DNA of 64,000 nucleotides, from contig CALIFY010000001.1 of the NCBI GenBank assembly GCA_938021675.1, positions 62,001 to 126,000 of the forward strand, in the 5' to 3' direction. The number at the start of each line of letters is the position of its first letter. The stretch's first letter is position 1. Under the pieces are notes generated by a model. The model saw only the letters and a list, made by a program, of their open reading frames with translations, was not told where the DNA came from and made no database searches. Both the position numbers and the translations under genes were made by a program. The DNA is from an uncultured Acidimicrobiales bacterium. GTDB lineage: Bacteria; Actinomycetota; Acidimicrobiia; Acidimicrobiales; SZUA-35. Below, piece after piece: positions 1 to 64,000 of this stretch.

Positions 1-2
1 TG

Positions 3-1733
3 GAATCCATCGCCGACGCACACCGGCGACACGGCCACATCCAAGAGGTCATCGTTCAGAACTTCCTACCAAAACCAGGTACGGCGATGTGGCGCCACGA
101 CCCATGCCCCGACGAGTCGTTTCACCGAGCGATCGCCATCGCTCGCCTCGTTCTGCCCACCGACGTTCACCTCCAAGCACCGCCAAACCTCAGCGAGGAC
201 TTCGGGGCCCTTCTCGACGCCGGCATCGACGACTGGGGTGGAGTTTCCCCGGTCACCGCTGATCACGTGAACCCCGAACGGCCATGGCCCGATCTCGATC
301 GACTCCGATCGGTGACCGAAGCATCAGGCTTTTGTCTTGCGCCCCGGCTCACCGTGTACCCCGAGTTCGCCACGAACCCTGACCGATGGTTGTCGGAAGA
401 GACCCGGTTCCCGGTTCTCGATAGGTCTGATGCCGAAGGGCTCGGCCGGGACGACCCGGGGGCGGTATTCCCTGAGAAAACGAACCTCGTCACCAAGGGC
501 GACGATGGCGCCGACGTCATTCTCATCGGTGATCGTTCTACCCAGTGGTATTCGGGCGCAGCGACCGACCCAATCGACCTGATCGATCCCGACGCGGTGT
601 GCGGAGGGGCGGTCGGCGAGGTGATCGACGGGGTTCGCCTCGGTCAAGAACCCGGCTTTGACGAGCTGTTGACCCTGTTGCGCTCCAGAGGGCCAGAGGT
701 TTCGGCGGTGGCCAACCTGGCAGATGAGTTGCGGGCCGAGATCGTCGGCGACTCCGTGACGTACGTGGTTAATCGGAATATCAACTACACCAACGTGTGC
801 ACATTTAAATGCAGATTCTGCGGATTTTCGAAAGGGCCGTTGAGCCTCAACCTTCGGGGCAAGCCGTATCTGCTAACGCTTGAAGACATGCAGGCTCGGG
901 TTCGAGAGGCCGAGGAACTCGGAGCGACGGAAGTCTGTCTCCAGGGCGGGATTCATCCCGACTTCGATGGCGACTACTACATCGACGTCTGTCGCGCCGT
1001 CAAAGAGGCGTCGCCCAATATCCACGTTCACGGTTTTACCGCCCTCGAAGTCACCGAGGGAGCGAAGCGGTTAGGTGAGCCACTCGCTGACTACCTTCGA
1101 CGCTGCATGGCAGCCGGGCTTAAGTCGCTCCCGGGAACGGCGGCAGAAATCCTCGACGATCCGATCCGGGACGTACTCTGTCCTGACAAAATTACAACCG
1201 AGGAGTGGCTTGAAGCTCACCGAACAGCCCACGCGGTCGGGCTTCGGTCAAACGTGACCATGATGTTCGGAGCGGTCGAGCACCCCGAGAGCTGGGTCAA
1301 GCATCTGTTGGTGACCCGCCAGCTCCAAGCCGAAACCGGCGGATTCACCGAGTTCGTTGGCTTGCCATTCGTTCACATGGCCTCGCCGATCTACCTGCAG
1401 CGCAACGCCAGACGAGGACCGACGTTTCGGGAAAACCTACTCGTGCATGCGGTAGCCCGAATCGCGTACCGCGGATACATCGACAATATCCAGTCTGGTT
1501 GGGTCAAGATCGGGTTTGCCAGTGTACGTCAGCTGCTGCAGGCCGGGTGTAACGATGTCGGCGGCACGTTGATGGACGAAAACATCTCCCGCGCTGCTGG
1601 AGCCAAACATGGTCAGGTCGTCACCGCCGACGACTTCCAAGCGGTGGCGGACTCGATCGGTCGGCCGCTTGTCCAACGAACGACCCTCTACCGGCCGGTC
1701 GCCGGCCAACCGGTCGGCGTGCACGGAGGCTAA
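3..1733 (+). CDS. fbiC: FO synthase FbiC (CofG-CofH fusion), 5' end missing
   Basis: The window opens inside this gene; 576 residues remain. They hold the end of the CofG half (QEVIVQNF near residue 14, DWGGVSPVT at about 77-85) and all of the CofH half. The CofH radical SAM cluster motif is C266-x3-C270-x2-C273 (VCTFKCRFCGF). In this family the two halves join tyrosine to 5-amino-6-ribitylaminouracil to make FO, the deazaflavin precursor of coenzyme F420. The fused form is usual in Actinobacteria. The open frame runs back to the first bases without a stop. A LOG-family gene follows after 31 bases. Confidence 0.93.
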   Translation, partial: ESIADAHRRHGHIQEVIVQNFLPKPGTAMWRHDPCPDESFHRAIAIARLVLPTDVHLQAPPNLSEDFGALLDAGIDDWGGVSPVTADHVNPERPWPDLDRLRSVTEASGFCLAPRLTVYPEFATNPDRWLSEETRFPVLDRSDAEGLGRDDPGAVFPEKTNLVTKGDDGADVILIGDRSTQWYSGAATDPIDLIDPDAVCGGAVGEVIDGVRLGQEPGFDELLTLLRSRGPEVSAVANLADELRAEIVGDSVTYVVNRNINYTNVCTFKCRFCGFSKGPLSLNLRGKPYLLTLEDMQARVREAEELGATEVCLQGGIHPDFDGDYYIDVCRAVKEASPNIHVHGFTALEVTEGAKRLGEPLADYLRRCMAAGLKSLPGTAAEILDDPIRDVLCPDKITTEEWLEAHRTAHAVGLRSNVTMMFGAVEHPESWVKHLLVTRQLQAETGGFTEFVGLPFVHMASPIYLQRNARRGPTFRENLLVHAVARIAYRGYIDNIQSGWVKIGFASVRQLLQAGCNDVGGTLMDENISRAAGAKHGQVVTADDFQAVADSIGRPLVQRTTLYRPVAGQPVGVHGG

Positions 1734-1755
1734 CAAGATCGATCGCTCCGGTCGA

Positions 1756-1761
1756 TACGAT
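1756..1761 (+). promoter_or_regulatory. -10 box TACGAT of the LOG gene
   Basis: TACGAT lies 3 bases before ATG 1765 and 6 bases before the in-frame GTG 1768. The 6-base spacing matches the other leaderless starts in this window, so GTG 1768 may be the true first codon. It sits just after the fbiC stop, so the LOG gene may have its own promoter. Confidence 0.45.
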
Positions 1762-1764
1762 CAG

Positions 1765-2889
1765 ATGGTGAATGCTCCACGCGCTCGCTCCCACTACGGA
1801 AACGAAGACGTCGACAGGCTGTTGACCGAGATCGTCACCGCCGTCGGGCACGATGCAAACGATGATCTTGTCCGCTCACTGATGGTGACAGCTCTTGAGA
1901 TGGACGGTGCCGACATCGATCGGCTTGAGCTTAAGATCGCCAATCAGTCACTGGCGGAGATGCTTAACGCCTGGCGTGTGTTCTCTCCATATAGCGACAA
2001 CGCCAAAGTGACGATCTTTGGTTCGGCTCGAACCAAGCCCGACCACCCAGACTATGAGCTGGCCGTTGAGTTCGGCCGGCTCATCGCCGCACGGGGATGG
2101 ATGGCCATCACCGGGGCCGGACCGGGCATCATGACGGCCGGCATCGAAGGAACCGGCATCGACAACGCGTTCGGCGTCAACATCGTGCTGCCGTTTGAGC
2201 AAAAGGCAGCCAACATCATCGACGGCGACGAGAAACTCGCTACGTTCCGATACTTCTTCACTCGCAAGTTGACGTTCATGAAAGAAACGGACGCCTTTGC
2301 GTTGTTCCCCGGCGGCTTCGGCACCTTGGATGAGACCTTCGAACTTCTCACTCTGGTCCAAACCGGAAAAAGCTACCCGGTCCCAATCGTCATGCTAGAT
2401 CATGGCCAGTCCGGCTACTGGGCGGCGGTCGAACGATTCGTCGAACATGAACTGCAGGGGGGCGGGATGATCTCCGAGCACGATCGTGCGCTGTACCTCC
2501 GCACCCACGATCCAGCTGAAGCGGTGGAGTACATCTGCTCGTTCTATTCGTGCTACCACTCGCTTCGATTCGTCGGCAAACGGCTCGTGCTTCGGCTACG
2601 AGCGCCGCTCGATGACGACGCATTGGCTGCGATCAACGTCGAGTTCGCCGATATCGTCTCCGCCGGAGAGATCGAACCGATCGAGGCGACGAGAGCCGAG
2701 GTTCGTGATAACGATCAACTGGACCTTCCGCGGATTGCCTTCCAGTTCGATAACCGGTCGTTTTCTCGACTCGTGGCCCTAATTCGTCGGATCAACCAGG
2801 TAGGCGGCGACAACGGTGTTCACACCGCGCCGCGCCTTAGCCACGACGTCGGTCCCAGCCATGACGAAGACATCGTCGGCGATAGTTGA
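1765..2889 (+). CDS. LOG family (TIGR00730-like) nucleotide-binding protein
   Basis: A protein of 374 residues with a Rossmann-like LOG domain. It shows FGSAR after the first strand, GAGPGIMTAG, and the signature PGGFGTLDE at residues 182-190. LOG proteins cleave cytokinin-type or other nucleoside monophosphates to base and ribose phosphate, and many were misnamed lysine decarboxylases. The usual domain is 180-250 residues. Here there is an extra N-terminal helical segment of about 60 residues and a C-terminal extension of about 110, so the substrate cannot be assigned. There are no clear operon partners beyond the upstream fbiC. Confidence 0.82.
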   Translation: MVNAPRARSHYGNEDVDRLLTEIVTAVGHDANDDLVRSLMVTALEMDGADIDRLELKIANQSLAEMLNAWRVFSPYSDNAKVTIFGSARTKPDHPDYELAVEFGRLIAARGWMAITGAGPGIMTAGIEGTGIDNAFGVNIVLPFEQKAANIIDGDEKLATFRYFFTRKLTFMKETDAFALFPGGFGTLDETFELLTLVQTGKSYPVPIVMLDHGQSGYWAAVERFVEHELQGGGMISEHDRALYLRTHDPAEAVEYICSFYSCYHSLRFVGKRLVLRLRAPLDDDALAAINVEFADIVSAGEIEPIEATRAEVRDNDQLDLPRIAFQFDNRSFSRLVALIRRINQVGGDNGVHTAPRLSHDVGPSHDEDIVGDS

Positions 2890-2904
2890 GCGATGATGGC
2901 GCTA

Positions 2905-2920
2905 GGTCGGCAAACCGACC
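2905..2920. terminator. Short hairpin between convergent genes
   Basis: GGTCGG, loop CAAA, CCGACC form a perfect 6-bp GC-rich stem 16 bases after the LOG stop codon and before the end of the convergent small gene. No T-tract follows, so it is only a candidate intrinsic or pausing terminator. Confidence 0.4.
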
Positions 2921-2989
2921 GGCGTTCCGACTCGCGCCAGATAACGTCGCTCCAGCATGGCCACCAGCGGCCAATCTTCGCCGATAGGG

Positions 2990-3196
2990 CTATTCGTGAC
3001 GGCCTCGATCATCGATGACCAGCACGCCGGCCGCCTTCTCTACGGCCCGTCGGGCCTGACTCAATCGCTTGTCGAACGCCGGTCGGCTCGTCTCCCCCGC
3101 CTCAACAGCATCGGCCAGCAGAGCAATAGATAGATCGGTGAGCTCGTCGCCGATGGCTTCGAGCCGAGAGCGTATGTCTTCGATCTTGTCGTTCAA
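2990..3196 (-). CDS. Small uncharacterised helical protein
   Basis: About 68 residues, rich in charged residues and leucine (KIEDIRSRLEAIGDEL, DKRLSQARRAVEKAAG), predicted to be all-helical or coiled-coil. No family recognised. I place the start at TTG 3196 because GAGGA precedes it by about 11 bases; an upstream in-frame GTG at 3229 is possible. It is transcribed divergently from the Cys-rich gene at 3247 and probably shares the symmetric promoter at 3230-3239. Confidence 0.55.
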   Translation of the reverse strand: MNDKIEDIRSRLEAIGDELTDLSIALLADAVEAGETSRPAFDKRLSQARRAVEKAAGVLVIDDRGRHE

Positions 3197-3229
3197 TGGG
3201 GGCCATTTCCTCGGAGCTGGTAGCGACAC

Positions 3230-3239
3230 AGGCTACCCT
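3230..3239. promoter_or_regulatory. Symmetric bidirectional -10 element AGGCTACCCT
   Basis: Read on the + strand it contains TACCCT, 7 bases before GTG 3247. Read on the - strand it contains TAGCCT, upstream of the small gene ending at 2990. The two hexamers share the central TA. Confidence 0.5.
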
Positions 3240-3246
3240 TCGACGG

Positions 3247-3963
3247 GTGCGACCATCGCCAGACCAACGCAACTGGTTGTCGATCGAGGACGCTGGTGAT
3301 GACGACACCACCTGGCTCTTCGACATCACGTTCCTCTTATCCGATTTCGGATGCATCTACGGATCGGGCTGTCCATCGATCGACACCGAACCGGATCCGA
3401 CCGGCACCCTCGGGTGTTGCACCCACGGGGCCCATTTCGTCGACGCCGAAGACCGGCAAACGGTTCTGGCCAGTGCCGCTCTCCTCACCGACGAGGAGTG
3501 GCAATTCCGGGACCGAGCGACGGCCAAGGGCGGGCCGCTCAAGAAACGGAAGGGTGATTGGGTCACCCGAAAGGTTGACGGTGCGTGTATCTTCCTAAAC
3601 CGCGACGACTTCGCCAACGGCGGCGGTTGCGCGTTGCACATCGGAGCCTTGAACCGAGGTAAACGCCCACTCGACTGGAAACCCGACGTCTGCTGGCAAG
3701 TGCCGATCCACCTCGACGTTCATCAGAACGACTACGGCCACGAGACGATTTTTGTCCAAGCGTGGGAGCGTCGGCATTGGGGACCAGGTGGCGCCGACTT
3801 CCATTGGTGGTGTACCGAGAACGACGAACCATATATGTCGTCATCGCCGTTGTATCTGACGGCACGGGATGAGTTGGTCGAGATGGTCGGCCAACAGGTA
3901 TACGATCGACTAGCTGAGGCGTTGGATCGCCGCAGGGTCGAGACCCCGGTCGTCCTCGGTTGA
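3247..3963 (+). CDS. Conserved Cys-rich protein, function unknown
   Basis: 238 residues. The cysteines lie in the pattern expected of a metal or Fe-S site: GCIYGSGCPS, then LGCCTHGAHF, GACIFLN, GGCALH and VCWQVP. Proteins of this kind occur in other Actinobacteria and recall the YkgJ/DUF3109-type cysteine-cluster proteins, but I cannot assign one with certainty. GTG 3247 is chosen because a TACCCT box ends 7 bases before it; an ATG at 3196 in the same frame would overlap the divergent gene. The ClC gene follows after 22 bases, suggesting co-transcription. Confidence 0.7.
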   Translation: MRPSPDQRNWLSIEDAGDDDTTWLFDITFLLSDFGCIYGSGCPSIDTEPDPTGTLGCCTHGAHFVDAEDRQTVLASAALLTDEEWQFRDRATAKGGPLKKRKGDWVTRKVDGACIFLNRDDFANGGGCALHIGALNRGKRPLDWKPDVCWQVPIHLDVHQNDYGHETIFVQAWERRHWGPGGADFHWWCTENDEPYMSSSPLYLTARDELVEMVGQQVYDRLAEALDRRRVETPVVLG

Positions 3964-3985
3964 ATACGGCCACGGCACAGCATCA

Positions 3986-5665
3986 GTGCTGAAGGAGCGC
4001 CTGTTCTCTCTTCTCCCGGAGGGTCGGCCGAGTCGACTCCTAGTCGCCGCTATAGGACTGGGGATCATCGTTGGGCTCATCGTTGCCGCCCTTGAGGTTC
4101 TCATCATTGAGGTCGTGCTCGAAAGTGTGCTCCACTGGCCACTCCCGCTCCAGGTAGTGGCGCCACTTGTTGGTCTCACCGCTACCACGATGTTGTTACG
4201 GACACTTGGCCGGGGGTGTTCGCCGTCAACTTCCGAAGAATACATCACCGCCTTTCATGCCAGGTCTCCCACTGTGCCGCTCGGTCCGGTACCGGCGAGA
4301 CTTCTGGGCGGATTCATGACGATCGGGCTTGGAGGCGCCGTCGGTTTGGAAGGTCCGTCGATCTACGTTGGCTCGGCAGCCGGCCTGGCCGTCCAGAAAC
4401 GACTCGACCGATTCCTCGGAAAAGACTCAGCCAGAATGTTGTTGACCGCAGGAGCGGCCGCAGGTGTGTCAGCGCTGTTCCAAGCGCCGGCGACCGGTCT
4501 CATTTTTGCCCTCGAGTCGCCCTATCGCGATGACGTTGCCCACCGAGCGTTATTGCCTTCTCTGATAGCTTCGGCGGCCAGCTTCCTCACGTTTGTATCA
4601 ATGCCGTTCGTCGAACGGCAATCGGTGTGGGGATTCGCGTTCCAAAACGACCTTGGCGCTGGCGAACTCGTTGGCGCCGTGGCCATAGGCGTCGGGGCCG
4701 GCTTCGGTGGACGAGGTTTTGCTTGGGCGACCCGGCGGGCCAAAGCGCTCGCCGCTCGGTCATCTCATTGGACGATGACCATAGCTGGCGGCGTGGTACT
4801 CGGCGTGCTTGCATACCTGTCGAACCTCGTGTTCGACGAGCCGTTGACCCTTGGCCCTGGCTTCGCCGTCGTCGAATGGCTCGACACCCAACCCGGTATC
4901 GCCCTTATCGTTTTCCTCTTCTTTTTTCGCGCCGCGGCGACACTGTCGACGGTCGCTGCTGGCGGAGTGGGTGGGCTGTTCATTCCGCTTGCAGTTCAAG
5001 GAGTTCTGCTCGGCAGCATCGTTGGTAACGGACTGGAAAACCTCGGTTGGGGTACCGACGGTGTCATCTGGCCGCTGCTCGGACTCGCCGCGTTCCTGGC
5101 TGCCGGCTACCGGACACCGATCGCCGCCGTGATGTTTGTTGCGGAATCTAGCCGTGGCGCCGCGGTCGTCCCGGCGCTGGTGGCGGCCGCCGTGTCACAG
5201 CTTGTCGCTGGCAGCTCATCGGTGTCCCCCGCCCAGCGGGTCGAACGGCTCGGCCACCTCGAGGGGCGATTCGCCCTGCCGTTGACCGCGGCGTTGACGA
5301 CCGACGTGATGACCGTCCCGTCGGACGCCACCATCTCCGAATTCGTCTGGGTCCATGCCATCGGCCGCCGTCAGCGGGTTATGCCAGTGGTCGATGGCTC
5401 CGACTATCTCGGATTATGTTCGATCGACGACGTCGCCTCGATCGATCGCGAGAGCTGGGAACAGCAGTCGGTGTCCGACATCGTGGCAAACGACGTGCCA
5501 TCGGCCCACCCCTCGTGGACACTGCGTGACGCGGTCGCGGCCATGGATTCCGCCGGCACCGACGTCCTCGCCGTGGTCGACCACACCGGGGGATTCATCG
5601 GTGTCGTCTATGAGTCGGAGATCGTCAAACTCGGCGAGATCCTCGATGAAACCGAAGGACGATAG
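3986..5665 (+). CDS. ClC-family chloride channel/antiporter with CBS pair
   Basis: 559 residues. An integral membrane core of about 10-12 hydrophobic segments (residues 15-420) carries GLEGPS at 120-125; E122 is the gating glutamate of ClC proteins. Glu is kept, although the usual Arg before it is Leu. Residues of about 435-555 form two CBS domains, the cytosolic regulatory module that often binds adenine nucleotides. Whether this is a channel or a Cl-/H+ exchanger cannot be read from the sequence. The start is GTG 3986, 22 bases after the Cys-rich gene. Confidence 0.88.
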   Translation: MLKERLFSLLPEGRPSRLLVAAIGLGIIVGLIVAALEVLIIEVVLESVLHWPLPLQVVAPLVGLTATTMLLRTLGRGCSPSTSEEYITAFHARSPTVPLGPVPARLLGGFMTIGLGGAVGLEGPSIYVGSAAGLAVQKRLDRFLGKDSARMLLTAGAAAGVSALFQAPATGLIFALESPYRDDVAHRALLPSLIASAASFLTFVSMPFVERQSVWGFAFQNDLGAGELVGAVAIGVGAGFGGRGFAWATRRAKALAARSSHWTMTIAGGVVLGVLAYLSNLVFDEPLTLGPGFAVVEWLDTQPGIALIVFLFFFRAAATLSTVAAGGVGGLFIPLAVQGVLLGSIVGNGLENLGWGTDGVIWPLLGLAAFLAAGYRTPIAAVMFVAESSRGAAVVPALVAAAVSQLVAGSSSVSPAQRVERLGHLEGRFALPLTAALTTDVMTVPSDATISEFVWVHAIGRRQRVMPVVDGSDYLGLCSIDDVASIDRESWEQQSVSDIVANDVPSAHPSWTLRDAVAAMDSAGTDVLAVVDHTGGFIGVVYESEIVKLGEILDETEGR

Positions 5666-5701
5666 CGGCAACATCGCATCAGAAGCGAATTTGTAGAACT
5701 G

Positions 5702-5724
5702 CGAGAGCCGGGACGCGACTCTCG
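5702..5724. terminator. Hairpin between convergent genes
   Basis: CGAGAG and CTCTCG pair across an 11-base loop, between the end of the ClC gene and the end of the convergent small gene. There is no T-tract; bidirectional terminator candidate. Confidence 0.35.
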
Positions 5725-5740
5725 AACGAGACGGCCGACG

Positions 5741-5914
5741 TCAGTCGACGGGCTCCTCCTCCAGGTCAGGGTCGACCTGGCTCGCCTCGGGAGTCGTCGG
5801 GAGATCAAAGGGGTCGTCGTCAAGACGATCCATGAGGGACTCAATATCGTCTCCGTCACGAGACCGTTTCAGCGCTCTAGCTTCTTCGTACCGACGATGA
5901 CGCCCCTTCTTCAT
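5741..5914 (-). CDS. Small conserved basic/acidic protein
   Basis: 57 residues: a very basic start (MKKGRHRRYEEARALKR) followed by an acidic tail (DRLDDDPFDL, ending EEEPVD). The start at 5914 is supported by AGGAG five to seven bases upstream. Small proteins with this MKKGRHRRxEEAR beginning seem familiar from Actinobacteria, but I know no function for them. No membrane segment or cysteine. RNase D lies 180 bases upstream on the same strand. Confidence 0.65.
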   Translation of the reverse strand: MKKGRHRRYEEARALKRSRDGDDIESLMDRLDDDPFDLPTTPEASQVDPDLEEEPVD

Positions 5915-5985
5915 GGGACTCTCCTGCAGGTCGCTCGGCTGAGGACGATTTTCCACCGGAGCCTCAGCACATTCGTTGTCGTGTC

Positions 5986-5991
5986 ATTCTA
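5986..5991 (-). promoter_or_regulatory. Candidate -10 box TAGAAT
   Basis: TAGAAT on the minus strand, 71 bases upstream of the small-protein ATG, leaving room for a leader with the strong Shine-Dalgarno. No clear -35 hexamer was found. Confidence 0.3.
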
Positions 5992-6095
5992 CGCCATCAT
6001 CTTCGCCTTCAGCGAAATGGCGTTCAAGGGACCATTCTAGCCGTTCCAAGGCGGCTGCGATGGGCACGTTGCACTGATCTCGCCAAGAACAGCAA

Positions 6096-7349
6096 TCAAT
6101 CGGGCGGGAGGGCGGAACGACTTCTCGCTTCGAGCACGAGATGGCCATCCCCATCGAATGCCACGGCCGCATCTCCACCAACCAGCTGAGCGATTGGCTT
6201 TCCAACAAGGTCTTGGCGCCACCCAGTGGTCAGCCGGCATTCAGAATCACCCTTCAGTAACGCTTCTACGTCCGCTCTGGTAGCGAGAAGCGCGGGGTCC
6301 AACCGGTGGTCTCGCGCCAGCTGAGCAATCCAGGCGGTGACGAGAGTCACCACTGGGCGAAGGTGGCGGGGCAACTCTGGAGCCCGTGTGTGATTTCGCT
6401 CCGCTGGACTCATTCGAATGCCAACCTGAACCGCAGTGAGGATCTCGGCGTCTGCGCCATCTCGAAGATGCCTTTTCTCGACTCCACGAAGATTCCGGAG
6501 CTGCTCGGTACGTGTCGGAGCCTGTTGAGCCACCGCAACGACGCCGAGGTCCGGCAGCACCTGACGAACAGGGGTATTGGCCTCGGCAGCTCGCCGTTCC
6601 CGCCAGGCGGCAACGGCGGTCGCTACCCGGAAGGCGTTTCCTTTCAAGGACCGGGCCTCTTTGATCCGAAGAATGGCTTCCTCCGGCACCCTTCGGCCGC
6701 GAGGACGGCCATGCAGCAACTCGCACTCTTGGTATACCCACTCGGTTCGATGTTCCTTTTCGAGCGCTGCGTGGAGAATGTCGGTCAACTCCAAAAGATG
6801 CTCGACGTCGGACGCCGCATACCGCAATTGATCGGAAGTAAGCGGGCGACGCAGCCAGTCGGTAAGCCGGTCTCCTTTTGGCAGGCTCACGTTGAGGTAC
6901 CGGTCGAGCAGAGAACTGAGCGAACCGGTAGAAACCCCTAAGAACCCGGCGGCGATCTGGGTGTCGAAAATGCGGGTCGGGATCGTTCCACAGGCCAGGT
7001 CGAGGACCTCAAGATCTTGAATCCCGGCATGAAAAATACACAGCCCATCCCCGTCGAGCAATTTGGCGAGCGCCTTCAAATCGACCTCGAGTGGGTCGAT
7101 CAACGCGAGTTCCTCCTCCCATGCCAATTGAATAAGCGCAACCTGGGGAAAGTAGGTACGTTCCCGATGGAACTCGGTGTCGATGGCATAGCGGCCCGCT
7201 GTTTGAGCGGCAGCTACGACATCTTCTAGTTCGGTCTGCTCAGTTATCAGAGGTGGATCAGATGGGTTAGGCACGAAGAGGTAAGGAATCTGTCGGTGGG
7301 TCGCCACGAAATCGGAGCCGATTTCCCCGGGGTAACAAACTACCACCAT
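6096..7349 (-). CDS. rnd: Ribonuclease D
   Basis: 417 residues. The DEDD exonuclease domain begins with DTEFHRE (57-63) and continues with FHAGIQDLEVL and YAASDVEHL. An HRDC domain follows (around residue 220, EEAILRIKEARSL) with a second HRDC-like helical region. RNase D trims tRNA and other RNA 3' ends in the cytosol. The first 25 residues do not align with the family; GTG 7274 (VPNPSDPPLI) is a plausible alternative start. It stands upstream of a small gene on the same strand. Confidence 0.9.
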   Translation of the reverse strand: MVVVCYPGEIGSDFVATHRQIPYLFVPNPSDPPLITEQTELEDVVAAAQTAGRYAIDTEFHRERTYFPQVALIQLAWEEELALIDPLEVDLKALAKLLDGDGLCIFHAGIQDLEVLDLACGTIPTRIFDTQIAAGFLGVSTGSLSSLLDRYLNVSLPKGDRLTDWLRRPLTSDQLRYAASDVEHLLELTDILHAALEKEHRTEWVYQECELLHGRPRGRRVPEEAILRIKEARSLKGNAFRVATAVAAWRERRAAEANTPVRQVLPDLGVVAVAQQAPTRTEQLRNLRGVEKRHLRDGADAEILTAVQVGIRMSPAERNHTRAPELPRHLRPVVTLVTAWIAQLARDHRLDPALLATRADVEALLKGDSECRLTTGWRQDLVGKPIAQLVGGDAAVAFDGDGHLVLEARSRSALPPD

Positions 7350-7379
7350 TGAAGAGGTTGCCGGGTTTGGGCCAAAGGT

Positions 7380-7979
7380 TCATTCGTCGATCAGGGGTTC
7401 GGCGAGCAGCTGAGCGAGTTCATCCGGACTATCAGCGTCGAGCACCGAGGTAGGGTCAACTTCGACCGGAACCCACTCGATGTCATCGAGCGCCGACCGG
7501 AACGACCGGTGACCAGCATCATAGTGGGTCAGCAGTCGCCTCCCGAGATCTGCCGGCCAACAACCGAGCGACAGCGCCGGACGATCATCGACAAGGGCTA
7601 TGGCCGGACGGCCTTCGGCCTTGACCGCAGCGTCGACGGTGGCTCGAACGTCTCGGCCCGACAACAACACGAGATCGCAAGGGACGACGACGACCAAACC
7701 CGAGCGGGCCCAGAGAAGGGCGGTTGCCAACCCGCCGAGCGGACCCCCACCAGGTCGCCGGTCGGGCACGGTCGGAATTCTCAGCGCGTCTCCCGCGGTT
7801 CCCCCGATGGCGACCACCGGGTCGACGCCACCGGTCCGCAACCCGCTAATCACCCGCTCGCCGACGAGCTGATCGCCTGCTGCCGCCAGCGCCTTGTCCG
7901 ACCCAAACCGAGTTGACCGACCGCCGCAGAGCACAGCGCCGATCACCGAGCAGGCAGCATCGACTTCCACTATGACCAA
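7380..7979 (-). CDS. mobA: Molybdenum cofactor guanylyltransferase-like protein (MobA)
   Basis: 199 residues, an NTP-transferase fold with the nucleotide-binding start LCGGRSTRFGSDK (17-29), then PDRRPGGGPLGGL and the metal-binding PCDLVLL. MobA attaches GMP to molybdopterin to make the bis-MGD cofactor of DMSO-reductase-type enzymes. The protein is intact, in contrast with the broken moaA at about 43 kb. The first codon called is TTG; GTG a few codons later is equally possible. Transcribed toward RNase D, 30 bases away. Confidence 0.82.
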   Translation of the reverse strand: MVIVEVDAACSVIGAVLCGGRSTRFGSDKALAAAGDQLVGERVISGLRTGGVDPVVAIGGTAGDALRIPTVPDRRPGGGPLGGLATALLWARSGLVVVVPCDLVLLSGRDVRATVDAAVKAEGRPAIALVDDRPALSLGCWPADLGRRLLTHYDAGHRSFRSALDDIEWVPVEVDPTSVLDADSPDELAQLLAEPLIDE

Positions 7980-8038
7980 ACCGCCACGGTTGCCGTACGA
8001 CGGGCGCTGCTACTCATAGAAGGAGGTCACGGGCTAGC

Positions 8039-8479
8039 TCAGCCATCGACCAGTGAAGAATCCCAACCAGGATCGAGCTGGGCCAGGAAGATCTCGCATC
8101 GCTCCTCTTCGGCCCGTTCCCCAATCTCCGCGGCCGCCCGCCGAAGACCGTGCAGGGCCCGAAGAAATCCACGGTTCGATTCGTGGTCCCAGCGAACGTA
8201 CCCCGAGCCACGCCAGCCGTTCTGTCGGAGCCGATCAAGACCCCGGTGGTATCCGACGCGATACGCGGCGTACGCCTCGACGTGGTCCCGGGCGAAGTCC
8301 CCAAGGCGGGCCCAACCATCCAGGAACGTTGGATAGTCGGCAACGACGGAGGAAATGGCGGCTCTCCGAGCCTCACCATCAAGCGCTAACGCTTCTGTCA
8401 GCCGACTCCGGGCATCGGGCGGCTCTTGATTGAGAACGGTTTCTGGAAGTCCGCCCGTGCTGAGATCGATGTTTGACAT
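8039..8479 (-). CDS. DUF3151 family protein
   Basis: 146 residues. The family core is clear: AYAAYRVGYHRGLD, LRQNGWRGSGYV and ESNRGFLRALHGL, followed by a helical end. DUF3151 proteins are found almost only in Actinobacteria and have no assigned function. ATG 8479 is preceded at 7 bases by TATCCT, so it is probably translated from a leaderless message. Cytosolic, no cysteine pair. Confidence 0.88.
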   Translation of the reverse strand: MSNIDLSTGGLPETVLNQEPPDARSRLTEALALDGEARRAAISSVVADYPTFLDGWARLGDFARDHVEAYAAYRVGYHRGLDRLRQNGWRGSGYVRWDHESNRGFLRALHGLRRAAAEIGERAEEERCEIFLAQLDPGWDSSLVDG

Positions 8480-8486
8480 GCAACCG

Positions 8487-8492
8487 AGGATA
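8487..8492 (-). promoter_or_regulatory. -10 box TATCCT of the DUF3151 gene
   Basis: TATCCT on the minus strand ends 7 bases before ATG 8479, the spacing expected for transcription starting at the start codon. Confidence 0.5.
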
Positions 8493-8497
8493 GGAGG

Positions 8498-9553
8498 TCA
8501 GAGGCCGGCATCAGCGGGCTCCGTCGTCGTATGTGGTTCCGACGTTGCCGCTTTGCTGTGGTCCCACAGCTCGGCCTCGTCGGCAAACGTCTCGGTCGGC
8601 TCGATATCGACAGCCGGATCTGACTCCGGTCCGGCAACTGGATCAGGAGCGAGGCCGGTTCGCAGGTACTCCGCGCTTGCCTCGTAAGCAATGTCGGCCA
8701 GTTCCGGGCCCCGGGTGAAGTCATCGAACCTGACACGGGGGTTACTTCCCGCAGGGAGCCGATGGACAACGCAACGAGCTGGGACGCGACGGAGATCGTC
8801 TTCCAGCCGGAACTTGCGAGCTGTCCAGTAGGCCTGCACCACTCCGTCGAATGGCCGTTTCAAATCGCGTTGGCGACCGTCGAGGTGGCCGACGTGGAGC
8901 ACATACAGTTCGGTGGCGCCCATCGCCACCGCCTTGTCGACATGAATTTCGTTGAGGACACCGCCGTCGATCAATGTACGCGATTGGTATTGCACCGGTG
9001 GGTATACGGCCGGTAACGCCGCCGAAGCCATAAGGGCGGGAACGAGACGACCGCGTTCGAACCAGCATTCGTCAGCGGTTTCCACATCCGTGGCGACGCA
9101 GGCGAAGGGCACCGCCAGCTCTCCGAAGGTCTTGAACACCAGCTCATCGTCGAGAAGGGACTCAAGCGACGCCGGGTCATGCAACGCATCGCCACGACGG
9201 GCCAGCTGCGCGACGAGGGGCATAAGTCGGGCCGCTGGCATGAGATCCGGATCGCCGTCGGCGATGCGACGCCAGATTCGGTCGAGGCGTTCGACACCTT
9301 GACGGTTTGGCTCGGCCGCGAAACCGGCTCCGTTAATCGCGCCGACCGAGCACCCGACGATGAGGTCCGGCACGACTCCGGCGTCGGCCAACGCTCGAAG
9401 CATGCCGACCTGCACCGCGCCAAGGTTGCCGCCGCCGGAAAGGACAAACCCAACCGTCGAACGTCGGCGGCCGAACCGGATCCGTCGCACCGGTGGCAAC
9501 CGCTCGAAACGGTCTGCCAGCCGGCCTCCCAGCGATCGTTGCCCTAGGGGCAC
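8498..9553 (-). CDS. Patatin-like phospholipase
   Basis: 351 residues from GTG 9553, which overlaps the end of pyk by 10 bases. The oxyanion loop SGGGNLG (39-45), the nucleophile motif G67-C-S69-V-G and the DGG motif with D196 give the Ser-Asp dyad of patatin/RssA-type lipid acyl hydrolases. The first about 30 residues are basic and align poorly, so a start 15-20 codons later is possible. The last about 60 residues are acidic and Thr-rich, probably disordered. Cytosolic or peripherally membrane-bound. Confidence 0.85.
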   Translation of the reverse strand: MPLGQRSLGGRLADRFERLPPVRRIRFGRRRSTVGFVLSGGGNLGAVQVGMLRALADAGVVPDLIVGCSVGAINGAGFAAEPNRQGVERLDRIWRRIADGDPDLMPAARLMPLVAQLARRGDALHDPASLESLLDDELVFKTFGELAVPFACVATDVETADECWFERGRLVPALMASAALPAVYPPVQYQSRTLIDGGVLNEIHVDKAVAMGATELYVLHVGHLDGRQRDLKRPFDGVVQAYWTARKFRLEDDLRRVPARCVVHRLPAGSNPRVRFDDFTRGPELADIAYEASAEYLRTGLAPDPVAGPESDPAVDIEPTETFADEAELWDHSKAATSEPHTTTEPADAGL

Positions 9554-10971
9554 CGGACCATGCGGAGGGTATCGGTGGCTGCCACCGTGCCGGAGCTTCC
9601 ACCGAGCACAGCCACGATGTCCCCGGTCCGAATGTGGCCTTCGGCTTTCGCCCGTTCGAGCACGGTGTGAACCGTGACGACGTTGTCGTCGATACGGTCG
9701 ATCTTGAGCGGTGTAGCGCCCCAACTCATCGTCAATTGGCGCATCGTGCGCTCCTCAGGTGAAAAGCCGAGGATCGGGGCCTGCGGGCGGAATCGGGCGA
9801 TCGCCCGGACGGTGAATCCTGATCGCGAAATGCAGATGATCGCCTTCGCATCGATTTCTTTCGCCGCTTGCCAGGTGGCCAACGTCATCACGTCGGTCAC
9901 CTTGAGGTCCGCGCCCTGGCGTTCGTTCAAATGATCACGGCGAAGCTGGCGGCCCCAGCCCTCATAATTGAACTCTTGGTCGGCGCGGGTGGCAATGCTC
10001 GCCATCGTCGCTACGACATGGGCTGGGTCTCGCCCGATCGCCGTCTCTGCCGAGAGCATCACCGCGCTGGTGCCATCGAACACCGCGTTTGCCACGTCGG
10101 AGGCCTCGGCCCGAGTTGGGGCCGGAGCGCTAATCATCGATTCAAGCATCTGGGTGGCGGTAATCGCTGGCCTACCGAGCGAGATGCAACGAGCGATGAT
10201 CGACTTTTGCAGGTGCGGGAGATCCTGAAGCGACAGCTCGGTGCCGAGATCGCCTCGGGCCACCATCACGGCCCCGGACTCGGTAATGATCCCATCCAAG
10301 TTTTCGATGGCGGCCCGTGTCTCAATCTTGGCTACAACCAACGGCCCGCGAGGCGCCGGTTCAAGCCCAACTCGACGAACGTCGTGAGCGGAGCGGACAA
10401 AGGAGAGCGCCACCATGTCGACGTCGGCCTCGACCATAGCGTCGAGAAGTCGGAGGTCTTCCGGTGTAGGGGTCGTCAGCTTAAGCCGGTCGGAAGGGAT
10501 ATGAAGTCCCGGCCGTCCCTGAACTGTACCGCCGAACAACACACGGGCTTTGAGAGCGTCACCGGTGTGGTCAACGACTTCGAGCACGATTGAGCCGTCG
10601 CCGACAGCCAACCGATCGCCTTTGTGGATGTCGGTGAGCAGGCTGTCGTATCCGACGGTGAATCGTTCACCGGTCGATGGGCCCTTGCCCGGTTCGAGCA
10701 ACAGCTCATCGTCGACGTCCAACTCGACGGGACCATCGAAGGATCCAAGCCGTACCTTCGGCCCTGGGAGGTCGGCCATAACGCCTACCGGACGCCCGAC
10801 CGCGTCAGCGATCCGTCGCAGCCACCCGAGCCGTTCTATCTGCTCCTCTAGCGTGCCGTGCGAAAGATTGAGACGGGCAACATCCATGCCGGCCTCAACC
10901 ATTGCTTTCAGGGTGGTCTCGTCGGCGCAAGCCGGACCGATGGTGGCGATAATCTTCGTTCGACGCTTCAC
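9544..10971 (-). CDS. pyk: Pyruvate kinase
   Basis: 475 residues. It begins KRRTKIIATIGPA, and shows NLSHG, DLPGPKVR, the catalytic-lysine segment LVVAKIETRAA, VARGDLGTEL and ITATQMLESM, then the C-terminal effector domain. It makes ATP and pyruvate from PEP in glycolysis. GTG 10971 is chosen because TAACCT ends 7 bases upstream; an alternative GTG lies 18 bases earlier. The patatin gene overlaps its stop, suggesting translational coupling. Confidence 0.97.
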   Translation of the reverse strand: MKRRTKIIATIGPACADETTLKAMVEAGMDVARLNLSHGTLEEQIERLGWLRRIADAVGRPVGVMADLPGPKVRLGSFDGPVELDVDDELLLEPGKGPSTGERFTVGYDSLLTDIHKGDRLAVGDGSIVLEVVDHTGDALKARVLFGGTVQGRPGLHIPSDRLKLTTPTPEDLRLLDAMVEADVDMVALSFVRSAHDVRRVGLEPAPRGPLVVAKIETRAAIENLDGIITESGAVMVARGDLGTELSLQDLPHLQKSIIARCISLGRPAITATQMLESMISAPAPTRAEASDVANAVFDGTSAVMLSAETAIGRDPAHVVATMASIATRADQEFNYEGWGRQLRRDHLNERQGADLKVTDVMTLATWQAAKEIDAKAIICISRSGFTVRAIARFRPQAPILGFSPEERTMRQLTMSWGATPLKIDRIDDNVVTVHTVLERAKAEGHIRTGDIVAVLGGSSGTVAATDTLRMVRCP

Positions 10972-10978
10972 ATGAGAA

Positions 10979-10984
10979 AGGTTA
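10979..10984 (-). promoter_or_regulatory. -10 box TAACCT of pyk
   Basis: TAACCT on the minus strand is 7 bases before GTG 10971, consistent with a leaderless pyk transcript. Confidence 0.45.
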
Positions 10985-11151
10985 TCCACTCCCGACCCGT
11001 TCCCCCGTACAGCGACAACACAGCTACTTGCCGTTCACCATTTTGTCCGGTCAAACTCCATCGGCTCGATGCACCTCATCGTGAGCCTGCACAACCAACA
11101 ACACCGCAGCTGATCAACCGCCCGAGCGCTGATCCGACCTCCAAAACGCGG

Positions 11152-11706
11152 TCATTCTTCGTCGTCGAGCTCGGCCACCCGGGCCAATAGCTGATCGCGT
11201 ACCGATACGCCTTTTTCTCGGGCGTTCCCGCCGGTGGCTCGCCAACCGTGGCGTGCTGAGTACAAAAGCGGGGGTTCGCCAAGCCGGCCCTCTTCGACCG
11301 AGGTCACCGTGGCCAGGAACAGATCGTGGTCGAACCGCTCGATCCGATCAAAGGTTTCACAGCGCATCCAGGCGATCGAGTGAGGAACAAACGGATGCCC
11401 CTGCTCATCGTGTTCGATGTACTCCGGTGCGGCGTAGCGAAACTTTCGGCCAGGGTAGGAGAAATATTGACCTTCGCTGATCTGGTCGGCGGCCAACATC
11501 GACACCGTGAACCGTCCGGCGTCAATCATCACCGGGTACGTGTCGTGTTTCGGACTTACCGAAGCCATGACGATCGGTTCCTCGAACGAGATCTGCGACA
11601 CCCAGTGAGAGGTGTACGCCCTCGTCAGACCGTCGTGGCGTGCAGCGACGACCTGAACGCCCTTGATCATATGTCCGAGGCTTCTCTTGATCTCACGATC
11701 GATCAA
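11152..11706 (-). CDS. Flavin reductase-like FMN-binding protein
   Basis: About 184 residues with the split-barrel flavin reductase fold: YTSHWVSQISFEEP, IVMASVSPKHDTYP, FTVSMLAADQ and ISEGQYFSYPG. Such proteins reduce or carry FMN/FAD, often feeding flavin-dependent oxygenases. The frame extends upstream to 11766, but the family-like sequence starts at about DREIKRSLGHMIKG, so I place the start at TTG 11706 with low certainty. No partner oxygenase is adjacent. Confidence 0.78.
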   Translation of the reverse strand: MIDREIKRSLGHMIKGVQVVAARHDGLTRAYTSHWVSQISFEEPIVMASVSPKHDTYPVMIDAGRFTVSMLAADQISEGQYFSYPGRKFRYAAPEYIEHDEQGHPFVPHSIAWMRCETFDRIERFDHDLFLATVTSVEEGRLGEPPLLYSARHGWRATGGNAREKGVSVRDQLLARVAELDDEE

Positions 11707-11817
11707 CGTGCATCCCCAAGGTCGGTAGCCGATTCGCCGCCGACCACCATAGGTCACAGTCGTCAAGTAACGGCGAGCCGACCGGGGAGAATCAGCCCAA
11801 ATGGGCCCGAGCGAGTC

Positions 11818-12624
11818 TCAGTTTCGGTGGGCGCGAAGCGCCCGAGCAGCGTCAAGGTGAGCATCAGCACGTTCAGGGTCGATGCTCACCAAACGCTCGT
11901 ACTCATCGGCCGCCCGATCAAAACGTCCTACCGCGGCCAACGTGTTAGCTAGCTCAACCCGATCGCGGAGTTCGGCCGAGGCCATGCCGGCCCGTAGTTC
12001 CAACACCGGAACCGAGTCGGTTATCCGCCCCTGACGGCCGAATGCCACCCGTAGATTTAGGAGTACCCGCGAGGTCACCATTTCCGCCGTTAGCGGATCC
12101 AACATCGATGGTCGGAACGCCTCGATCGGATACACGCGGGCAAATAGCGCTCGGCACTCGTCGAGGCTGAGAAGCCGACCGCGGTCGAAGGGATCGAACC
12201 GGTTCGCCGAGTTCGCTCCCTCTCCGAGCAGGACGTGGCCCGGCATACCGAGGATGACCAGTTCGTGGCCGTGGCGGCGGGCGATTTCAGACGCTACGAC
12301 ACCGAGTGTGATCGGAATTCCCCGACGCCGAGCGAGCACGAGATGAATGAGCGAGTTTGCCGGGTCGTAGTAGTTGGTGACGTCGCCAGCGAACCCCAAA
12401 GTGTCAAAGACCAACGAGAGGCAAGCGCCAACACTTTCGACCTGTGGTGATCGTTCGGCTAGGCGGTCGAAGTCGGCAACGACCTCATCCTCGGTCGGAC
12501 CGCCGGACGGATCGACCGAAGCGATCACCGCCAGGATCTTGTCGAGACGAGGTACCGGCGCCGCCAGCAACTCGTTGAGCCGGTCGACCGGCGCGACGTT
12601 GCGACCCTGGTCGCCATCGCTCAT
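11818..12624 (-). CDS. SirB1-type transglutaminase-like/TPR protein
   Basis: 268 residues from ATG 12624, which overlaps the crotonase stop as ATGA. The transglutaminase-like region has YYDPANSLIHLVLARRRG and GIPITLGVV, then ARRHGHELVILGMPGH. The C-terminal about 90 residues form tetratricopeptide-type helices (ELANTLAAVGRFDRAADEYE). The SirB1 family is widespread and its biochemical role is not settled. The overlap implies translational coupling with the enoyl-CoA hydratase. Confidence 0.8.
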   Translation of the reverse strand: MSDGDQGRNVAPVDRLNELLAAPVPRLDKILAVIASVDPSGGPTEDEVVADFDRLAERSPQVESVGACLSLVFDTLGFAGDVTNYYDPANSLIHLVLARRRGIPITLGVVASEIARRHGHELVILGMPGHVLLGEGANSANRFDPFDRGRLLSLDECRALFARVYPIEAFRPSMLDPLTAEMVTSRVLLNLRVAFGRQGRITDSVPVLELRAGMASAELRDRVELANTLAAVGRFDRAADEYERLVSIDPERADAHLDAARALRAHRN

Positions 12625-13412
12625 CGACCGTGAAACCTCGGTTGGCGTTTTTCCAAGAACGCGCCAACCCCTTCGAGATAATCGGCTGATCGGGCGCAAG
12701 CGTCGGTTGCGGCAGCGACCTCGTTCGGCCTCCGATCCTCTGGCCGCATGAGATGATCGGCGATCGCCAACTTCGCCGCCCGTTGGGTGAGCGGTGCCCG
12801 TTTCGCCATCGTGGCCACCGCTCCAGCAACGAACCGATCGAGTTCGCTCTTGGGGAGCACTCGGTTTACCAGCCCCCACCGCTGCGCCGTCTCGGCATCG
12901 TACCAATCGGCGGTGAAAACCATCTCCTTCGTGGCTCCGGGACCGATCAGATCGACGAGTCGGCCCAGTCCTTCCGGGCTGTAACCGATTCCCAACCTCG
13001 CCGGTGGGAGACCAAAGCTCGCATCGTCTGCCGCATACCGGACGTCGGCAAGAATAGCGATGGCCAATCCCCCACCGATGCAATGACCGTGGATCAGCGC
13101 GACCACGGGTTTCGAAAGCTGTTCGACCGCAGAAAACGCCTTCTCGATTAAGACGTCGTACTCGTCTCCCCCACCTGGTCGGGACTCACCGAACTGAGAG
13201 ATGTCGGCACCGGCGACGAACGATGTCTCGCCGGCACCGCGTAGCACCACAACGCAGATGCTGTCGTCGGCGTCCAGCTCGGCGCAACGATAGGCGAGCG
13301 CACGCCACATCTCGGCCGTCATCGCGTTGCGTCGAGCCTGGTGGTCGAACACGATGGTGCCGATTGGACCATCTCGTTCGACGGTCACCGCCGGCCCTAT
13401 CGAGTCCGTCAC
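12621..13412 (-). CDS. Enoyl-CoA hydratase/isomerase family protein
   Basis: 263 residues, crotonase fold. Oxyanion-hole segments are TSFVAGADISQFGE and HGHCIGGGLAIA; the second catalytic region has PPARLGIGYSPEGLGRL. The C-terminus ends in the typical FLEKRQPRF. It probably hydrates or isomerises acyl-CoA thioesters; the substrate is unknown. GTG 13412 is preceded by AAGGAG at a 5-base spacing. The gene heads a coupled pair with the SirB1-like gene. Confidence 0.87.
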   Translation of the reverse strand: MTDSIGPAVTVERDGPIGTIVFDHQARRNAMTAEMWRALAYRCAELDADDSICVVVLRGAGETSFVAGADISQFGESRPGGGDEYDVLIEKAFSAVEQLSKPVVALIHGHCIGGGLAIAILADVRYAADDASFGLPPARLGIGYSPEGLGRLVDLIGPGATKEMVFTADWYDAETAQRWGLVNRVLPKSELDRFVAGAVATMAKRAPLTQRAAKLAIADHLMRPEDRRPNEVAAATDACARSADYLEGVGAFLEKRQPRFHGR

Positions 13413-13518
13413 ATACGCTCCTTCTATCGGCTGGCCAGGCACCAGTATTCCAACCAAGTCTCTCGTCTAAGCGCAGGCTACGTCCAGCTTGCCTTCGACG
13501 GGCGGAGATCGACGAGTA

Positions 13519-13528
13519 ACGCTACGGT
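13519..13528. promoter_or_regulatory. Symmetric bidirectional -10 element ACGCTACGGT
   Basis: The plus strand reads TACGGT, 8 bases before ATG 13537. The minus strand reads TAGCGT, 106 bases upstream of the crotonase GTG. The two hexamers share the central TA. Confidence 0.42.
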
Positions 13529-13536
13529 CGTTGTCG

Positions 13537-14322
13537 ATGGACCGATCGTTCCTCGACTTTCCGACCCCGTTTGGCATGGCTCACCGCGGAGGAGGAAACT
13601 CTGCACCGGAGAATACCGTCGGCGCGTTTTCTCACGCCGTGGACCTTGGCTATCGATACCTTGAGACCGACGTACTGCCGACCGCCGACGGGGTGCTCGT
13701 GGCATTCCACGACGATGACCTGGAGCGGGTGACCGGACTTCAGGGTCGAATCTCCGATTACCGGTGGGCTGAGCTGTCCGAGGTTCGTATCGAAGGTATC
13801 CATGGGATTCCCAGACTCGATGCGCTGTTCGAGCTGTTTCCCGACGCCCGGTTCAACGTCGATCCAAAAGCTGATGATGCAGTCGATCTGTTGGTCGAGG
13901 TGATACGGGCCAATGATGCGGTTGACAGGGTCTGTATCGGCTCGTTTTCTGAAGACCGAGTCAAACGGGCCAGGGCGGCGTTTGGATCCCGATTGTGCAC
14001 GTCACCTGGCCCACTCGGGTTGGTACAGACCTTCACGGCAGCGTTGCTGTGGCCCCGTTGGCAACCACCGTACGGTTGTGTCCAGATGCCGACTCGTCGC
14101 TATGGCGTGCCCCTCACGGGACGGTGGCTGATTCGTCGGCTGCAACGGCTTGGTCTCCAAGTCCATTATTGGACGATCAACACCGAGGCGGAGATGATCG
14201 ACTTGCTCGATCGAGGAGCCGACGCCATCATCACCGATGAGACCGAACTGTTGAAACGAGTACTCGAAGACCGTGGCCAATGGGTCGCTTCGTCGGGAGA
14301 CCAGCCGAGAGAATCACCATGA
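13537..14322 (+). CDS. Glycerophosphodiester phosphodiesterase
   Basis: 261 residues of TIM-barrel GDPD type: AHRGGGNSAPENT near the start (catalytic His and Arg, then Glu), LETDVLPTADGVLVAFHDD with the second His, and WTINTEAEM near the end. It cleaves glycerophosphodiesters to glycerol-3-phosphate and an alcohol. No signal peptide, so likely cytosolic. The start follows TACGGT. Its stop overlaps the GGT start as ATGA. Confidence 0.9.
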   Translation: MDRSFLDFPTPFGMAHRGGGNSAPENTVGAFSHAVDLGYRYLETDVLPTADGVLVAFHDDDLERVTGLQGRISDYRWAELSEVRIEGIHGIPRLDALFELFPDARFNVDPKADDAVDLLVEVIRANDAVDRVCIGSFSEDRVKRARAAFGSRLCTSPGPLGLVQTFTAALLWPRWQPPYGCVQMPTRRYGVPLTGRWLIRRLQRLGLQVHYWTINTEAEMIDLLDRGADAIITDETELLKRVLEDRGQWVASSGDQPRESP

Positions 14323-15905
14323 ACGGGCCACGGTTTCTCGAACAAGCCCGGCTCGCTGCTCGAGGGATCGTCTGTTCGGTAGATCATTTGGCGACAGCGG
14401 CCGGCAGCACCATGTTGGCCACCGGAGGGACTGCGGTCGATGCTGCGGTCGCGGCCTCGGCAGTGTTAGCTGTCACAACGCAACACATGTGCGGCATGGG
14501 CGGCGACCTGTGGGCGCTGGTCCACGACGGTCCCGGGAGCCCAGCGACGTTGAACGCATCCGGCCGCGCCGGCTCGGGGTCTGATGCCGGTCAGCTCAGA
14601 ATTGAAGGCCACCGTTCGATGCCGCTTCGGGGGGACATCCGGTCGACCCCAGTCCCCGGGTGTGTCGATGGGTGGTTGACCATTCACGAACGCTACGGTC
14701 GAGCGCCGCTGCTCGATGTCTTGACTCCGGCAATCGAGTTAGCCGAACTTGGCTTCCCGGCATCGGGTTCGTTGGCTGCGGCGGCGATCGGTATTACCAC
14801 CGTCGAAGGCGCAGACGATTTCCTCGTCGACGGGCGAGCGGTCACCGTTGGCCAGCGGGTCCGTCGACCGGGACTGGCCAGAAGCTTACGGGCGATCGCC
14901 AGCGAGGGCCGCAACGGTTGGTACCAAGGTGAGTTCGGCCACGCGTTGGTCAACCTCGGCCATGGGGTGTTCACCGAAGATGACCTCGCCCGTTCTCAGG
15001 CGGATTGGGTCGAGCCCTTGATGATCGAGGCATGGGGCCACCGCATCTGGACCGTGCCGCCGAACTCTCAGGGGTACCTGTCGCTAGCCGGCGCCGCCAT
15101 AGCCGAGGCCACCGGGCTACTACCGGCGGACCCCTCCGACCCGGTCTGGGCCCATGTGCTGATCGAGGCGGCCAAACAGGCCGCCTACGATCGAGCGACC
15201 GTGCTCCACGAACATGCAAATGGATCCGGTCTGCTTGCCGAGGACCGCCTCAGGCAACGGGCGGCAACGATCTCGCTGGAACGAGCGGCCTCGCTAGTTC
15301 CCCCGGCTCGCGGGGGCGGGACCATCTACCTCTGCGTCGTCGATGAGGACCGTATGGGCGTGTCCCTCATTCAGTCGAACGCCGCCGGATTCGGAGCCCA
15401 CCTGGCGGTTCCAGGAATCGGTGTGTTCCTCCAGAACCGGGGTATCGGATTCTCGCTCGATCCTGGTCACCCGGCGGAACTCGGCCCGGGACGTCGGCCG
15501 CCCAGCACCCTGGCCCCGGCGCTTGTCACCACCCCCGGCGGCGCCCTCCGTAGTGTGCTGGGAACGATGGGGGGCGACGGCCAACCCCAAGTTGTGCTTC
15601 AGATGTTGGCCCATCTCCTCGATGCCGGCTCCTCGCCGGGCACGGCTGTGACCCATCCTCGGTTCACGTTGACGGTGCCCGAAGCCAGTGGCTTCGACAC
15701 GTGGGGCAACGCCGATCGTCTCGCTGTCGCCATCGAGTCCGGCGGGTCGTGGGCCGATGGGCTCGTTTCCCGTGGCCACCGCCTTGAACTCAAGTCGTGG
15801 GGGGAGTCGATGTTCGGCCACGCTCACCTGATAAACGTTGGTGACGACCACCTAGCCGGGGTTGCCGAACCACGAGCGGCAACGTCTGCTGTCGTCGGTC
15901 TGTAG
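14319..15905 (+). CDS. ggt: Gamma-glutamyltransferase family protein
   Basis: 528 residues. The N-terminal part has ATGGTAVDAAVAAS and MCGMGGDLWALV, the small-subunit part RGGGTIYLCVVD. T335 in this GGT is the expected autoprocessing nucleophile. Unlike secreted GGTs there is no signal peptide, and the usual HTT before the nucleophile is GGT, so this may be one of the cytosolic GGT-like acylases rather than a glutathione hydrolase. Coupled to the GDPD gene by a 4-base overlap. Confidence 0.85.
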   Translation: MNGPRFLEQARLAARGIVCSVDHLATAAGSTMLATGGTAVDAAVAASAVLAVTTQHMCGMGGDLWALVHDGPGSPATLNASGRAGSGSDAGQLRIEGHRSMPLRGDIRSTPVPGCVDGWLTIHERYGRAPLLDVLTPAIELAELGFPASGSLAAAAIGITTVEGADDFLVDGRAVTVGQRVRRPGLARSLRAIASEGRNGWYQGEFGHALVNLGHGVFTEDDLARSQADWVEPLMIEAWGHRIWTVPPNSQGYLSLAGAAIAEATGLLPADPSDPVWAHVLIEAAKQAAYDRATVLHEHANGSGLLAEDRLRQRAATISLERAASLVPPARGGGTIYLCVVDEDRMGVSLIQSNAAGFGAHLAVPGIGVFLQNRGIGFSLDPGHPAELGPGRRPPSTLAPALVTTPGGALRSVLGTMGGDGQPQVVLQMLAHLLDAGSSPGTAVTHPRFTLTVPEASGFDTWGNADRLAVAIESGGSWADGLVSRGHRLELKSWGESMFGHAHLINVGDDHLAGVAEPRAATSAVVGL

Positions 15906-15939
15906 CTGACACGGGTCGAAGGGCGCACAGCCTCGGCGA

Positions 15940-16767
15940 CTACAGTTCCTTCGGATCGGTAAACCGAGGCTCCCGCTTCTCGAAGAACGCGGCGACCTGT
16001 TCGACCTGATTTGGTGTACCGATCAACTGGGCCATCTCCCGTCGTTCATTGGCAAAACCTTCGGCCGTCGATGCTCGGGGCGCGGCGAGGAACAAGCGCT
16101 TGGCCGCCCGGATTGCGTCTGGCGACTTGCTCGCTATATCGGCCGCGAGGGCCGATGCCGCGGCGTGGGGCTCTTCGGAGACATGGGTGCAGAGGCCGAG
16201 CGCCACCGCTTCTTCGCCGCTGACGGAACGGCCGGTAAAGGTCAGTTCTTTGGCTACGTCGAGACCGACAAGATCGACGAGCGATTGTGTACCGGTCATG
16301 TCTGGTATCAAACCCCACCGAATTTCGAGTACCGACAACTTCGCGTCCGGTGCCACGATGCGTATGTCCGCACCGAGAGCGAGCTGGATGCCACCACCGA
16401 GGGCATGTCCCTCGATCGCCGCCACAACCGGGACCGGCAGCTCGGTCCACCCGTAGACGGCCTGCTGCCATTGGTGGGTGATCCGACCGTCGCCGGCGTT
16501 CACGATCGAATCGACAGACGGCGTGCTCCCGGACGACCCGGTGTTGTCGGCAATCGCCTGGAAGCTGCTGAAGTCGAGTCCGGCACAAAACGACGAACCT
16601 TCGCCAGACAACACCACGCACCTCAGGGTGGCATCATCGCGCAAGGTGTCGCTCGTATCGACCAACGCAGCCAGCATCTCTGGATCGAGGGCGTTCATCT
16701 TGTCGGGCCGATTCAGACGTACGTCGGCGACTCCCCCGTCTCTGGTCACCAGGACTCTGGTACTCAT
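15940..16767 (-). CDS. Enoyl-CoA hydratase/crotonase family protein
   Basis: 275 residues. LNRPDKMNALDPEM, SSFCAGLDFSSF and EGHALGGGIQLALGAD mark the acyl-CoA binding and oxyanion-hole regions; EIRWGLIPDMTGTQ is the second active-site segment. The C-terminal FFEKREPRF is typical. An AGGAG at 7-8 bases supports ATG 16767. It overlaps the DUF5522 stop as ATGA. Substrate unknown; not close to the copy at 13 kb in detail. Confidence 0.87.
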   Translation of the reverse strand: MSTRVLVTRDGGVADVRLNRPDKMNALDPEMLAALVDTSDTLRDDATLRCVVLSGEGSSFCAGLDFSSFQAIADNTGSSGSTPSVDSIVNAGDGRITHQWQQAVYGWTELPVPVVAAIEGHALGGGIQLALGADIRIVAPDAKLSVLEIRWGLIPDMTGTQSLVDLVGLDVAKELTFTGRSVSGEEAVALGLCTHVSEEPHAAASALAADIASKSPDAIRAAKRLFLAAPRASTAEGFANERREMAQLIGTPNQVEQVAAFFEKREPRFTDPKEL

Positions 16768-17054
16768 CGTGGGTTCTCCTCTCGATCTGGTGCCCCGACG
16801 TAGGGACAGTGTCGGCACCCACGATCACAGCACCAGCCCCGGTCGCGCAAATGGCTGGCGGTCATCACGAACAGGCCAGTCGATGGGTCTCGGTAGCCCG
16901 GCGAGTCATTGTCGACCGCCAGCCGGTGACTCGTGAGGCATCGGTCGCGGTCCGGATGTTCGGGGCTGAGCCTGGACGGATGAGGGGTGAGCCAATCGGG
17001 GCGCGTTTGGTCGGGCTCTGATGGATCGGATTGTGGATAAGTTTCGCAATCCAC
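16764..17054 (-). CDS. DUF5522 Cys-rich small protein
   Basis: 96 residues. The end carries the family signature YRDPSTGLFVMTASHLR followed by a cluster of cysteines (WCCDRGCRHCPY), which looks like a metal or Fe-S site. The N-terminal LTPHPSRLSPEHPDRD is also typical of the family. No function is known to me. GTG 17054 is the only usable start. It is the first gene of a two-gene unit with the crotonase, whose ATG overlaps its stop. Confidence 0.75.
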   Translation of the reverse strand: MDCETYPQSDPSEPDQTRPDWLTPHPSRLSPEHPDRDRCLTSHRLAVDNDSPGYRDPSTGLFVMTASHLRDRGWCCDRGCRHCPYVGAPDREENPR

Positions 17055-17193
17055 AGGGTTACCCCTCTAGCACCGCACAAGCGTCTGGCCATATGTTGGC
17101 TTGTAACGAAGTCGCTCGGACTTACAACATCACCAAACGTAGCGACGCAGACCTCAGAACAGACCGACACCACCAGCTTGAGAGGAGCAACGC

Positions 17194-17457
17194 ATGATGA
17201 CACTATTCGCAGTAACCCTGACCGACCAAACAACCGACTTCGTCGAAGGGGCTGACGCCTACCAGCAGGAGGGTCCGCTCACCACGTTTTTTCAAGTCCG
17301 CGATGAGCGGGCGGTGATCGACTCCTGGAGCGTCCGCCTTGCCAGCTACCGAACGGCCGACATAAGTGCGATCCGTCGTACCAACCCGAACGTCATCCAC
17401 GACTCGCCATCGACCGAACACGACCTCGGCACTAGCGTTGCCAGCTCGGTCGCCTGA
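17194..17457 (+). CDS. Small uncharacterised protein
   Basis: 87 residues, begins MMTLFAVTLTDQTTDFVEGAD. No family recognised; a hydrophobic, alternating N-terminal third suggests small beta-strands (FAVTLTD, TTFFQVRD, VRLASYR). The start is well supported by AGGAG six bases upstream of ATG 17194. It is convergent with cvnD, with 21 bases between the stops. Likely cytosolic. Confidence 0.6.
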   Translation: MMTLFAVTLTDQTTDFVEGADAYQQEGPLTTFFQVRDERAVIDSWSVRLASYRTADISAIRRTNPNVIHDSPSTEHDLGTSVASSVA

Positions 17458-17478
17458 TTCGTCTGCGGGCGGAGTCGG

Positions 17479-18039
17479 CTAACCCACGGTTGCGGTTGCT
17501 CGACTCATCGCGTGACGCACCAATGAAATGATGCAGTCTCGCACGGCAGCTTTTGTCCGGGCATCGGTGACGATGATCGGTACATCCTGGGGGATGTCGA
17601 GCGCTTCCCGAACAGCCTCCGGATGGTGCATGAGTTTGTTGTCGAAGGCGTTGATGGCCACTATGAACGGCACGTTGGCTCGTTCCATGTAGTCGACGGC
17701 GGGGAAGCAAGCATCGAGCCGGTTCGTATCGACCAGCACGACCGCGCCGATGGCGCCGCGGATCAACTCATCCCACATGAAGTGGAAGCGGTCCTGGCCG
17801 GGCGTGCCGAATACATACAGCACCAGCTCATCTCCCAGGGCGACACGACCAAAGTCCATGGCGACGGTGGTGCCCGCCTTGGAGGTAGCGTCGCCGAGGT
17901 CATCGACGTCCTCAGACGCCTTTGTCATCTTCGCCTCAGTGGTGAGGGGATCGATGTCGGAGATGGCGCCGACGAAGGTTGTCTTACCGACGGCGAATCC
18001 GCCGGCAACGACGATCTTCACGGGGATTGGGTTAGTCAT
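17479..18039 (-). CDS. CvnD-type small GTPase of a conservon
   Basis: 186 residues. P-loop GGFAVGKT (13-20), switch-2 FGTPGQDRF and the base-recognition NAFDN are those of the actinobacterial ATP/GTP-binding CvnD family, related to MglA/Ras-like GTPases. The start ATG 18039 has GGGAGACGAG directly upstream. It is the last gene of the cvnABCD unit. In Streptomyces such four-gene sets form membrane-associated complexes with GTPase signalling and affect development; the input here is unknown. Confidence 0.9.
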   Translation of the reverse strand: MTNPIPVKIVVAGGFAVGKTTFVGAISDIDPLTTEAKMTKASEDVDDLGDATSKAGTTVAMDFGRVALGDELVLYVFGTPGQDRFHFMWDELIRGAIGAVVLVDTNRLDACFPAVDYMERANVPFIVAINAFDNKLMHHPEAVREALDIPQDVPIIVTDARTKAAVRDCIISLVRHAMSRATATVG

Positions 18040-18088
18040 CTCGTCTCCCGGGGGGTTTCGATCATCTTGGTCACGGGCGATCCCTCCA

Positions 18089-18454
18089 TCACAGATCGTG
18101 CAGGCCGTGGAGCACACGCTCCAACAGCGCAATGTCGGGGCGGCCGTCGCCCTGGGTGGCGCCGACGCTACTGCTGGCATTCCCGCCAGTAATGAGGTCT
18201 CCGGCGAGGACCTTTGCCACCTGAAGCGGCATTGACAGGTGGGCAGATATTTCTGCAACCGACTGGGGGGTTTCGCAAAGTTCGGCTACTTCCCGCAGCT
18301 CGGTCTTGAGGCTGGCCAATCCGTTGCGGCCGGCCGAGGTGGTCTGGATCATGGCCTCCAACCCCAGTTCGACCTCGCTGCGGGTTCGGCCACCGGTAAC
18401 CGTGTATGGCCGAATGCGCAGCGACGAGGGCCGATCTTCGGCCGCGGCGGTCAT
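18089..18454 (-). CDS. CvnC-type DUF742 protein
   Basis: 121 residues: RIRPYTVTGGRTRSEVEL near the start is the DUF742 hallmark, followed by a winged-helix-like region (SVAEISAHLSMPLQVAKVLA). DUF742 proteins are the third component of conservons. ATG 18454 overlaps the CvnB stop as ATGA. The family's last conserved segment is present, preceded by a Gly/Ser-rich insertion (NASSSVGATQGDG). Confidence 0.9.
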   Translation of the reverse strand: MTAAAEDRPSSLRIRPYTVTGGRTRSEVELGLEAMIQTTSAGRNGLASLKTELREVAELCETPQSVAEISAHLSMPLQVAKVLAGDLITGGNASSSVGATQGDGRPDIALLERVLHGLHDL

Positions 18455-18873
18455 TGAGGCAGCGCCGCCTGAAGCTCAGCTCGAAGCTCTGGCGTTAGAG
18501 TCTCTCCGGCCTTGTCGACCAGAACAGCCATTTCGTATGCCACGAGACCGATGTCGGCCGAAGCGTCGGCCACAACAGCGAGCAATGAGCCGTCGCTAAT
18601 TCCCGTTACGAAGATGAACGCGTGTTCCATCTCGATGATCACTTCGGTCACCGCGCCACCGCCAAAGCGATCGGCCGCACCGTAGCTCAGGCCGATAAGC
18701 CCAGAAGCGACGGCAGCGAATCGATCGACAGCATCGCGGTCGAGGCCGGCCGAGGTCGCGATGGGTAAACCATCGGATGAGACCACTACCGCCTCAGATA
18801 CACCTGGAACCTGCTCGACGAAGTTATTGACGAGCCAGTTGACATTGCTGGCTCCTTCACTGAGTCCACTCAT
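18451..18873 (-). CDS. CvnB-type roadblock/LC7 domain protein
   Basis: 140 residues. A single roadblock/LC7 domain: VNWLVNNFVEQVPGVSEAVVVSSDGLPIA-type start (residues 11-39), then SYGAADRFGGG and VVADASADIGLVAYEM. Roadblock proteins bind and stimulate small GTPases, so this is the expected partner and possible GAP of the CvnD protein. It starts 2 bases after the cvnA stop and overlaps cvnC. Confidence 0.9.
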   Translation of the reverse strand: MSGLSEGASNVNWLVNNFVEQVPGVSEAVVVSSDGLPIATSAGLDRDAVDRFAAVASGLIGLSYGAADRFGGGAVTEVIIEMEHAFIFVTGISDGSLLAVVADASADIGLVAYEMAVLVDKAGETLTPELRAELQAALPQ

Positions 18874-18875
18874 TG

Positions 18876-20675
18876 TCAGGCCTCGTCCTTCCCGTTGTCC
18901 TCAGTGCCGCTCGGTGCGGCATTCTTGCGTCCGTCTTTCAGACCATCCCGGTACTTCGAGAGCATCGAGCGGACCTCCTCCGGCTTCCTACTACTTGGTG
19001 CCACCGCCCGGGTTTCGGCGATCGGGGTTTGGGTTGCGCCGCGGGTTCGTTGAACCAGCTTGCTGCCCTCTTGTTCCCCAACCGAGACTTCCGGTGGGCT
19101 CCAAGTCGCATCTTCGTCGCGACCACCGCCGGCCAGGATTGTGGCCATTCCGACGTCGTTCGTTTCGGCCGCGTTGGCATCGTTGGCCTCGGTTTCGGTG
19201 GAGTCGTCTCGTCTCTTTCGTTGAGACTTCTTCTTCCGCTTCGGCTCGTTCGAGGCCGCATCGGATGACGTTCCGTCCTTTGGGTCCTGACCGTCATCGC
19301 TCGACCGCCGATGCCGGGCGGTCTCCAACGGTTCGTCGGCCGAGACCGTGGGAGGAGTCCAGCCTTCGGACTCCATGGAACTGGACGTCGGGTCGATTCC
19401 CAGCAACTTCGACAACGACTCGTTGTTCTGTTCGGAGTTGAGCCGATCCCGATCCGCCCGGATTTTCGTTTTGGGCCGCCGATCGGTGCTGTCGTCTTCG
19501 GCCGGGGCAAACTGCGGCTCGGTTTCAAGGTCGACCGGCTCAGGGGTCGGAGCCTCTGCCGGTTCGGCCGCTCGAAGCGACGGTGGGGTGGACGTCGTGT
19601 CCTCAGCTTCTTTTTGGGCACCGATGAAGTGATTCTTCGGTAGGTCCACTACAGCGGTCAGGCCCGACGATTCGGACTCCCGCAAGGCCACCGTGGCTTG
19701 GAGTCGCCTAGCTAAACGCCCTATCACCGCGAACCCAAGTGAGCGTCCGATAGCAAGACCGAGCTCGGGAGGGTTGGCCAGCGTCTCGTTTGCTGCCGCC
19801 AGCTGATCGGCGCCCATCCCTAAACCGCTGTCGGCGATCGTGATCTGGAAGCGATCCCCGGCGAACTGTCCTTCGACCTTTACCTGGGTTTCCGGAGGCG
19901 AGAACTGGGTTGCGTTCTCCATCAACTCTGCGATCATGTGGGCCAAATCGACAGCAGTTCCGGAGCTGACTTGGCCATCGGCCATCTCCACAAGCTCAAT
20001 ATTCTGATAGTTCTCTACCTCGCCCATGGCTACCCGCAGGACGTCGGCGATTTCTACCGGTCCACCTCGACGACGAGCCGGTTCGGCATCGGCGAGCACG
20101 AGCAGGCTCTCGGCGTTTCGACGCATCCGGGTCGCAAGGTGGTCGACTTTGAAGAGTTCGTGGAGCCGATCCGGGTCCTCTTCTGAGACCTCAAGGCTAT
20201 CGATGTATTCGACCTGACGATCGAGGAGAGACTGGTTGCGCCTTGCCAGGTTTACCACGATGCCGGACAACCCGGCCCGAACCGCGCTCTCGCTGGCGTC
20301 GTTGAGTCCGGCGGTTGCTTCCTGAGAGGTATTGAGGGCGATGGCCAACGGCCCAAGCTGAGGATCTCCCTCGTTCACCGGCACTGGTGCGAAATCGGGC
20401 GGGGTGGTTCCGTCCTTCGCCAACGCCGACTGGGCCTTAGCGATGGTCTCCGCTGCGGTGGTCAACTCCCCGATCGAATCCAGGATTGAGCGGCCGACTA
20501 TCACCGAAGCGACAAGTCCAACCACCAACCCGATGAGGGCGAAGACCCCGAAACCTCGAATTCCGGTATCGGAGTCGAGGAACAGCAGCGAACCGACGGC
20601 CAACACGGCCACGATTAACAGCTGAACAGCGACCATCGCTACCAGTCGATCTCTGAGCTTGAGTTGACGAAGCAT
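18876..20675 (-). CDS. CvnA-type sensor histidine kinase-like protein without a sensor domain
   Basis: 599 residues from ATG 20675 (GAGAGG just upstream). Two membrane segments (about 11-33 and 43-63) are joined by only about nine residues, so no extracellular sensor exists. A dimerisation-like region (DHLATRMRRNAESLL, 178-192) precedes a GHKL ATPase domain with ELMENATQF (250-258) and DSGLGMG (282-288). The usual phosphoacceptor His aligns poorly. Residues from about 355 on are low-complexity, first acidic then basic (EPKRKKKSQRKRR), and likely disordered. First gene of cvnABCD. Confidence 0.9.
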   Translation of the reverse strand: MLRQLKLRDRLVAMVAVQLLIVAVLAVGSLLFLDSDTGIRGFGVFALIGLVVGLVASVIVGRSILDSIGELTTAAETIAKAQSALAKDGTTPPDFAPVPVNEGDPQLGPLAIALNTSQEATAGLNDASESAVRAGLSGIVVNLARRNQSLLDRQVEYIDSLEVSEEDPDRLHELFKVDHLATRMRRNAESLLVLADAEPARRRGGPVEIADVLRVAMGEVENYQNIELVEMADGQVSSGTAVDLAHMIAELMENATQFSPPETQVKVEGQFAGDRFQITIADSGLGMGADQLAAANETLANPPELGLAIGRSLGFAVIGRLARRLQATVALRESESSGLTAVVDLPKNHFIGAQKEAEDTTSTPPSLRAAEPAEAPTPEPVDLETEPQFAPAEDDSTDRRPKTKIRADRDRLNSEQNNESLSKLLGIDPTSSSMESEGWTPPTVSADEPLETARHRRSSDDGQDPKDGTSSDAASNEPKRKKKSQRKRRDDSTETEANDANAAETNDVGMATILAGGGRDEDATWSPPEVSVGEQEGSKLVQRTRGATQTPIAETRAVAPSSRKPEEVRSMLSKYRDGLKDGRKNAAPSGTEDNGKDEA

Positions 20676-20847
20676 TGACCCTCTCACATCCGGTCGGCGC
20701 GATTTAGGAGCAACCGTTCAATCGGCGTCCCACCGACAGAGTTGAGAACGAGCTTCGAGATTTCCCGAATGGCGTGTGGCCATTTGAATCGTCAAATGTG
20801 TTGACGGTACGGCCTCAACTTCACCCCCAATAGGGCGATGGAAGAGC

Positions 20848-21576
20848 GTGGCTTCCGTGACCTCTGATCAAGCGACCAAGCCAGTACAAGACCTTGAAGG
20901 GAACCTGGCGAACACTCCATTGCCTGTGTTGTGCCAGGAACTCTCCGAAGGTGGTCGTACCGGCGCGGTGAGTATTGTCGGCGGACATGAGATTTGGTTC
21001 TCGGCCGGCGACATATATTTGGTAACGACGGCAAACGGTCCCGCCCTGAGCGACGTACTATTTGGAGCGGGCATCGGTTCGCTCGACGAGATCGAGAGCC
21101 TCTTCGCTCGGGCCGCTGAGCTGGGCTCGGTCACCGATCGGATCGTCGCAGTCCGACCAGAATCCGAAGTCCTGATCCGACGGCTCATTCATGAGTACAA
21201 CCTCAACTCGCTATTCGAGCTGCTCGTCCCGTCCACGTCCGCTTTTCGATTTGAGGATGGTCGCCGACATTGTCTCGGCGACCAGTTCGCGGTCGAGACT
21301 CAGTCTCTGATGGACCAAGTCCAGCGTCGCCTGGAAATCTGGCGAAAGATCGCCACGAGAATCTCATCGACCAACACCACGTTCCGGCTGTCGCCATCGT
21401 TACCAAACGACACCTTTGATCGTGTTGTCAGCTCAGACGAATGGCAGTTCTTGGCCCATCTCGACGGCCGAACCACCGTTGCCGATGTCATCACCGCAAC
21501 GGGCGAAAGCGCGTTCAGGGTCACCTCCACGCTGTACCGGTTACTCCTTGAAGGCCTCATCGCCGAGGTTGATTGA
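20848..21576 (+). CDS. DUF4388 domain protein
   Basis: 242 residues. The N-terminal DUF4388 (PatA-N-like) domain reads LEGNLANTPLPVLCQEL, GRTGAVSIVGG, IWFSAGDIYLV and LFELL. The C-terminal part looks like a winged helix (VSSDEWQFLAHLDGRTTVADV, STLYRLLLEGLI). DUF4388 proteins are often linked to GTPase/roadblock signalling systems. Here the gene diverges from cvnABCD across 172 bases, which supports a functional link. The start is GTG 20848 or GTG 20857. Confidence 0.82.
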   Translation: MASVTSDQATKPVQDLEGNLANTPLPVLCQELSEGGRTGAVSIVGGHEIWFSAGDIYLVTTANGPALSDVLFGAGIGSLDEIESLFARAAELGSVTDRIVAVRPESEVLIRRLIHEYNLNSLFELLVPSTSAFRFEDGRRHCLGDQFAVETQSLMDQVQRRLEIWRKIATRISSTNTTFRLSPSLPNDTFDRVVSSDEWQFLAHLDGRTTVADVITATGESAFRVTSTLYRLLLEGLIAEVD

Positions 21577-21602
21577 TCGAGGTCCCTCTTCGGACCCCGA
21601 TC
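21575..21602. terminator. Strong hairpin between convergent DUF4388 and gltD genes
   Basis: GATCG, bulged A, GGTCC, six-base loop, GGACC, bulged C, CGATC: ten base pairs with one symmetric mismatch. It starts in the DUF4388 stop codon and sits between two convergent 3' ends. No T-tract. Confidence 0.55.
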
Positions 21603-21603
21603 G

Positions 21604-23109
21604 CTACACCAGCGGACGATCGGTCGGTTTGACCGGTCGAGGCAACAGTGTCGATCCCATCAGTTCCTCGTCGACCGACGATGCACAGGCTCGACCTTCG
21701 GCAATAGCCCACACAATCAAGCTCTGACCACGGCCCATATCTCCACAGGCGTACACGCGCTCGTGAGATGTCGCCCACCGGTTGTCACGAACGACGTTGC
21801 CGCGATCATCTAAGGCGAGTTCGAGTTCTGCGATCGCGGTGTCACGTTCTGGCCCGACGAATCCCATGGCCAGAAGCACAAGATCGGCCTCTAGTTCGAA
21901 TTCGGACCCCTCAACTTTGGAGAAGGTCGGACGCCCGTCGACCACTACCGACTCCACCTCGTGGCCTCGAAGATGGGTCACTCGACCGTCTTGGCCAACA
22001 AACTCGGTCGTCTGGACCGAATAGACGCGTTCGACACCTTCCTCATGGGCTGACGCCGTTCGCATCATGAGCGGCCACGTCGGCCACGGGGTCGAAGGAT
22101 CCCGCTCCTCCGGGGGTCGTGGCATGATTTCGAATTGGCGGACCGACCGGGCTCCCTGCCGGTTCGCCGTACCCAAGCAGTCCGCTCCGGTGTCGCCTCC
22201 GCCGATGATGACCACCGCTTTGCCTTCGGCGGTGACCTGCGGGCTGTCCATGTCGCCATGCTGCACTTTGTTCGCCGGGGGCAAATACTCCATTGCCTGG
22301 TAGATGCCGTTGAGTTCGCGGCCAGGGAATGGCGTTGGCATCATGTCTCGCCAAGCGGTTGCACCGGCCGAGAGCACGACGGCATCAAAGTCTTCAACCA
22401 TCTTCGCCGCCGACATGGAACCATGGTCATCGGGTGCTCCCCCGACGTTCGCGTTGACTTCGAACCGGGTTCCCTCGCTCTCCATTTGCGCTAACCGGCG
22501 ATCGAGAACCGATTTTTCCATCTTGAACTCAGGGATCCCATACCGCAGGAGTCCCCCGATCCGGTCGGCGCGCTCGTAGACGGTTACCTGGTGACCGGCT
22601 CGCGTCAATTGTTGAGCGGCCGCCAATCCCGCCGGCCCAGACCCAACAACGGCCACAGACTTGCCCGTAGGTTTCGAGGCGATGACCGGACGGACCCAGC
22701 CTTCATCCCATGCCCGTTCGATGATCTGTAGCTCGATGTTCTTGATCGTGACGGCATCGGTGTTGATACCAGCGACACACGCCGACTCACAGGGAGCCGG
22801 GCACAATCGGCCAGTGAACTCGGGAAAGTTGTTCGTTGCGTGAAGAGACTCGATGGCCCGCTCCCAGTCCTCCCGATAGACCAGATCATTCCAATCCGGA
22901 ATCAGGTTTCCGAGTGGGCAGCCGTTGTTGCAGAACGGGATCCCGCAGTCCATGCAACGCGATGCCTGGGTTACTACCTCTTCTGTTGAGAAATGGCCAT
23001 CTTCGCCGCGCTCGGGATAGACCTCTCTCCAATCGCGGAGACGAACGGGGACGGGGCGCCGGGTTGGAACGCGACGCTCGTGTAGTAGAAATCCTCTTGG
23101 ATCACCCAT
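21604..23109 (-). CDS. gltD: Glutamate synthase small subunit
   Basis: 501 residues. The N-terminal Fe-S domain has [18 protein letters not shown] and [12 protein letters not shown]; the FAD site is [13 protein letters not shown] and the NADPH site [13 protein letters not shown]. It passes electrons from NADPH to the large subunit to make two glutamates from glutamine and 2-oxoglutarate. The start overlaps the gltB stop by 8 bases, so the two are translated together. Confidence 0.96.
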
Positions 23110-26100
23110 GAGCAGCCTCCATGATTGCTTCGACAGGATCGAGGCCGAGCTGTTCGGCTCGTGATTTGGCGTCCAGTACCCTTCGATAATCGGTGGGCAT
23201 GACCTTTACGAAGGACTCGACGGATCGATCCCAGTCATCGAGTAGCCGTTCAGCTACTACGGAGTCGGTCTCGACATGATGAGTGCTGACCAAGTCGTGA
23301 AGTCGCCGACGATCATCGTCGGTCATGTCTTCGATCTCGACCATCTCCTTGTTGAGGTTTCGGTCGAACGACCGCTGCTCGTCGAGGACGTACGCGATAC
23401 CACCGGACATACCGGCACCAAAGTTTCGGCCCGTCGAGCCAAGAATGACTGCGACGCCACCGGTCATGTATTCGCAGCCGTGGTCTCCCACTCCCTCCAC
23501 AACAGCCTCGGCCCCGGAGTTTCGAACGCAGAACCGCTCGCCCACGACGCCGCGAATGAAGGCTTGGCCGCTGGTGGCACCATACAGAATGACGTTTCCG
23601 GCGATAACTGTTTCTTCGGCGACGAACGGCGCTGTCTTTGGTGGTCGAAGCGAAAGCCGACCACCGGAGAGACCCTTCCCGAAGTAGTCGTTGGCGTCAC
23701 CTTCCAAACGAAGCGTGACGCCCGACGGTACGAACGCCCCAAACGATTGGCCGGCAGACCCTTCGAAGTCGATGACAAGGGTGTCGACCGGGAGGCCTTT
23801 TCCTCCAAATCGCTTAGTCAGTTCATGGCCGAGCATGGCGCCAACGGTTCGGTTGGTATTGGAAATCGGGTAGCTCAGCTGCAGCGGCTGGACCGCGGCA
23901 CGACTCGGAGCTTCCAACACCCCCACCGCGTCGGCGATCAAGGTGTTGTCGAGGGCTCCGTCAAGGCCGTGGTCTTGGCTCGAGGTACAGTACCGGTCGT
24001 CGTCGGCCTCCAGCGCCGGCAGATGGAGAATCGGCGTGAGGTCGAGACCGTCTGCTTTCCAATGGTCAACCGCTTCTTTGGTGTCGAGGCACTCGGCATG
24101 ACCGACGGCCTCTTCCAGTGTTCGGAATCCGAGTGCCGCCAAGTGCTCGCGAACCTCTTCGGCGATGTACTCAAAGAACGTTTCTACGAACTCAGGCTGA
24201 CCGGAGAATTTGGCTCGCAGCGCCGGGTTTTGGGTCGCGATGCCGACAGGGCAGGTGTCGAGGTGACAGACTCGCATCATCACGCAGCCCGACACGACAA
24301 GCGGTGCGGTTGCGAATCCGAACTCCTCTGCCCCGAGCAACGCGGCGACGATCACGTCGCGGCCAGTCTTAATCTGACCATCGACCTGTATCACGATCCG
24401 GTCACGCAGGTCGTTGAGAAGCAGCGTTTGCTGGGTTTCGGCCAGACCAAGTTCCCAAGGGCCACCGGCGTGTTTCAGCGAGGTGAGCGGCGATGCGCCG
24501 GTGCCACCGTCATGGCCGGAGATAAGAACGACATCGGCCTTCGCCTTGGAGACCCCGGCCGCCACGGTACCAACGCCGACTTCGGCCACCAGCTTCACAT
24601 GGATCCGGGCCGACGGATTAGCGTTCTTTAGGTCGTGGATGAGCTGCGCCAGGTCCTCGATCGAGTAAATGTCGTGGTGGGGTGGTGGCGAGATGAGCCC
24701 AACCCCGGTGGTCGAATGTCGGGTTTTGGCGATCCATGGGTAGACCTTTCGGCCGGGGAGTTGGCCACCCTCGCCCGGCTTCGCCCCTTGGGCCATCTTG
24801 ATCTGAATGTCGTCGGCTGAGGTCAGATACTCCGACGTAACACCAAATCGACCGGACGCCACTTGCTTAATGGCCGACCGTTTTGAGTCGCCGTTGGGGA
24901 GGGTCACGAACCGTTCGGGGTCTTCGCCACCCTCACCGGTGTTCGACTTCCCTCCGAGGCGGTTCATCGCTATCGCCAGTGTTTCGTGCGCTTCGGCCGA
25001 GATCGAGCCGTAGCTCATGGCGCCAGTGGCGAACCGCTTGACTATCTCGGAGGCGGGCTCAACCTCGGCGATCGGTATTGCCGGTCGGTCCGTTCGAATC
25101 TTGAACAAGCCGCGCAGGGTGGCCACTTGTTCGGCGTGCCCGTCGACGAGGCTTGTGTACTGCTTGAATATGTCGTAGCGCTTGGTCCGGGTGGCGTGCT
25201 GCAGTTTGAATACGGTGTCCGGGTTAAAGAGGTGGTATTCGCCCTCTCGACGCCATTTGTATTCACCACCAGCGTTTAGTTGCCGGTGAGCCAGCGATTC
25301 CGGTCGATCGGGGAAGGCTTGCCGGTGCCGACGGCTGCACTCCTCTGTCAGCTGGGCCAATCCGATGCCCCCGAGTTTGGAGGTCACGCCGGTAAAGAAC
25401 TCGTCGACCAGTTCTTGGCTGAGGCCGACCGTCTCGAATATCTGGGCACCGGTGTACGAGGCAACGGTCGAAATGCCCATCTTCGACATGACCTTGATCA
25501 CCCCGTTGGACGCGGCAACGATGTAGTTCTTCTCGGCTCGATCTCTCTCGGCGTCGTCCGGATCGGATCCAAGTCGGGAATCGATCGTCTCGAATACGAG
25601 CGACGGGCAGATAGCGGTCGCGCCGCAACCGAGGAGGAGGGCCATGTGATGGACTTCCCGGGCGTCCGCCGCGTCGACAACAATGCCGACCTGCGTTCGA
25701 AGTTTCTCGCTGGTGAGGAAGTGGTGAATCGCTCCGGTGAGCAGAAGCGACGGAATAGGGGCGAGATCGGCGGTCGCTCCTCGAGTTGACAACACCAGGA
25801 TTTTGGCGCCGTCGGCGATAGCGGCCGCCGCATGGGCCCGCAGCGCTTCCAATGAGCGACGCAACCCGGCTTCGCCTTCAGCGATGGGAAAGAGGCCGGT
25901 AAGCGTCTCGGTTGCAATGTGGGGGAACCGACCGTCATCGTTGGCAGCACGGATTCGATCGAGCGTGCTCTTGGTGATGACCGGATAGTCGAGCACGAGT
26001 TGCCGACACCAATCGGGCCCGGGCTCTAAGATGTTGGCCGATGGGCCGAGCACCACCCGGTGGCTGGTGACCAATTCTTCCCGAATGGCGTCGAGTGGCG

Positions 26101-27664
26101 GGTTCGTGACCTGCGCAAACAGCTGCGTAAAATAGTCGAACAGCATGCGGGGTTGTTTTGACAATACGGCGACTGGAGTGTCGGTCCCCATCGATCCGAT
26201 GGCTTCCTTGCCGTAGTCGGCCATCGGGTCTACCAGGAGGTCGAGCTCTTCGGTGGTGTATCCGTTGGTGGTTTGCTCTGCGACCAGGTCATCGGCCAGT
26301 GGGGCCGCGCCACGACTATCCGTAGTGTTGATCGGTAGGTCGTTCACCTCATGGAGGTCACCTAGCCACTCTCCGTAGGGGTGTTGGGCCGCGAGGTCGG
26401 CCATGAGCTCGTCGTCGTCAACGATCCGACCGAGGCTCGTATCGACCAGAAACATCTTGCCCGGTTCAAGGCGTCCCTTACGTACAACCTTCGCCGGGTC
26501 GATGTCGATCACTCCGACTTCGGAGGCCATAATGACGAGATCGTCGTCGGTTACCCAGTAACGACTTGGCCGTAAACCATTGCGGTCCAGAACGGCCCCG
26601 ACGACTGTGCCATCGGTAAAGGTGACCGAGGCCGGCCCATCCCACGGCTCCATGGCTACGGCATTGAAGTTGTAGAAATCCCTCACGTCGGCCGGCAACG
26701 ACGGGTTCTTCTCCCACGCCTCGGGAATCATCATCAACACCGCGTGGTGGAGCGGGTAGCCACCGAGATGGAGTAGTTCCAGCGCTTCGTCAAAACTTGC
26801 GGTGTCGGACGCTCCGGGGGTGCAGATCGGGAACAGCTTGTGTTCGTTTTCGGCCCAGTGAGGTGCCCGGAGCAGTGCCTCTCGTGCTCGCATCCAGTTG
26901 CGGTTTCCCATGACCGTATTTATCTCACCGTTGTGCGCCACGAAACGGAAGGGGTGGGCCAGCGGCCAGGACGGGAAGGTGTTCGTGGAAAAACGAGAGT
27001 GGACGAGGGCCAGGGCGCTCTCAACCCGTTCATCGGACAGATCGACGAAGAACGAACAAAGCTGGGGCGTGGTGAGCATGCCCTTGTACACCAAGGTCCT
27101 GGCCGAAAGGCTTGGGAAATAGACGTCGTTCAGTTCGTGCTCTGTTCGCTTTCGCGCCAGGTACACGGCCCGGTCTAGTTCGATGCCGACAAGCGGCTCG
27201 GCCGCATCTGACGGCGACGCGACAAAGATCTGCTCGAATGTGGGCATCACGGCCAGTGCTTGCTCGCCAAGCCCTGTCGGGTCGACCGGGACGCTCCGCC
27301 AGGCCAAGGTGGCCAGACCTTCCTCGGCCACGATCTCTTCGATGCCCTTTTTCGCCGCGCTTCTACGCTGCGGATCGTTTGGCAGAAACGCTATGCCGGT
27401 GGCGTAGCGGCCGAGCTCGGGAAGGTCGTTCACCACCGACCGCAAGAATCGATCAGGGATCTGAATGAGCAGACCGGCACCGTCACCGGCGTTTGGCTCG
27501 GCATTGGTTGCCCCTCGGTGTTGGAGGCAGGTCAGCGCACCGAGGCCTTGCTGGACGATTTGATGGCTTCGACGGCCGCGCATGTCAGCGACGAACGACA
27601 CACCGCAGGCGTCGTGTTCAAATTTGGGGTCGTAGAGACCCTGTAGGGGGGGCGCACTATTCAC
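23102..27664 (-). CDS. gltB: Glutamate synthase large subunit
   Basis: 1520 residues, full length. The N-terminal amidotransferase nucleophile is C20 (HDACGVSF), exposed after removal of the propeptide. FMN-binding barrel motifs include [14 protein letters not shown], the [3Fe-4S] cysteines are in the C-x5-C-x4-C of [17 protein letters not shown], and the C-terminal beta-helix ([20 protein letters not shown]) is complete. It is the core of ammonia assimilation in the cytosol. GTG 27664 follows GGGAGA at 5 bases. A structured leader may lie upstream. Confidence 0.97.
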
Positions 27665-27699
27665 CGGGTTCTCCCGTAGTTCGACTTGCGTGCAACAGA

Positions 27700-27764
27700 T
27701 CCCGCAAAAGGCTTCGGGAGCGACGTTGTCCTCGCAACCTCACGCAGAGAGCGTCGGGACGTCG
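27700..27764 (-). promoter_or_regulatory. Possible structured leader of gltBD
   Basis: Two inverted repeats lie 36-100 bases before the gltB start. TCCCG pairs with CGGGA around a 10-base loop (27700-27719). CGACGT pairs with ACGTCG (27721-27764) and encloses a nested hairpin, ACGC-AGAGA-GCGT. It does not match a riboswitch I can name, and it may simply be an attenuator or protein-binding leader. Confidence 0.28.
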
Positions 27765-27847
27765 GTGGCCCGGGTTAACCAGTGTATCTGACTGAGAGGT
27801 CTGTCCTCAATTGCAATCGCTGGTAACGATGACCGGAGACCGTGGCG

Positions 27848-27857
27848 AGGCTAGCCT
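27848..27857. promoter_or_regulatory. Palindromic bidirectional -10 element AGGCTAGCCT
   Basis: A perfect palindrome with TAGCCT on both strands. The plus hexamer ends 6 bases before ATG 27864; the minus hexamer points to gltB, giving a leader of about 180 bases. Confidence 0.5.
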
Positions 27858-27863
27858 CTGGCC

Positions 27864-29207
27864 ATGAACGTTCCCGCCGAACCCAACGAAAACCGAGCCA
27901 TCCCGTCGGTAGTCGGCGACGTCCTGGCTGACATCTCCGCGTCCCCCACCCCGTACCACGCCGTGGCCAGAGCGGTGTCTATCCTCGAACCCGCTGGTTT
28001 TAGGGGTGTCGACCTGGGGCGAACGCTCCCGGTCGAACCGGGCTCGTATTACGCCGCTCAAGGCGGTTCGTTGGTGGCCTGGCGCCAACAACAAGAACAT
28101 CGGGGATTCACCATCGTCGGCGCCCATACCGACTCGCCCAACCTTCGAGTGAAGAGCCACCCGGACGTCGTCAGTGCCGGTGTCGCCCAAATCGGAATGG
28201 AAATCTACGGCGGCGTACTGTTGAACTCGTGGCTCGACCGTGACCTTGGCCTGGCGGGACGGGTGTCGGTGGCGACATCCTCTGGCGTGGCGGAACAGAT
28301 GTTCTGCGACGAGAGGCCGCTCATGGTGGTGCCTCAACTCGCCATTCACCTCGATCGCGACATCCTGTCGAATGGCCTCAAACTGAACCCCCAGAAACAT
28401 CTCGCCCCGATGTGGGCGCTCGCGCCCCCGACCGATGACCGGGCCGAAGCAGATGGCACCTCATCATCGGTGGGCGCGTTGCGACACCATCTCGCGACGG
28501 TCCTGGAAGTACCGCCCGAAGACATCCTGGCCTGGGACCTTATGGCCTTTGACGTGCAGCCGCCGTCGATCATCGGCCGCGATGGTGATCTTTTCTCCAC
28601 CGCCAGGATCGACAATTTGTTATCGACGTTCTGCGGGGTTAGAGCGTTGGTTGAACTCGAACCAGACCACTCGAACCGCACCTCGGTATTGGCCCTGTAT
28701 GACCACGAAGAGGTCGGCTCGGAGTCAGCCACCGGGGCGGCCGGGGCATTCTTAGCCTCGGTCCTTGAACGAATCGCCACCGCTGAAGGAGCCTCTCGCT
28801 CCGAGTATCTCACCGCGCTCAACCAGTCCATGGTCGTCTCTGTCGATGGCGCTCATGCCACCAACCCCAACTACGTCGACCGCCACGAGCCATCGCACCG
28901 GGTAGCGCTCAATGGGGGGATCGTCATCAAACGAAACGCCAACCAGCGATACGCCACCGACGCTCGAAGCGAAGCATTCATCGTCGATGTGTGCCGGCGA
29001 GCCGACGTGCCACTGCAGTGGTACATCCACCGGAACGACTTGCCGTGCGGTTCAACCATCGGGCCGATCACGGCCGGGCGTCTCGCAATCCCAGCGGTCG
29101 ACATCGGCGCACCTCAATTGGCGATGCATAGCATTCGCGAGACCGCTGGTGTCCTCGATGTAGTGCACCTGCTGGCAGCGATCGGAGCGTCCTGGACTGC
29201 ACCATAA
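27864..29207 (+). CDS. apeB: M18 family aminopeptidase
   Basis: 447 residues. Metal-binding motifs of the aspartyl aminopeptidase family are present: H88-T-D90 (GAHTDSPNLR), TARIDNL, E282-E283 (DHEEVGSES) and H422 (MHSIRE). These zinc enzymes remove N-terminal acidic or neutral residues from peptides in the cytosol. The start is placed by the TAGCCT box 6 bases upstream. The pyrophosphatase gene follows after 129 bases with its own RBS. Confidence 0.93.
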   Translation: MNVPAEPNENRAIPSVVGDVLADISASPTPYHAVARAVSILEPAGFRGVDLGRTLPVEPGSYYAAQGGSLVAWRQQQEHRGFTIVGAHTDSPNLRVKSHPDVVSAGVAQIGMEIYGGVLLNSWLDRDLGLAGRVSVATSSGVAEQMFCDERPLMVVPQLAIHLDRDILSNGLKLNPQKHLAPMWALAPPTDDRAEADGTSSSVGALRHHLATVLEVPPEDILAWDLMAFDVQPPSIIGRDGDLFSTARIDNLLSTFCGVRALVELEPDHSNRTSVLALYDHEEVGSESATGAAGAFLASVLERIATAEGASRSEYLTALNQSMVVSVDGAHATNPNYVDRHEPSHRVALNGGIVIKRNANQRYATDARSEAFIVDVCRRADVPLQWYIHRNDLPCGSTIGPITAGRLAIPAVDIGAPQLAMHSIRETAGVLDVVHLLAAIGASWTAP

Positions 29208-29336
29208 TATTTCGGCCGTCGGACATCGGTCGGTGGTTGTTGCTGTTGGCGGAGGGGCTGACTACCGTCACACGGTCGCCCCTGCTTCCGCGTATGTTCG
29301 CAGGGCGGTGAGCCACAACGTTTTGAGGAGTATCTC

Positions 29337-31490
29337 GTGGGCGTAGTCCCCTATCTTGCGTTCTTGTCCGCCGTAGCCGCCCTTGGGTTGGCCGGGTTCT
29401 TCTATGTCGACGTCCGTCGGGCTAGCCCCGGCGACGATCGAATGGTCTTCTTGATGGACCAGATCAATGCCGGCGCCCGCGCCTTCCTAAAGCAGGAGTA
29501 CACCTGGGTCGCCGCCTTCGTCGCGGTACTCGCCGTGTTGATCTCTGTCCTGATCGGAATACCGGCCGCCGCGACCTACATCATCGGAGCTGTTCTTTCA
29601 GCCGCCGCCGGATACGCCGGTATGACGGTGGCAACGATGGCCAATGCCCGCACTACCGAGGCGGCAAAGGAAGGACCGGCCAAAGCCCTTCCGGTGGCCT
29701 TCCGGGGTGGAGCGGTCATGGGCTTCTCCGTCGCCGGGCTTGCCCTGGCCGGTCTGATGCTTGTCTACATCGTATTCGTCCTCCTTCTCAAGGTTGACAA
29801 CGCCTTCCAGGTCGTCACCGCCTATGGGCTCGGTGCCTCATCGATCGCCTTGTTCTCCCGTGTCGGGGGTGGCATCTTTACCAAAGCGGCCGACGTTGGC
29901 GCCGACCTGGTTGGCAAAGTCGAAGCGGGGATTCCCGAAGACGACCCCCGAAACCCAGCCGTTATCGCCGACAACGTCGGTGACAACGTCGGCGATGTCG
30001 CCGGAATGGGTGCCGATCTCTTCGAAAGCTACGCCGGATCGATCATCGCTCCGGTTGCACTGACCGCCTTTAGCTTCTCGCTCGTCGCCGACGCCGATAT
30101 CGCCGATGGCCAGATGTCACTGTTGTTCTTCCCGATGTTCATCGCGTTTATCGGCATGATCGCTTCGATCATCGGTTCGTTCCTGGTCAAGGGTGGTACC
30201 TCCACCGACAGCCAGGCGTTGAGTCGAGCGCTCCACATGGGGACAAACGTCGCCATGGGCCTCACGGTTCTTGGCACGCTCGCCGGCGCGTTCTGGTTCT
30301 TCGGCGACTCCAACTCGTTCGCAAATCCGCTTGGTCTTGCCGTTTCGGTCATCGGTGGTTTGGTCGTTGGCTGGGCGCTGGGCAAGACAGCCGAGTATTA
30401 CACCTCCGATCATTTCGGCCCGGTTCGACAGATCGCCGAGCAGGCCGAAACCGGCCCCGCTACAACCATTCTCAAAGGCATCTCGGCCGGCATGATCTCT
30501 GTCGCCGCTTCGGTGCTTCTGCTTGCACTCGGTATCGGTATCGCGTTCTGGGGTGGCGAGTGGGCAGTCGGTGATGCCACAGGCCTCGGAGCCGACCTTC
30601 CGGAAGGCTTCGGCGGATTGTACGGCATCGCGGTTGCCGCCATCGGCATGTTGGCCACCACCGGCGTGGTCGTCTCGGTCGACGCCTACGGTCCGATCGC
30701 CGACAATGCTGGCGGCATCGCAGAAATGGCCGAACTCGATCCGTCGGTTCGCGAAGTAACCGATGCCCTCGATTCCCTTGGAAACACAACCGCTGCGGTT
30801 GCGAAGGGGTTCGCAGTCGGTTCGGCTGCCCTTACCGCTCTCGCATTGTTCAAGAGCTTCGAGTTCGCCATTCGCGACGCCGCTGCTCGAGAAGGTAAAG
30901 ACATCGAGTTCGCACTGGATATCGGCCAGGTCGAGGTGTTCCTCGGGCTGTTCGTCGGCGCGATGCTGCCGTTCCTGTTCGCCGCGTTGACCATCGACGC
31001 CGTCGGTCGAGCAGCGAACAAGATGATCGAAGAGGTACGCCGACAGTTCCGTGAAATCCCCGGTCTGCGCGAGGGCAAGCCTGGCGTCAACCCGGACTCA
31101 GCTCGCTGTGTCGCCATTTCCACCCAAGCCTCGTTGCGGGAAATGGTCATCCCCGGTGGTCTGGCCATCATCGTTCCCCTCGTCATCGGATTCCTTCCCG
31201 GAGGTATCAACGCCCTCGGCGGGTTCCTCGCCGGCGCATTGGTCTCTGGTTTCGCATTGGCCATCTTCATGGCCAATGCCGGTGGTGCGTGGGATAACGC
31301 CAAAAAGTACATCGAGTCGGGCCACCACGGCGGAAAAGGATCGGAGCCCCACAAAGCGGCGGTCGTCGGAGACACCGTGGGTGACCCATTCAAGGACACC
31401 TCGGGTCCGGCGATGAACATCTTGATCAAGGTGATGACCATCGTCAGCCTGGTATTCGCCTCAGCCTTCGTGAACGGTCCGTTCGCGTAG
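29337..31490 (+). CDS. hppA: Membrane-bound ion-pumping pyrophosphatase, K+-dependent type
   Basis: 717 residues, about 16 membrane segments. Pyrophosphate-binding motifs are GGGIFTKAADVGADLVGK, DDPRNPAVIADNVGDNVGD and GDTVGDPFKDTSGPA. A486 in GNTTAA marks the K+-dependent subfamily; K+-independent pumps have Lys there. It couples pyrophosphate hydrolysis to export of H+ or Na+ across the inner membrane; which ion is not settled here. GTG 29337 follows GAGGAG at 6 bases. Confidence 0.95.
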   Translation: MGVVPYLAFLSAVAALGLAGFFYVDVRRASPGDDRMVFLMDQINAGARAFLKQEYTWVAAFVAVLAVLISVLIGIPAAATYIIGAVLSAAAGYAGMTVATMANARTTEAAKEGPAKALPVAFRGGAVMGFSVAGLALAGLMLVYIVFVLLLKVDNAFQVVTAYGLGASSIALFSRVGGGIFTKAADVGADLVGKVEAGIPEDDPRNPAVIADNVGDNVGDVAGMGADLFESYAGSIIAPVALTAFSFSLVADADIADGQMSLLFFPMFIAFIGMIASIIGSFLVKGGTSTDSQALSRALHMGTNVAMGLTVLGTLAGAFWFFGDSNSFANPLGLAVSVIGGLVVGWALGKTAEYYTSDHFGPVRQIAEQAETGPATTILKGISAGMISVAASVLLLALGIGIAFWGGEWAVGDATGLGADLPEGFGGLYGIAVAAIGMLATTGVVVSVDAYGPIADNAGGIAEMAELDPSVREVTDALDSLGNTTAAVAKGFAVGSAALTALALFKSFEFAIRDAAAREGKDIEFALDIGQVEVFLGLFVGAMLPFLFAALTIDAVGRAANKMIEEVRRQFREIPGLREGKPGVNPDSARCVAISTQASLREMVIPGGLAIIVPLVIGFLPGGINALGGFLAGALVSGFALAIFMANAGGAWDNAKKYIESGHHGGKGSEPHKAAVVGDTVGDPFKDTSGPAMNILIKVMTIVSLVFASAFVNGPFA

Positions 31491-31507
31491 CGGGCTCCGT
31501 CCCGGTC

Positions 31508-31513
31508 TAGCAT
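31508..31513 (+). promoter_or_regulatory. -10 box TAGCAT
   Basis: TAGCAT ends 7 bases before GTG 31521, a leaderless arrangement only 18 bases after the hppA stop. Confidence 0.45.
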
Positions 31514-31520
31514 TCGGCCT

Positions 31521-32438
31521 GTGGCCATCCGTGCGCTCGATTCAACCGACGCTTTCGTCGTCACCGATTTCGGTGACGCTCCAGCAACCGGTGTCGTTCG
31601 TCGAGGGCGCAAGATTCTCCAATCGAGTGCTACCGACCTGGCCCGCTCAGCGAGTTACACCTTCGCCAATTTCGAGATGACACGGAGCGGCGCGTCGGCC
31701 GGGATCAACGCTGAGGGTGACGACGCCGAAGGAGCGGTGGCTGCCTTCTGTGCCGAGCTGGTCGATGACGCCGAGTCGGGTGCCCTTCATCTCCGACCGG
31801 GTAAGGGTCTGACCGCCGACCAGCTCGCTCCGCTTTCATCGGTATCCGCAAGTGGCCACGCTGATCCCGAGCGATGTCTCGTCGCCGGGATCGTGGCCGC
31901 TGCGGCATGGGCCGTAGGTGGTTCTCTCGATGGCCGACGGGTGGCGATCGAGGAGACGACGGCCGGTCCAGCACCATCATCGCTGGCAACCGCAATCGAA
32001 CTCGCCGGCGGCGTGTTGGTCACCGTCCCCGGTCTGGTCGACAAGCCGTGGTCGATTTGGGCGGCCGACGCTGACATCATTCTCACCGGTTCGAAGCCAG
32101 GGGTGTTAACCCACAAAGGCGCGCCGTCCATCTCGGCCTCGGCCATCGTGCCGTGGGGTCAGATCCCTGTCACCACGAAGGCGCTCGCCGGGTTGCTGAC
32201 AACGGGGCACACGACCGTCGTACCCGATTTCGTATCGATTGGTGGTGGTTTGGTTTGTGGGTACATGGACGGAGACGATGACGCCATCGTCGACCAGATC
32301 GAATCGACGGTAACGGAAACGCTCGACGCAGCGTCCGCTCATGACGACGGCGTACTGATCGGCGCCTGTGTCCAAGCCGAAGCGTTCATGGGTACCTGGC
32401 GCGATGAGTTGCCGTTCGGACGACCGCTCGCCGCATAG
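31521..32438 (+). CDS. Protein distantly resembling Glu/Leu/Phe/Val dehydrogenases
   Basis: 305 residues. The order of elements recalls amino-acid dehydrogenases: LARSASYTFANFEMTRSGAS at the place of the substrate domain, then AVGGSLDGRRVAIEETTAGP followed by ELAGGVLVTVPGLV as a Rossmann-like unit. The catalytic lysine segment (normally GGxKGG) reads SGASAGI and has no lysine, and the GxGxxG loop is altered. It is therefore probably not an active dehydrogenase of that type. Confidence in the family is modest. Translated from GTG 31521. Confidence 0.6.
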   Translation: MAIRALDSTDAFVVTDFGDAPATGVVRRGRKILQSSATDLARSASYTFANFEMTRSGASAGINAEGDDAEGAVAAFCAELVDDAESGALHLRPGKGLTADQLAPLSSVSASGHADPERCLVAGIVAAAAWAVGGSLDGRRVAIEETTAGPAPSSLATAIELAGGVLVTVPGLVDKPWSIWAADADIILTGSKPGVLTHKGAPSISASAIVPWGQIPVTTKALAGLLTTGHTTVVPDFVSIGGGLVCGYMDGDDDAIVDQIESTVTETLDAASAHDDGVLIGACVQAEAFMGTWRDELPFGRPLAA

Positions 32439-32512
32439 CCTCGTTGCGGCGCCGCGCCCCGTGCCCGGGTACGATACCAATCGGTATGGGCGACAAACGC
32501 TAGGAGTGGGGC

Positions 32513-33481
32513 ATGGTTCGGTACGACAAGAGCACGGCGGATCGAGGCGCGAAATACGTTGAGGACCGACGCGGTCGGGGGCCCCGCCTCAGACGGGGCG
32601 GAGCGGGGCGAGGTTTCGGCGGTGGCGGCGCCCCCCGAGGCCGGACCGTGGGCGGAGGACTAACCGGCTTGATCATCGTGCTACTTCTCGGTTTTTGTGG
32701 CGTGAACGGGCTCGGCGGTGATGGCAGCGGCCTCGACCTCGGAACCGAGGTCGGGTTCGATCAAGGTCTTGGTGCCGGGCCCGTCGAGGTCGCCCAAGAC
32801 GAGGTGGTCGACGAGGTCGATGGGACCGAGGAGTTCATGCAGTTCCTGATGGTCGACATTCAGGACACGTGGGATCTGTATTTCGATGAGGCTGGCCTCA
32901 ACTACGAGCCAACAACACTCGTGATCTTCGAAGATGTGGTCGAGAGCGGTTGTGGTCAGGCCACCTCGGCTGTTGGGCCGTTCTACTGTCCTGCGCCGGG
33001 AGACAACAAGGTCTACATCGACTTCGCCTTCTACGAGGAGCTGAGTAGACGCTTTGGTGCCCCCGGCGATTTCGCTCAGGCATATGTCATCGCTCATGAG
33101 GTTGGACACCATCTCCAATCGGTGCTGGGCATTAGCGAAGCCGTTCGCAGCGCCCAAGCACGCGATAGCGACAACCGCAACGCCTACTCCATCCTTCAAG
33201 AACTCCAGGCCGATTGCTTCGCCGGGGTCTGGGCGTTTTCAGCGAATCAACGGCTGACCGAAGACACCGGTTTGCCCATCATCGAAGAGGGCGATATCGA
33301 TGAGGGGTTGGCCGCTGCGGCATCGGTCGGCGACGACCGAATTCAAGCCCAGGCTGGGATGCAAGTCGATCCTCATACTTGGACCCACGGCTCGGCCGAG
33401 CAGCGGGTCAAGTGGTTCCGGGTTGGGTTCGACAACGGCGATCCCGAGTTGTGCGACACGTTCGCCGCCGACGACGTGTAG
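32513..33481 (+). CDS. YpfJ-type neutral zinc metallopeptidase
   Basis: 322 residues. A basic, Gly-rich N-terminus is followed by one membrane segment (LTGLIIVLLLGFCGVNGLGG) and a soluble domain with the zinc site H195-E-V-G-H199 and downstream LQELQADCFAGVW, which supplies the third ligand (E or D). These predicted zinc peptidases face the outside of the membrane and have no well-defined substrate. AGGAG precedes ATG 32513 by about 7 bases. Confidence 0.87.
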   Translation: MVRYDKSTADRGAKYVEDRRGRGPRLRRGGAGRGFGGGGAPRGRTVGGGLTGLIIVLLLGFCGVNGLGGDGSGLDLGTEVGFDQGLGAGPVEVAQDEVVDEVDGTEEFMQFLMVDIQDTWDLYFDEAGLNYEPTTLVIFEDVVESGCGQATSAVGPFYCPAPGDNKVYIDFAFYEELSRRFGAPGDFAQAYVIAHEVGHHLQSVLGISEAVRSAQARDSDNRNAYSILQELQADCFAGVWAFSANQRLTEDTGLPIIEEGDIDEGLAAAASVGDDRIQAQAGMQVDPHTWTHGSAEQRVKWFRVGFDNGDPELCDTFAADDV

Positions 33482-33513
33482 CCACCCATCCCTCTGAAGG
33501 AGTGATGGCTAGC

Positions 33514-34152
33514 TCATTGGTTCCGTCGACGACGCGAACCGCCGCCCGGATGGTCATCCCCATCGCCAGGGTGATCGATCTCGCGGATAACTCGAGCCGG
33601 CACTCCGACCGCCACCGTGTGATCCGGTAGGTCACTGGTCACGACCGAACCGGCACCAACCGCCACATGACGTCCTATTGTGACACCGGGCAGGACCACG
33701 GCGTTTGTTCCCAGCCACGAGCCGGCACCGATTCGGACCGGGTGTTCGGGGCTAGCTTGTCGTCCGATCGGGGTATCGAGACGGTCGAAGGCATGGTTTT
33801 GATCGGTGACGTAGACGTTCGGCCCGAAGAACACATCGTTCTCGACCACGATGCTTTGATGGCCGACGATACTGGTGTGTCGTCCGATCACACAGCGATC
33901 ACCGATCACGACGATCCGGTCTCCGGTGAGAACCTGTTTGGGGTCCATTCCCGCGCTCAACGAAGCGTGAGGCCCGATAACGGTATCGGTACCGACTCGA
34001 ATCGCTGACTCGCCAAAAAGCGCTGTGGGCGGGAAACAGATGACCGATCCCGACCCAAACGCCGCGAATCTACTGGCTCGTCGGCTGCCCGATCGAATGG
34101 CTGCTCGGGTGGCGAGCCATTCGTACCCCGACAGAAGCACGTCGGCGTTCAC
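33514..34152 (-). CDS. Left-handed beta-helix (hexapeptide) acyltransferase
   Basis: 212 residues with repeated hexapeptide units (VIGPHASL, VIGDRCVIGRHTSIVG, VRIGAGSWLGTNAVVLPGVTIG, VAVGAGSVVTSDLPD in separate stretches). This is the WcaF/maltose-O-acetyltransferase type that acylates sugars or envelope precursors; the acceptor is unknown. A catalytic His candidate lies in DQNHAF. GTG 34152 follows GGAGATG. It is 37 bases downstream of psuG on the same strand. Confidence 0.85.
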   Translation of the reverse strand: MNADVLLSGYEWLATRAAIRSGSRRASRFAAFGSGSVICFPPTALFGESAIRVGTDTVIGPHASLSAGMDPKQVLTGDRIVVIGDRCVIGRHTSIVGHQSIVVENDVFFGPNVYVTDQNHAFDRLDTPIGRQASPEHPVRIGAGSWLGTNAVVLPGVTIGRHVAVGAGSVVTSDLPDHTVAVGVPARVIREIDHPGDGDDHPGGGSRRRRNQ

Positions 34153-34189
34153 GTCCGATCATCTCCCCAGCGGCGCAACTGAACGACGC

Positions 34190-35113
34190 CTAGGTACGGT
34201 CGCTGGTCGACATCAGGGCCACAGCGATCTCCGCTGCGATCTGGGCGTTGTGTTCAGCAAGGCTGAGATTGGCGTCCAGGGTGCGACCGTCGCTCAACTC
34301 GGTCAGCCGAGCGAGAACAGCTGGCGTAACCGCCGCGCCAGACACCAGCTCCCCGGTGTCCAACAAGGCCTCATCTACCAGGTTTGATAACTCGTCGAAG
34401 GCGATGGCGTCTCCCTCCGGTACTGGGCAGGCGATCACCAACCCTCCCCCACCGAGCGACCAGTGTGCTTCGGCCACGGCAACGATCTCGCCGACCGTAT
34501 CGGCACGAGCGGCGAGGCGAAGCCCGCTCGATCGAGCGTAGAAGGCGGGGAATTCATCACATTGCCAGCCGACGACAGGTACTCCAGCGGTCTCCAAGTA
34601 TTCGAGGGTTCGTGGCAGATCGAGGAACGCCTTTGCCCCTGCCGTCACCGTGATCACCCGATGGCGGGCAATAGCTTCAAGGTCTGCGCTGATATCGCCG
34701 GTGCGTTCCGCTCCTCGGTGGACGCCACCGATGCCGCCGGTGGCAAACACCGGGATCCCTGCCGCCGCGGCCAGCGTCACGCTGGCCGAGACGGTTGTCG
34801 CGCCATACGGCCAAGCCTGGGCGATGGCAACCGCCAGCTCGCGGTTGGTCGTCTTGCGGGTCGGTCCGCAGATCCGCTCATGGTCTGACGAATCGACGCC
34901 GACTCGTGCCCGTCCATCGAGCACGGCGGTCAATGCGGGGACCGCTCCGCCGTTGCGCACCGCGGTCAGCGTTCGGCTCAGGGCGTGACGGTTGTGTGGA
35001 GGTGGCAAACCGAGGTCGGAAAATATGGTGCTCTCGAGCGCAACCGTCGGCTGACCGTCGGCTACAGCCCGAGCAACGTCATCGTTCGCTTCCCAGAACT
35101 GGGGGGTGTTCAT
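34190..35113 (-). CDS. psuG: Pseudouridine-5'-phosphate glycosidase
   Basis: 307 residues. ALESTIFSDLGLPPPHN, the lysine-containing TVTAGAKAFLDLPRTLEYL, GIGGVHRGAE and WQCDEFPAFY are the PsuG hallmarks. It splits pseudouridine 5'-phosphate to uracil and ribose-5-phosphate. No PsuK kinase is adjacent; the downstream acyltransferase is probably only co-transcribed. No RBS is obvious before ATG 35113. Confidence 0.93.
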   Translation of the reverse strand: MNTPQFWEANDDVARAVADGQPTVALESTIFSDLGLPPPHNRHALSRTLTAVRNGGAVPALTAVLDGRARVGVDSSDHERICGPTRKTTNRELAVAIAQAWPYGATTVSASVTLAAAAGIPVFATGGIGGVHRGAERTGDISADLEAIARHRVITVTAGAKAFLDLPRTLEYLETAGVPVVGWQCDEFPAFYARSSGLRLAARADTVGEIVAVAEAHWSLGGGGLVIACPVPEGDAIAFDELSNLVDEALLDTGELVSGAAVTPAVLARLTELSDGRTLDANLSLAEHNAQIAAEIAVALMSTSDRT

Positions 35114-35137
35114 CGAGACAGGCCGGTAGTCGCCGAG

Positions 35138-35473
35138 CTACTCGATGCACTCAGCGGCCGCCGTCGCCACGGCAGGTTCGACACGGTTGACTTCGGCGGC
35201 TAAGACTTCCGGGTTGTCAAAGTCAGAAGCCAAACCGGACATCGTCGTGTCGGACAGGTCGCTGGCCAGAAGCTGGTCTGCGATACAACTCGCCTGTTCC
35301 GGAGTGACGTCGATCCCAGCATCATTCTCCGCAGCTCGAACAATCGACTCGCTTAGGTCGGCCGTCGTGGGACGATTGGCACAGGCGACCAACACCAACG
35401 TCACACAGACGAGACAGCCATATGTCGTTGCCCGCCTTATGGCCTGAATCCGCCCTACTGAACTCCGCAGCAT
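35138..35473 (-). CDS. Small lipoprotein, function unknown
   Basis: 111 residues. A lipoprotein signal (LVCVTLVLVAC) ends in C31, the likely lipidation site. The mature part has two more cysteines (EQASCIADQLL and AAECIE) that may form a disulfide, as in many small actinobacterial DUF732-like or unnamed secreted proteins. ATG 35473 lies 6 bases after TATCGT. It is 24 bases upstream of psuG, so may share that transcript. Confidence 0.72.
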   Translation of the reverse strand: MLRSSVGRIQAIRRATTYGCLVCVTLVLVACANRPTTADLSESIVRAAENDAGIDVTPEQASCIADQLLASDLSDTTMSGLASDFDNPEVLAAEVNRVEPAVATAAAECIE

Positions 35474-35479
35474 GCACTG

Positions 35480-35485
35480 ACGATA
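35480..35485 (-). promoter_or_regulatory. -10 box TATCGT of the lipoprotein gene
   Basis: TATCGT on the minus strand ends 6 bases before ATG 35473. Confidence 0.45.
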
Positions 35486-35577
35486 CCGGCTCGCCGCCTG
35501 ACCGTGGCGTATGACTCCCCATGACCCGATCCTTGGATGACACCAGAGCCCCTGATCGGACAGCCCCGAATGAGTGA

Positions 35578-35587
35578 ACGCTACGAT
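35578..35587. promoter_or_regulatory. Symmetric -10 element ACGCTACGAT
   Basis: The plus strand reads TACGAT, 7 bases before ATG 35595 of the mini-ORF that leads into the amidase. The minus strand reads TAGCGT, which could add a second start for the lipoprotein gene 105 bases away. Confidence 0.42.
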
Positions 35588-35594
35588 CGACGCC

Positions 35595-35624
35595 ATGAAC
35601 GTCGACCAGGGTCGGCTGCGGTGA
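35595..35624 (+). CDS. Nine-codon leader ORF coupled to the amidase
   Basis: ATG 35595 follows a TACGAT box by 7 bases and opens a nine-codon frame (MNVDQGRLR) whose TGA overlaps the amidase GTG as GTGA. The geometry suggests that ribosomes load on a leaderless mRNA, translate nine codons and re-initiate on the amidase. The peptide itself has no recognisable sequence. Without ribosome profiling it remains a prediction; the alternative is direct initiation at an upstream in-frame amidase codon. Confidence 0.4.
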   Translation: MNVDQGRLR

Positions 35625-37093
35625 GCGGCATCGACGACCTCGCCTATTTCTCAACCGCCGACCTCTCAGCTGCGTTAGCTACCCGGACACTCTCAGCCGT
35701 GGAAGCGCTCGACGCCACCGTGGCACGGGTCGAAGAGCGAAACCCCGAACTCAACGTTGTGGTGACACTAGATGTTGAACGAGCCCGGGCCGCTGCGGCG
35801 GCAGTCGACGACGCGCGAGCCGATCGGGAGCGCTCGCCCAACCTCGGGCCGCTGGCCGGGGTCCCGATCACGGTCAAAGATTCATTGATGGTCAGCGGTA
35901 TTCGCACCACCGCTGCTTCGACGGAGTTCGGTGGCTTTGTCCCAGACGTCGACGCCGCTACCGTTGCCGCCCTCAGCTCGGCCGGCGCCATCGTGTACGG
36001 GAAGACCAACCTTCCTCGTTTCGCCGCCGACGTGCAAACCTTTAACGACGTGTTCGGTGTCTCGAATAACCCTTGGGACGTCGATCGGTCGGTCGGCGGC
36101 AGCTCCGGTGGGTCGGCTGGCGCATTGGCTGCCGGGTTTACGTCTTTGGAGATCGGTAGCGACATCGCCGGGTCGATTCGAAACCCGGCCGCTATGTGCG
36201 GCGTGGTTGGCCACAAACCGAGCTATGGGGTCGTGTCGGTGAGGGGCCAGATCCCCGGACCGCCCGGCACCTTGACACGAGCCGACATTGCAGTCGTCGG
36301 GCCGATGGCTCGGACCGTTGCCGATTGTGCTTTGGCGTTCGACTTAATGATCGGCCCCGATCCATGGGACACGCCAGCCTGGTCGCTCGACCTCCCACCG
36401 GCCCGCCGTGTCGACCCCGTTGGACTGCGGGTGGCTGTCTGGGCCTCCGACCCCTACTGTCCCGTCGACCCGGAAATCGAGCAAGCGGTTCTCGATACCG
36501 CAACCCAATTGGCCGGTGCTGGCGCCATCGTCGACACCGACGCCCGGCCATCTGGATTCGATTTGGCCAAGGCCGACCAGACCTTCTCCACGTTGCTCGG
36601 TGGGGCGATGTGTGGCGGGTACACCATGGCAGAGATCGAGACCATGGCGGACAAGCTCGATGCCGGGCAGCCGATCGAGGGCGGCCTCGGCGTCCATGGT
36701 GCAACGATCCGGCACAGAGAGTGGCTAACCGCCAACGAGCGTCGGCTTCAAATGCGAGCCCGCTGGCACCAGTTTTTTACCGAGTGGGACGTGCTGCTCG
36801 CTCCAATTTCGCCAACGGTTGCCATTCCCCACGACCATTCGCACCCGCTGACCGAACGTACGATCGATGTGGCCGGCCAGACTCGCCCATACCTCGATCA
36901 GGTGCGATGGATGGGGTTGGTCGGAGCTGCCTGTTTGCCGGCAACCGCGGTTCCGATAGGACAACATTCGAACGGCCTGCCGGTGGGACTACAAGTGGTC
37001 GGACCGTTCCTCGAGGATCGGACCTGTCTGGGCGTTGCGGCGATGATCGAGCGGCTGGACCATGGCGGGTTTGTCCGCCCACCTGGCTACTGA
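35621..37093 (+). CDS. Amidase signature family enzyme
   Basis: 490 residues. The Ser-cisSer-Lys triad of the family is visible: K86 (TVKDS), the GGSSGGS loop around 160-165 with the cis-Ser, and nucleophile S185 in GSDIAGSIRNPA (usually GSDTGGS). It hydrolyses an amide, possibly a carboxamide or aryl-acylamide; the substrate is unknown. No signal peptide. I start at GTG 35621, which overlaps the mini-ORF stop; ATG 35570 is an alternative. Its end overlaps the convergent PaaX gene by 7 bases. Confidence 0.9.
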   Translation: MSGIDDLAYFSTADLSAALATRTLSAVEALDATVARVEERNPELNVVVTLDVERARAAAAAVDDARADRERSPNLGPLAGVPITVKDSLMVSGIRTTAASTEFGGFVPDVDAATVAALSSAGAIVYGKTNLPRFAADVQTFNDVFGVSNNPWDVDRSVGGSSGGSAGALAAGFTSLEIGSDIAGSIRNPAAMCGVVGHKPSYGVVSVRGQIPGPPGTLTRADIAVVGPMARTVADCALAFDLMIGPDPWDTPAWSLDLPPARRVDPVGLRVAVWASDPYCPVDPEIEQAVLDTATQLAGAGAIVDTDARPSGFDLAKADQTFSTLLGGAMCGGYTMAEIETMADKLDAGQPIEGGLGVHGATIRHREWLTANERRLQMRARWHQFFTEWDVLLAPISPTVAIPHDHSHPLTERTIDVAGQTRPYLDQVRWMGLVGAACLPATAVPIGQHSNGLPVGLQVVGPFLEDRTCLGVAAMIERLDHGGFVRPPGY

Positions 37094-38013
37094 TCGCTTG
37101 CTGTCTTCTCCCGTTGACCTTCGAGTAGATATCGTCGGATGCGAGTTTGGAACTGTTGCTCAAAGCGGTCGTACCTGTCCCGCAGCTCGTCAGACGGCCA
37201 ACGCTCAGGAAGCCGCTCAGAAAGCCGCTCAGAAAGCCGCTCAGAAAGCAATGACAGCGGCAGCAACGGTTCGGTCATCAAGAACCTGACGACATCGGCC
37301 GAGGCGGCGAACGCTTGGGGAATGATGTCGTCGGGGCCGTCGAGTACGTCCGGTGTCAATGCCTGTAGCTTTTCGAGATGTTGAGTCGCCTGGGCGGCGA
37401 GTTCATCTAACGGCCAGAGACGTCGAGTCAGGCTGGCCGTATCGTCACTATCGAGCCGTCCCGTGGTGGCGATAACCCCGTCCGGCCAGACCTCGGTCGG
37501 TAGATTTGCCGGGCGGAGCCAAATGTCGGGCCGGAGCTCACCGAACCGTCGGCCGGTCATTTCCGTACGAAACGATCGGCGTTGAGCCATCGTCCGAGCG
37601 TCAGCTTCGGGGATCACGGTCCACCATGAACCGTCCCACTCTCGATCCGGTGGCCGGCGCCCGAGATCCTGTCGGTGTTGTCGTTCGATAAGGCGGCCGA
37701 CCAGATAGAGCGATCCATCCCGTACCTCGACCTCGTTAGCGGCAACCATGCGGGACACTGCGGTGCGCATCGTCCCGGTCGGTATGCCAAATAGGGCGCC
37801 AAGTGACCGGGCGGCCGACTCCGGCATCCGAGGCGGGTGGCCGCCAAGAAGCACCGAGAGGACGAGCGACCGAGCCGAAAAGCCGCGACCGGCTCGGTCG
37901 TCACGCCCCCGGCCAATGCCCCGCTGGTCACTATTCGATGGAGTGCTCGACTTTCTACTCGACGCAATACTTGGCGCGGTACGCAGTTCGTTCGCGGTAC
38001 GCAGTTCGTTCAT
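37087..38013 (-). CDS. PaaX-family transcriptional regulator
   Basis: 308 residues. The winged-helix part reads SLVLSVLLGGHPPRMPESA, LGALFGIPTGTMRTAVSRMV and DGSLYLVGRLIERQ, followed by the PaaX central and C-terminal domains (WTVIPEADARTM, LRPANLP). PaaX proteins are usually acyl-CoA-responsive repressors. It is divergent from the desaturase gene with overlapping -10 boxes, so it probably regulates that gene and itself. Two in-frame minisatellites lie in the gene, giving NELRTA twice near the start and four SERL-type units near the end. Confidence 0.82.
   Translation of the reverse strand: MNELRTANELRTAPSIASSRKSSTPSNSDQRGIGRGRDDRAGRGFSARSLVLSVLLGGHPPRMPESAARSLGALFGIPTGTMRTAVSRMVAANEVEVRDGSLYLVGRLIERQHRQDLGRRPPDREWDGSWWTVIPEADARTMAQRRSFRTEMTGRRFGELRPDIWLRPANLPTEVWPDGVIATTGRLDSDDTASLTRRLWPLDELAAQATQHLEKLQALTPDVLDGPDDIIPQAFAASADVVRFLMTEPLLPLSLLSERLSERLSERLPERWPSDELRDRYDRFEQQFQTRIRRYLLEGQREKTASDQ
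37202..37249. repeat. 12-bp tandem repeat, four copies, inside the PaaX gene
   Basis: Unit CGCTCAGAAAGC repeated four times with one change in the first copy. It is in frame and adds LSER-type tetrapeptides to the regulator's C-terminal part. Confidence 0.85.
37976..38011. repeat. 18-bp tandem repeat, two copies, at the PaaX start
   Basis: GCGGTACGCAGTTCGTTC occurs twice without a mismatch. In frame it doubles the hexapeptide NELRTA right after the PaaX start codon, next to the shared promoter. Confidence 0.85.
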
Positions 38014-38024
38014 GGTGAACAACT

Positions 38025-38034
38025 ATTGTACCAT
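38025..38034. promoter_or_regulatory. Shared divergent promoter ATTGTACCAT (paaX-like / desaturase)
   Basis: The plus strand has TACCAT 6 bases before the desaturase ATG 38041. The minus strand has TACAAT 11 bases before the regulator ATG 38013. The hexamers overlap by the central TA, so a regulator bound here would control both genes. ATGGT at 38012 and ACCAT at 38030 also form an inverted repeat. Confidence 0.55.
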
Positions 38035-38040
38035 TGTGTC

Positions 38041-39006
38041 ATGGTCGGCTCGGCAGCGAAGCTCACGACGATGGTGCCACCGGTTTCGGCGCTGCCCGAC
38101 GTACTGCCAACCGCCAAGCTCACCGAGCACGCAAAGTTGAAAGCTCCCCGACGAGAGGAGCTTCGACGCATCGACAACCAGCGAAACATTGCGACCCTGC
38201 TCGGCGCACTTCTCCAGTCGGTCGGAGTGGTGGTAGCCGCCGGCATCGTACATACCTGGTGGGCTTACCTCCTCGCGCTGGCGCTCATGGCCCGAGGCCA
38301 CGCGGTTCTAAATATCTTGGCCCATGAGGCCGCTCACCGATTGCTGTTCACCCGAAACTCGTCGAACGACTTCGCCGGCCGTTGGCTCCTCGGCTACCCC
38401 AGCTTTCAGCCAACACTTACGTATCGGCGAATCCACTTTGCTCACCACAAAGATGAGCTGGGTCCGAAAGAACCCGACATCGGCCTCTACCGCGGGTATC
38501 CGATCTCTGGCGATTCGATGGGCCGGAAGCTGACCAGAGACGCCCTTGGAATCAGCGCGGCAAAGAACTTCCGCGGCCTTGGAAAAGCGATGCGCAGCGG
38601 TCAGCGCGAGGCGTGGCAGATCATGGCCACCCAACTGGTGTTACTTGGCGCGTCGGTCGTGGTGGGTCGACCGTTGATGTATCTCGTCTGGATCGTGTCC
38701 TGGTCGACGGTGTGGAAAGTTTCCAACCGTTTGCGGGCCATCGCCGAACACGGTGGCATGAAACGATCGGTCGATCGACGGCAGACAACCCACGTCGTCC
38801 GTCAAACCTTGCTGGCCCGCTATTGGATCGTTCCCTACAACACCGGGTGGCATTTGGCCCATCACGTCGACATGGGCGTACCGTGGCGACATCTTCCTGA
38901 ACTGCATCATGAACTCGTCGCCAGCGGTTGGGTAACTCCCGAAATCGAGTACCGCACCTATCGAGCGCTTTGGCGGCAACTCGCGTCGGGTGAACAGCGG
39001 CGGTAA
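38041..39006 (+). CDS. Membrane fatty acid desaturase
   Basis: 321 residues. Three histidine boxes of the di-iron membrane desaturases are present: HEAAH (95-99), HFAHH (132-136) and HLAHH (271-275). Hydrophobic segments at about 51-80 and 196-222 span the membrane, with the boxes in the cytosol. It probably introduces a double bond into an acyl chain or hydroxylates a lipid; the substrate is unknown. ATG 38041 is fixed by the TACCAT box. A PaaX-type regulator diverges and a flavodoxin-like gene converges. Confidence 0.87.
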   Translation: MVGSAAKLTTMVPPVSALPDVLPTAKLTEHAKLKAPRREELRRIDNQRNIATLLGALLQSVGVVVAAGIVHTWWAYLLALALMARGHAVLNILAHEAAHRLLFTRNSSNDFAGRWLLGYPSFQPTLTYRRIHFAHHKDELGPKEPDIGLYRGYPISGDSMGRKLTRDALGISAAKNFRGLGKAMRSGQREAWQIMATQLVLLGASVVVGRPLMYLVWIVSWSTVWKVSNRLRAIAEHGGMKRSVDRRQTTHVVRQTLLARYWIVPYNTGWHLAHHVDMGVPWRHLPELHHELVASGWVTPEIEYRTYRALWRQLASGEQRR

Positions 39007-39022
39007 CCGTGGAACCAGCCGG

Positions 39023-39460
39023 TCAGCTTGCTCTTGGCACCTGGTCGAGTGCCCCGGTCAGACGCCCAACGAATTCCTCCGCTCCCCCTTGGAGATCGGT
39101 TCGTTTGATGGCGTAGCCCCCGACAACATCGCCTCCGCGGCGGCTGACGACCCGTTCAAGCTTCGTTAGAGTCTTACCAGCGTTGATGGCGTACGTGCAG
39201 TACACCGCAGCCAACTTGCCATCGATGACCGGCAACTTGGCCAACCGGCCGGATCGGCCTGGCCGCTGCCCAAAGAAGAACAGTCCGTCGGTCCAACTAC
39301 CGACGACGACCAAGTCGGCCTCGGACAACGCCTGAAGATCGATCTGGGTGATCGGACAAGCCACGGACTCAACGCCGGCATCGGTCAGCTCGGCCGCGAT
39401 CATCTGGCCGGCCGCTTTTGTGTTGCCGGTCAGACTCTCGTAGATGACGATGGATTTCAT
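39023..39460 (-). CDS. Flavodoxin domain protein
   Basis: 145 residues with the FMN phosphate loop ESLTGNTKAAG at residues 8-18 and the strand-loop LVVVGSWTDGLFFFGQ at the second FMN loop. A small soluble electron carrier or flavodoxin-like NAD(P)H oxidoreductase. The family is common in Actinobacteria beside desaturases or oxygenases. ATG 39460 is preceded at 7 bases by TAGCCT. It is divergent from the selenoprotein gene and convergent with the desaturase. Confidence 0.85.
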   Translation of the reverse strand: MKSIVIYESLTGNTKAAGQMIAAELTDAGVESVACPITQIDLQALSEADLVVVGSWTDGLFFFGQRPGRSGRLAKLPVIDGKLAAVYCTYAINAGKTLTKLERVVSRRGGDVVGGYAIKRTDLQGGAEEFVGRLTGALDQVPRAS

Positions 39461-39467
39461 TGACGCA

Positions 39468-39473
39468 AGGCTA
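39468..39473 (-). promoter_or_regulatory. -10 box TAGCCT of the flavodoxin gene
   Basis: TAGCCT on the minus strand ends 7 bases before ATG 39460. Confidence 0.5.
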
Positions 39474-39493
39474 GCTGTGATTTCAACGACAGT

Positions 39494-39565
39494 GAATCCA
39501 CTGAGGAATCCACTGAGGAATCCACTGAGAAATCCACTAGGGAATCCACTGGCGAATCCGCCGGG
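39494..39565. repeat. 12-bp tandem repeat, six decaying copies, upstream of the selenoprotein gene
   Basis: Unit GAATCCACTGAG, three perfect copies followed by three with increasing changes, then a partial GAATC. It fills the space between the divergent flavodoxin and selenoprotein promoters and ends 26 bases before the TACGAT box. Confidence 0.85.
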
Positions 39566-39591
39566 GAATCATGAATGGCTATCCAGGGCAC

Positions 39592-39597
39592 TACGAT
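39592..39597 (+). promoter_or_regulatory. -10 box TACGAT of the selenoprotein gene
   Basis: TACGAT ends 6 bases before ATG 39604. This independent signal supports the start upstream of the in-frame TGA rather than the GTG at 39661. Confidence 0.55.
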
Positions 39598-39603
39598 CGA
39601 TCT

Positions 39604-39870
39604 ATGACCCACAAAATTGGAATCACATACTGCGTTCCGTGAGACTACTCAGAGCACGCCGTGAGCGTGACGAACGACCTGTTGTCGAACTACCAGCACG
39701 TGATCGAAGAGCTCCGGTTAGAAACCGGGAGCCGGGGCATCTTCGATGTCGTTGTGGACGGGCAACTTCTCTACTCCAAAGCCCAAACGGGCCGACATGC
39801 TGAACCCGGTGAGGTTCTTCAGCTTTTTACCGATCTTGTTGGACCGGACGTCAAACGCTTCGGCACCTGA
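39604..39870 (+). CDS. Selenoprotein of the Rdx (SelW/SelT/SelH) family, UGA read as selenocysteine
   Basis: 88 residues if the TGA at 39640-39642 is decoded as Sec (U13). The start reads MTHKIGITYCVPU, so the active site is C10-V-P-U13, the CxxU redox motif of Rdx thioredoxin-like proteins. The sequence continues DYSEHAVSVTNDLLSNYQ, then family segments GSRGIFDVVVDG, LLYSKAQTGRHAEPGEVL and LVGPDV. Homologues commonly have YCVPC at the same place. ATG 39604 is 6 bases after a TACGAT box. Without recoding only a 69-residue piece from GTG 39661 would be called, lacking the active site. The TrmH gene follows 39 bases later. Confidence 0.9.
39655..39669 (+). other. Candidate bacterial SECIS hairpin
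   Basis: CACGC pairs with GCGTG around the five-base loop CGTGA. The loop begins 17 bases after the UGA, in the range used by bacterial SECIS elements, which lie within the coding sequence and bind SelB. The stem is short; a longer CTCA/TGAG pairing (39648-39651 with 39662-39665) competes. Confidence 0.45.
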
Positions 39871-39909
39871 CGTTCCACGGCATTCGATCGGGATCGTTGG
39901 CGAGAAGCT

Positions 39910-40743
39910 GTGGGCGTAATTCTCGTCGACGACCCGGTTGATCCTCGGATCGCCGTCTTCCAAGGTCTTCGCGATCACGTGCTCCGCCGCCGCAGGGAAC
40001 AGCCTGATGGCGACATGGCGAGCGTTTTCGTCGCCGAGGGCGACATCGTCGTCGAGCGAGCGATCCGGGCCGGCTACCACCTACGATGCGCACTGGTCGA
40101 CGGCAAGCGAAAAAAGCCGCTGCCGGATTCGATCGACGATGACGTCCCGGTCTACTCGGTAGGCCCGGAGGTGTTGCAGCGGATTACTGGGTATCACCTC
40201 CATCGCGGCATGTTGGCCTGTTTCGATCGCAAACCTCTGCTCGACGTCGAGACGGTGATCGACACCACCCGCACCTTGGCCGTGATGGAGGGCATCAACA
40301 ATCCAACAAACCTCGGATTGATCTTGAGGGCTGCTGTCGCACTTGGGGTCGACGGATACGCCATCGACCCGACATGTTGCGATCCGCTCTACCGCCGCTC
40401 CGGTCGCGTCTCCATGGGTGAGGCCTATGGAACCCCGTACACCCGCCTTGAAGCATTCCCCGATGGTCTCACCCCGATCCGGGACGCCGGTTTTCGTCTT
40501 CTGGCGTTCACACCAGCAGCCGATGCGGTAGACATAGGCGATATTGAAGTTGGACCTAACGACCGTGTCGCCCTTGTGCTGGGAGCCGAAGGACCAGGGC
40601 TTACCGCCACCACCATGTCGGCATGCGACGCCAGGGTCCAAATCCCCATGGCCGGTGACGTCGATTCGATCAACGTCGGCGCCGCCGCCGCGGTGGCCTT
40701 CTACGCCATCGGGCAAGCGAGACGCCGGGACCACACACGCTGA
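39910..40743 (+). CDS. TrmH/SpoU-family RNA 2'-O-methyltransferase
   Basis: 277 residues. An N-terminal substrate-binding part is followed by the SPOUT knot with NPTNLGLILRAA, VALVLGAEGPGL and IPMAGDVDSINVGAAAAVA, the three motifs that bind SAM and RNA. It methylates ribose in tRNA or rRNA; the target is not known. GTG 39910 is the called start, 39 bases after the selenoprotein, so the two may form one transcript. Confidence 0.92.
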   Translation: MGVILVDDPVDPRIAVFQGLRDHVLRRRREQPDGDMASVFVAEGDIVVERAIRAGYHLRCALVDGKRKKPLPDSIDDDVPVYSVGPEVLQRITGYHLHRGMLACFDRKPLLDVETVIDTTRTLAVMEGINNPTNLGLILRAAVALGVDGYAIDPTCCDPLYRRSGRVSMGEAYGTPYTRLEAFPDGLTPIRDAGFRLLAFTPAADAVDIGDIEVGPNDRVALVLGAEGPGLTATTMSACDARVQIPMAGDVDSINVGAAAAVAFYAIGQARRRDHTR

Positions 40744-40781
40744 CGGCCGTTCACTTCACGGTAAACGCTCGGTGAGAGGCG

Positions 40782-40821
40782 GCCATCGCATGGCCGACGG
40801 CAAGAACGGCCATGCGATGGC
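40782..40821. terminator. Perfect 15-bp inverted repeat between convergent genes
   Basis: GCCATCGCATGGCCG and its exact complement are separated by a 10-base loop. It lies 39 bases after the TrmH stop and 51 bases before the sortase stop. Without a T-tract it fits a bidirectional terminator or mRNA-stabilising hairpin. Confidence 0.6.
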
Positions 40822-40871
40822 TAGGGACGCGGCACCGGGAGAGGGACATGCCGGCCGCGCCCCAACGGCGG

Positions 40872-41591
40872 TCAAAGTGGATCGGCGTAGACCACCACGT
40901 TGTCGTCGTACGATCGAAGGTCCCGATTGAAGTTGCCGCCGCAGGTAATCAGCACGAGCTGTGACTCCCCATCGCGAGCAAAAATGTCATCTCGGGGAAG
41001 ATCAACCTTGTCATACTGCTGCTTGTCGGAGGCGACGAAGCGCCGCTCGGACCCGTCGTCGTAGGTGACGGACATTTCAGCCCCGATCGGGAGCTGGTCG
41101 AGGTGGCGAAACACTCCGTCCTGACCATCGAACGCTATGTGAGCGGCCAACACCGCCGATCCCGTCTGGCCGGGGCTTGGGCCGAACTGGTACCAACCGA
41201 CACGATCGGCGGGTGGGACCTCCATGTCACCGTTGTCCTCGACCCCAACGGCCAGAACCGATGCGGTATCGATACCGAGGTCGTCGATCCGCAGACCGAC
41301 GGGAGTCGGACCATCAGAGGTAGTTTCAGGAAAGCCGACCGGAGCCGAAGGTAGCTCGGTCACCAAATCGGCCAGGGAAGAGTCCGCATCGCCACCTGGC
41401 GAATCGGGAGTCGATCCAGCACCATCGCCGCCATCATCTAGCTCGGTGACGGTCTCGGCCTCCCCGGAGGGAACGGCCTGTTCGTCGACCGACAACGCGG
41501 TCGACGAACAGGCGGTAAGTGCGAGCGCCCACACAAGCACGGCCGTCCAGGTAAATCTCCCAGGGTGGTTCACGGAGCGCAAGGTGTGCAC
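40872..41591 (-). CDS. Class F/E-like sortase with lipoprotein-type signal
   Basis: 239 residues. The signal segment ends in ALTAC28, a lipobox, and an acidic linker leads to the sortase barrel. Catalytic residues are H151 (AAHIAF), C217 (LITCGG) and an Arg in FNRDLRSY (R223 or R226). Class F sortases anchor surface proteins in Actinobacteria. The gene starts 5 bases after the stop of the DUF4397 membrane protein, its probable substrate. The lipobox, instead of a simple signal anchor, is unusual. Confidence 0.87.
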   Translation of the reverse strand: MHTLRSVNHPGRFTWTAVLVWALALTACSSTALSVDEQAVPSGEAETVTELDDGGDGAGSTPDSPGGDADSSLADLVTELPSAPVGFPETTSDGPTPVGLRIDDLGIDTASVLAVGVEDNGDMEVPPADRVGWYQFGPSPGQTGSAVLAAHIAFDGQDGVFRHLDQLPIGAEMSVTYDDGSERRFVASDKQQYDKVDLPRDDIFARDGESQLVLITCGGNFNRDLRSYDDNVVVYADPL

Positions 41592-41596
41592 AGCTG

Positions 41597-42406
41597 TTAG
41601 GCCTGGACCCGCCGAACGGCGAAGACCGAACCGCCGAGAACGGCAACCCCGGCCAAGGCCACGAGCACGAACAGGGAGTTGTTGGATGCGTCGCTTGGAA
41701 GGCTATTGCCGGTATCGACCCGATCCGGGTTGGTGTGAAGCCCGGTGATCGACTCGGTGACGACCGTCAACGTCTCGTCTTCGAGGGAGCCGACAGCGTA
41801 GACGAGCAGGTGCTCACCGTCTTTGATCTCCAAATCGGCCGGTCCGATGACGACCGGTTCGGTCTCACCGGTCGGCACTACCGAGGCGGAGATCGTTCCG
41901 ACGTCAAGGTCGACCGTTCCACCGGCACCATTTTCTACGTTGCTGAACGCAACGTCGCCGTTGGCCAAGATGTCGACCGCTGGTGCCGCTGCCCCGTGAC
42001 GTACGGTCAAGCGGCCCTTTGCCGCCTCGATAGTTGAGTCGTCGTTCTCGAATACCGACAATGTCGGCGTGCCCTCACCATCGAGATGGGCAACAACAGT
42101 GAAGTTACCGTCAGCCGGGAGGCTCACGTCACCGGCCTCGATGGCCGCCGTGTCGGTACCGGCGAGCGTGACGGTAAGGTCTTCCAACGTCGAGCCGGCC
42201 AGTGCCGATAGGTCTTGGGTATCTCCAAAGGAGAAACCTTCGAATACCACTTCACCACCAGCACTGACGTCTACGTCGGTGTCGGGAATGCCGTGTATGA
42301 GATGGATGCGGGCGCCATCGTCGGCACTGGCAGCCTGAACCGTGAGCGCCGTGAGGCCAGCCAGCCCCACTAGCGCGGCAATGAAAATCCGAATCGTACT
42401 GCGCAT
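41597..42406 (-). CDS. DUF4397 surface protein, probable sortase substrate
   Basis: 269 residues. A signal peptide (about 1-28, ending QAASA) is followed by DUF4397 repeats (ARIHLIHGIPDTDVDV; RLTVRHGAAAPAVDIL). The C-terminus has LPSDA (236-240), a hydrophobic segment and an RRVQA tail, the plan of a cell-wall sorting signal, although the motif is not a standard LPxTG. AAAGG precedes ATG 42406. The sortase gene follows immediately. Confidence 0.85.
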   Translation of the reverse strand: MRSTIRIFIAALVGLAGLTALTVQAASADDGARIHLIHGIPDTDVDVSAGGEVVFEGFSFGDTQDLSALAGSTLEDLTVTLAGTDTAAIEAGDVSLPADGNFTVVAHLDGEGTPTLSVFENDDSTIEAAKGRLTVRHGAAAPAVDILANGDVAFSNVENGAGGTVDLDVGTISASVVPTGETEPVVIGPADLEIKDGEHLLVYAVGSLEDETLTVVTESITGLHTNPDRVDTGNSLPSDASNNSLFVLVALAGVAVLGGSVFAVRRVQA

Positions 42407-42563
42407 GGCAGGTACCTTTCAGTCGAGTGCAATTTGGAGCGACTCCGGCCGGTGTCGACTATCGGTGTTCTACGTTTCAACAAGCAGCCTGGATGCACCT
42501 TCTGCCCTATTTCGTTGGGCGGCCGACCTAACCCAGGCGACTCAGCCCCGGCGGCCGCGCCGC

Positions 42564-42569
42564 TACCGT
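42564..42569 (+). promoter_or_regulatory. -10 box TACCGT of the DUF952 gene
   Basis: TACCGT ends 6 bases before ATG 42576, another leaderless start. Confidence 0.5.
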
Positions 42570-42575
42570 CTTGGG

Positions 42576-42914
42576 ATGACCATCTACCACGCCGCCGTTG
42601 CCGCCGACTGGACTCGAAGAACCGACGACGCCTACGAGCCGTCTGGCTTCGCTTCCGAGGGGTTCATCCATTGTTCAACCGGCGACCAGCTACACGAGGT
42701 GCTGCATCGCCTCTACTCAGGCCGTCGAGACCTCATCGTTCTTACGATCGACGAGTCGGCGGTTAGCCGACCCCTAGTTTGGGAAGACCTCTACGATGCC
42801 GGCCAGGAATATCCCCATGTCTACGGTCCGCTCGATCTGGCGGCGGTGATCAACGCCAAGCCGCTGACACCAGACGGCGACGGTCGCTTCGATCATTGGA
42901 GACCGTCGACCTAG
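42576..42914 (+). CDS. DUF952 family protein
   Basis: 112 residues. The family motifs are clear: IYHAAVAADW near the start, ASEGFIHCST, then VWEDLY and YPHVYGPLDLAAV. DUF952 proteins are small, soluble and related by fold to ADP-ribosyltransferase-like barrels; their function is unsettled. ATG 42576 is chosen from the TACCGT box. Its stop meets the end of the broken moaA on the other strand. Confidence 0.85.
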   Translation: MTIYHAAVAADWTRRTDDAYEPSGFASEGFIHCSTGDQLHEVLHRLYSGRRDLIVLTIDESAVSRPLVWEDLYDAGQEYPHVYGPLDLAAVINAKPLTPDGDGRFDHWRPST

Positions 42915-43597
42915 GCAGCGGTGCGCAACCAAACGATGGGTGACGCCCCGACCACGGTTCCCAGTTGGGAATCAATCATCGCAGAGCGCCACCAGTTCTC
43001 GTTCGGCGTCTCGCTCATCAAGGAATCCACGGAGAACTCCTTCGACTCGGCCACACCATCGCCGTGATCGAAGTTTCGTTGACCCCACGTTTAGCGACCA
43101 TGTTGATCTTGATCGGGCCCAGTCCTGCGTCGGTGGCGGCGCCGATTCCGTCGAGTACCTTCTGGACGGGAAACGAAACGTCGTTCATTCCCATGAAGAC
43201 GGAGTCGTCGAGCGAGTCGCGACTAACGGTGACCCGATGTAGGCCCGCAGCCGCCAGGTCCGTGGCCATACGTCCGAACAAGGCACCGTTGGTGGTGGGT
43301 GCGAGATCATCGATCTCTGGAATCGCAGCTAGTCTGGCGACAAGTTCCTCGATGCCGTGGCGCAACGTTGGTTCGCCACCGGTGAGGCGCAGCTTGGTGA
43401 CACCGTGACGGGCGGAGGAGCGAGCGACTCGTTCGATTTCTTCAAACGTGAGGAGCGCGGCTCGTTAAAGTAGCGATAGTCGCTGTTCAAGATCTCTTTG
43501 GGAACAGGAGGTGCAGCGGAAGTTACAGCGAACGGTGACCGAGATGCGCAGGTCTTTTGGCCGGACCATCGAGAGTTTCGGTGGGGGCAGAGGGCAT
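42911..43597 (-). pseudogene. moaA: Decayed moaA (GTP 3',8-cyclase)
   Basis: Similarity to MoaA runs over several frames. ATG 43597 starts MPSAPTETLDG, then a shift gives KDLRISVTVRCNFRCTSC with the radical SAM cysteines. A second frame supplies KEILNSDYRYF, and a third change returns to RAALLTFEEIERVA, HGVTKLRLTGGEP and INMVAKRGVNET before a stop at 43018. The C-terminal half with the second Fe-S cluster is missing; the remaining bases to 42911 hold a different open stretch ending IVWLRTAA. At least three indels make it non-functional, unless they are assembly errors. Confidence 0.75.
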
Positions 43598-43599
43598 GG

Positions 43600-44289
43600 T
43601 CACAGCCTCCCAGTGCCGTGGTCGTGTGAGGTGCTGCTCTTGCTGCGGCGGTTCAGGGGACTGCCGACGCTCTGTGTGGTCGACCGAGTGGGATAGAAGG
43701 GCGCGGCTCCTGCGGAGTGGTTGGTGGTGTCGACGATATGGACAAGTTCCGGGGCGACGCGGCGAGCCATTGTCTCGAAGCCGTCCCGAAGCGTGGCGGT
43801 CGAGGACGCGCATCCTTGACAACCTCCGCCCATGGCTATTGACAAGACACCGTCGCTGAGATCGACGACCGTGATCACGCCGCCATGCGCAGCGATGGAC
43901 GGGTTCACCTCCCGCTCCAGCAGGCTTTCGATGGATTCGCGAACTTGCTGGTCGTTGCGCATCATTCTCGATGGTTTGACAATGCCTGGTTGGCCAGTTT
44001 GGAGTTGACTCCTGATCTGGGCGCCGATCGGTTGTCGAAGGTTGCCCCACGATGCCGCTGGCACTTTCGTGACTGAGACCGTGCTGCCGGCGACCACGAT
44101 GTGAGCGACGTCATCGAAGGTGAACAGTCGAGCGATGAGCGGCGATGAACCGACGGGTTGTTCACGATCAAAGGAGAACGGACCTCCGGGCTCGACGACT
44201 CGGTCGACGGTGAATCTGCAAGTCTCGGGGTCAGCCATGGAGATCTCGGCACGGATCTTGATGGACGCCTCATGACCCGATTCAGACAT
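43600..44289 (-). CDS. NifU-like Fe-S scaffold/carrier protein (Nfu)
   Basis: 229 residues. An Nfu N-terminal-like domain (PLIARLFTFDDVAHIVVAG) is followed by the NifU C-terminal domain with C157-Q-G-C160 (GGGCQGCASSTATL), which holds a [4Fe-4S] cluster for transfer. The last about 40 residues are Ser/Arg-rich and not family-like. The start overlaps the mrp stop by 8 bases; it is the last intact gene of the suf operon. Confidence 0.9.
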   Translation of the reverse strand: MSESGHEASIKIRAEISMADPETCRFTVDRVVEPGGPFSFDREQPVGSSPLIARLFTFDDVAHIVVAGSTVSVTKVPAASWGNLRQPIGAQIRSQLQTGQPGIVKPSRMMRNDQQVRESIESLLEREVNPSIAAHGGVITVVDLSDGVLSIAMGGGCQGCASSTATLRDGFETMARRVAPELVHIVDTTNHSAGAAPFYPTRSTTQSVGSPLNRRSKSSTSHDHGTGRL

Positions 44290-45538
44290 CTTCGACCATC
44301 TGCCCGTCCGCGTGCTCGGTCAACGCCCGCAGGCGATCGAAGGCATGGATCCCGGTGCTGTGGCCGTCACTCCAGGTGATCGTGATCGCATAGTTGCCGA
44401 TGCTCGTGATCGAGCGCGGTGCAACATCGTAGGCGATGGTGGTGGGGTCAAGAAGCGGTCGGCCGCTCATCTCCTCGACGCATGCCGCGCAGCGACACGC
44501 CAAGCGGAGATCTCGCGTGTTGACCTGGTCCTGACGACCGTCCGCCCACAGCACCGACAGGGTCATTTGGTCCCGCCGGGCGAGCCCGATAGGTGTTGTC
44601 GGTGAACCGGCAGGGTTGGTGGCGGTGTCGAGCCATGGAGGTGAGCCGTGATCGGTGTCCCAGGTCCAGTTGAACGAACCCATTGTCGCCGTGTCGAGCC
44701 CTTGAAGTTGGGTGTCGAGCGCTTCGGCGATTTCGAGGTAGATCGCTGTGGCAACAGACTTGGGCCGATCGATGACAATCGGTCGGCCGCCATCACCGCC
44801 GGTGACGATGTCGATGTCGAGTGGAATGGCGCCGAGAAACGGTACGTCGAGGTCGGCACTCATGCGATCTCCCCCGCCCTTGCCGAAGACGTCGCTATCG
44901 GAGCCACAGTGTGGGCACGTGAACGTGCTCATGTTTTCGATAATGCCGAGGATCGGCACGTTCACCGTCTGGAACATGCGCAGTCCTCGTCGTGCGATCT
45001 TGAGGCTCACATCTTGGGGTGTGGTGACGATCACGACGCCTGAGAGCCGGAGGCTCTGGGCCAGCGTGAGTTGGGTGTCACCGGTTCCCGGCGGCAGGTC
45101 GAGAATCAGATAGTCGAGTTGCCCCCATTCAACCTGAGCGACGAGCATCTGGAGGTACTTGGACACCATGGGACCGCGCAGGATGGCCGGGTTGTCGTCG
45201 TTTCGCAGTAGGCCCATGGAGACAGCCTTGATGCCGTGCCGCTCGGGGGGAACCATCCGACCATCGTCGGTCGCTACCGGTGGTTCATCGACTAGAAGAC
45301 CGAGCATGCCAGGAACGCTCGGTCCGAGGACATCGGCGTCGACAAGACCGACGCGACCGCCGCGCTGCGACAGGGCAATTGCGAGGTTGACGGCCACGGT
45401 CGATTTACCGACGCCGCCCTTGCCGCTGGCGACTGCGATGATGTCTTTGATTCCAGGCAGTTTCTCGTTAGCGGACTCCGCTGGCTGATCCGCTGGTTTG
45501 CGGGTCAACGAAATCGACTGGGCTGGCGTGGCGGTCAT
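44282..45538 (-). CDS. Mrp/ApbC Fe-S carrier ATPase fused to DUF971
   Basis: 418 residues. The deviant Walker A GKGGVGKS is at 39-46 and the cluster-binding C208-P-H-C211 follows, as in Mrp/NBP35-type carriers. From about residue 315 a DUF971 (GBBH-like) domain is attached: LRLACRCAACVEEMSG and VAPRSITSIGNYAITITW. This C-terminal position is a known but uncommon arrangement. ATG 45538 has AGGA upstream. It lies between sufT and nfu in the suf operon. Confidence 0.9.
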   Translation of the reverse strand: MTATPAQSISLTRKPADQPAESANEKLPGIKDIIAVASGKGGVGKSTVAVNLAIALSQRGGRVGLVDADVLGPSVPGMLGLLVDEPPVATDDGRMVPPERHGIKAVSMGLLRNDDNPAILRGPMVSKYLQMLVAQVEWGQLDYLILDLPPGTGDTQLTLAQSLRLSGVVIVTTPQDVSLKIARRGLRMFQTVNVPILGIIENMSTFTCPHCGSDSDVFGKGGGDRMSADLDVPFLGAIPLDIDIVTGGDGGRPIVIDRPKSVATAIYLEIAEALDTQLQGLDTATMGSFNWTWDTDHGSPPWLDTATNPAGSPTTPIGLARRDQMTLSVLWADGRQDQVNTRDLRLACRCAACVEEMSGRPLLDPTTIAYDVAPRSITSIGNYAITITWSDGHSTGIHAFDRLRALTEHADGQMVEDV

Positions 45539-45600
45539 TGTTAAGTCCTGTGGGTCGACGGCTTCGTCCTGCTTTAGCTTCGTTCGTCTCAGGCGTCGGT

Positions 45601-46188
45601 TCACATCATTCCGAGCTCGAGCCGAGCGACATCGGACATCCGCGACGCATCCCACGGCGGGTCGAAGACGAGAACAACATCGACCTCTTCAACGTCGGGC
45701 AGCGCAGCGACAGCGTCGTGGAGATCTTGGCGCATGATGTCGCCCATGCCGCAAAAGGGAGCGGTGACCGACATGTCGATGTCGACCCGCTTGTTGCCGC
45801 TCGGCAAGTCGGATGGTGTGATGCGGTAGACGAGGCCGAGTTGCACGATGTCGACGGGGATCTCCGGGTCGTACACAGTGGCCGCTGCTACCCATACCGC
45901 CTCGATGCTGAATCCGCCGCTAGCCGAATCACCGGCCTTGTCGCTTTGCTGCGGCGGGTGAACGAAGCCGAACTCGACCGAATCCTCGGGCGACAAGCGG
46001 GCCATCTCTCCATCGCTGGTTGTAACGGTCGCCGTGCCTCCGAGCGCCTGCAGAACCGTGACCCCATCCCCCTCAGCGAGCACGACAAGGTTGCCGGCGG
46101 GGATGATCGTGGCCTTCACGTCGCGCGGGAGTGTGAACGGCTTCGTTCCGCCGATCTTGACCCTTGCCTCACGCATCGTCGTGTCCAA
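45601..46188 (-). CDS. sufT: SufT Fe-S cluster assembly protein
   Basis: 195 residues. An N-terminal beta-rich half (TLPRDVKATIIPAGN, VLQALGGTATV) precedes a MIP18-family half with VYDPEIPVDIVQLGLVY and TAPFCGMGDIMRQD. The full-length SufT form helps deliver Fe-S clusters to client proteins. The conserved cysteine is in PFCGMG. It overlaps the end of sufD by 20 bases. Confidence 0.92.
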   Translation of the reverse strand: MDTTMREARVKIGGTKPFTLPRDVKATIIPAGNLVVLAEGDGVTVLQALGGTATVTTSDGEMARLSPEDSVEFGFVHPPQQSDKAGDSASGGFSIEAVWVAAATVYDPEIPVDIVQLGLVYRITPSDLPSGNKRVDIDMSVTAPFCGMGDIMRQDLHDAVAALPDVEEVDVVLVFDPPWDASRMSDVARLELGMM

Positions 46189-47386
46189 GTCGCTCGGTGA
46201 TCCAGCTTCGAATCGCGTCGCTCTCGAGGTCGTCCATCATTTGGTCGGCGAAACCGTTAATCAAAAGTCGGCTGGCTTCCTCGTTGGGAATGCCACGGGA
46301 TCGAAGGTAGTACAAGGCCGCGTCGTCGAGCTGGCCGACGGTGGCACCGTGCTGGCACGACACTTCATCAGCCAAGATCTCGAGCCTCGGCATCGTGTTC
46401 ACTTCGGCCTTGCGGGACAACAAAAGATTGTCGTTGGACTGCTCGGAGTCGGTGCCGTCAGCGCCGGGGCGGACGTCGACACCGCCGTTCCAGATACCGG
46501 TGCTCGAGTCGTCAAGTACACCCCGATATGACTGGCGACTCGTGCAGTTCTTCGCGCTGTGGACCACCGTGATCTGCTGGTCTAGGGTCTGCGTGCCGAA
46601 CCCGAAGTAGAGCCCCGACAGGTCGGCATGGGCGCCCTCGCCGTCGAGGTGCACGTGGTAGGCAACCCGCCCGTAGTCGGATCCTAGGTTGAAGAGTCGG
46701 GCGCGAAGCGTGCTGCCAGCTTCCTGCATAACATCGACCCGTCCGAGATGGATCTGCGTGGTGGGCAGATCTTGGAGAATCATGTGTTCGAGGCTGGCAT
46801 CGGCCGCAAGTGAGATCTCGGTGCGGACGTTGGAACCGCCGAATGCGTCGCTGTGACCGATGCGAGTCTCGACGACGGTGGCCGAACTCTCGGCTTCCAT
46901 AGCGATGACGACGCGGCTGGCCGAGGCATTCTGCGACACGTCAGGAACAGCGATATCGACGATGTGGATAGTCTCAGCCGGCCGGCCGTCGACCATCAAC
47001 AGCGCGCCACCTTCGCCATACGCCCGGTTGATGATCGAGAACGCGTCGTCGATCGTGTCATGTTGGCGGTCGAGCGCGCTTTCGACAAGATCGGCGGGCA
47101 TGCCGGCAAGACTGACCAGCTTCACCCCCGCAGGCAGCGTGTCAAGCTGCGATTGCGCGCTGTCGACGACGCCGTTGACGATGACGATCCGCGGACCGTC
47201 GATGTGGGGGATCTGACTATCGATGTCGCCGAGCACAGCGTCGGTGGCGGTAGCCGGTCCAAACGTGAGCTGGCCCAATGCCTTGTGTGGTGCGTATCGC
47301 CACGCTTCATCTCGTTTGGTCGGCAAGGTCAACGATGCCATCTGTTCGAGCGCGGCGGAGCGGAACGCGAGGGCGGCCTGGTTCAC
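46169..47386 (-). CDS. sufD: SufD, Fe-S cluster scaffold subunit
   Basis: 405 residues. KRDEAWRYAPHKAL at the start is the FeS-assembly N-terminal motif; the core has NLGSDYGRVAYHVHLDGEGA and the C-terminal helical end LINGFADQMMDDLES. SufD forms the SufBC2D complex. GTG 47386 has AGGAG upstream and overlaps the sufC stop by 4 bases. Confidence 0.94.
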   Translation of the reverse strand: MNQAALAFRSAALEQMASLTLPTKRDEAWRYAPHKALGQLTFGPATATDAVLGDIDSQIPHIDGPRIVIVNGVVDSAQSQLDTLPAGVKLVSLAGMPADLVESALDRQHDTIDDAFSIINRAYGEGGALLMVDGRPAETIHIVDIAVPDVSQNASASRVVIAMEAESSATVVETRIGHSDAFGGSNVRTEISLAADASLEHMILQDLPTTQIHLGRVDVMQEAGSTLRARLFNLGSDYGRVAYHVHLDGEGAHADLSGLYFGFGTQTLDQQITVVHSAKNCTSRQSYRGVLDDSSTGIWNGGVDVRPGADGTDSEQSNDNLLLSRKAEVNTMPRLEILADEVSCQHGATVGQLDDAALYYLRSRGIPNEEASRLLINGFADQMMDDLESDAIRSWITERLGHDDA

Positions 47387-48158
47387 GCTGGTGCTCCTGT
47401 CAGGGGGGCATCGTCGAGGTCGTGATTGACGAAATCGGCGTAGCCGTGGTCTTCGAGGTGGAGGGCGAGCGTATGGTCGCCCGATTTGACGATCTTACCG
47501 TCGACCAGCACATGCACAAAGTCTGGCTTGATGTAGTCGAGCAGCCGTTGGTAGTGGGTGATCACGATCATCGACCGGTCGGGTCCACGCAGCGAGTTCA
47601 CGCCGGCTGCGACCACCCGCAACGCATCGATGTCGAGACCGGAATCGGTCTCGTCGAGCACCGCCAGCTTTGGCTGCATCACAGCCATCTGTAGAATCTC
47701 GTTGCGCTTCTTCTCGCCTCCGCTGAAGCCAGCGTTGACCGATCGATACAAGAAGTCATGGTTCATCTCGACCAAGTCCATGGCATCTTGGGCCCCCTTG
47801 AGAAAGTCGCTCGCCCCGATCTGCTCGTCGCCTCGGGCACGGCGAACCGAATTGAGTGCGGTGCGCAGGAAGTACATGTTGTTCACGCCGGGGATCTCGA
47901 CCGGGTATTGAAACCCCATGAAGACGCCGGCAGCAGCACGATCCTCTGGGACCATTTCGAGAAGATCGACGCCATCGAGGGTGACCGTGCCACCAATCTC
48001 ATAACCGTCGCGACCAGCGAGCGCATGTGCGAGTGTGCTCTTTCCAGACCCGTTCGGGCCCATGATGGCGTGTATTTCTCCGGCGCCGACATCGAGGTTA
48101 AGCCCCTTGAGTATCGAGGTGTCCCCAATCGAGGCGGTCAGGTTCTCTACATGCAGCA

Positions 48159-48159
<1 letters not shown>
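47383..48159 (-). CDS. sufC: SufC, ATPase of the SUF complex
   Basis: 258 residues. Walker A GPNGSGKST, signature SGGEKKRNEILQM and Walker B LAVLDETDSGLD are those of the SufC branch of ABC ATPases. It powers cluster assembly on SufBD in the cytosol. Start and sufB stop overlap by one base. Confidence 0.96.
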
Positions 48160-49601
<1,442 letters not shown>

Positions 49602-49685
49602 TACGTATCCCTTCGTGTGCCGACTGCGACCCTCGAGGTCACCGGTGACGGCGTGTCGTTTGTATCGTTCCTGGTTTCTGCCTGT

Positions 49686-50033
49686 TCAGCTGAAGGACTG
49701 TCCACACCCGCAGCTGCGCTGCGCATTAGGGTTGTCGATGCTGAAACCGGCACCTTCCAGTCCGTCGCTGTAGTTCAACGTTGCACCGAGCAGATGTTCG
49801 GCACTCTCCGAGTCGACTCTGACCGTGACGGTGCCGGAGGTCGTGACACGATCGTCAGGGTTCGATTCGCTATCGAAGAACATCTCGTAGGAGAAGCCTG
49901 AGCATCCACCAGCCCGCACGGCTACTCGAAGGCCGAGCCCCTCATCGCCTTCCTCGGCGAGCAGCACGGCCACCTTGGCGGTTGCCGCATCGCTAAGAGC
50001 GATCACTGGCTGCGTTTGTTCGGTCGTTGTCAT
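49686..50033 (-). CDS. A-type Fe-S carrier (ErpA/SufA/IscA-like)
   Basis: 115 residues. The three conserved cysteines are C44 (AGGCSGFSYE), C108 and C110 (SCGCGQSF), as in A-type carriers that pass [4Fe-4S] or [2Fe-2S] clusters to targets. The first intact gene of the suf operon; GAGGAG precedes its ATG by about 10 bases. No SufS or SufU gene is in the window, so the sulfur donor must be elsewhere. Confidence 0.93.
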   Translation of the reverse strand: MTTTEQTQPVIALSDAATAKVAVLLAEEGDEGLGLRVAVRAGGCSGFSYEMFFDSESNPDDRVTTSGTVTVRVDSESAEHLLGATLNYSDGLEGAGFSIDNPNAQRSCGCGQSFS

Positions 50034-50107
50034 GTGTGATGAACTCCTCTACTCGTACCTGCGGGTCGGTCCCACAGGCCACAACGCTTCCACTTCTGGC
50101 AGTCCGA

Positions 50108-50300
50108 CTAGCCGTCGACTTCGATGAAGATGCACTCGCCAGCACATTCTTCTGCAGACTCGACGACACCCTCCAAGCCACCGTCAGGGATACGAGCCAT
50201 ACCCTCGACGCCAGCCGGGTTGGCCTCGCCGTCAACCTTCGCCGTGGTTCCTGTAGTGCTCGCATGGTTCGGCGAAACAAAGCGTTCTGTCGTTGATACG
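50108..50300 (-). pseudogene. Ferredoxin remnant at the head of the suf operon
   Basis: A frame with no usable start reads KVDGEANPAGVEGMARI, then DGGLEGVVESAEECAGEC and IFIEVDG before TAG. The end resembles small ferredoxins, which close with CPGECIFIE-type cluster cysteines. The N-terminal cysteines are missing in this frame; a neighbouring frame has NDRTLCFAEPCEHY. A frameshifted or truncated ferredoxin gene is the best reading, but an uncommon start codon or a different small protein cannot be excluded. Confidence 0.45.
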
Positions 50301-50321
50301 GCATGTTAGCATGGTTTTACA

Positions 50322-50340
50322 AGTTTTAAGTTGCGAAACT
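50322..50340. promoter_or_regulatory. Candidate operator between suf operon and sufR
   Basis: AGTTT and AAACT form an inverted repeat with nine bases between, placed where a SufR dimer could cover the suf promoter and lie upstream of sufR. The known cyanobacterial SufR site is different in sequence, so this is only a position-based guess. Confidence 0.3.
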
Positions 50341-50362
50341 CCGAGAAGGCAGCGACAACTGC

Positions 50363-50368
50363 TACCAT
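50363..50368 (+). promoter_or_regulatory. -10 box TACCAT of sufR
   Basis: TACCAT ends 6 bases before ATG 50375, so sufR mRNA is probably leaderless. Confidence 0.5.
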
Positions 50369-50374
50369 CGAGAA

Positions 50375-51013
50375 ATGGCTACCCCCGGCGTCGCTCTTTC
50401 GTCAACTCAACGCCGAGTTCTCGTCGCCCTGAAACGACATGGTGAAGCGACCGCCGAAGAACTCGCCGCCGCACTCGACATCTCCTCAAGCGCCGTGCGA
50501 CAACACCTCAACGCGCTCCGGTCTGCCGGCTTCATCACGGCCCGTCAAGAACGCGGTCACACAGGACGGCCCGCAGACCGATACCACGCAACCGATCTGG
50601 CCGAACCGCTCTTCGTGACCACCGACGGCAGCCTCTCGCTCCAGCTCCTCGAACACATCGAAGAAGAAGACCCCGAACTCGTGAGCCGAGTTTTCGAACG
50701 GCGACGCCGCCGCCTGGTCAAAGAAACAAAAGACAAACTCGAGGGCAAACCAATCGACGAGCGAGTCGCGGTCCTGACCGAACTACTCGACGATCAGGGG
50801 TACCTCGCTGACTCCGACGCACTCGACGACAAGCACTACCGAATCAACCTGCACAGCTGCGCCCTCTGGGCTGTCGCCAACCGCTACCAACAAACCTGTG
50901 CCGCCGAGCTCGACTTCATCCGCGACCTCATTCCCGACGCAACGGTCGAACGTGTCACCCACAAAACAGAAGGCGCCCACACCTGCGCCTACGAAATCAC
51001 CGTTCAGAACTGA
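50375..51013 (+). CDS. sufR: SufR-like Fe-S-sensing repressor
   Basis: 212 residues. The winged-helix part reads TQRRVLVALKRHGEATAEELA, LDISSSAVRQHLNALRSAGF and RPADRYHAT (in separate stretches). Cysteines C162, C175 and C204 have the spacing of SufR cluster ligands (C-x12-C-x28-C). SufR with a [4Fe-4S] or [2Fe-2S] cluster represses the suf operon; loss of the cluster under iron or oxidative stress relieves it. Divergent from the suf operon. Confidence 0.92.
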   Translation: MATPGVALSSTQRRVLVALKRHGEATAEELAAALDISSSAVRQHLNALRSAGFITARQERGHTGRPADRYHATDLAEPLFVTTDGSLSLQLLEHIEEEDPELVSRVFERRRRRLVKETKDKLEGKPIDERVAVLTELLDDQGYLADSDALDDKHYRINLHSCALWAVANRYQQTCAAELDFIRDLIPDATVERVTHKTEGAHTCAYEITVQN

Positions 51014-51134
51014 TCGCCGTGTCCGCGGATGGCCCGGAAGTGGTGATCTGGTGGACCACACAGCAGGCGCACAGCTCAATGACGAACCACGATCTCGGCC
51101 ACCGAACCGAGATCCACCAGAAGGGCAACATGCC

Positions 51135-51488
51135 ATGAGACAACAGCCAACTGCGGGACACGAACTTCGCCCGCTCGCCCGAACCGTTCTCAGGCTCGAG
51201 AACTCCGGCATGCCGATCGCAGAAATCGCCTGGCGGCTACGCCGAAGCCCCGGCCACATCAGCCGCATTCTCCACTGGACCACATTGACCAGACCGCCCG
51301 AAGACCCGCAGCAGTTCTCCGCCTCGACAAACTCGACGTCGGTTCTGCGACCACTCGAGCGAAGGGTCACCCGTGCGCGAGAAGCAGGAATCGATCGAGC
51401 AGAAACTGCCGCCAGGCTGCGTCGCTCCCCCCAACACATCGCCAAGATCGAAACCTACGCCGATGCCAAACTCGCACGCCTCAGCTGA
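51135..51488 (+). CDS. Small protein with two near-identical helix-turn-helix repeats
   Basis: 117 residues. Residues 11-45 and 71-105 are an internal duplication with exact 60-residue spacing: both start LRPL and contain AExAxRLRRSPxHIxxI (IAEIAWRLRRSPGHISRI versus RAETAARLRRSPQHIAKI). Each unit looks like a sigma-70 region 4 type helix-turn-helix. The linker (46-70) is Pro/Ser/Thr-rich. It is 121 bases downstream of sufR and in the same direction; GAAGGG lies about 11 bases before ATG 51135. Probable DNA-binding protein, no named family known to me. Confidence 0.6.
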   Translation: MRQQPTAGHELRPLARTVLRLENSGMPIAEIAWRLRRSPGHISRILHWTTLTRPPEDPQQFSASTNSTSVLRPLERRVTRAREAGIDRAETAARLRRSPQHIAKIETYADAKLARLS

Positions 51489-51651
51489 TGCTGCTCGCCT
51501 GAGGGTGCGGTAAAGCGACTCAGCACTCAAGACCTCGACGTGCCCTCGGACTCGCGTACCCCGGCTACCACACATCGCGCTATGTCCCCCACGGACACCA
51601 ACCGTGAGTATGGTCTACTCCCGGCCACTATTCGAGGAACGGATCCCCCCG

Positions 51652-52437
51652 ATGGACGAACTTCGTCTTCAGTCCACCCAGGCGTCGCTTGCTGTCGCCC
51701 CTCGCTCCGGCGGGCGGGTTTCGTCGCTCGTGGTCGATGATCGCGAACTGTTGGTAACCGACCATACGCTCGGCGACTTAGCGTGGGGGATCTATCCCAT
51801 GGTCCCCTGGGCCGGTCGACTGGCGAAAGGTTCGTTCTCCCACGACGCAACCGACTACCAAATGCCGGTGAACTTGCCGCCCCATTCGGCTCACGGCATC
51901 GGCTTTACCTCGGAGTGGACCATCGCCGGACCTCAAGAGATCGACCTCGAGCTACCCGAACCGTGGCCGTTCGGGGGACGAGTTCGGCAACGGTTCGAGT
52001 TGGCAAACGATCGTCTGACGATCACCGCAACCATCACCGCAACAGAAACGATGCCGTTCATGGTTGGCTGGCACCCATGGTTTCGCCGTGATCTGTCTCG
52101 TGGTACGGCTCCCGCCGAGCTGGACTTTGGCAATGCGGCAATGTACGAGCTCGACGAACACGCAATTCCCACGGGACAGCTCGTCGAACCTCCACCAGGC
52201 CCGTGGGACAATTGTTTTACCGCTCTTGACGTCGATCCGACTATCCGCTGGCCGGGCCTTCTCGAACTAGAACTGTCCTCGAGCTGCGACCATTGGGTGG
52301 TCTATACCGAACCGATCGATTCGTTGTGCGTTGAACCCCAAACGCATGCTCCTGACGAGTTCAACCGTAAACCGACCGTGCTGGAGGCGGGCGACACTCG
52401 GCAGGTCACGTTCGAGATGAGGTGGCGGCGCCTTTGA
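51652..52437 (+). CDS. Aldose 1-epimerase family protein
   Basis: 261 residues. The galactose mutarotase-like beta-sandwich is indicated by APRSGGRVSSLVVDDREL, YPMVPWAGRL, PPHSAHGIGF (catalytic His region), HPWFRRDL and the late ESxE-type segment SLCVEPQTHAPDEF. It interconverts anomers of an aldose or modifies sugar phosphates. The start is uncertain: ATG 51652 keeps the family part; GTG 51604 adds 16 residues. Confidence 0.85.
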   Translation: MDELRLQSTQASLAVAPRSGGRVSSLVVDDRELLVTDHTLGDLAWGIYPMVPWAGRLAKGSFSHDATDYQMPVNLPPHSAHGIGFTSEWTIAGPQEIDLELPEPWPFGGRVRQRFELANDRLTITATITATETMPFMVGWHPWFRRDLSRGTAPAELDFGNAAMYELDEHAIPTGQLVEPPPGPWDNCFTALDVDPTIRWPGLLELELSSSCDHWVVYTEPIDSLCVEPQTHAPDEFNRKPTVLEAGDTRQVTFEMRWRRL

Positions 52438-52467
52438 CAGGCTGCTGACGACCTCGCACCTGCGATT

Positions 52468-53634
52468 CTACAAGGGAGGCGGCAACGGGCGCTTCGCTCG
52501 GTGGGCCGGCGGAGGATGTGAAGACGAGCCACTCCGGTTCGACTCATAGCCAAACTCTTCTGGCTCTTGGGCATACTCGTACAAGTAGTCGTCATTGTCG
52601 CCGAAACCGTGATCGCCGTTGCGTTCATTGCCGCCGAAGCCGTGATCGCCGTAGCTGTCGTCGGAAAACAAGAGCGGAGCGGCTACTGGTTCCGTTCCGA
52701 TCCCGAGATCCTCGGTCGAGTAGGTGGCCGAGATACGTGCCATCGGTTGGAATCGTCTGGCCTCAACCGGCTGCCGTTGTGGTGGAGCGACCGTTCTCGG
52801 GCTCCACTGCCCCTCAGACCAGTCACCTTCACCGCCCGATGGTACGCGTGTCGCCGAAGGACCGGTCCACAGACCGGCTTCCACTGGTTCCGCCGGCTCG
52901 ATCAACCTCGTCTGGTCCATATCCCAACCGTCCGCCCGGTCTGAATACCAGCCGCTGTCAGTATCGGTCTGCAAAATCGGAACGTTCGGTTGGGTCTGAT
53001 GCGGTTGTTGGTACTGGACGGAGGGAGTCGCCTGGTGTGTTGCGACGGCATCGTGCCGGCTGGTCGTCGTGATGGCCGACGAGGGTGCCGCCATGCTGTG
53101 CTGTCGGTAGCGGATGATCCGCCCAGCGGTCGCGGCGGTGACCGCGGCCAGCATCGATACTCCGATGCCGAGCACGATTGGATTGCCAACATCTGAACCG
53201 GTTTGGATGGCGTGGATTGTGCCCATCACCAACACGCCGTACGAGCCAAGGTGGATGGTTCGCCACGTCCGCGGCGGCATTCGATCCTTGAGATACGAGG
53301 TGACCTGCACCAGCGCGACCAACCAGGCGGCCAGCACACCAAGGGCAAGCGAAGTACCACTCAAACCGGGGACCGACGCCTGCCACGGCACCAACAGGTC
53401 ACCAAATCGAAAGGCGACGAAGGGGTCGAGCCAGAGGGTCGCCATGTGGACCACCAGAAAGACTATCGACATGGCAGAGAGGTAGCGGTGGAGGTCGACC
53501 AACCACGGGATGGTCGGTCGCCGGCCGAGGAGCCGTGATGAGGTGAGAAGCCCCGAGAGCATGGCCGCCGCAGCGGCAAGCCACGAGATAAGCGCAGCCG
53601 ATCGAGTGATGTACCAGAAAATCTGTTCGGACAT
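52468..53634 (-). CDS. Ferric reductase-like transmembrane protein with a long disordered tail
   Basis: 388 residues. Six hydrophobic segments in the first about 180 residues carry histidines suited to bind heme (DLHRYLSAMSIVFLVVH, TWRTIHLGSYGVLVMGTIH), as in the ferric-reductase-like membrane domain. From about residue 185 the protein is Gln/Pro/Tyr/Gly-rich with two GDHGFG units and is probably disordered. There is no FAD- or NAD-binding domain. ATG directly follows the apbE stop, so it is co-translated with apbE. Confidence 0.85.
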   Translation of the reverse strand: MSEQIFWYITRSAALISWLAAAAAMLSGLLTSSRLLGRRPTIPWLVDLHRYLSAMSIVFLVVHMATLWLDPFVAFRFGDLLVPWQASVPGLSGTSLALGVLAAWLVALVQVTSYLKDRMPPRTWRTIHLGSYGVLVMGTIHAIQTGSDVGNPIVLGIGVSMLAAVTAATAGRIIRYRQHSMAAPSSAITTTSRHDAVATHQATPSVQYQQPHQTQPNVPILQTDTDSGWYSDRADGWDMDQTRLIEPAEPVEAGLWTGPSATRVPSGGEGDWSEGQWSPRTVAPPQRQPVEARRFQPMARISATYSTEDLGIGTEPVAAPLLFSDDSYGDHGFGGNERNGDHGFGDNDDYLYEYAQEPEEFGYESNRSGSSSHPPPAHRAKRPLPPPL

Positions 53635-54585
53635 CTACGATCGCCCGCCAACGGCCGGTGCCTGGGCGGCCTCGGCGAACGGAACGAATCCATCATCGAC
53701 GATGATCCGACCGTCGCTCGCCACCGCGGCGCCGGTGGTATCGGTCGATCGGAACACCTCAGACATGCCAACCGATCCGGCGGCCAACAGTACTTTCGTG
53801 AGCACTTCGGCTTGAGCAGCGCTCGCCGCTACCACCGTTGTCGATAGCAGATCAGACTCGAGGGGCCTCCCATCGATCGGGTTCCGAATATGGTGCTCCT
53901 CACCTCGCGGGCCGGGCCACCGTCGCCGTAGCGTGGTAGACGTACACACCGCGCCGGACTGGATGCCGATGGCCAGCGATTCATCAGAACCTGGGCAATC
54001 GAGTTCGATCAACCAACCCTGCGCTCGCGGAGTGGCCCCGTCGACGCGAAGGTCGCCGCCGATGTTGATACAGCAGCCCTCAGCCCCACCGGCTCTCAAC
54101 TCAGAGACTACGAGATCCGCTGCTGCTCCTTTGGCGATCCCGCCAAGGTCGATCGTGACATCGTCCGGCAGCTTGACCGAACGGGTATACGGCGCCAATT
54201 CGATATCGGCCGGGGTGGGAGCGGCGCGGTGAGAAGCGGTTCGTTCGGTGACCGCGGAGTCGATCTCGCCGAAGCTGCGATCGTAACCGGCCGCAGCCAT
54301 CGTCGCTTCGATCGTCGGGTCGAAGAGGCCGTCGGTTTTGTGCCAAGCCACGACAGCGGCGTCGATGAGCCGATATGTCTCCTCGCTTACCACAACTGGA
54401 CTACCGGAGGATCGGTTGAGCTGGGATACCTCCGAACCGGGTAAAAACCGGCTCCAACGCTGCTCCAATTCAACGAGGCGTTCGAATCCGTGGTCAAGTG
54501 CGCCATCGACGACGGTTTCGTCGCCGATCACCGATATGTGAGCCGACGTTCCCATAATCGGAAACCTGCGGTCGGCCACCGCCAC
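53635..54585 (-). CDS. apbE: FAD:protein FMN transferase (ApbE)
   Basis: 316 residues. MGTSAHISV, GLFDPTIEATMAAAGY, IDLGGIAKGAAADLV, CINIGGDLRVDG and STTVVAASAAQAEVLTK are the ApbE motifs that bind FAD and Mg. The enzyme attaches FMN by a phosphodiester to Thr or Ser of a target protein at the membrane surface. No signal peptide is seen. No target with an FMN-binding domain is encoded in the window. Gene overlaps nothing but abuts its neighbours by 0 and 3 bases. Confidence 0.92.
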   Translation of the reverse strand: MAVADRRFPIMGTSAHISVIGDETVVDGALDHGFERLVELEQRWSRFLPGSEVSQLNRSSGSPVVVSEETYRLIDAAVVAWHKTDGLFDPTIEATMAAAGYDRSFGEIDSAVTERTASHRAAPTPADIELAPYTRSVKLPDDVTIDLGGIAKGAAADLVVSELRAGGAEGCCINIGGDLRVDGATPRAQGWLIELDCPGSDESLAIGIQSGAVCTSTTLRRRWPGPRGEEHHIRNPIDGRPLESDLLSTTVVAASAAQAEVLTKVLLAAGSVGMSEVFRSTDTTGAAVASDGRIIVDDGFVPFAEAAQAPAVGGRS

Positions 54586-54588
54586 GGC

Positions 54589-55230
54589 TCAGCTACCGCC
54601 GCTGGTCGTATCGGTCGTCGGCGGAGGCGCCGTGGTGGTCGTCGTCGCCATCGTGGTGGTCGTGGTGGCCACCGTGGTTGCCGTCGTCGGTGCCTGCGTA
54701 TTCGTCGTGCTCGGCGGCAGGGTCGTCGCCGGTGCCGCCGTTGTTGCCGCGGTGGATGCAGGAGCGGCCGTGGTCGCCCCTTGGCTCGTGGGAGCGGCCG
54801 TGCTTGGCGGAGCGGTACTGGCCGGCTCGGTTTCCGGTGGTGCGGTACTTGCGGGAGCCGAGGTTGTCGTCTCCTCAGCGACAGTCGTATCGCCGTCGGC
54901 AACCGTCGTATCGGGATCAGGGGTCTCCTGCGGCGCCGACTCGCTTGTCGCAACCTCTGGAGGCACTTGAGTCGTCGGAGCGTCGGACGCCGTGGTCGCT
55001 TGACTGCCGGCCACCGCAAACTGCGCCGGTTGACCGGGTTCGGCAGCGCCGTTCAAATCGAACTGGTCCGACGACGTTGCGCTGTCGGCTCGAAGCGCGA
55101 CCGACGGTTCAAGCTGAAGTGTTCGTTTTGAACCTTCAGCGATCGTCGTCGTCATCACTAAGAAACCCGCAGCACCAGCTGCTCCCGCAGCCAACCGTGC
55201 ACGATGAGCCGGATGGGATCGCTTCGCCAA
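54589..55230 (-). CDS. Exported Thr/Ala/Pro-rich mucin-like protein
   Basis: 213 residues. A basic start and one hydrophobic segment (LAAGAAGAAGFLVMTTTIA) act as signal or anchor; the rest after about residue 75 is almost entirely Thr, Ala, Pro and Ser (TTTTTMATTTTTAPPP). It is probably an extended, possibly glycosylated cell-surface stalk. A TSQGATT stretch faintly recalls the FMN attachment motif but lacks the Asp and the domain. First of three adjoining genes with apbE and the ferric-reductase-like gene. Confidence 0.75.
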   Translation of the reverse strand: MAKRSHPAHRARLAAGAAGAAGFLVMTTTIAEGSKRTLQLEPSVALRADSATSSDQFDLNGAAEPGQPAQFAVAGSQATTASDAPTTQVPPEVATSESAPQETPDPDTTVADGDTTVAEETTTSAPASTAPPETEPASTAPPSTAAPTSQGATTAAPASTAATTAAPATTLPPSTTNTQAPTTATTVATTTTTMATTTTTAPPPTTDTTSGGS

Positions 55231-55412
55231 AATGGTTACCCCCGCTTGACCGCAATTCCCGCCCCGGGAACGGCCAACGCCGATATCTGCGCTTCGCTGG
55301 TTCGACTAGGTGTCGAGCCGATTTCGAATAGGTTACAGCCTACTACACCAACCGCACCACCGTGTGGATTGATGTCGAACCGGCTAGCTCGACTCTGGGC
55401 GGCGCCGTTTGA

Positions 55413-55598
55413 CTACAAGTTTTGGTTCGCAGAGGCCGGGGCCCCGCTGTGGCCGCCTACCGCGCTGTTCCCGTCCGACAGCAGAAACGCAGCGACGATG
55501 CCCAACGCGACCACCACGCCAACAGCCAGCCATTGAATCAGGGCCTTTCGCCCATGGCTGCTGCTGCTCCTGGACGTCTTTGAGGTCTTCGTACTCAT
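55413..55598 (-). CDS. Small single-span membrane protein
   Basis: 61 residues: a Ser/Thr/Lys-rich start (MSTKTSKTSRSSSSHGRK), one membrane segment (ALIQWLAVGVVVALGIVAAF) and a short Gly/Ala/Ser/Asn tail that would face outward. AAGAAG lies just upstream of ATG 55598. It lies 182 bases before the mucin-like gene on the same strand and may belong to that operon. No known family. Confidence 0.6.
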   Translation of the reverse strand: MSTKTSKTSRSSSSHGRKALIQWLAVGVVVALGIVAAFLLSDGNSAVGGHSGAPASANQNL

Positions 55599-55731
55599 GG
55601 TTCTTCTTTCTCGTTCTCACCGATCGGTTTGTCTCGATTCGCCGCGGTCTTGATCGATAACAGCAGTGGACAGCGATCGAGTCGTAACCACCGTAGCCGG
55701 CCATCGATTCCCCGTCGTGGCGAGCCGTCGC

Positions 55732-57087
55732 TCAGCTGAGGAGATCGCACACCACGTCGGTCCACAAATCGGTGGTAAGACGAAGCGAATCAACATCGAT
55801 TCGCTCGTCGTTTCCATGAAACCGGCTGGCAAAATCGCCTCGGTCCAGGGATGGGCTGAACAGTCCTGCGCCATAGGCCACCGCCCCCATCGCCCGGTAG
55901 ATGCGAGCGTCGGTAAAGCCGACGGTCATCTGCGGACTGAGCCGCGCTGACGGGAACGGTTTACTCACCGCCCGCGACAGACTATCCCACAGCGGGTTGT
56001 CAGTCCTACTGATCGAGGCCGGATTGCTGGTGATGACCTCCACGTCGACGCGGTCGGCAAGCTCCCCCAACGCTTGTTGCAGATGATGCTCGACGTCGGC
56101 GTCGTCCTCCCCCGGCAATGTGCGAATATCGACTTGGATCTCAACCACCCCGGGGATGACGTTCGCCTTCATCGCTCCTCCGTCAACCACGTTGGGAGAG
56201 ACGGTTGTATGAGTGCAGGCGTGAAGATACCCAGCCGTCCCGGGGTGTGGAATCTCGCTCAATAGTCTGTCGATCTGTTCGGTGTCGAGCATGGCGGCCT
56301 TTGTCGCCGCGTCGACCGGCAGCGTCTCGACCTGCTCGGTCCACAATTCGTTAAAACGGGGAGGCGGCGAGTACTCGGCGAGGCGTTGCACGACAGCGGC
56401 AGCCGTAACCAGCGCATTGTCCGATCGAAACGGCATCGACCCATGACCGGGACGGCCGGTCACCCTGAGCCGCCGCCACGCCACACCCTTTTCGGCGACG
56501 TTGACTCCGATAGCTGGTTGTGTTGCCTCACCGGAGTGAAGACCCCCGTTCTCGGTCAAGACGTAGTCGGCTGCGATGACATCCGGATGGTTTTCGGCAA
56601 GCCATTGAGCACCATAGGCCGAGCCCGCTTCCTCGTCGGCCACCGCGAAATAGATCAGATCACCGGTCGGTCGGAATCCGGAATTCGCTAGATGTCGGAA
56701 CGACACCGCCATAGACGACGTGATGTTCAACATGTCGACCGCACCTCGCCCCCAGACCTCGCCGTCGACCAGTTCACCACCGAAGGGATCTCGCGACCAG
56801 CCGTCGGGATCGGCCGGCACAACGTCGGTATGGCCCATCAAGCACAATGACGGGGCGTCCGGATCCGAGCCATCGATGCGAGAAACGATCGAGACCCGAC
56901 CGGGAGATGGCTCAAACCGTTCGATCGGTGCGCCAGATCCGTCGAGGAACTGGGTGAGCGTGTCGGCATTACGTACCTCCTGACCCGATGCCGCGGTCCC
57001 GTCGTTCACACACCGGTTTCGAATCATCGTCTGCAATAATTCGACGGTTTCATCCTTTGACCCAGTCCGTTCACGTTCACTACTCAT
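55732..57087 (-). CDS. M20 family metallopeptidase/deacylase
   Basis: 451 residues. Di-zinc motifs are GHTDVVPADPDGW, WGRGAVDMLN and the catalytic FAVADEEAGSAYG; the dimerisation domain starts RRLRVTGRPGHGSMPF. The C-terminal ligand His is in FHGNDERI. Members cleave dipeptides, N-acyl amino acids or carbamoyl compounds; which applies here is open. Divergent from the large BTAD regulator across 254 bases. Confidence 0.92.
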   Translation of the reverse strand: MSSERERTGSKDETVELLQTMIRNRCVNDGTAASGQEVRNADTLTQFLDGSGAPIERFEPSPGRVSIVSRIDGSDPDAPSLCLMGHTDVVPADPDGWSRDPFGGELVDGEVWGRGAVDMLNITSSMAVSFRHLANSGFRPTGDLIYFAVADEEAGSAYGAQWLAENHPDVIAADYVLTENGGLHSGEATQPAIGVNVAEKGVAWRRLRVTGRPGHGSMPFRSDNALVTAAAVVQRLAEYSPPPRFNELWTEQVETLPVDAATKAAMLDTEQIDRLLSEIPHPGTAGYLHACTHTTVSPNVVDGGAMKANVIPGVVEIQVDIRTLPGEDDADVEHHLQQALGELADRVDVEVITSNPASISRTDNPLWDSLSRAVSKPFPSARLSPQMTVGFTDARIYRAMGAVAYGAGLFSPSLDRGDFASRFHGNDERIDVDSLRLTTDLWTDVVCDLLS

Positions 57088-57341
57088 TAGAGCTACCTAT
57101 CGTTGTTGGGACGGGCGACCACCGCGCCACCGGTACCCCACAGCGTCTCACAGGCCGCCACACCATGGTTTCCCTTCTCAAAGTGAGAGGAAACCGAACG
57201 GTGTCGAGCCGAACAGATGAGCAGGAACAAACAGCTGGCACTACATTGATGGTCGGGCGGCCAGCAGAACCAGCTGAACGCCCTCTGCACCGCCGCACCA
57301 CACGGTCCGGCGATTGACAATCAGGATCAACTTCACCGCTC

Positions 57342-60300
57342 ATGGTCACCGCCGCGACCCGCGCAAACTCAATCGATCTTCGCCTGCTCGGCCCCCTGGT
57401 CGCAGTTGTCGACGGCGCCGTGGTGGCCCTCGGTGGGCCGCGCCAAAAAGGGGTACTTGCTCGCTTGGCCCTAAGCCGCGGCCAAGTCGTCTCGATGAGC
57501 CAGTTGGTGGCGAGCGTTTGGGACGGTGATGAACCGGCTCGACCCGAGGTGGCGGTCCGCAGTTACGTGTCTAACCTGCGGCGGGCCATCGAACCTCACC
57601 GGCGCCGCCGGTCGGCCGAGAGCTGCATCGTCAGCTCCGGCGCCGGCTACATGCTCGATGTCGAACCGGAGGCCATCGACCACATCCGATTCGATTCGTT
57701 CGTGCGTTCCGGCCGTCGAGACCTGTCGGCAAACGAACCGGCCTCGGCGATCGTTGCGTTGCGAGATGCGCTCTCGCTGTGGCGCGGCGAGCCGTGCACC
57801 GGTCTGTCAACCTCCGAAACCTTCACCGCGTATCGCAGCCAGTTCGAACAGGTACGGCAGATGGCCCTCGAGCTTTTGTTCGAGGCGCAGCTAGCCCGCG
57901 GCGATCACTTGTCGGTTGTGGCCGCAGTCGAGGGAGCGATCGCCGAGAGCCCGCTGCGGGAACGATTGACCGAGTTAGCGATGGTGGCGTTCTATCGTGC
58001 CGGTCGTCAGTCCGATGCCCTGGGATTTGGGCGACGGCTACGGTCCCGGTTGCGGGATGAGTTGGGTGTCGATCCCAGCCCTGACGTCAGTGAACTGGAA
58101 ATCAAGATCCTCAACCACGACAAGAGTCTGAGTGCAACCAGCATCGCTGGACCGGTTCGCTCCGGAGCCGCCCTCAGCTCCGGCCAACCTCGAACCATTG
58201 ACGGTGTATCTCAAAGCGGTGTATCTCAAAGCGGTATATCTCAAAGGTCAGCCCCTGGGTTGGCGTCCATAGACGAGGACGAGCCAACCGCTTCGATGTT
58301 GTCTTCGGCTTACCTAGACGCATCCGAGGGGTCGGTCGAAGTCGACATGTCGACCACCGCCGATCTGCCGCTCCAACGGCGGTCTGACTCCAACATTGTG
58401 GCCGCCCGACCGGTCATCGCCACCGTCGGGCGGTCAACCGAGTTAGAAGCGATGTCTTCGGTTCTCGCCGAGGTACTCGATCGGCGATCCATCGCAGCTG
58501 TCATCACCGGTGAGCCTGGGATTGGCAAGACCCGGTTGGTCGAGACGATGACCGAGACGGCAGAGGCCAACGGTGTCGCTGTGGCTTGGGCCCGCTGTGT
58601 CGAGGGGGAACAGGACGCCATGTGGCCGTGGTCGCAGCTGATCCTGGACCTTCTCGACAACGAGCTAGTCGGTCGGCCATCATCTGAGCGGTGGACGGGG
58701 CTCGAACCGCTTCGGGCCCTCGGTCCGTCGGTGGTCGCCGCTCTCGGTCTCCCACCGATATCTGAGGTCGCAAGCTCGTCAGCGTTCGAGCAGCCGAAAT
58801 CCGGCGACTTGTTGCTGGCGATGACGCTTCTGCTCCACCACGTAGCCAGGACCACACCGCTGACGTTGGTGTTCGACGACGTCCATTGGGCCGATCCTCA
58901 GACCATTCGAATGCTCCGATTCGCGGCCCGGAGCCTAGCCAACCTCCCGATCGCCTTCGTGGTGACGTGGAGCCTTCACGAAATTCGAGACGGGGCCACA
59001 GTGGCGTCGGAGCTGCGAAGCCTGTCTCGACTCCCGTCACTCGTCCGGGTTGACCTCGAAGGTCTTGACACAGGAGCCGTGCAACAACTCGCCGAGAAGT
59101 CCGGGCACCGATTCTCGGTTTGCCAGGCCGATGATCTCCGGCAACGCAGCGCCGGCAACCCCCTCTATGCCCTCGAACTGTTGAACGCCGTCGGTGCCGA
59201 TGGCGCGTTGGAGTCGGTCGAGATCGGGCAGTGTCCGAAATTGGTCGACGCGGTGATAAACCGAGTTGATTTCGTTGATCTTCGAGCCCGGCGACTGCTC
59301 AGCGTTGCCTCGTTGTTCCGCACCTCGTTCAGCGCGAGCCAACTGGCAACGGTCTGTGGTTTTACCGTCAGGGACACCGAAGACATCCTCAACGCAACGG
59401 TTCGGGGTGCTCTGGTAGACGAGGTCGACTCGGCTTGCGGTCAGTACCGGTTTCGGTGCCCACTCGTCGCCGAAGTTGTCCAAGATGGCTTGCTGGCCGG
59501 CGAGCGAATCGGCTTTCACCGAGCTATCGGGCAACACCTACTCTCGCTGGAAGGGCCGAGCTATGAGGTGGCATACCATCTCGTGGCCGGTCGTCGACGA
59601 GAAGATCAGATCCTGGCAGCGGAGATTGCTCTCGAAATATTCGAACAACGTCCAGACTACGGCAGCGTGGTAGACGTCGATCCGATTGTCGAACAGCTCC
59701 TCGTTGCTGAACGTTCCGGCGGTGAACCCGATCTTCCACCAAAACTGGATATCGCCGTCCATTTGTACCTTAGCTGGCGGGCGTGGCTCGACCGCCGATG
59801 TGAGGATTGGGCAACCGCAAACAGCAGAGCACTTCGCGGTGCGTTGGAGCTGTTCAGCAAAGATGGTGTTGGGGATGGGTCACCTGCAGATAGCGCAGCC
59901 CTCGCTCGGTTGGCTCGCAGCGCAACGGCTCGTGTCGGTGTTCCGGTGTACTACCCCGGTCCGGTTGCTGAGCCATACGTCGAACAGGCGACGGCGAACG
60001 ACGTCGCCGTGCTGGAAGGGGTCTCAGCAGCCTTGCCAGTCGATCAACCGAGCCATTGGGTCGTTGAGATTCAACTTGCCCACCTTCGAGAACGCGACAC
60101 CAAACCAACGGCCGCCGCCACGATGCGCGGCGTACGAGAGGCTAAGCAAGCACTCAAAAAGGCCGAAGAAAAGATCGACTCCGACCATATTCCGGTCGTG
60201 CGGAGCATGCTTCTCAACCGTTTCGGTGACCGCCTTTCGTCCGAAGAACAGCTGCAGATCGTCGATCATCTTCGCTCAACAGAGCGTTCGCTTGTCTGCG

Positions 60301-61115
60301 ACCTCTTTGCCACTCGTTGGGCCTATCCGGCGCTTATGGCCCTCGGCCGCCGAGCCGAGGCCGACGAGCGCATTCAGTCGGCTTGGAATCGGGCGAGGAC
60401 TACGGGTGACCAAGTACAGGTTGCCGAGGCACGGGCGGTGAGGATCACCCATCTGTTGTGGACCGGCCAACTCGATGAGGCGGAAAGCCAGATTCTTCGA
60501 GGCATCGCCGATTGGCGGAAGATCGGCGGCCGGGGGTTGGCGGCCTTCGGAAATCAGCTGTATCAAGTTCGGCGCATGAAGGGCGATGATGTCGATCCTG
60601 GTGGAAAGATCGTGAAACAGCTACCGAGGCGAGAGCACTCGTTGCGACCGGTTCGGACGGCCATGGTGCTTGCCGACACCGGCTACCACGACAGGGCCTT
60701 CGAGCACCTCGATAGCGCCGTCGAAGCGATCTCCGGTCGAATTACTCCAACAGCCGATTTGGCCGAGCTGGCGATGGCCGCTGCGCTGCTCGACCACGCT
60801 GACGCTGGCCGTCTGGCCTGCACCAGGCTGGCCGGCCGGAGCAACCGGCTTTTGACTAACGATACTCAGGGCGGGTCCGACGTTCCTGGCGACCGCTTGA
60901 TCGTGTCGGTCGATCGGTTCTCCGTCTTTGGACCGGCCTCATACTTCGCGGGACTCGGAGCGGCGGCCAGTGGCCAGCGAGCCCGGGCGACAGAGCTGAT
61001 CGCCGCAGCGGTCGGCCTGGTCAAAACGAGCGGTGGATCGCTCTGCGGCATGCGAAATCTCCTCTCCCCTTTTCGCGATCGGCTCGATTTCAGCGAGATT
61101 GGCCTCGACCAGTAG
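57342..61115 (+). CDS. Large BTAD/AAA-ATPase transcriptional regulator
   Basis: 1257 residues. An OmpR/SARP-type winged helix (IDLRLLGPLVAVVDGAVVAL, SYVSNLRRAIEP) and a bacterial transcriptional activation domain (about 110-255) lead to a low-complexity linker with three GVSQS-type repeats. Then comes a STAND/AAA-type ATPase: Walker A GEPGIGKT (390-397) and D512-D513 in LVFDDVHWADPQ. The rest is TPR-like helices. This is the AfsR/LuxR-LAL-like multi-domain plan of actinobacterial regulators. The target is unknown. Confidence 0.9.
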   Translation: MVTAATRANSIDLRLLGPLVAVVDGAVVALGGPRQKGVLARLALSRGQVVSMSQLVASVWDGDEPARPEVAVRSYVSNLRRAIEPHRRRRSAESCIVSSGAGYMLDVEPEAIDHIRFDSFVRSGRRDLSANEPASAIVALRDALSLWRGEPCTGLSTSETFTAYRSQFEQVRQMALELLFEAQLARGDHLSVVAAVEGAIAESPLRERLTELAMVAFYRAGRQSDALGFGRRLRSRLRDELGVDPSPDVSELEIKILNHDKSLSATSIAGPVRSGAALSSGQPRTIDGVSQSGVSQSGISQRSAPGLASIDEDEPTASMLSSAYLDASEGSVEVDMSTTADLPLQRRSDSNIVAARPVIATVGRSTELEAMSSVLAEVLDRRSIAAVITGEPGIGKTRLVETMTETAEANGVAVAWARCVEGEQDAMWPWSQLILDLLDNELVGRPSSERWTGLEPLRALGPSVVAALGLPPISEVASSSAFEQPKSGDLLLAMTLLLHHVARTTPLTLVFDDVHWADPQTIRMLRFAARSLANLPIAFVVTWSLHEIRDGATVASELRSLSRLPSLVRVDLEGLDTGAVQQLAEKSGHRFSVCQADDLRQRSAGNPLYALELLNAVGADGALESVEIGQCPKLVDAVINRVDFVDLRARRLLSVASLFRTSFSASQLATVCGFTVRDTEDILNATVRGALVDEVDSACGQYRFRCPLVAEVVQDGLLAGERIGFHRAIGQHLLSLEGPSYEVAYHLVAGRRREDQILAAEIALEIFEQRPDYGSVVDVDPIVEQLLVAERSGGEPDLPPKLDIAVHLYLSWRAWLDRRCEDWATANSRALRGALELFSKDGVGDGSPADSAALARLARSATARVGVPVYYPGPVAEPYVEQATANDVAVLEGVSAALPVDQPSHWVVEIQLAHLRERDTKPTAAATMRGVREAKQALKKAEEKIDSDHIPVVRSMLLNRFGDRLSSEEQLQIVDHLRSTERSLVCDLFATRWAYPALMALGRRAEADERIQSAWNRARTTGDQVQVAEARAVRITHLLWTGQLDEAESQILRGIADWRKIGGRGLAAFGNQLYQVRRMKGDDVDPGGKIVKQLPRREHSLRPVRTAMVLADTGYHDRAFEHLDSAVEAISGRITPTADLAELAMAAALLDHADAGRLACTRLAGRSNRLLTNDTQGGSDVPGDRLIVSVDRFSVFGPASYFAGLGAAASGQRARATELIAAAVGLVKTSGGSLCGMRNLLSPFRDRLDFSEIGLDQ
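58204..58248. repeat. 15-bp tandem repeat, three copies, in the BTAD regulator linker
   Basis: GGTGTATCTCAAAGC twice and a near copy, in frame, giving GVSQS, GVSQS, GISQR between the DNA-binding part and the ATPase. Confidence 0.8.
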
Positions 61116-61172
61116 CGGACGCTCCAACTCCGTTCCAATCGAGCTGCAACAAGGGTTGGCAAGACTGTAAAG

Positions 61173-61210
61173 ACATGCCGCCGGCCTCCCGATGAGGCCG
61201 ACCGGCATGT
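61173..61210 (+). terminator. Strong hairpin after the BTAD regulator
   Basis: ACATGCCG pairs with CGGCATGT and, inside, GGCCTC pairs with GAGGCC, giving 14 base pairs with small internal bulges around a 5-base loop. It starts 58 bases after the regulator stop. No long T-tract; probable terminator. Confidence 0.6.
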
Positions 61211-61337
61211 TGGGCTCATCGGACGAATGACCGAACGCCTGATGATTCAGAGCCGGTCCTAACTGCTTTCCGACGGCGGTGGCGGTTAGGGCCGGCTCCG
61301 AACGCCGTTTTGCAGACACGGCACCGGTGGACCGATC

Positions 61338-62063
61338 ATGGGCACGATGAGAGATAGTGACGTGACGACCGTCGACTTCCACTTTGATGTGATGTGCCCT
61401 TGGGCCTACCAGACCTCGCTGTGGATGCGCGATGTGCGAGATCAGCTTGGCCTCACCGTGAATTGGCGATTCTTCAGCTTGGAGGAGGTCAACCTCCAGA
61501 AAGGAAAGAAACATCCCTGGGAACGCGCCTGGTCCTACGGGTGGTCGATGATGCAGGTCGGGGCCATCCTTCGTCGCACGAACATGGCTGACCTTGACGC
61601 GTGGTACGCCCGGGCGGGCCGTGCCCTTCATGTCGAGGGCTATAAACCCCATGAACCAGATGTCGCCCGCCATCTGCTGACCGAACTCGACCTCGACCCA
61701 AACACGGTTGACCTCGCTATGAGCGACTCATCGACACATGCCGAAATCAAGGCCGAACATCAGAGGGTCATCGATGCTGGCGGCTTCGGGGTACCGACGT
61801 TGTTCATTGGCGAACAAGCGCTGTTCGGGCCCGTTCTGCTCGACCCACCGACCGGCGACGCCGCACTTCGCTTGTGGGACGCGGTAACCTCCTGGCTCGA
61901 ATTCCCTCATCTTTATGAGATACAACGCCCGAAGACGGGCGTAGACCAAGACAAGATCGTCACCACCTTTCGGCCATACCTCGAAGCCCGTGACTGGGTT
62001 AGCATCGACCGCGGCGCAGTGGTCGATCTGGAACCATCCAACTCGACCCAGGGCAACCGATGA
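61338..62063 (+). CDS. DsbA-family thioredoxin-like protein
   Basis: 241 residues. The thioredoxin-like fold of the DsbA/Rv2466c group: [16 protein letters not shown] with C20-P-W-A23 at the active site, an inserted helical domain (about 60-140) and the cis-Pro loop [18 protein letters not shown]. The mycobacterial Rv2466c relative is CPWC and mycothiol-dependent; here the second Cys is Ala, so it may be a monothiol redox or glutathione-S-transferase-like enzyme. Starts at ATG 61338 or 61347. Preceded by a terminator hairpin. Confidence 0.85.
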
Positions 62064-62153
62064 GGTTCAACAACCGCTGACCAGTACCGGCCAAACCTGT
62101 CCGGTTTCTACCGGCAATCTGGGGTCGCGGCGTACCGAGCGAGACCGTGAGTG

Positions 62154-62546
62154 TTAGTGGTGTTCGCCCGTGAGGTCTTCCGCTTCGATCATGTCACCGG
62201 CGGCGGCCAGAGCGGCGGCCAGGTTGACCGCTCGGTCATACACCGCGGTGAAGTAGTGTTCGGCCGCGTTTTGTTGTCCTGACAGCGGCGGCCGCCCAAG
62301 AGAGCGAATGACCGCCGAGGGATCGGTCGTCATGGCAGCGGTTGCGTTTTCATCGGTTGGAAGCGCTTGAGGGTCACCCCAAAAGACCTTCGGGTCGACC
62401 TTCTTTCGCTTCGGTCCTTTGCGGCGTCGACCGCCGGGCCGACCGCCCTTGGCACCACCGTTCTTATCGCCGTTGTTTGAACGGCGGGCGCCGTCCCGCC
62501 CAGTGTTTTTCTTTCGACTGTTCATCGGTTTTCTTCCAGTACTCAT
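62154..62546 (-). CDS. Small basic-tailed protein coupled to the SNF2 helicase
   Basis: 130 residues. The first 55 are very basic and Gly-rich (GGRPGGRRRKGPKRKK), suited to nucleic-acid binding; the rest is a helical domain (SAVIRSLGRPPLSG, YFTAVYDRAVNLAAALAAAG) ending in an acidic EAEDLTGEHH. No family known by name. ATG 62546 overlaps the helicase stop as ATGA, so it is probably translated with the helicase and may act with it. Confidence 0.7.
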   Translation of the reverse strand: MSTGRKPMNSRKKNTGRDGARRSNNGDKNGGAKGGRPGGRRRKGPKRKKVDPKVFWGDPQALPTDENATAAMTTDPSAVIRSLGRPPLSGQQNAAEHYFTAVYDRAVNLAAALAAAGDMIEAEDLTGEHH

Positions 62547-64000
62547 TCGGCTTCCACCGTCACCGGACTTGTTGCGCCGGTGACCGATTCAGTTCCAGCC
62601 GGATTGGGATCTCGCTCCTCCGGCTCATCGAGCTCGGAGATAAGTAGGTTGGGGTCGATACCGAGGGCGACCTGTAGCTGTTCGGCGTCGAGGTCACCAA
62701 CCGAACTCGACTTCGGCAATACCATGTCAGCGATCTGTCGCTTGCCGGCGACAACTTCTTCGACCCGCTCATCGACCGTGCCTGGGCACACGAGGCGGTG
62801 ACAAATCACCGTGTTGCGCTGACCTATCCGCCACACGCGGTCGCGGGCCTGATCCTCCACCGCCGGGTTCCACCACCGGTCGTAGAGAACGACGTGACTG
62901 GCAGCGGTGAGGTTCAACCCTGTCCCGCCGGCCTTGAGCGACAGCACCATCGCTCCGGCCTCGTCGCTGGCTTGGAATTCACTGACCAGCTTGTCGCGGG
63001 CGCCTCGGCTAAGTCCGCCGTGGTAGCAGTGAATTCGCTTTCCTGTCCGTTCGGTCAGGTAGGCCGCCAGTTTCTCGCCCCACGACGCGAAGTGAGTAAA
63101 GATAAGAACTCGCTCATCTGCGGCAAACACGTTGTCGACGATCTGATTGAGCCGAGCGAGCTTGCCAGATCGACCATCGAGCGGTTTGTCGTCTGTTTGG
63201 TAGGCGGCGGGATGGTTACAGATCTGTTTGAGCGCAGTGATGGCGGCGAGGACCGCTCCTTTACGTTGACTCCCCTGCTCAGCATTGGAGGTCTCAGCCG
63301 CCAAGCCGTCTAGCACAGCTTGGTAGAGGCCAACCTGCTCCGGTGTCATCGCGCAATGATCGAGTTCGTCGATCCGGTCCGGCAATTCGGCTGCGATCTG
63401 AGGCTCGGCTTTGGTTCGGCGGAATACGAGGATGCCGTTCAAGGCACGCAGCGCGTTTTCCGCGGCGTCTCGGCTCGTCCCTTCGTTGGATAGCTGAGCC
63501 ACGAAAGCGGCCCTGCCCCCGACGAGGCCGGGGTTTGTAAAGTCCATGATGGCCCAGAGGTCGCCCAGCCCGTTCTCGATAGGAGTGCCGGTCAACGCCA
63601 CCCTGGTTCGAGCTTCGAGCCGACGCAGCTGCTGGGCGGTTTCCGAAGTCGGGTTCTTGATGGCTTGGGCCTCGTCGAGTACGACTTTGTCCCAGCCGAC
63701 CTTTTCCAGAGCATCCATATCGCGAACGGCGGTTCCGTACGTCGTGATAACCAAGCCGGCGTTGGATGCCATGCGCTCGATTTGCCCCGCCGGTGTGCGG
63801 TTTTGGCCATGATGCACGACGACATCGAGATCGGGTACAAACTTCTGGGCTTCGGCATGCCAGTTACCAACCACCGCTGGCGGAGCGATAACGAGCGCTG
63901 GACCGCTGGCCTTCGTCAACTCGATATGAGCCAACATCGTTGGGGTCTTCCCCAACCCCATGTCGAGTGCCAAGCAGCCGCCAAGACCGGCCGAATCAAG
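62543..64000 (-). CDS. SNF2-family DNA helicase/ATPase, 5' end beyond the window
   Basis: 485 C-terminal residues are present; the frame runs open through the last base. Motif I is DMGLGKT, motif II DEAQ (VVLDEAQAIKN), then TGTPIENGLGDLW (III), and the helicase C-terminal half with YHGGLSRGARD, LSLKAGGTGLNLTAAS and DRVWRIGQRNTV (V and VI). Double-stranded DNA translocase of the bacterial Snf2/HepA type. The missing N-terminal part cannot be judged. The small basic gene is coupled downstream. Confidence 0.93.
   Translation of the reverse strand, partial: LDSAGLGGCLALDMGLGKTPTMLAHIELTKASGPALVIAPPAVVGNWHAEAQKFVPDLDVVVHHGQNRTPAGQIERMASNAGLVITTYGTAVRDMDALEKVGWDKVVLDEAQAIKNPTSETAQQLRRLEARTRVALTGTPIENGLGDLWAIMDFTNPGLVGGRAAFVAQLSNEGTSRDAAENALRALNGILVFRRTKAEPQIAAELPDRIDELDHCAMTPEQVGLYQAVLDGLAAETSNAEQGSQRKGAVLAAITALKQICNHPAAYQTDDKPLDGRSGKLARLNQIVDNVFAADERVLIFTHFASWGEKLAAYLTERTGKRIHCYHGGLSRGARDKLVSEFQASDEAGAMVLSLKAGGTGLNLTAASHVVLYDRWWNPAVEDQARDRVWRIGQRNTVICHRLVCPGTVDERVEEVVAGKRQIADMVLPKSSSVGDLDAEQLQVALGIDPNLLISELDEPEERDPNPAGTESVTGATSPVTVEAE

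Follow-up and report, generated by a model that had tools for sequence, protein, structure and literature searches.

The window analysed here, a stretch of 64,000 nucleotides from an uncultured Acidimicrobiales bacterium, carries on its forward strand a gene for an 88-residue SelW-like selenoprotein of the Rdx family (39604–39870). Its reading frame starts at ATG 39604 with MTHKIGITYCVPUDYSEH..., where TGC 39631 is codon 10 and U marks an in-frame TGA at codon 13 (39640–39642), which we infer to encode selenocysteine (Sec). Residues 10–13 read CVPU, and a second TGA, the ordinary stop as read from the sequence, closes the gene at 39868–39870. The preliminary description had placed the start at this ATG and the TGC-to-TGA codons at the CxxC position of an Rdx-family protein; direct reading of the sequence agrees. 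The Pfam Rdx profile (PF10262) aligns with residues 4–75 of the read-through product, across the TGA, at 63.6 bits (E 1.9e-17; cut-off 22.6), and the N-terminal CxxU aligns with the CTQC of solved relatives, which places the protein in the family. A PF10262 search of the whole source genome, a draft of 4.45 Mb in 99 contigs and 95% complete, returned a single place, the SelW-like gene itself, with one TGA inside (E 1.7e-14).

The mechanical list of open reading frames gives at this locus only GTG 39661–39870, 69 amino acids long. An automatic caller had indeed been predicted to begin there and to miss the active site. The locus exposes a gene-calling error: standard callers would lose the active site, and the same is likely to happen repeatedly across the order.

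A gene with a flavodoxin domain (PF12641; 39023–39460) runs divergently on the minus strand, and a SpoU-family RNA methyltransferase (PF00588; 39910–40743) follows downstream on the plus strand. Both often occur nearby in relatives: each was found in 30 of the 75 loci searched, all within L023–L057, a set in which L052, L055 and L057 are repeats. Within that set, both genes escaped detection in L049, L053, L054 and L056; in addition, L042 yielded no flavodoxin-domain gene and L051 no methyltransferase. The flavodoxin match of L039 covers 37 residues only, and two loci, L025 and L036, have the flavodoxin gene on the far side of the methyltransferase, not beside the selenoprotein gene. Neither neighbour was found in L058–L097. 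Within the order, synteny with a flavodoxin-domain protein is suggestive only; a function drawn from the neighbours was rejected, as ordinary synteny does not settle it. Between the flavodoxin and selenoprotein genes, a 12-bp unit (GAATCCACTGAG) repeated 6.4 times in tandem (39494–39570) takes up about half of the intergenic space. This array was not found within 400 nt upstream of 32 other orthologues, five of which have other short arrays.

Conservation of the TGA codon

Searching 60 related genomes yielded 33 matches in 32 of them. Exactly one TGA occurs in 32 of these matches, and the codon itself was checked in 29 of the matches; the match without TGA is a 28-residue piece that ends short of the site. 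With the window's own genome included, 33 of 61 genomes have a match, at 34 places, of which 33 contain a single TGA. Among the close matches, the named ones come from Acidimicrobiales, Acidimicrobiia and Candidatus Microthrix records. We then read 46 loci codon by codon (L022–L067, with the window's own locus as L022; four of them duplicate another over the 72 nt compared): codon 13 is TGA in 45, and TGC in L061, a Bathyarchaeota record. The script that located the site sought C-x-x-U or C-x-x-C only, so that other residues there would escape it. Locus L052, an Acidimicrobiales record, is identical to the same-genus locus L026 over 72 nt.

In a wider sample of the phylum, 56 of 396 genomes matched, at 57 places; one TGA lies within 40 of these and none within 17. 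At 30 phylum loci the site itself holds TGA in 16, TGC in 12 and TGT in two (14 Cys codons together). The gene has, as expected of a bacterial selenoprotein gene, an in-frame UGA where homologues hold Cys, and the proposal that relatives would keep Cys or TGA at codon 13 holds: one or the other is kept there. On both sides of the TGA, dN was below dS in all nine of the ten comparisons for which dS was defined, with only 11 codons on the upstream side. One genome that has the orthologue, G035, also bears a second, divergent match (contig 106, 1773–1961; 37% identity) with one TGA.

That a sequencing error or a mutation turned a Cys codon into TGA and left a truncated pseudogene, as the lone 69-residue fragment in the list of reading frames might suggest, is hardly credible: 32 of 33 matches elsewhere contain one TGA, the exception being the piece off the site, and the sequence is conserved on both sides of the codon. 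The SelW-like gene looks broken by a stop, yet it is intact, and its TGA is almost certainly read as Sec.

Selenocysteine machinery in the genome and the phylum

All four sel genes occur in the window's own genome, as had been anticipated from the TGA and as a bacterial selenoprotein gene demands. In profile searches selA has one match, at 334.9 bits. The selB frame (266 bits against a cut-off of 242) adjoins selA on the same strand of contig 28, and the same contig holds the tRNA-Sec gene, selC, with anticodon TCA. A second place above the tRNA-Sec cut-off was rejected, being a tRNA-Ser according to ARAGORN. The selD gene (373 bits) lies on the minus strand of contig 65 (22154–23071) and itself includes one in-frame TGA, in HGAGUGCK. 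An fdhA-like gene on contig 82 (11781–13655) scores 639.9 bits, under the model cut-off of 666, and has an in-frame TGA in SCNRTUHAPSVVG, which we take to be the usual Sec site of formate dehydrogenase. This gene lacks the first 48 positions of the model; elsewhere on the contig (16230–16400) another frame, also with one TGA, matches model positions 1–57. Since the SelW-like, SelD and FdhA-like genes all have an in-frame TGA, at least three genes here look Sec-coded, and we regard these three as candidate selenoproteins of the genome. The AhpD-like CMD family has no match in it.

Across the 61 genomes (own and 60 relatives), SelA exceeds its cut-off in all 33 with a SelW-like match, one short piece included, compared with 14 of the 28 without a match, two of the 14 being short pieces (Fisher p 1.8e-6, uncorrected for relatedness). 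Because SelA is above cut-off in 47 of the 61, these counts indicate that the order Acidimicrobiales often has Sec machinery. In the phylum sample, SelA accompanies the TGA-type match in 36 of 40 genomes and is found in 199 of 356 others, in Fisher tests that ignore relatedness, and in five of the 16 genomes that have a match without TGA.

Overall, 234 of the 396 phylum genomes have SelA above cut-off, although SelA alone is no proof of Sec decoding. This count speaks against the statement in the preliminary description that selenoproteins are sparse in Actinobacteria, as does PMC1794560, where one passage names three phyla with many selenoprotein families, Actinobacteria being one of them. 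In a sponge metagenome, SelA and SelB are reported together in most symbiont bins, from various phyla (passage of PMC5649159).

A UGA may also be read outside the Sec machinery, by near-cognate read-through or through a genome-wide reassignment of the codon. The residue inserted at codon 13 is, after all, deduced from sequence, and four of the 40 TGA-type phylum genomes (G070, G129, G236 and G300) have no SelA match and no SelB above cut-off. These four are drafts, 68–98% complete; a missing contig could explain each of them if selA and selB adjoin as they do here, and either missing contigs or a real loss of the Sec machinery would account for the pattern. Against a reading outside the Sec machinery stand the TGA that also ends the SelW-like gene, the presence of tRNA-Sec, SelA, SelB and SelD in the genome, the alignment of the site with Cys in homologues, and the company of SelA in 33 of 33 close genomes with the gene. 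We consider it very unlikely, and decoding of the UGA as Sec remains our reading.

A SECIS-like hairpin and a promoter-like box

A hairpin, CACGC-CGUGA-GCGUG, occupies 39655–39669 on the plus strand; its loop (39660–39664), which includes GTG 39661, begins 17 nt downstream of the UGA. We aligned 33 close orthologues without gaps from the UGA and took as stem the nucleotides 14–20 and 26–32. Changes on both sides occur in five of the seven pairs, in 18 cells. Covariation amounts to 0.215 versus 0.142 ± 0.012, a level reached by none of 500 shuffles and none of six slid controls; the count of double-change cells likewise surpasses every shuffle and every slid control. For doubly changed pairs, 38 of the 500 shuffles attain the observed number, and further pair types are fewer than in the average shuffle. 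RNAalifold, run unconstrained, recovers the inner five pairs, four of them with compensatory changes. The 33 sequences do not all keep the seven pairs: the outer two are lost in 24 and 15 of them, and an inner one in seven.

Codon choice is constrained at the same place. Among 68 columns, codons 18–22 rank 1, 2, 3, 6 and 7 in codon bias (L048, which has an insertion, was excluded): all 32 sequences encode Val20 by GTG, and AGC serves for Ser21 in 24 of 25. The constancy of GTG, a legal start codon, could be taken to mean that the true product begins at GTG 39661, with no active site. The GTG, however, sits in the hairpin loop, the adjacent non-start codons are similarly fixed, and the conserved upstream coding sequence together with a −10-like box favour ATG 39604. 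A start at the GTG has next to no credibility; we reject it, as we do the pseudogene and UGA reassignment, and retain ATG 39604.

A passage of PMC13188914 describes a bacterial SECIS model with a loop of 3–9 nt, a stem of 4–16 bp, a G in the first two loop positions, a distance of 16–37 nt from the UGA and an energy of −7.5 kcal/mol or lower. The hairpin has this geometry, with its loop CGUGA, 5-bp stem and spacing of 17 nt. Its energy in the window's own genome is −5.4 kcal/mol for five pairs and −6.7 kcal/mol for a 19-nt piece, above the −7.5 of that model, for which the passage leaves the length used unclear. Among the orthologues, 17 of 33 reach −7.5 on the 19-nt piece and eight of 33 as an unbroken stem. 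Folded as a single sequence, the 71-nt stretch is no more stable than shuffled versions of it (z 0.32). In the same source the first and a later base of the loop mostly pair; here a G and then a U follow the first base, and the C and A are unpaired. The 33 orthologues have the loops CGUGA (26), CGUGC (six) and CGUGG (one).

In 24 more distant Sec-type genes, the loop of the best hairpin lies 21–22 nt from the UGA in 20. It lies at 17 nt in L084, L092 and L093, which belong to the window's class, and at 29 nt in L065. In the window's class, therefore, the SECIS-like element seems to sit about four bases out of register with the majority. Apart from L084, L092 and L093, the Sec-type loci among L078–L097 number 13, and all of these have the loop at 21–22 nt. 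Best hairpins after the TGA of the 24 distant genes have a median of −8.4, against −3.7 after the Cys codon of 15 homologues; this comparison leaves aside the close group (median −6.9) and the repeats L052, L055, L057 and L066, and one Cys homologue, L096, has a hairpin of −8.6. A hairpin with compensatory changes and an unusual codon constraint fits what is expected of a bacterial SECIS, though it is weak in the window's own genome.

Altogether, we hold it highly probable that the locus encodes an intact SelW-like selenoprotein with a Cys10-Val-Pro-Sec13 motif, whose UGA is decoded by the genome's own Sec machinery by way of the hairpin. SelD would supply selenophosphate, SelA would convert Ser-tRNA-Sec to Sec-tRNA-Sec, and SelB, acting on the hairpin at 39655–39669, would bring the latter to UGA 39640; these pathway steps are established knowledge, summarised in a passage of PMC1794560. 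From its family and CxxU motif, the product would be a small redox protein, probably a thiol/selenol oxidoreductase in which Cys10 and Sec13 would form a selenylsulphide. The preliminary description took codon 13 for the resolving cysteine; it is the second position of CxxU, and the attacking residue may be either of the two.

Six bases before the ATG stands a −10-like box, TACGAT (39592–39597, plus strand), precisely where the preliminary description had put one. Of 33 orthologues, 31 have a TAnnnT motif that ends 4–8 nt ahead of the start (at 6–8 nt in every case), versus three of 297 control windows farther upstream. Motif and spacing were chosen after that earlier remark and with some upstream sequences known, so the scan was not blind. 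A Shine-Dalgarno-like (SD-like) motif occurs in none of the 33 orthologues. The box is found at the flavodoxin-domain gene in 20 of 27 cases and at the SpoU gene in one of 18. At 25 more distant Sec-type loci, in a count that includes the repeat L066, 17 have the box and four an SD-like motif. Open reading frames of the window have the box in three of 40 cases and an SD-like motif in six of 40, both underestimated because the first possible start was taken.

Leaderless transcripts are known in actinobacteria. The upstream boxes suggest, with rather better than even odds, that the SelW-like genes of this group and of many distant relatives are expressed as conserved leaderless transcripts, with the 5′ end at or next to the start codon. 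If so, ribosomes would start without a Shine-Dalgarno sequence and meet the SelB-dependent UGA no more than about 16 codons from the 5′ end, and Sec decoding on leaderless mRNAs would be routine in a broad bacterial group. With a probable leaderless mRNA, a UGA at codon 13 and a hairpin in the first 70 nt, the gene would offer a compact natural system for SelB decoding near a 5′ end. In the literature searched, which left subscription papers mostly outside, we found no account of a leaderless selenoprotein mRNA. Leaderless mRNAs and SelW are handled in separate passages of PMC11955535, and in PMC3847290 and PMC8211752 the leaderless or selenoprotein term sought occurs in the reference list only.

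Comparison with known SelW-like proteins

SelW-like selenoproteins of bacteria are already known, and the novelty of this one is modest. Passages of two surveys report ten in prokaryotes (PMC1794560) and 427 in ocean samples, where SelW-like proteins and SelD were the most widespread (PMC2398784). The present gene has in common with these prokaryotic proteins the family name and the CxxU that PMC2398784 gives as their motif; those passages do not name Acidimicrobiales. The main texts of PMC13188914, PMC12013277 and PMC5029168 make no mention of Acidimicrobiales or Acidimicrobiia, and no paper on Microthrix with selenocysteine was found in the literature searched. The present gene differs further in its SECIS-like loop, placed at 17 nt and mostly CGUGA among its orthologues, from the majority of the more distant Sec-type genes, with their best hairpins at 21–22 nt.

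Campylobacter jejuni likewise has a bacterial selW with a UGA, in another phylum; a passage of PMC11955535 describes that UGA as read by tRNA-Sec, with proteomics peptides beyond the Sec site and a full-length product.

The nearest solved structures by sequence are Rdx proteins such as SAV_2001 (PDB 3dex; E 3.6e-9) and Atu0228 (PDB 2fa8; E 7.8e-8). They are of the same family and of the Cys type, with YCTQC where this gene has YCVPU, so that Cys takes the place of Sec.

Mammalian selenoprotein W also has a CxxU motif with Sec at residue 13, and its SECIS lies in the 3′ untranslated region. The motif and the position of Sec are common to both proteins, whereas the place of the SECIS differs.
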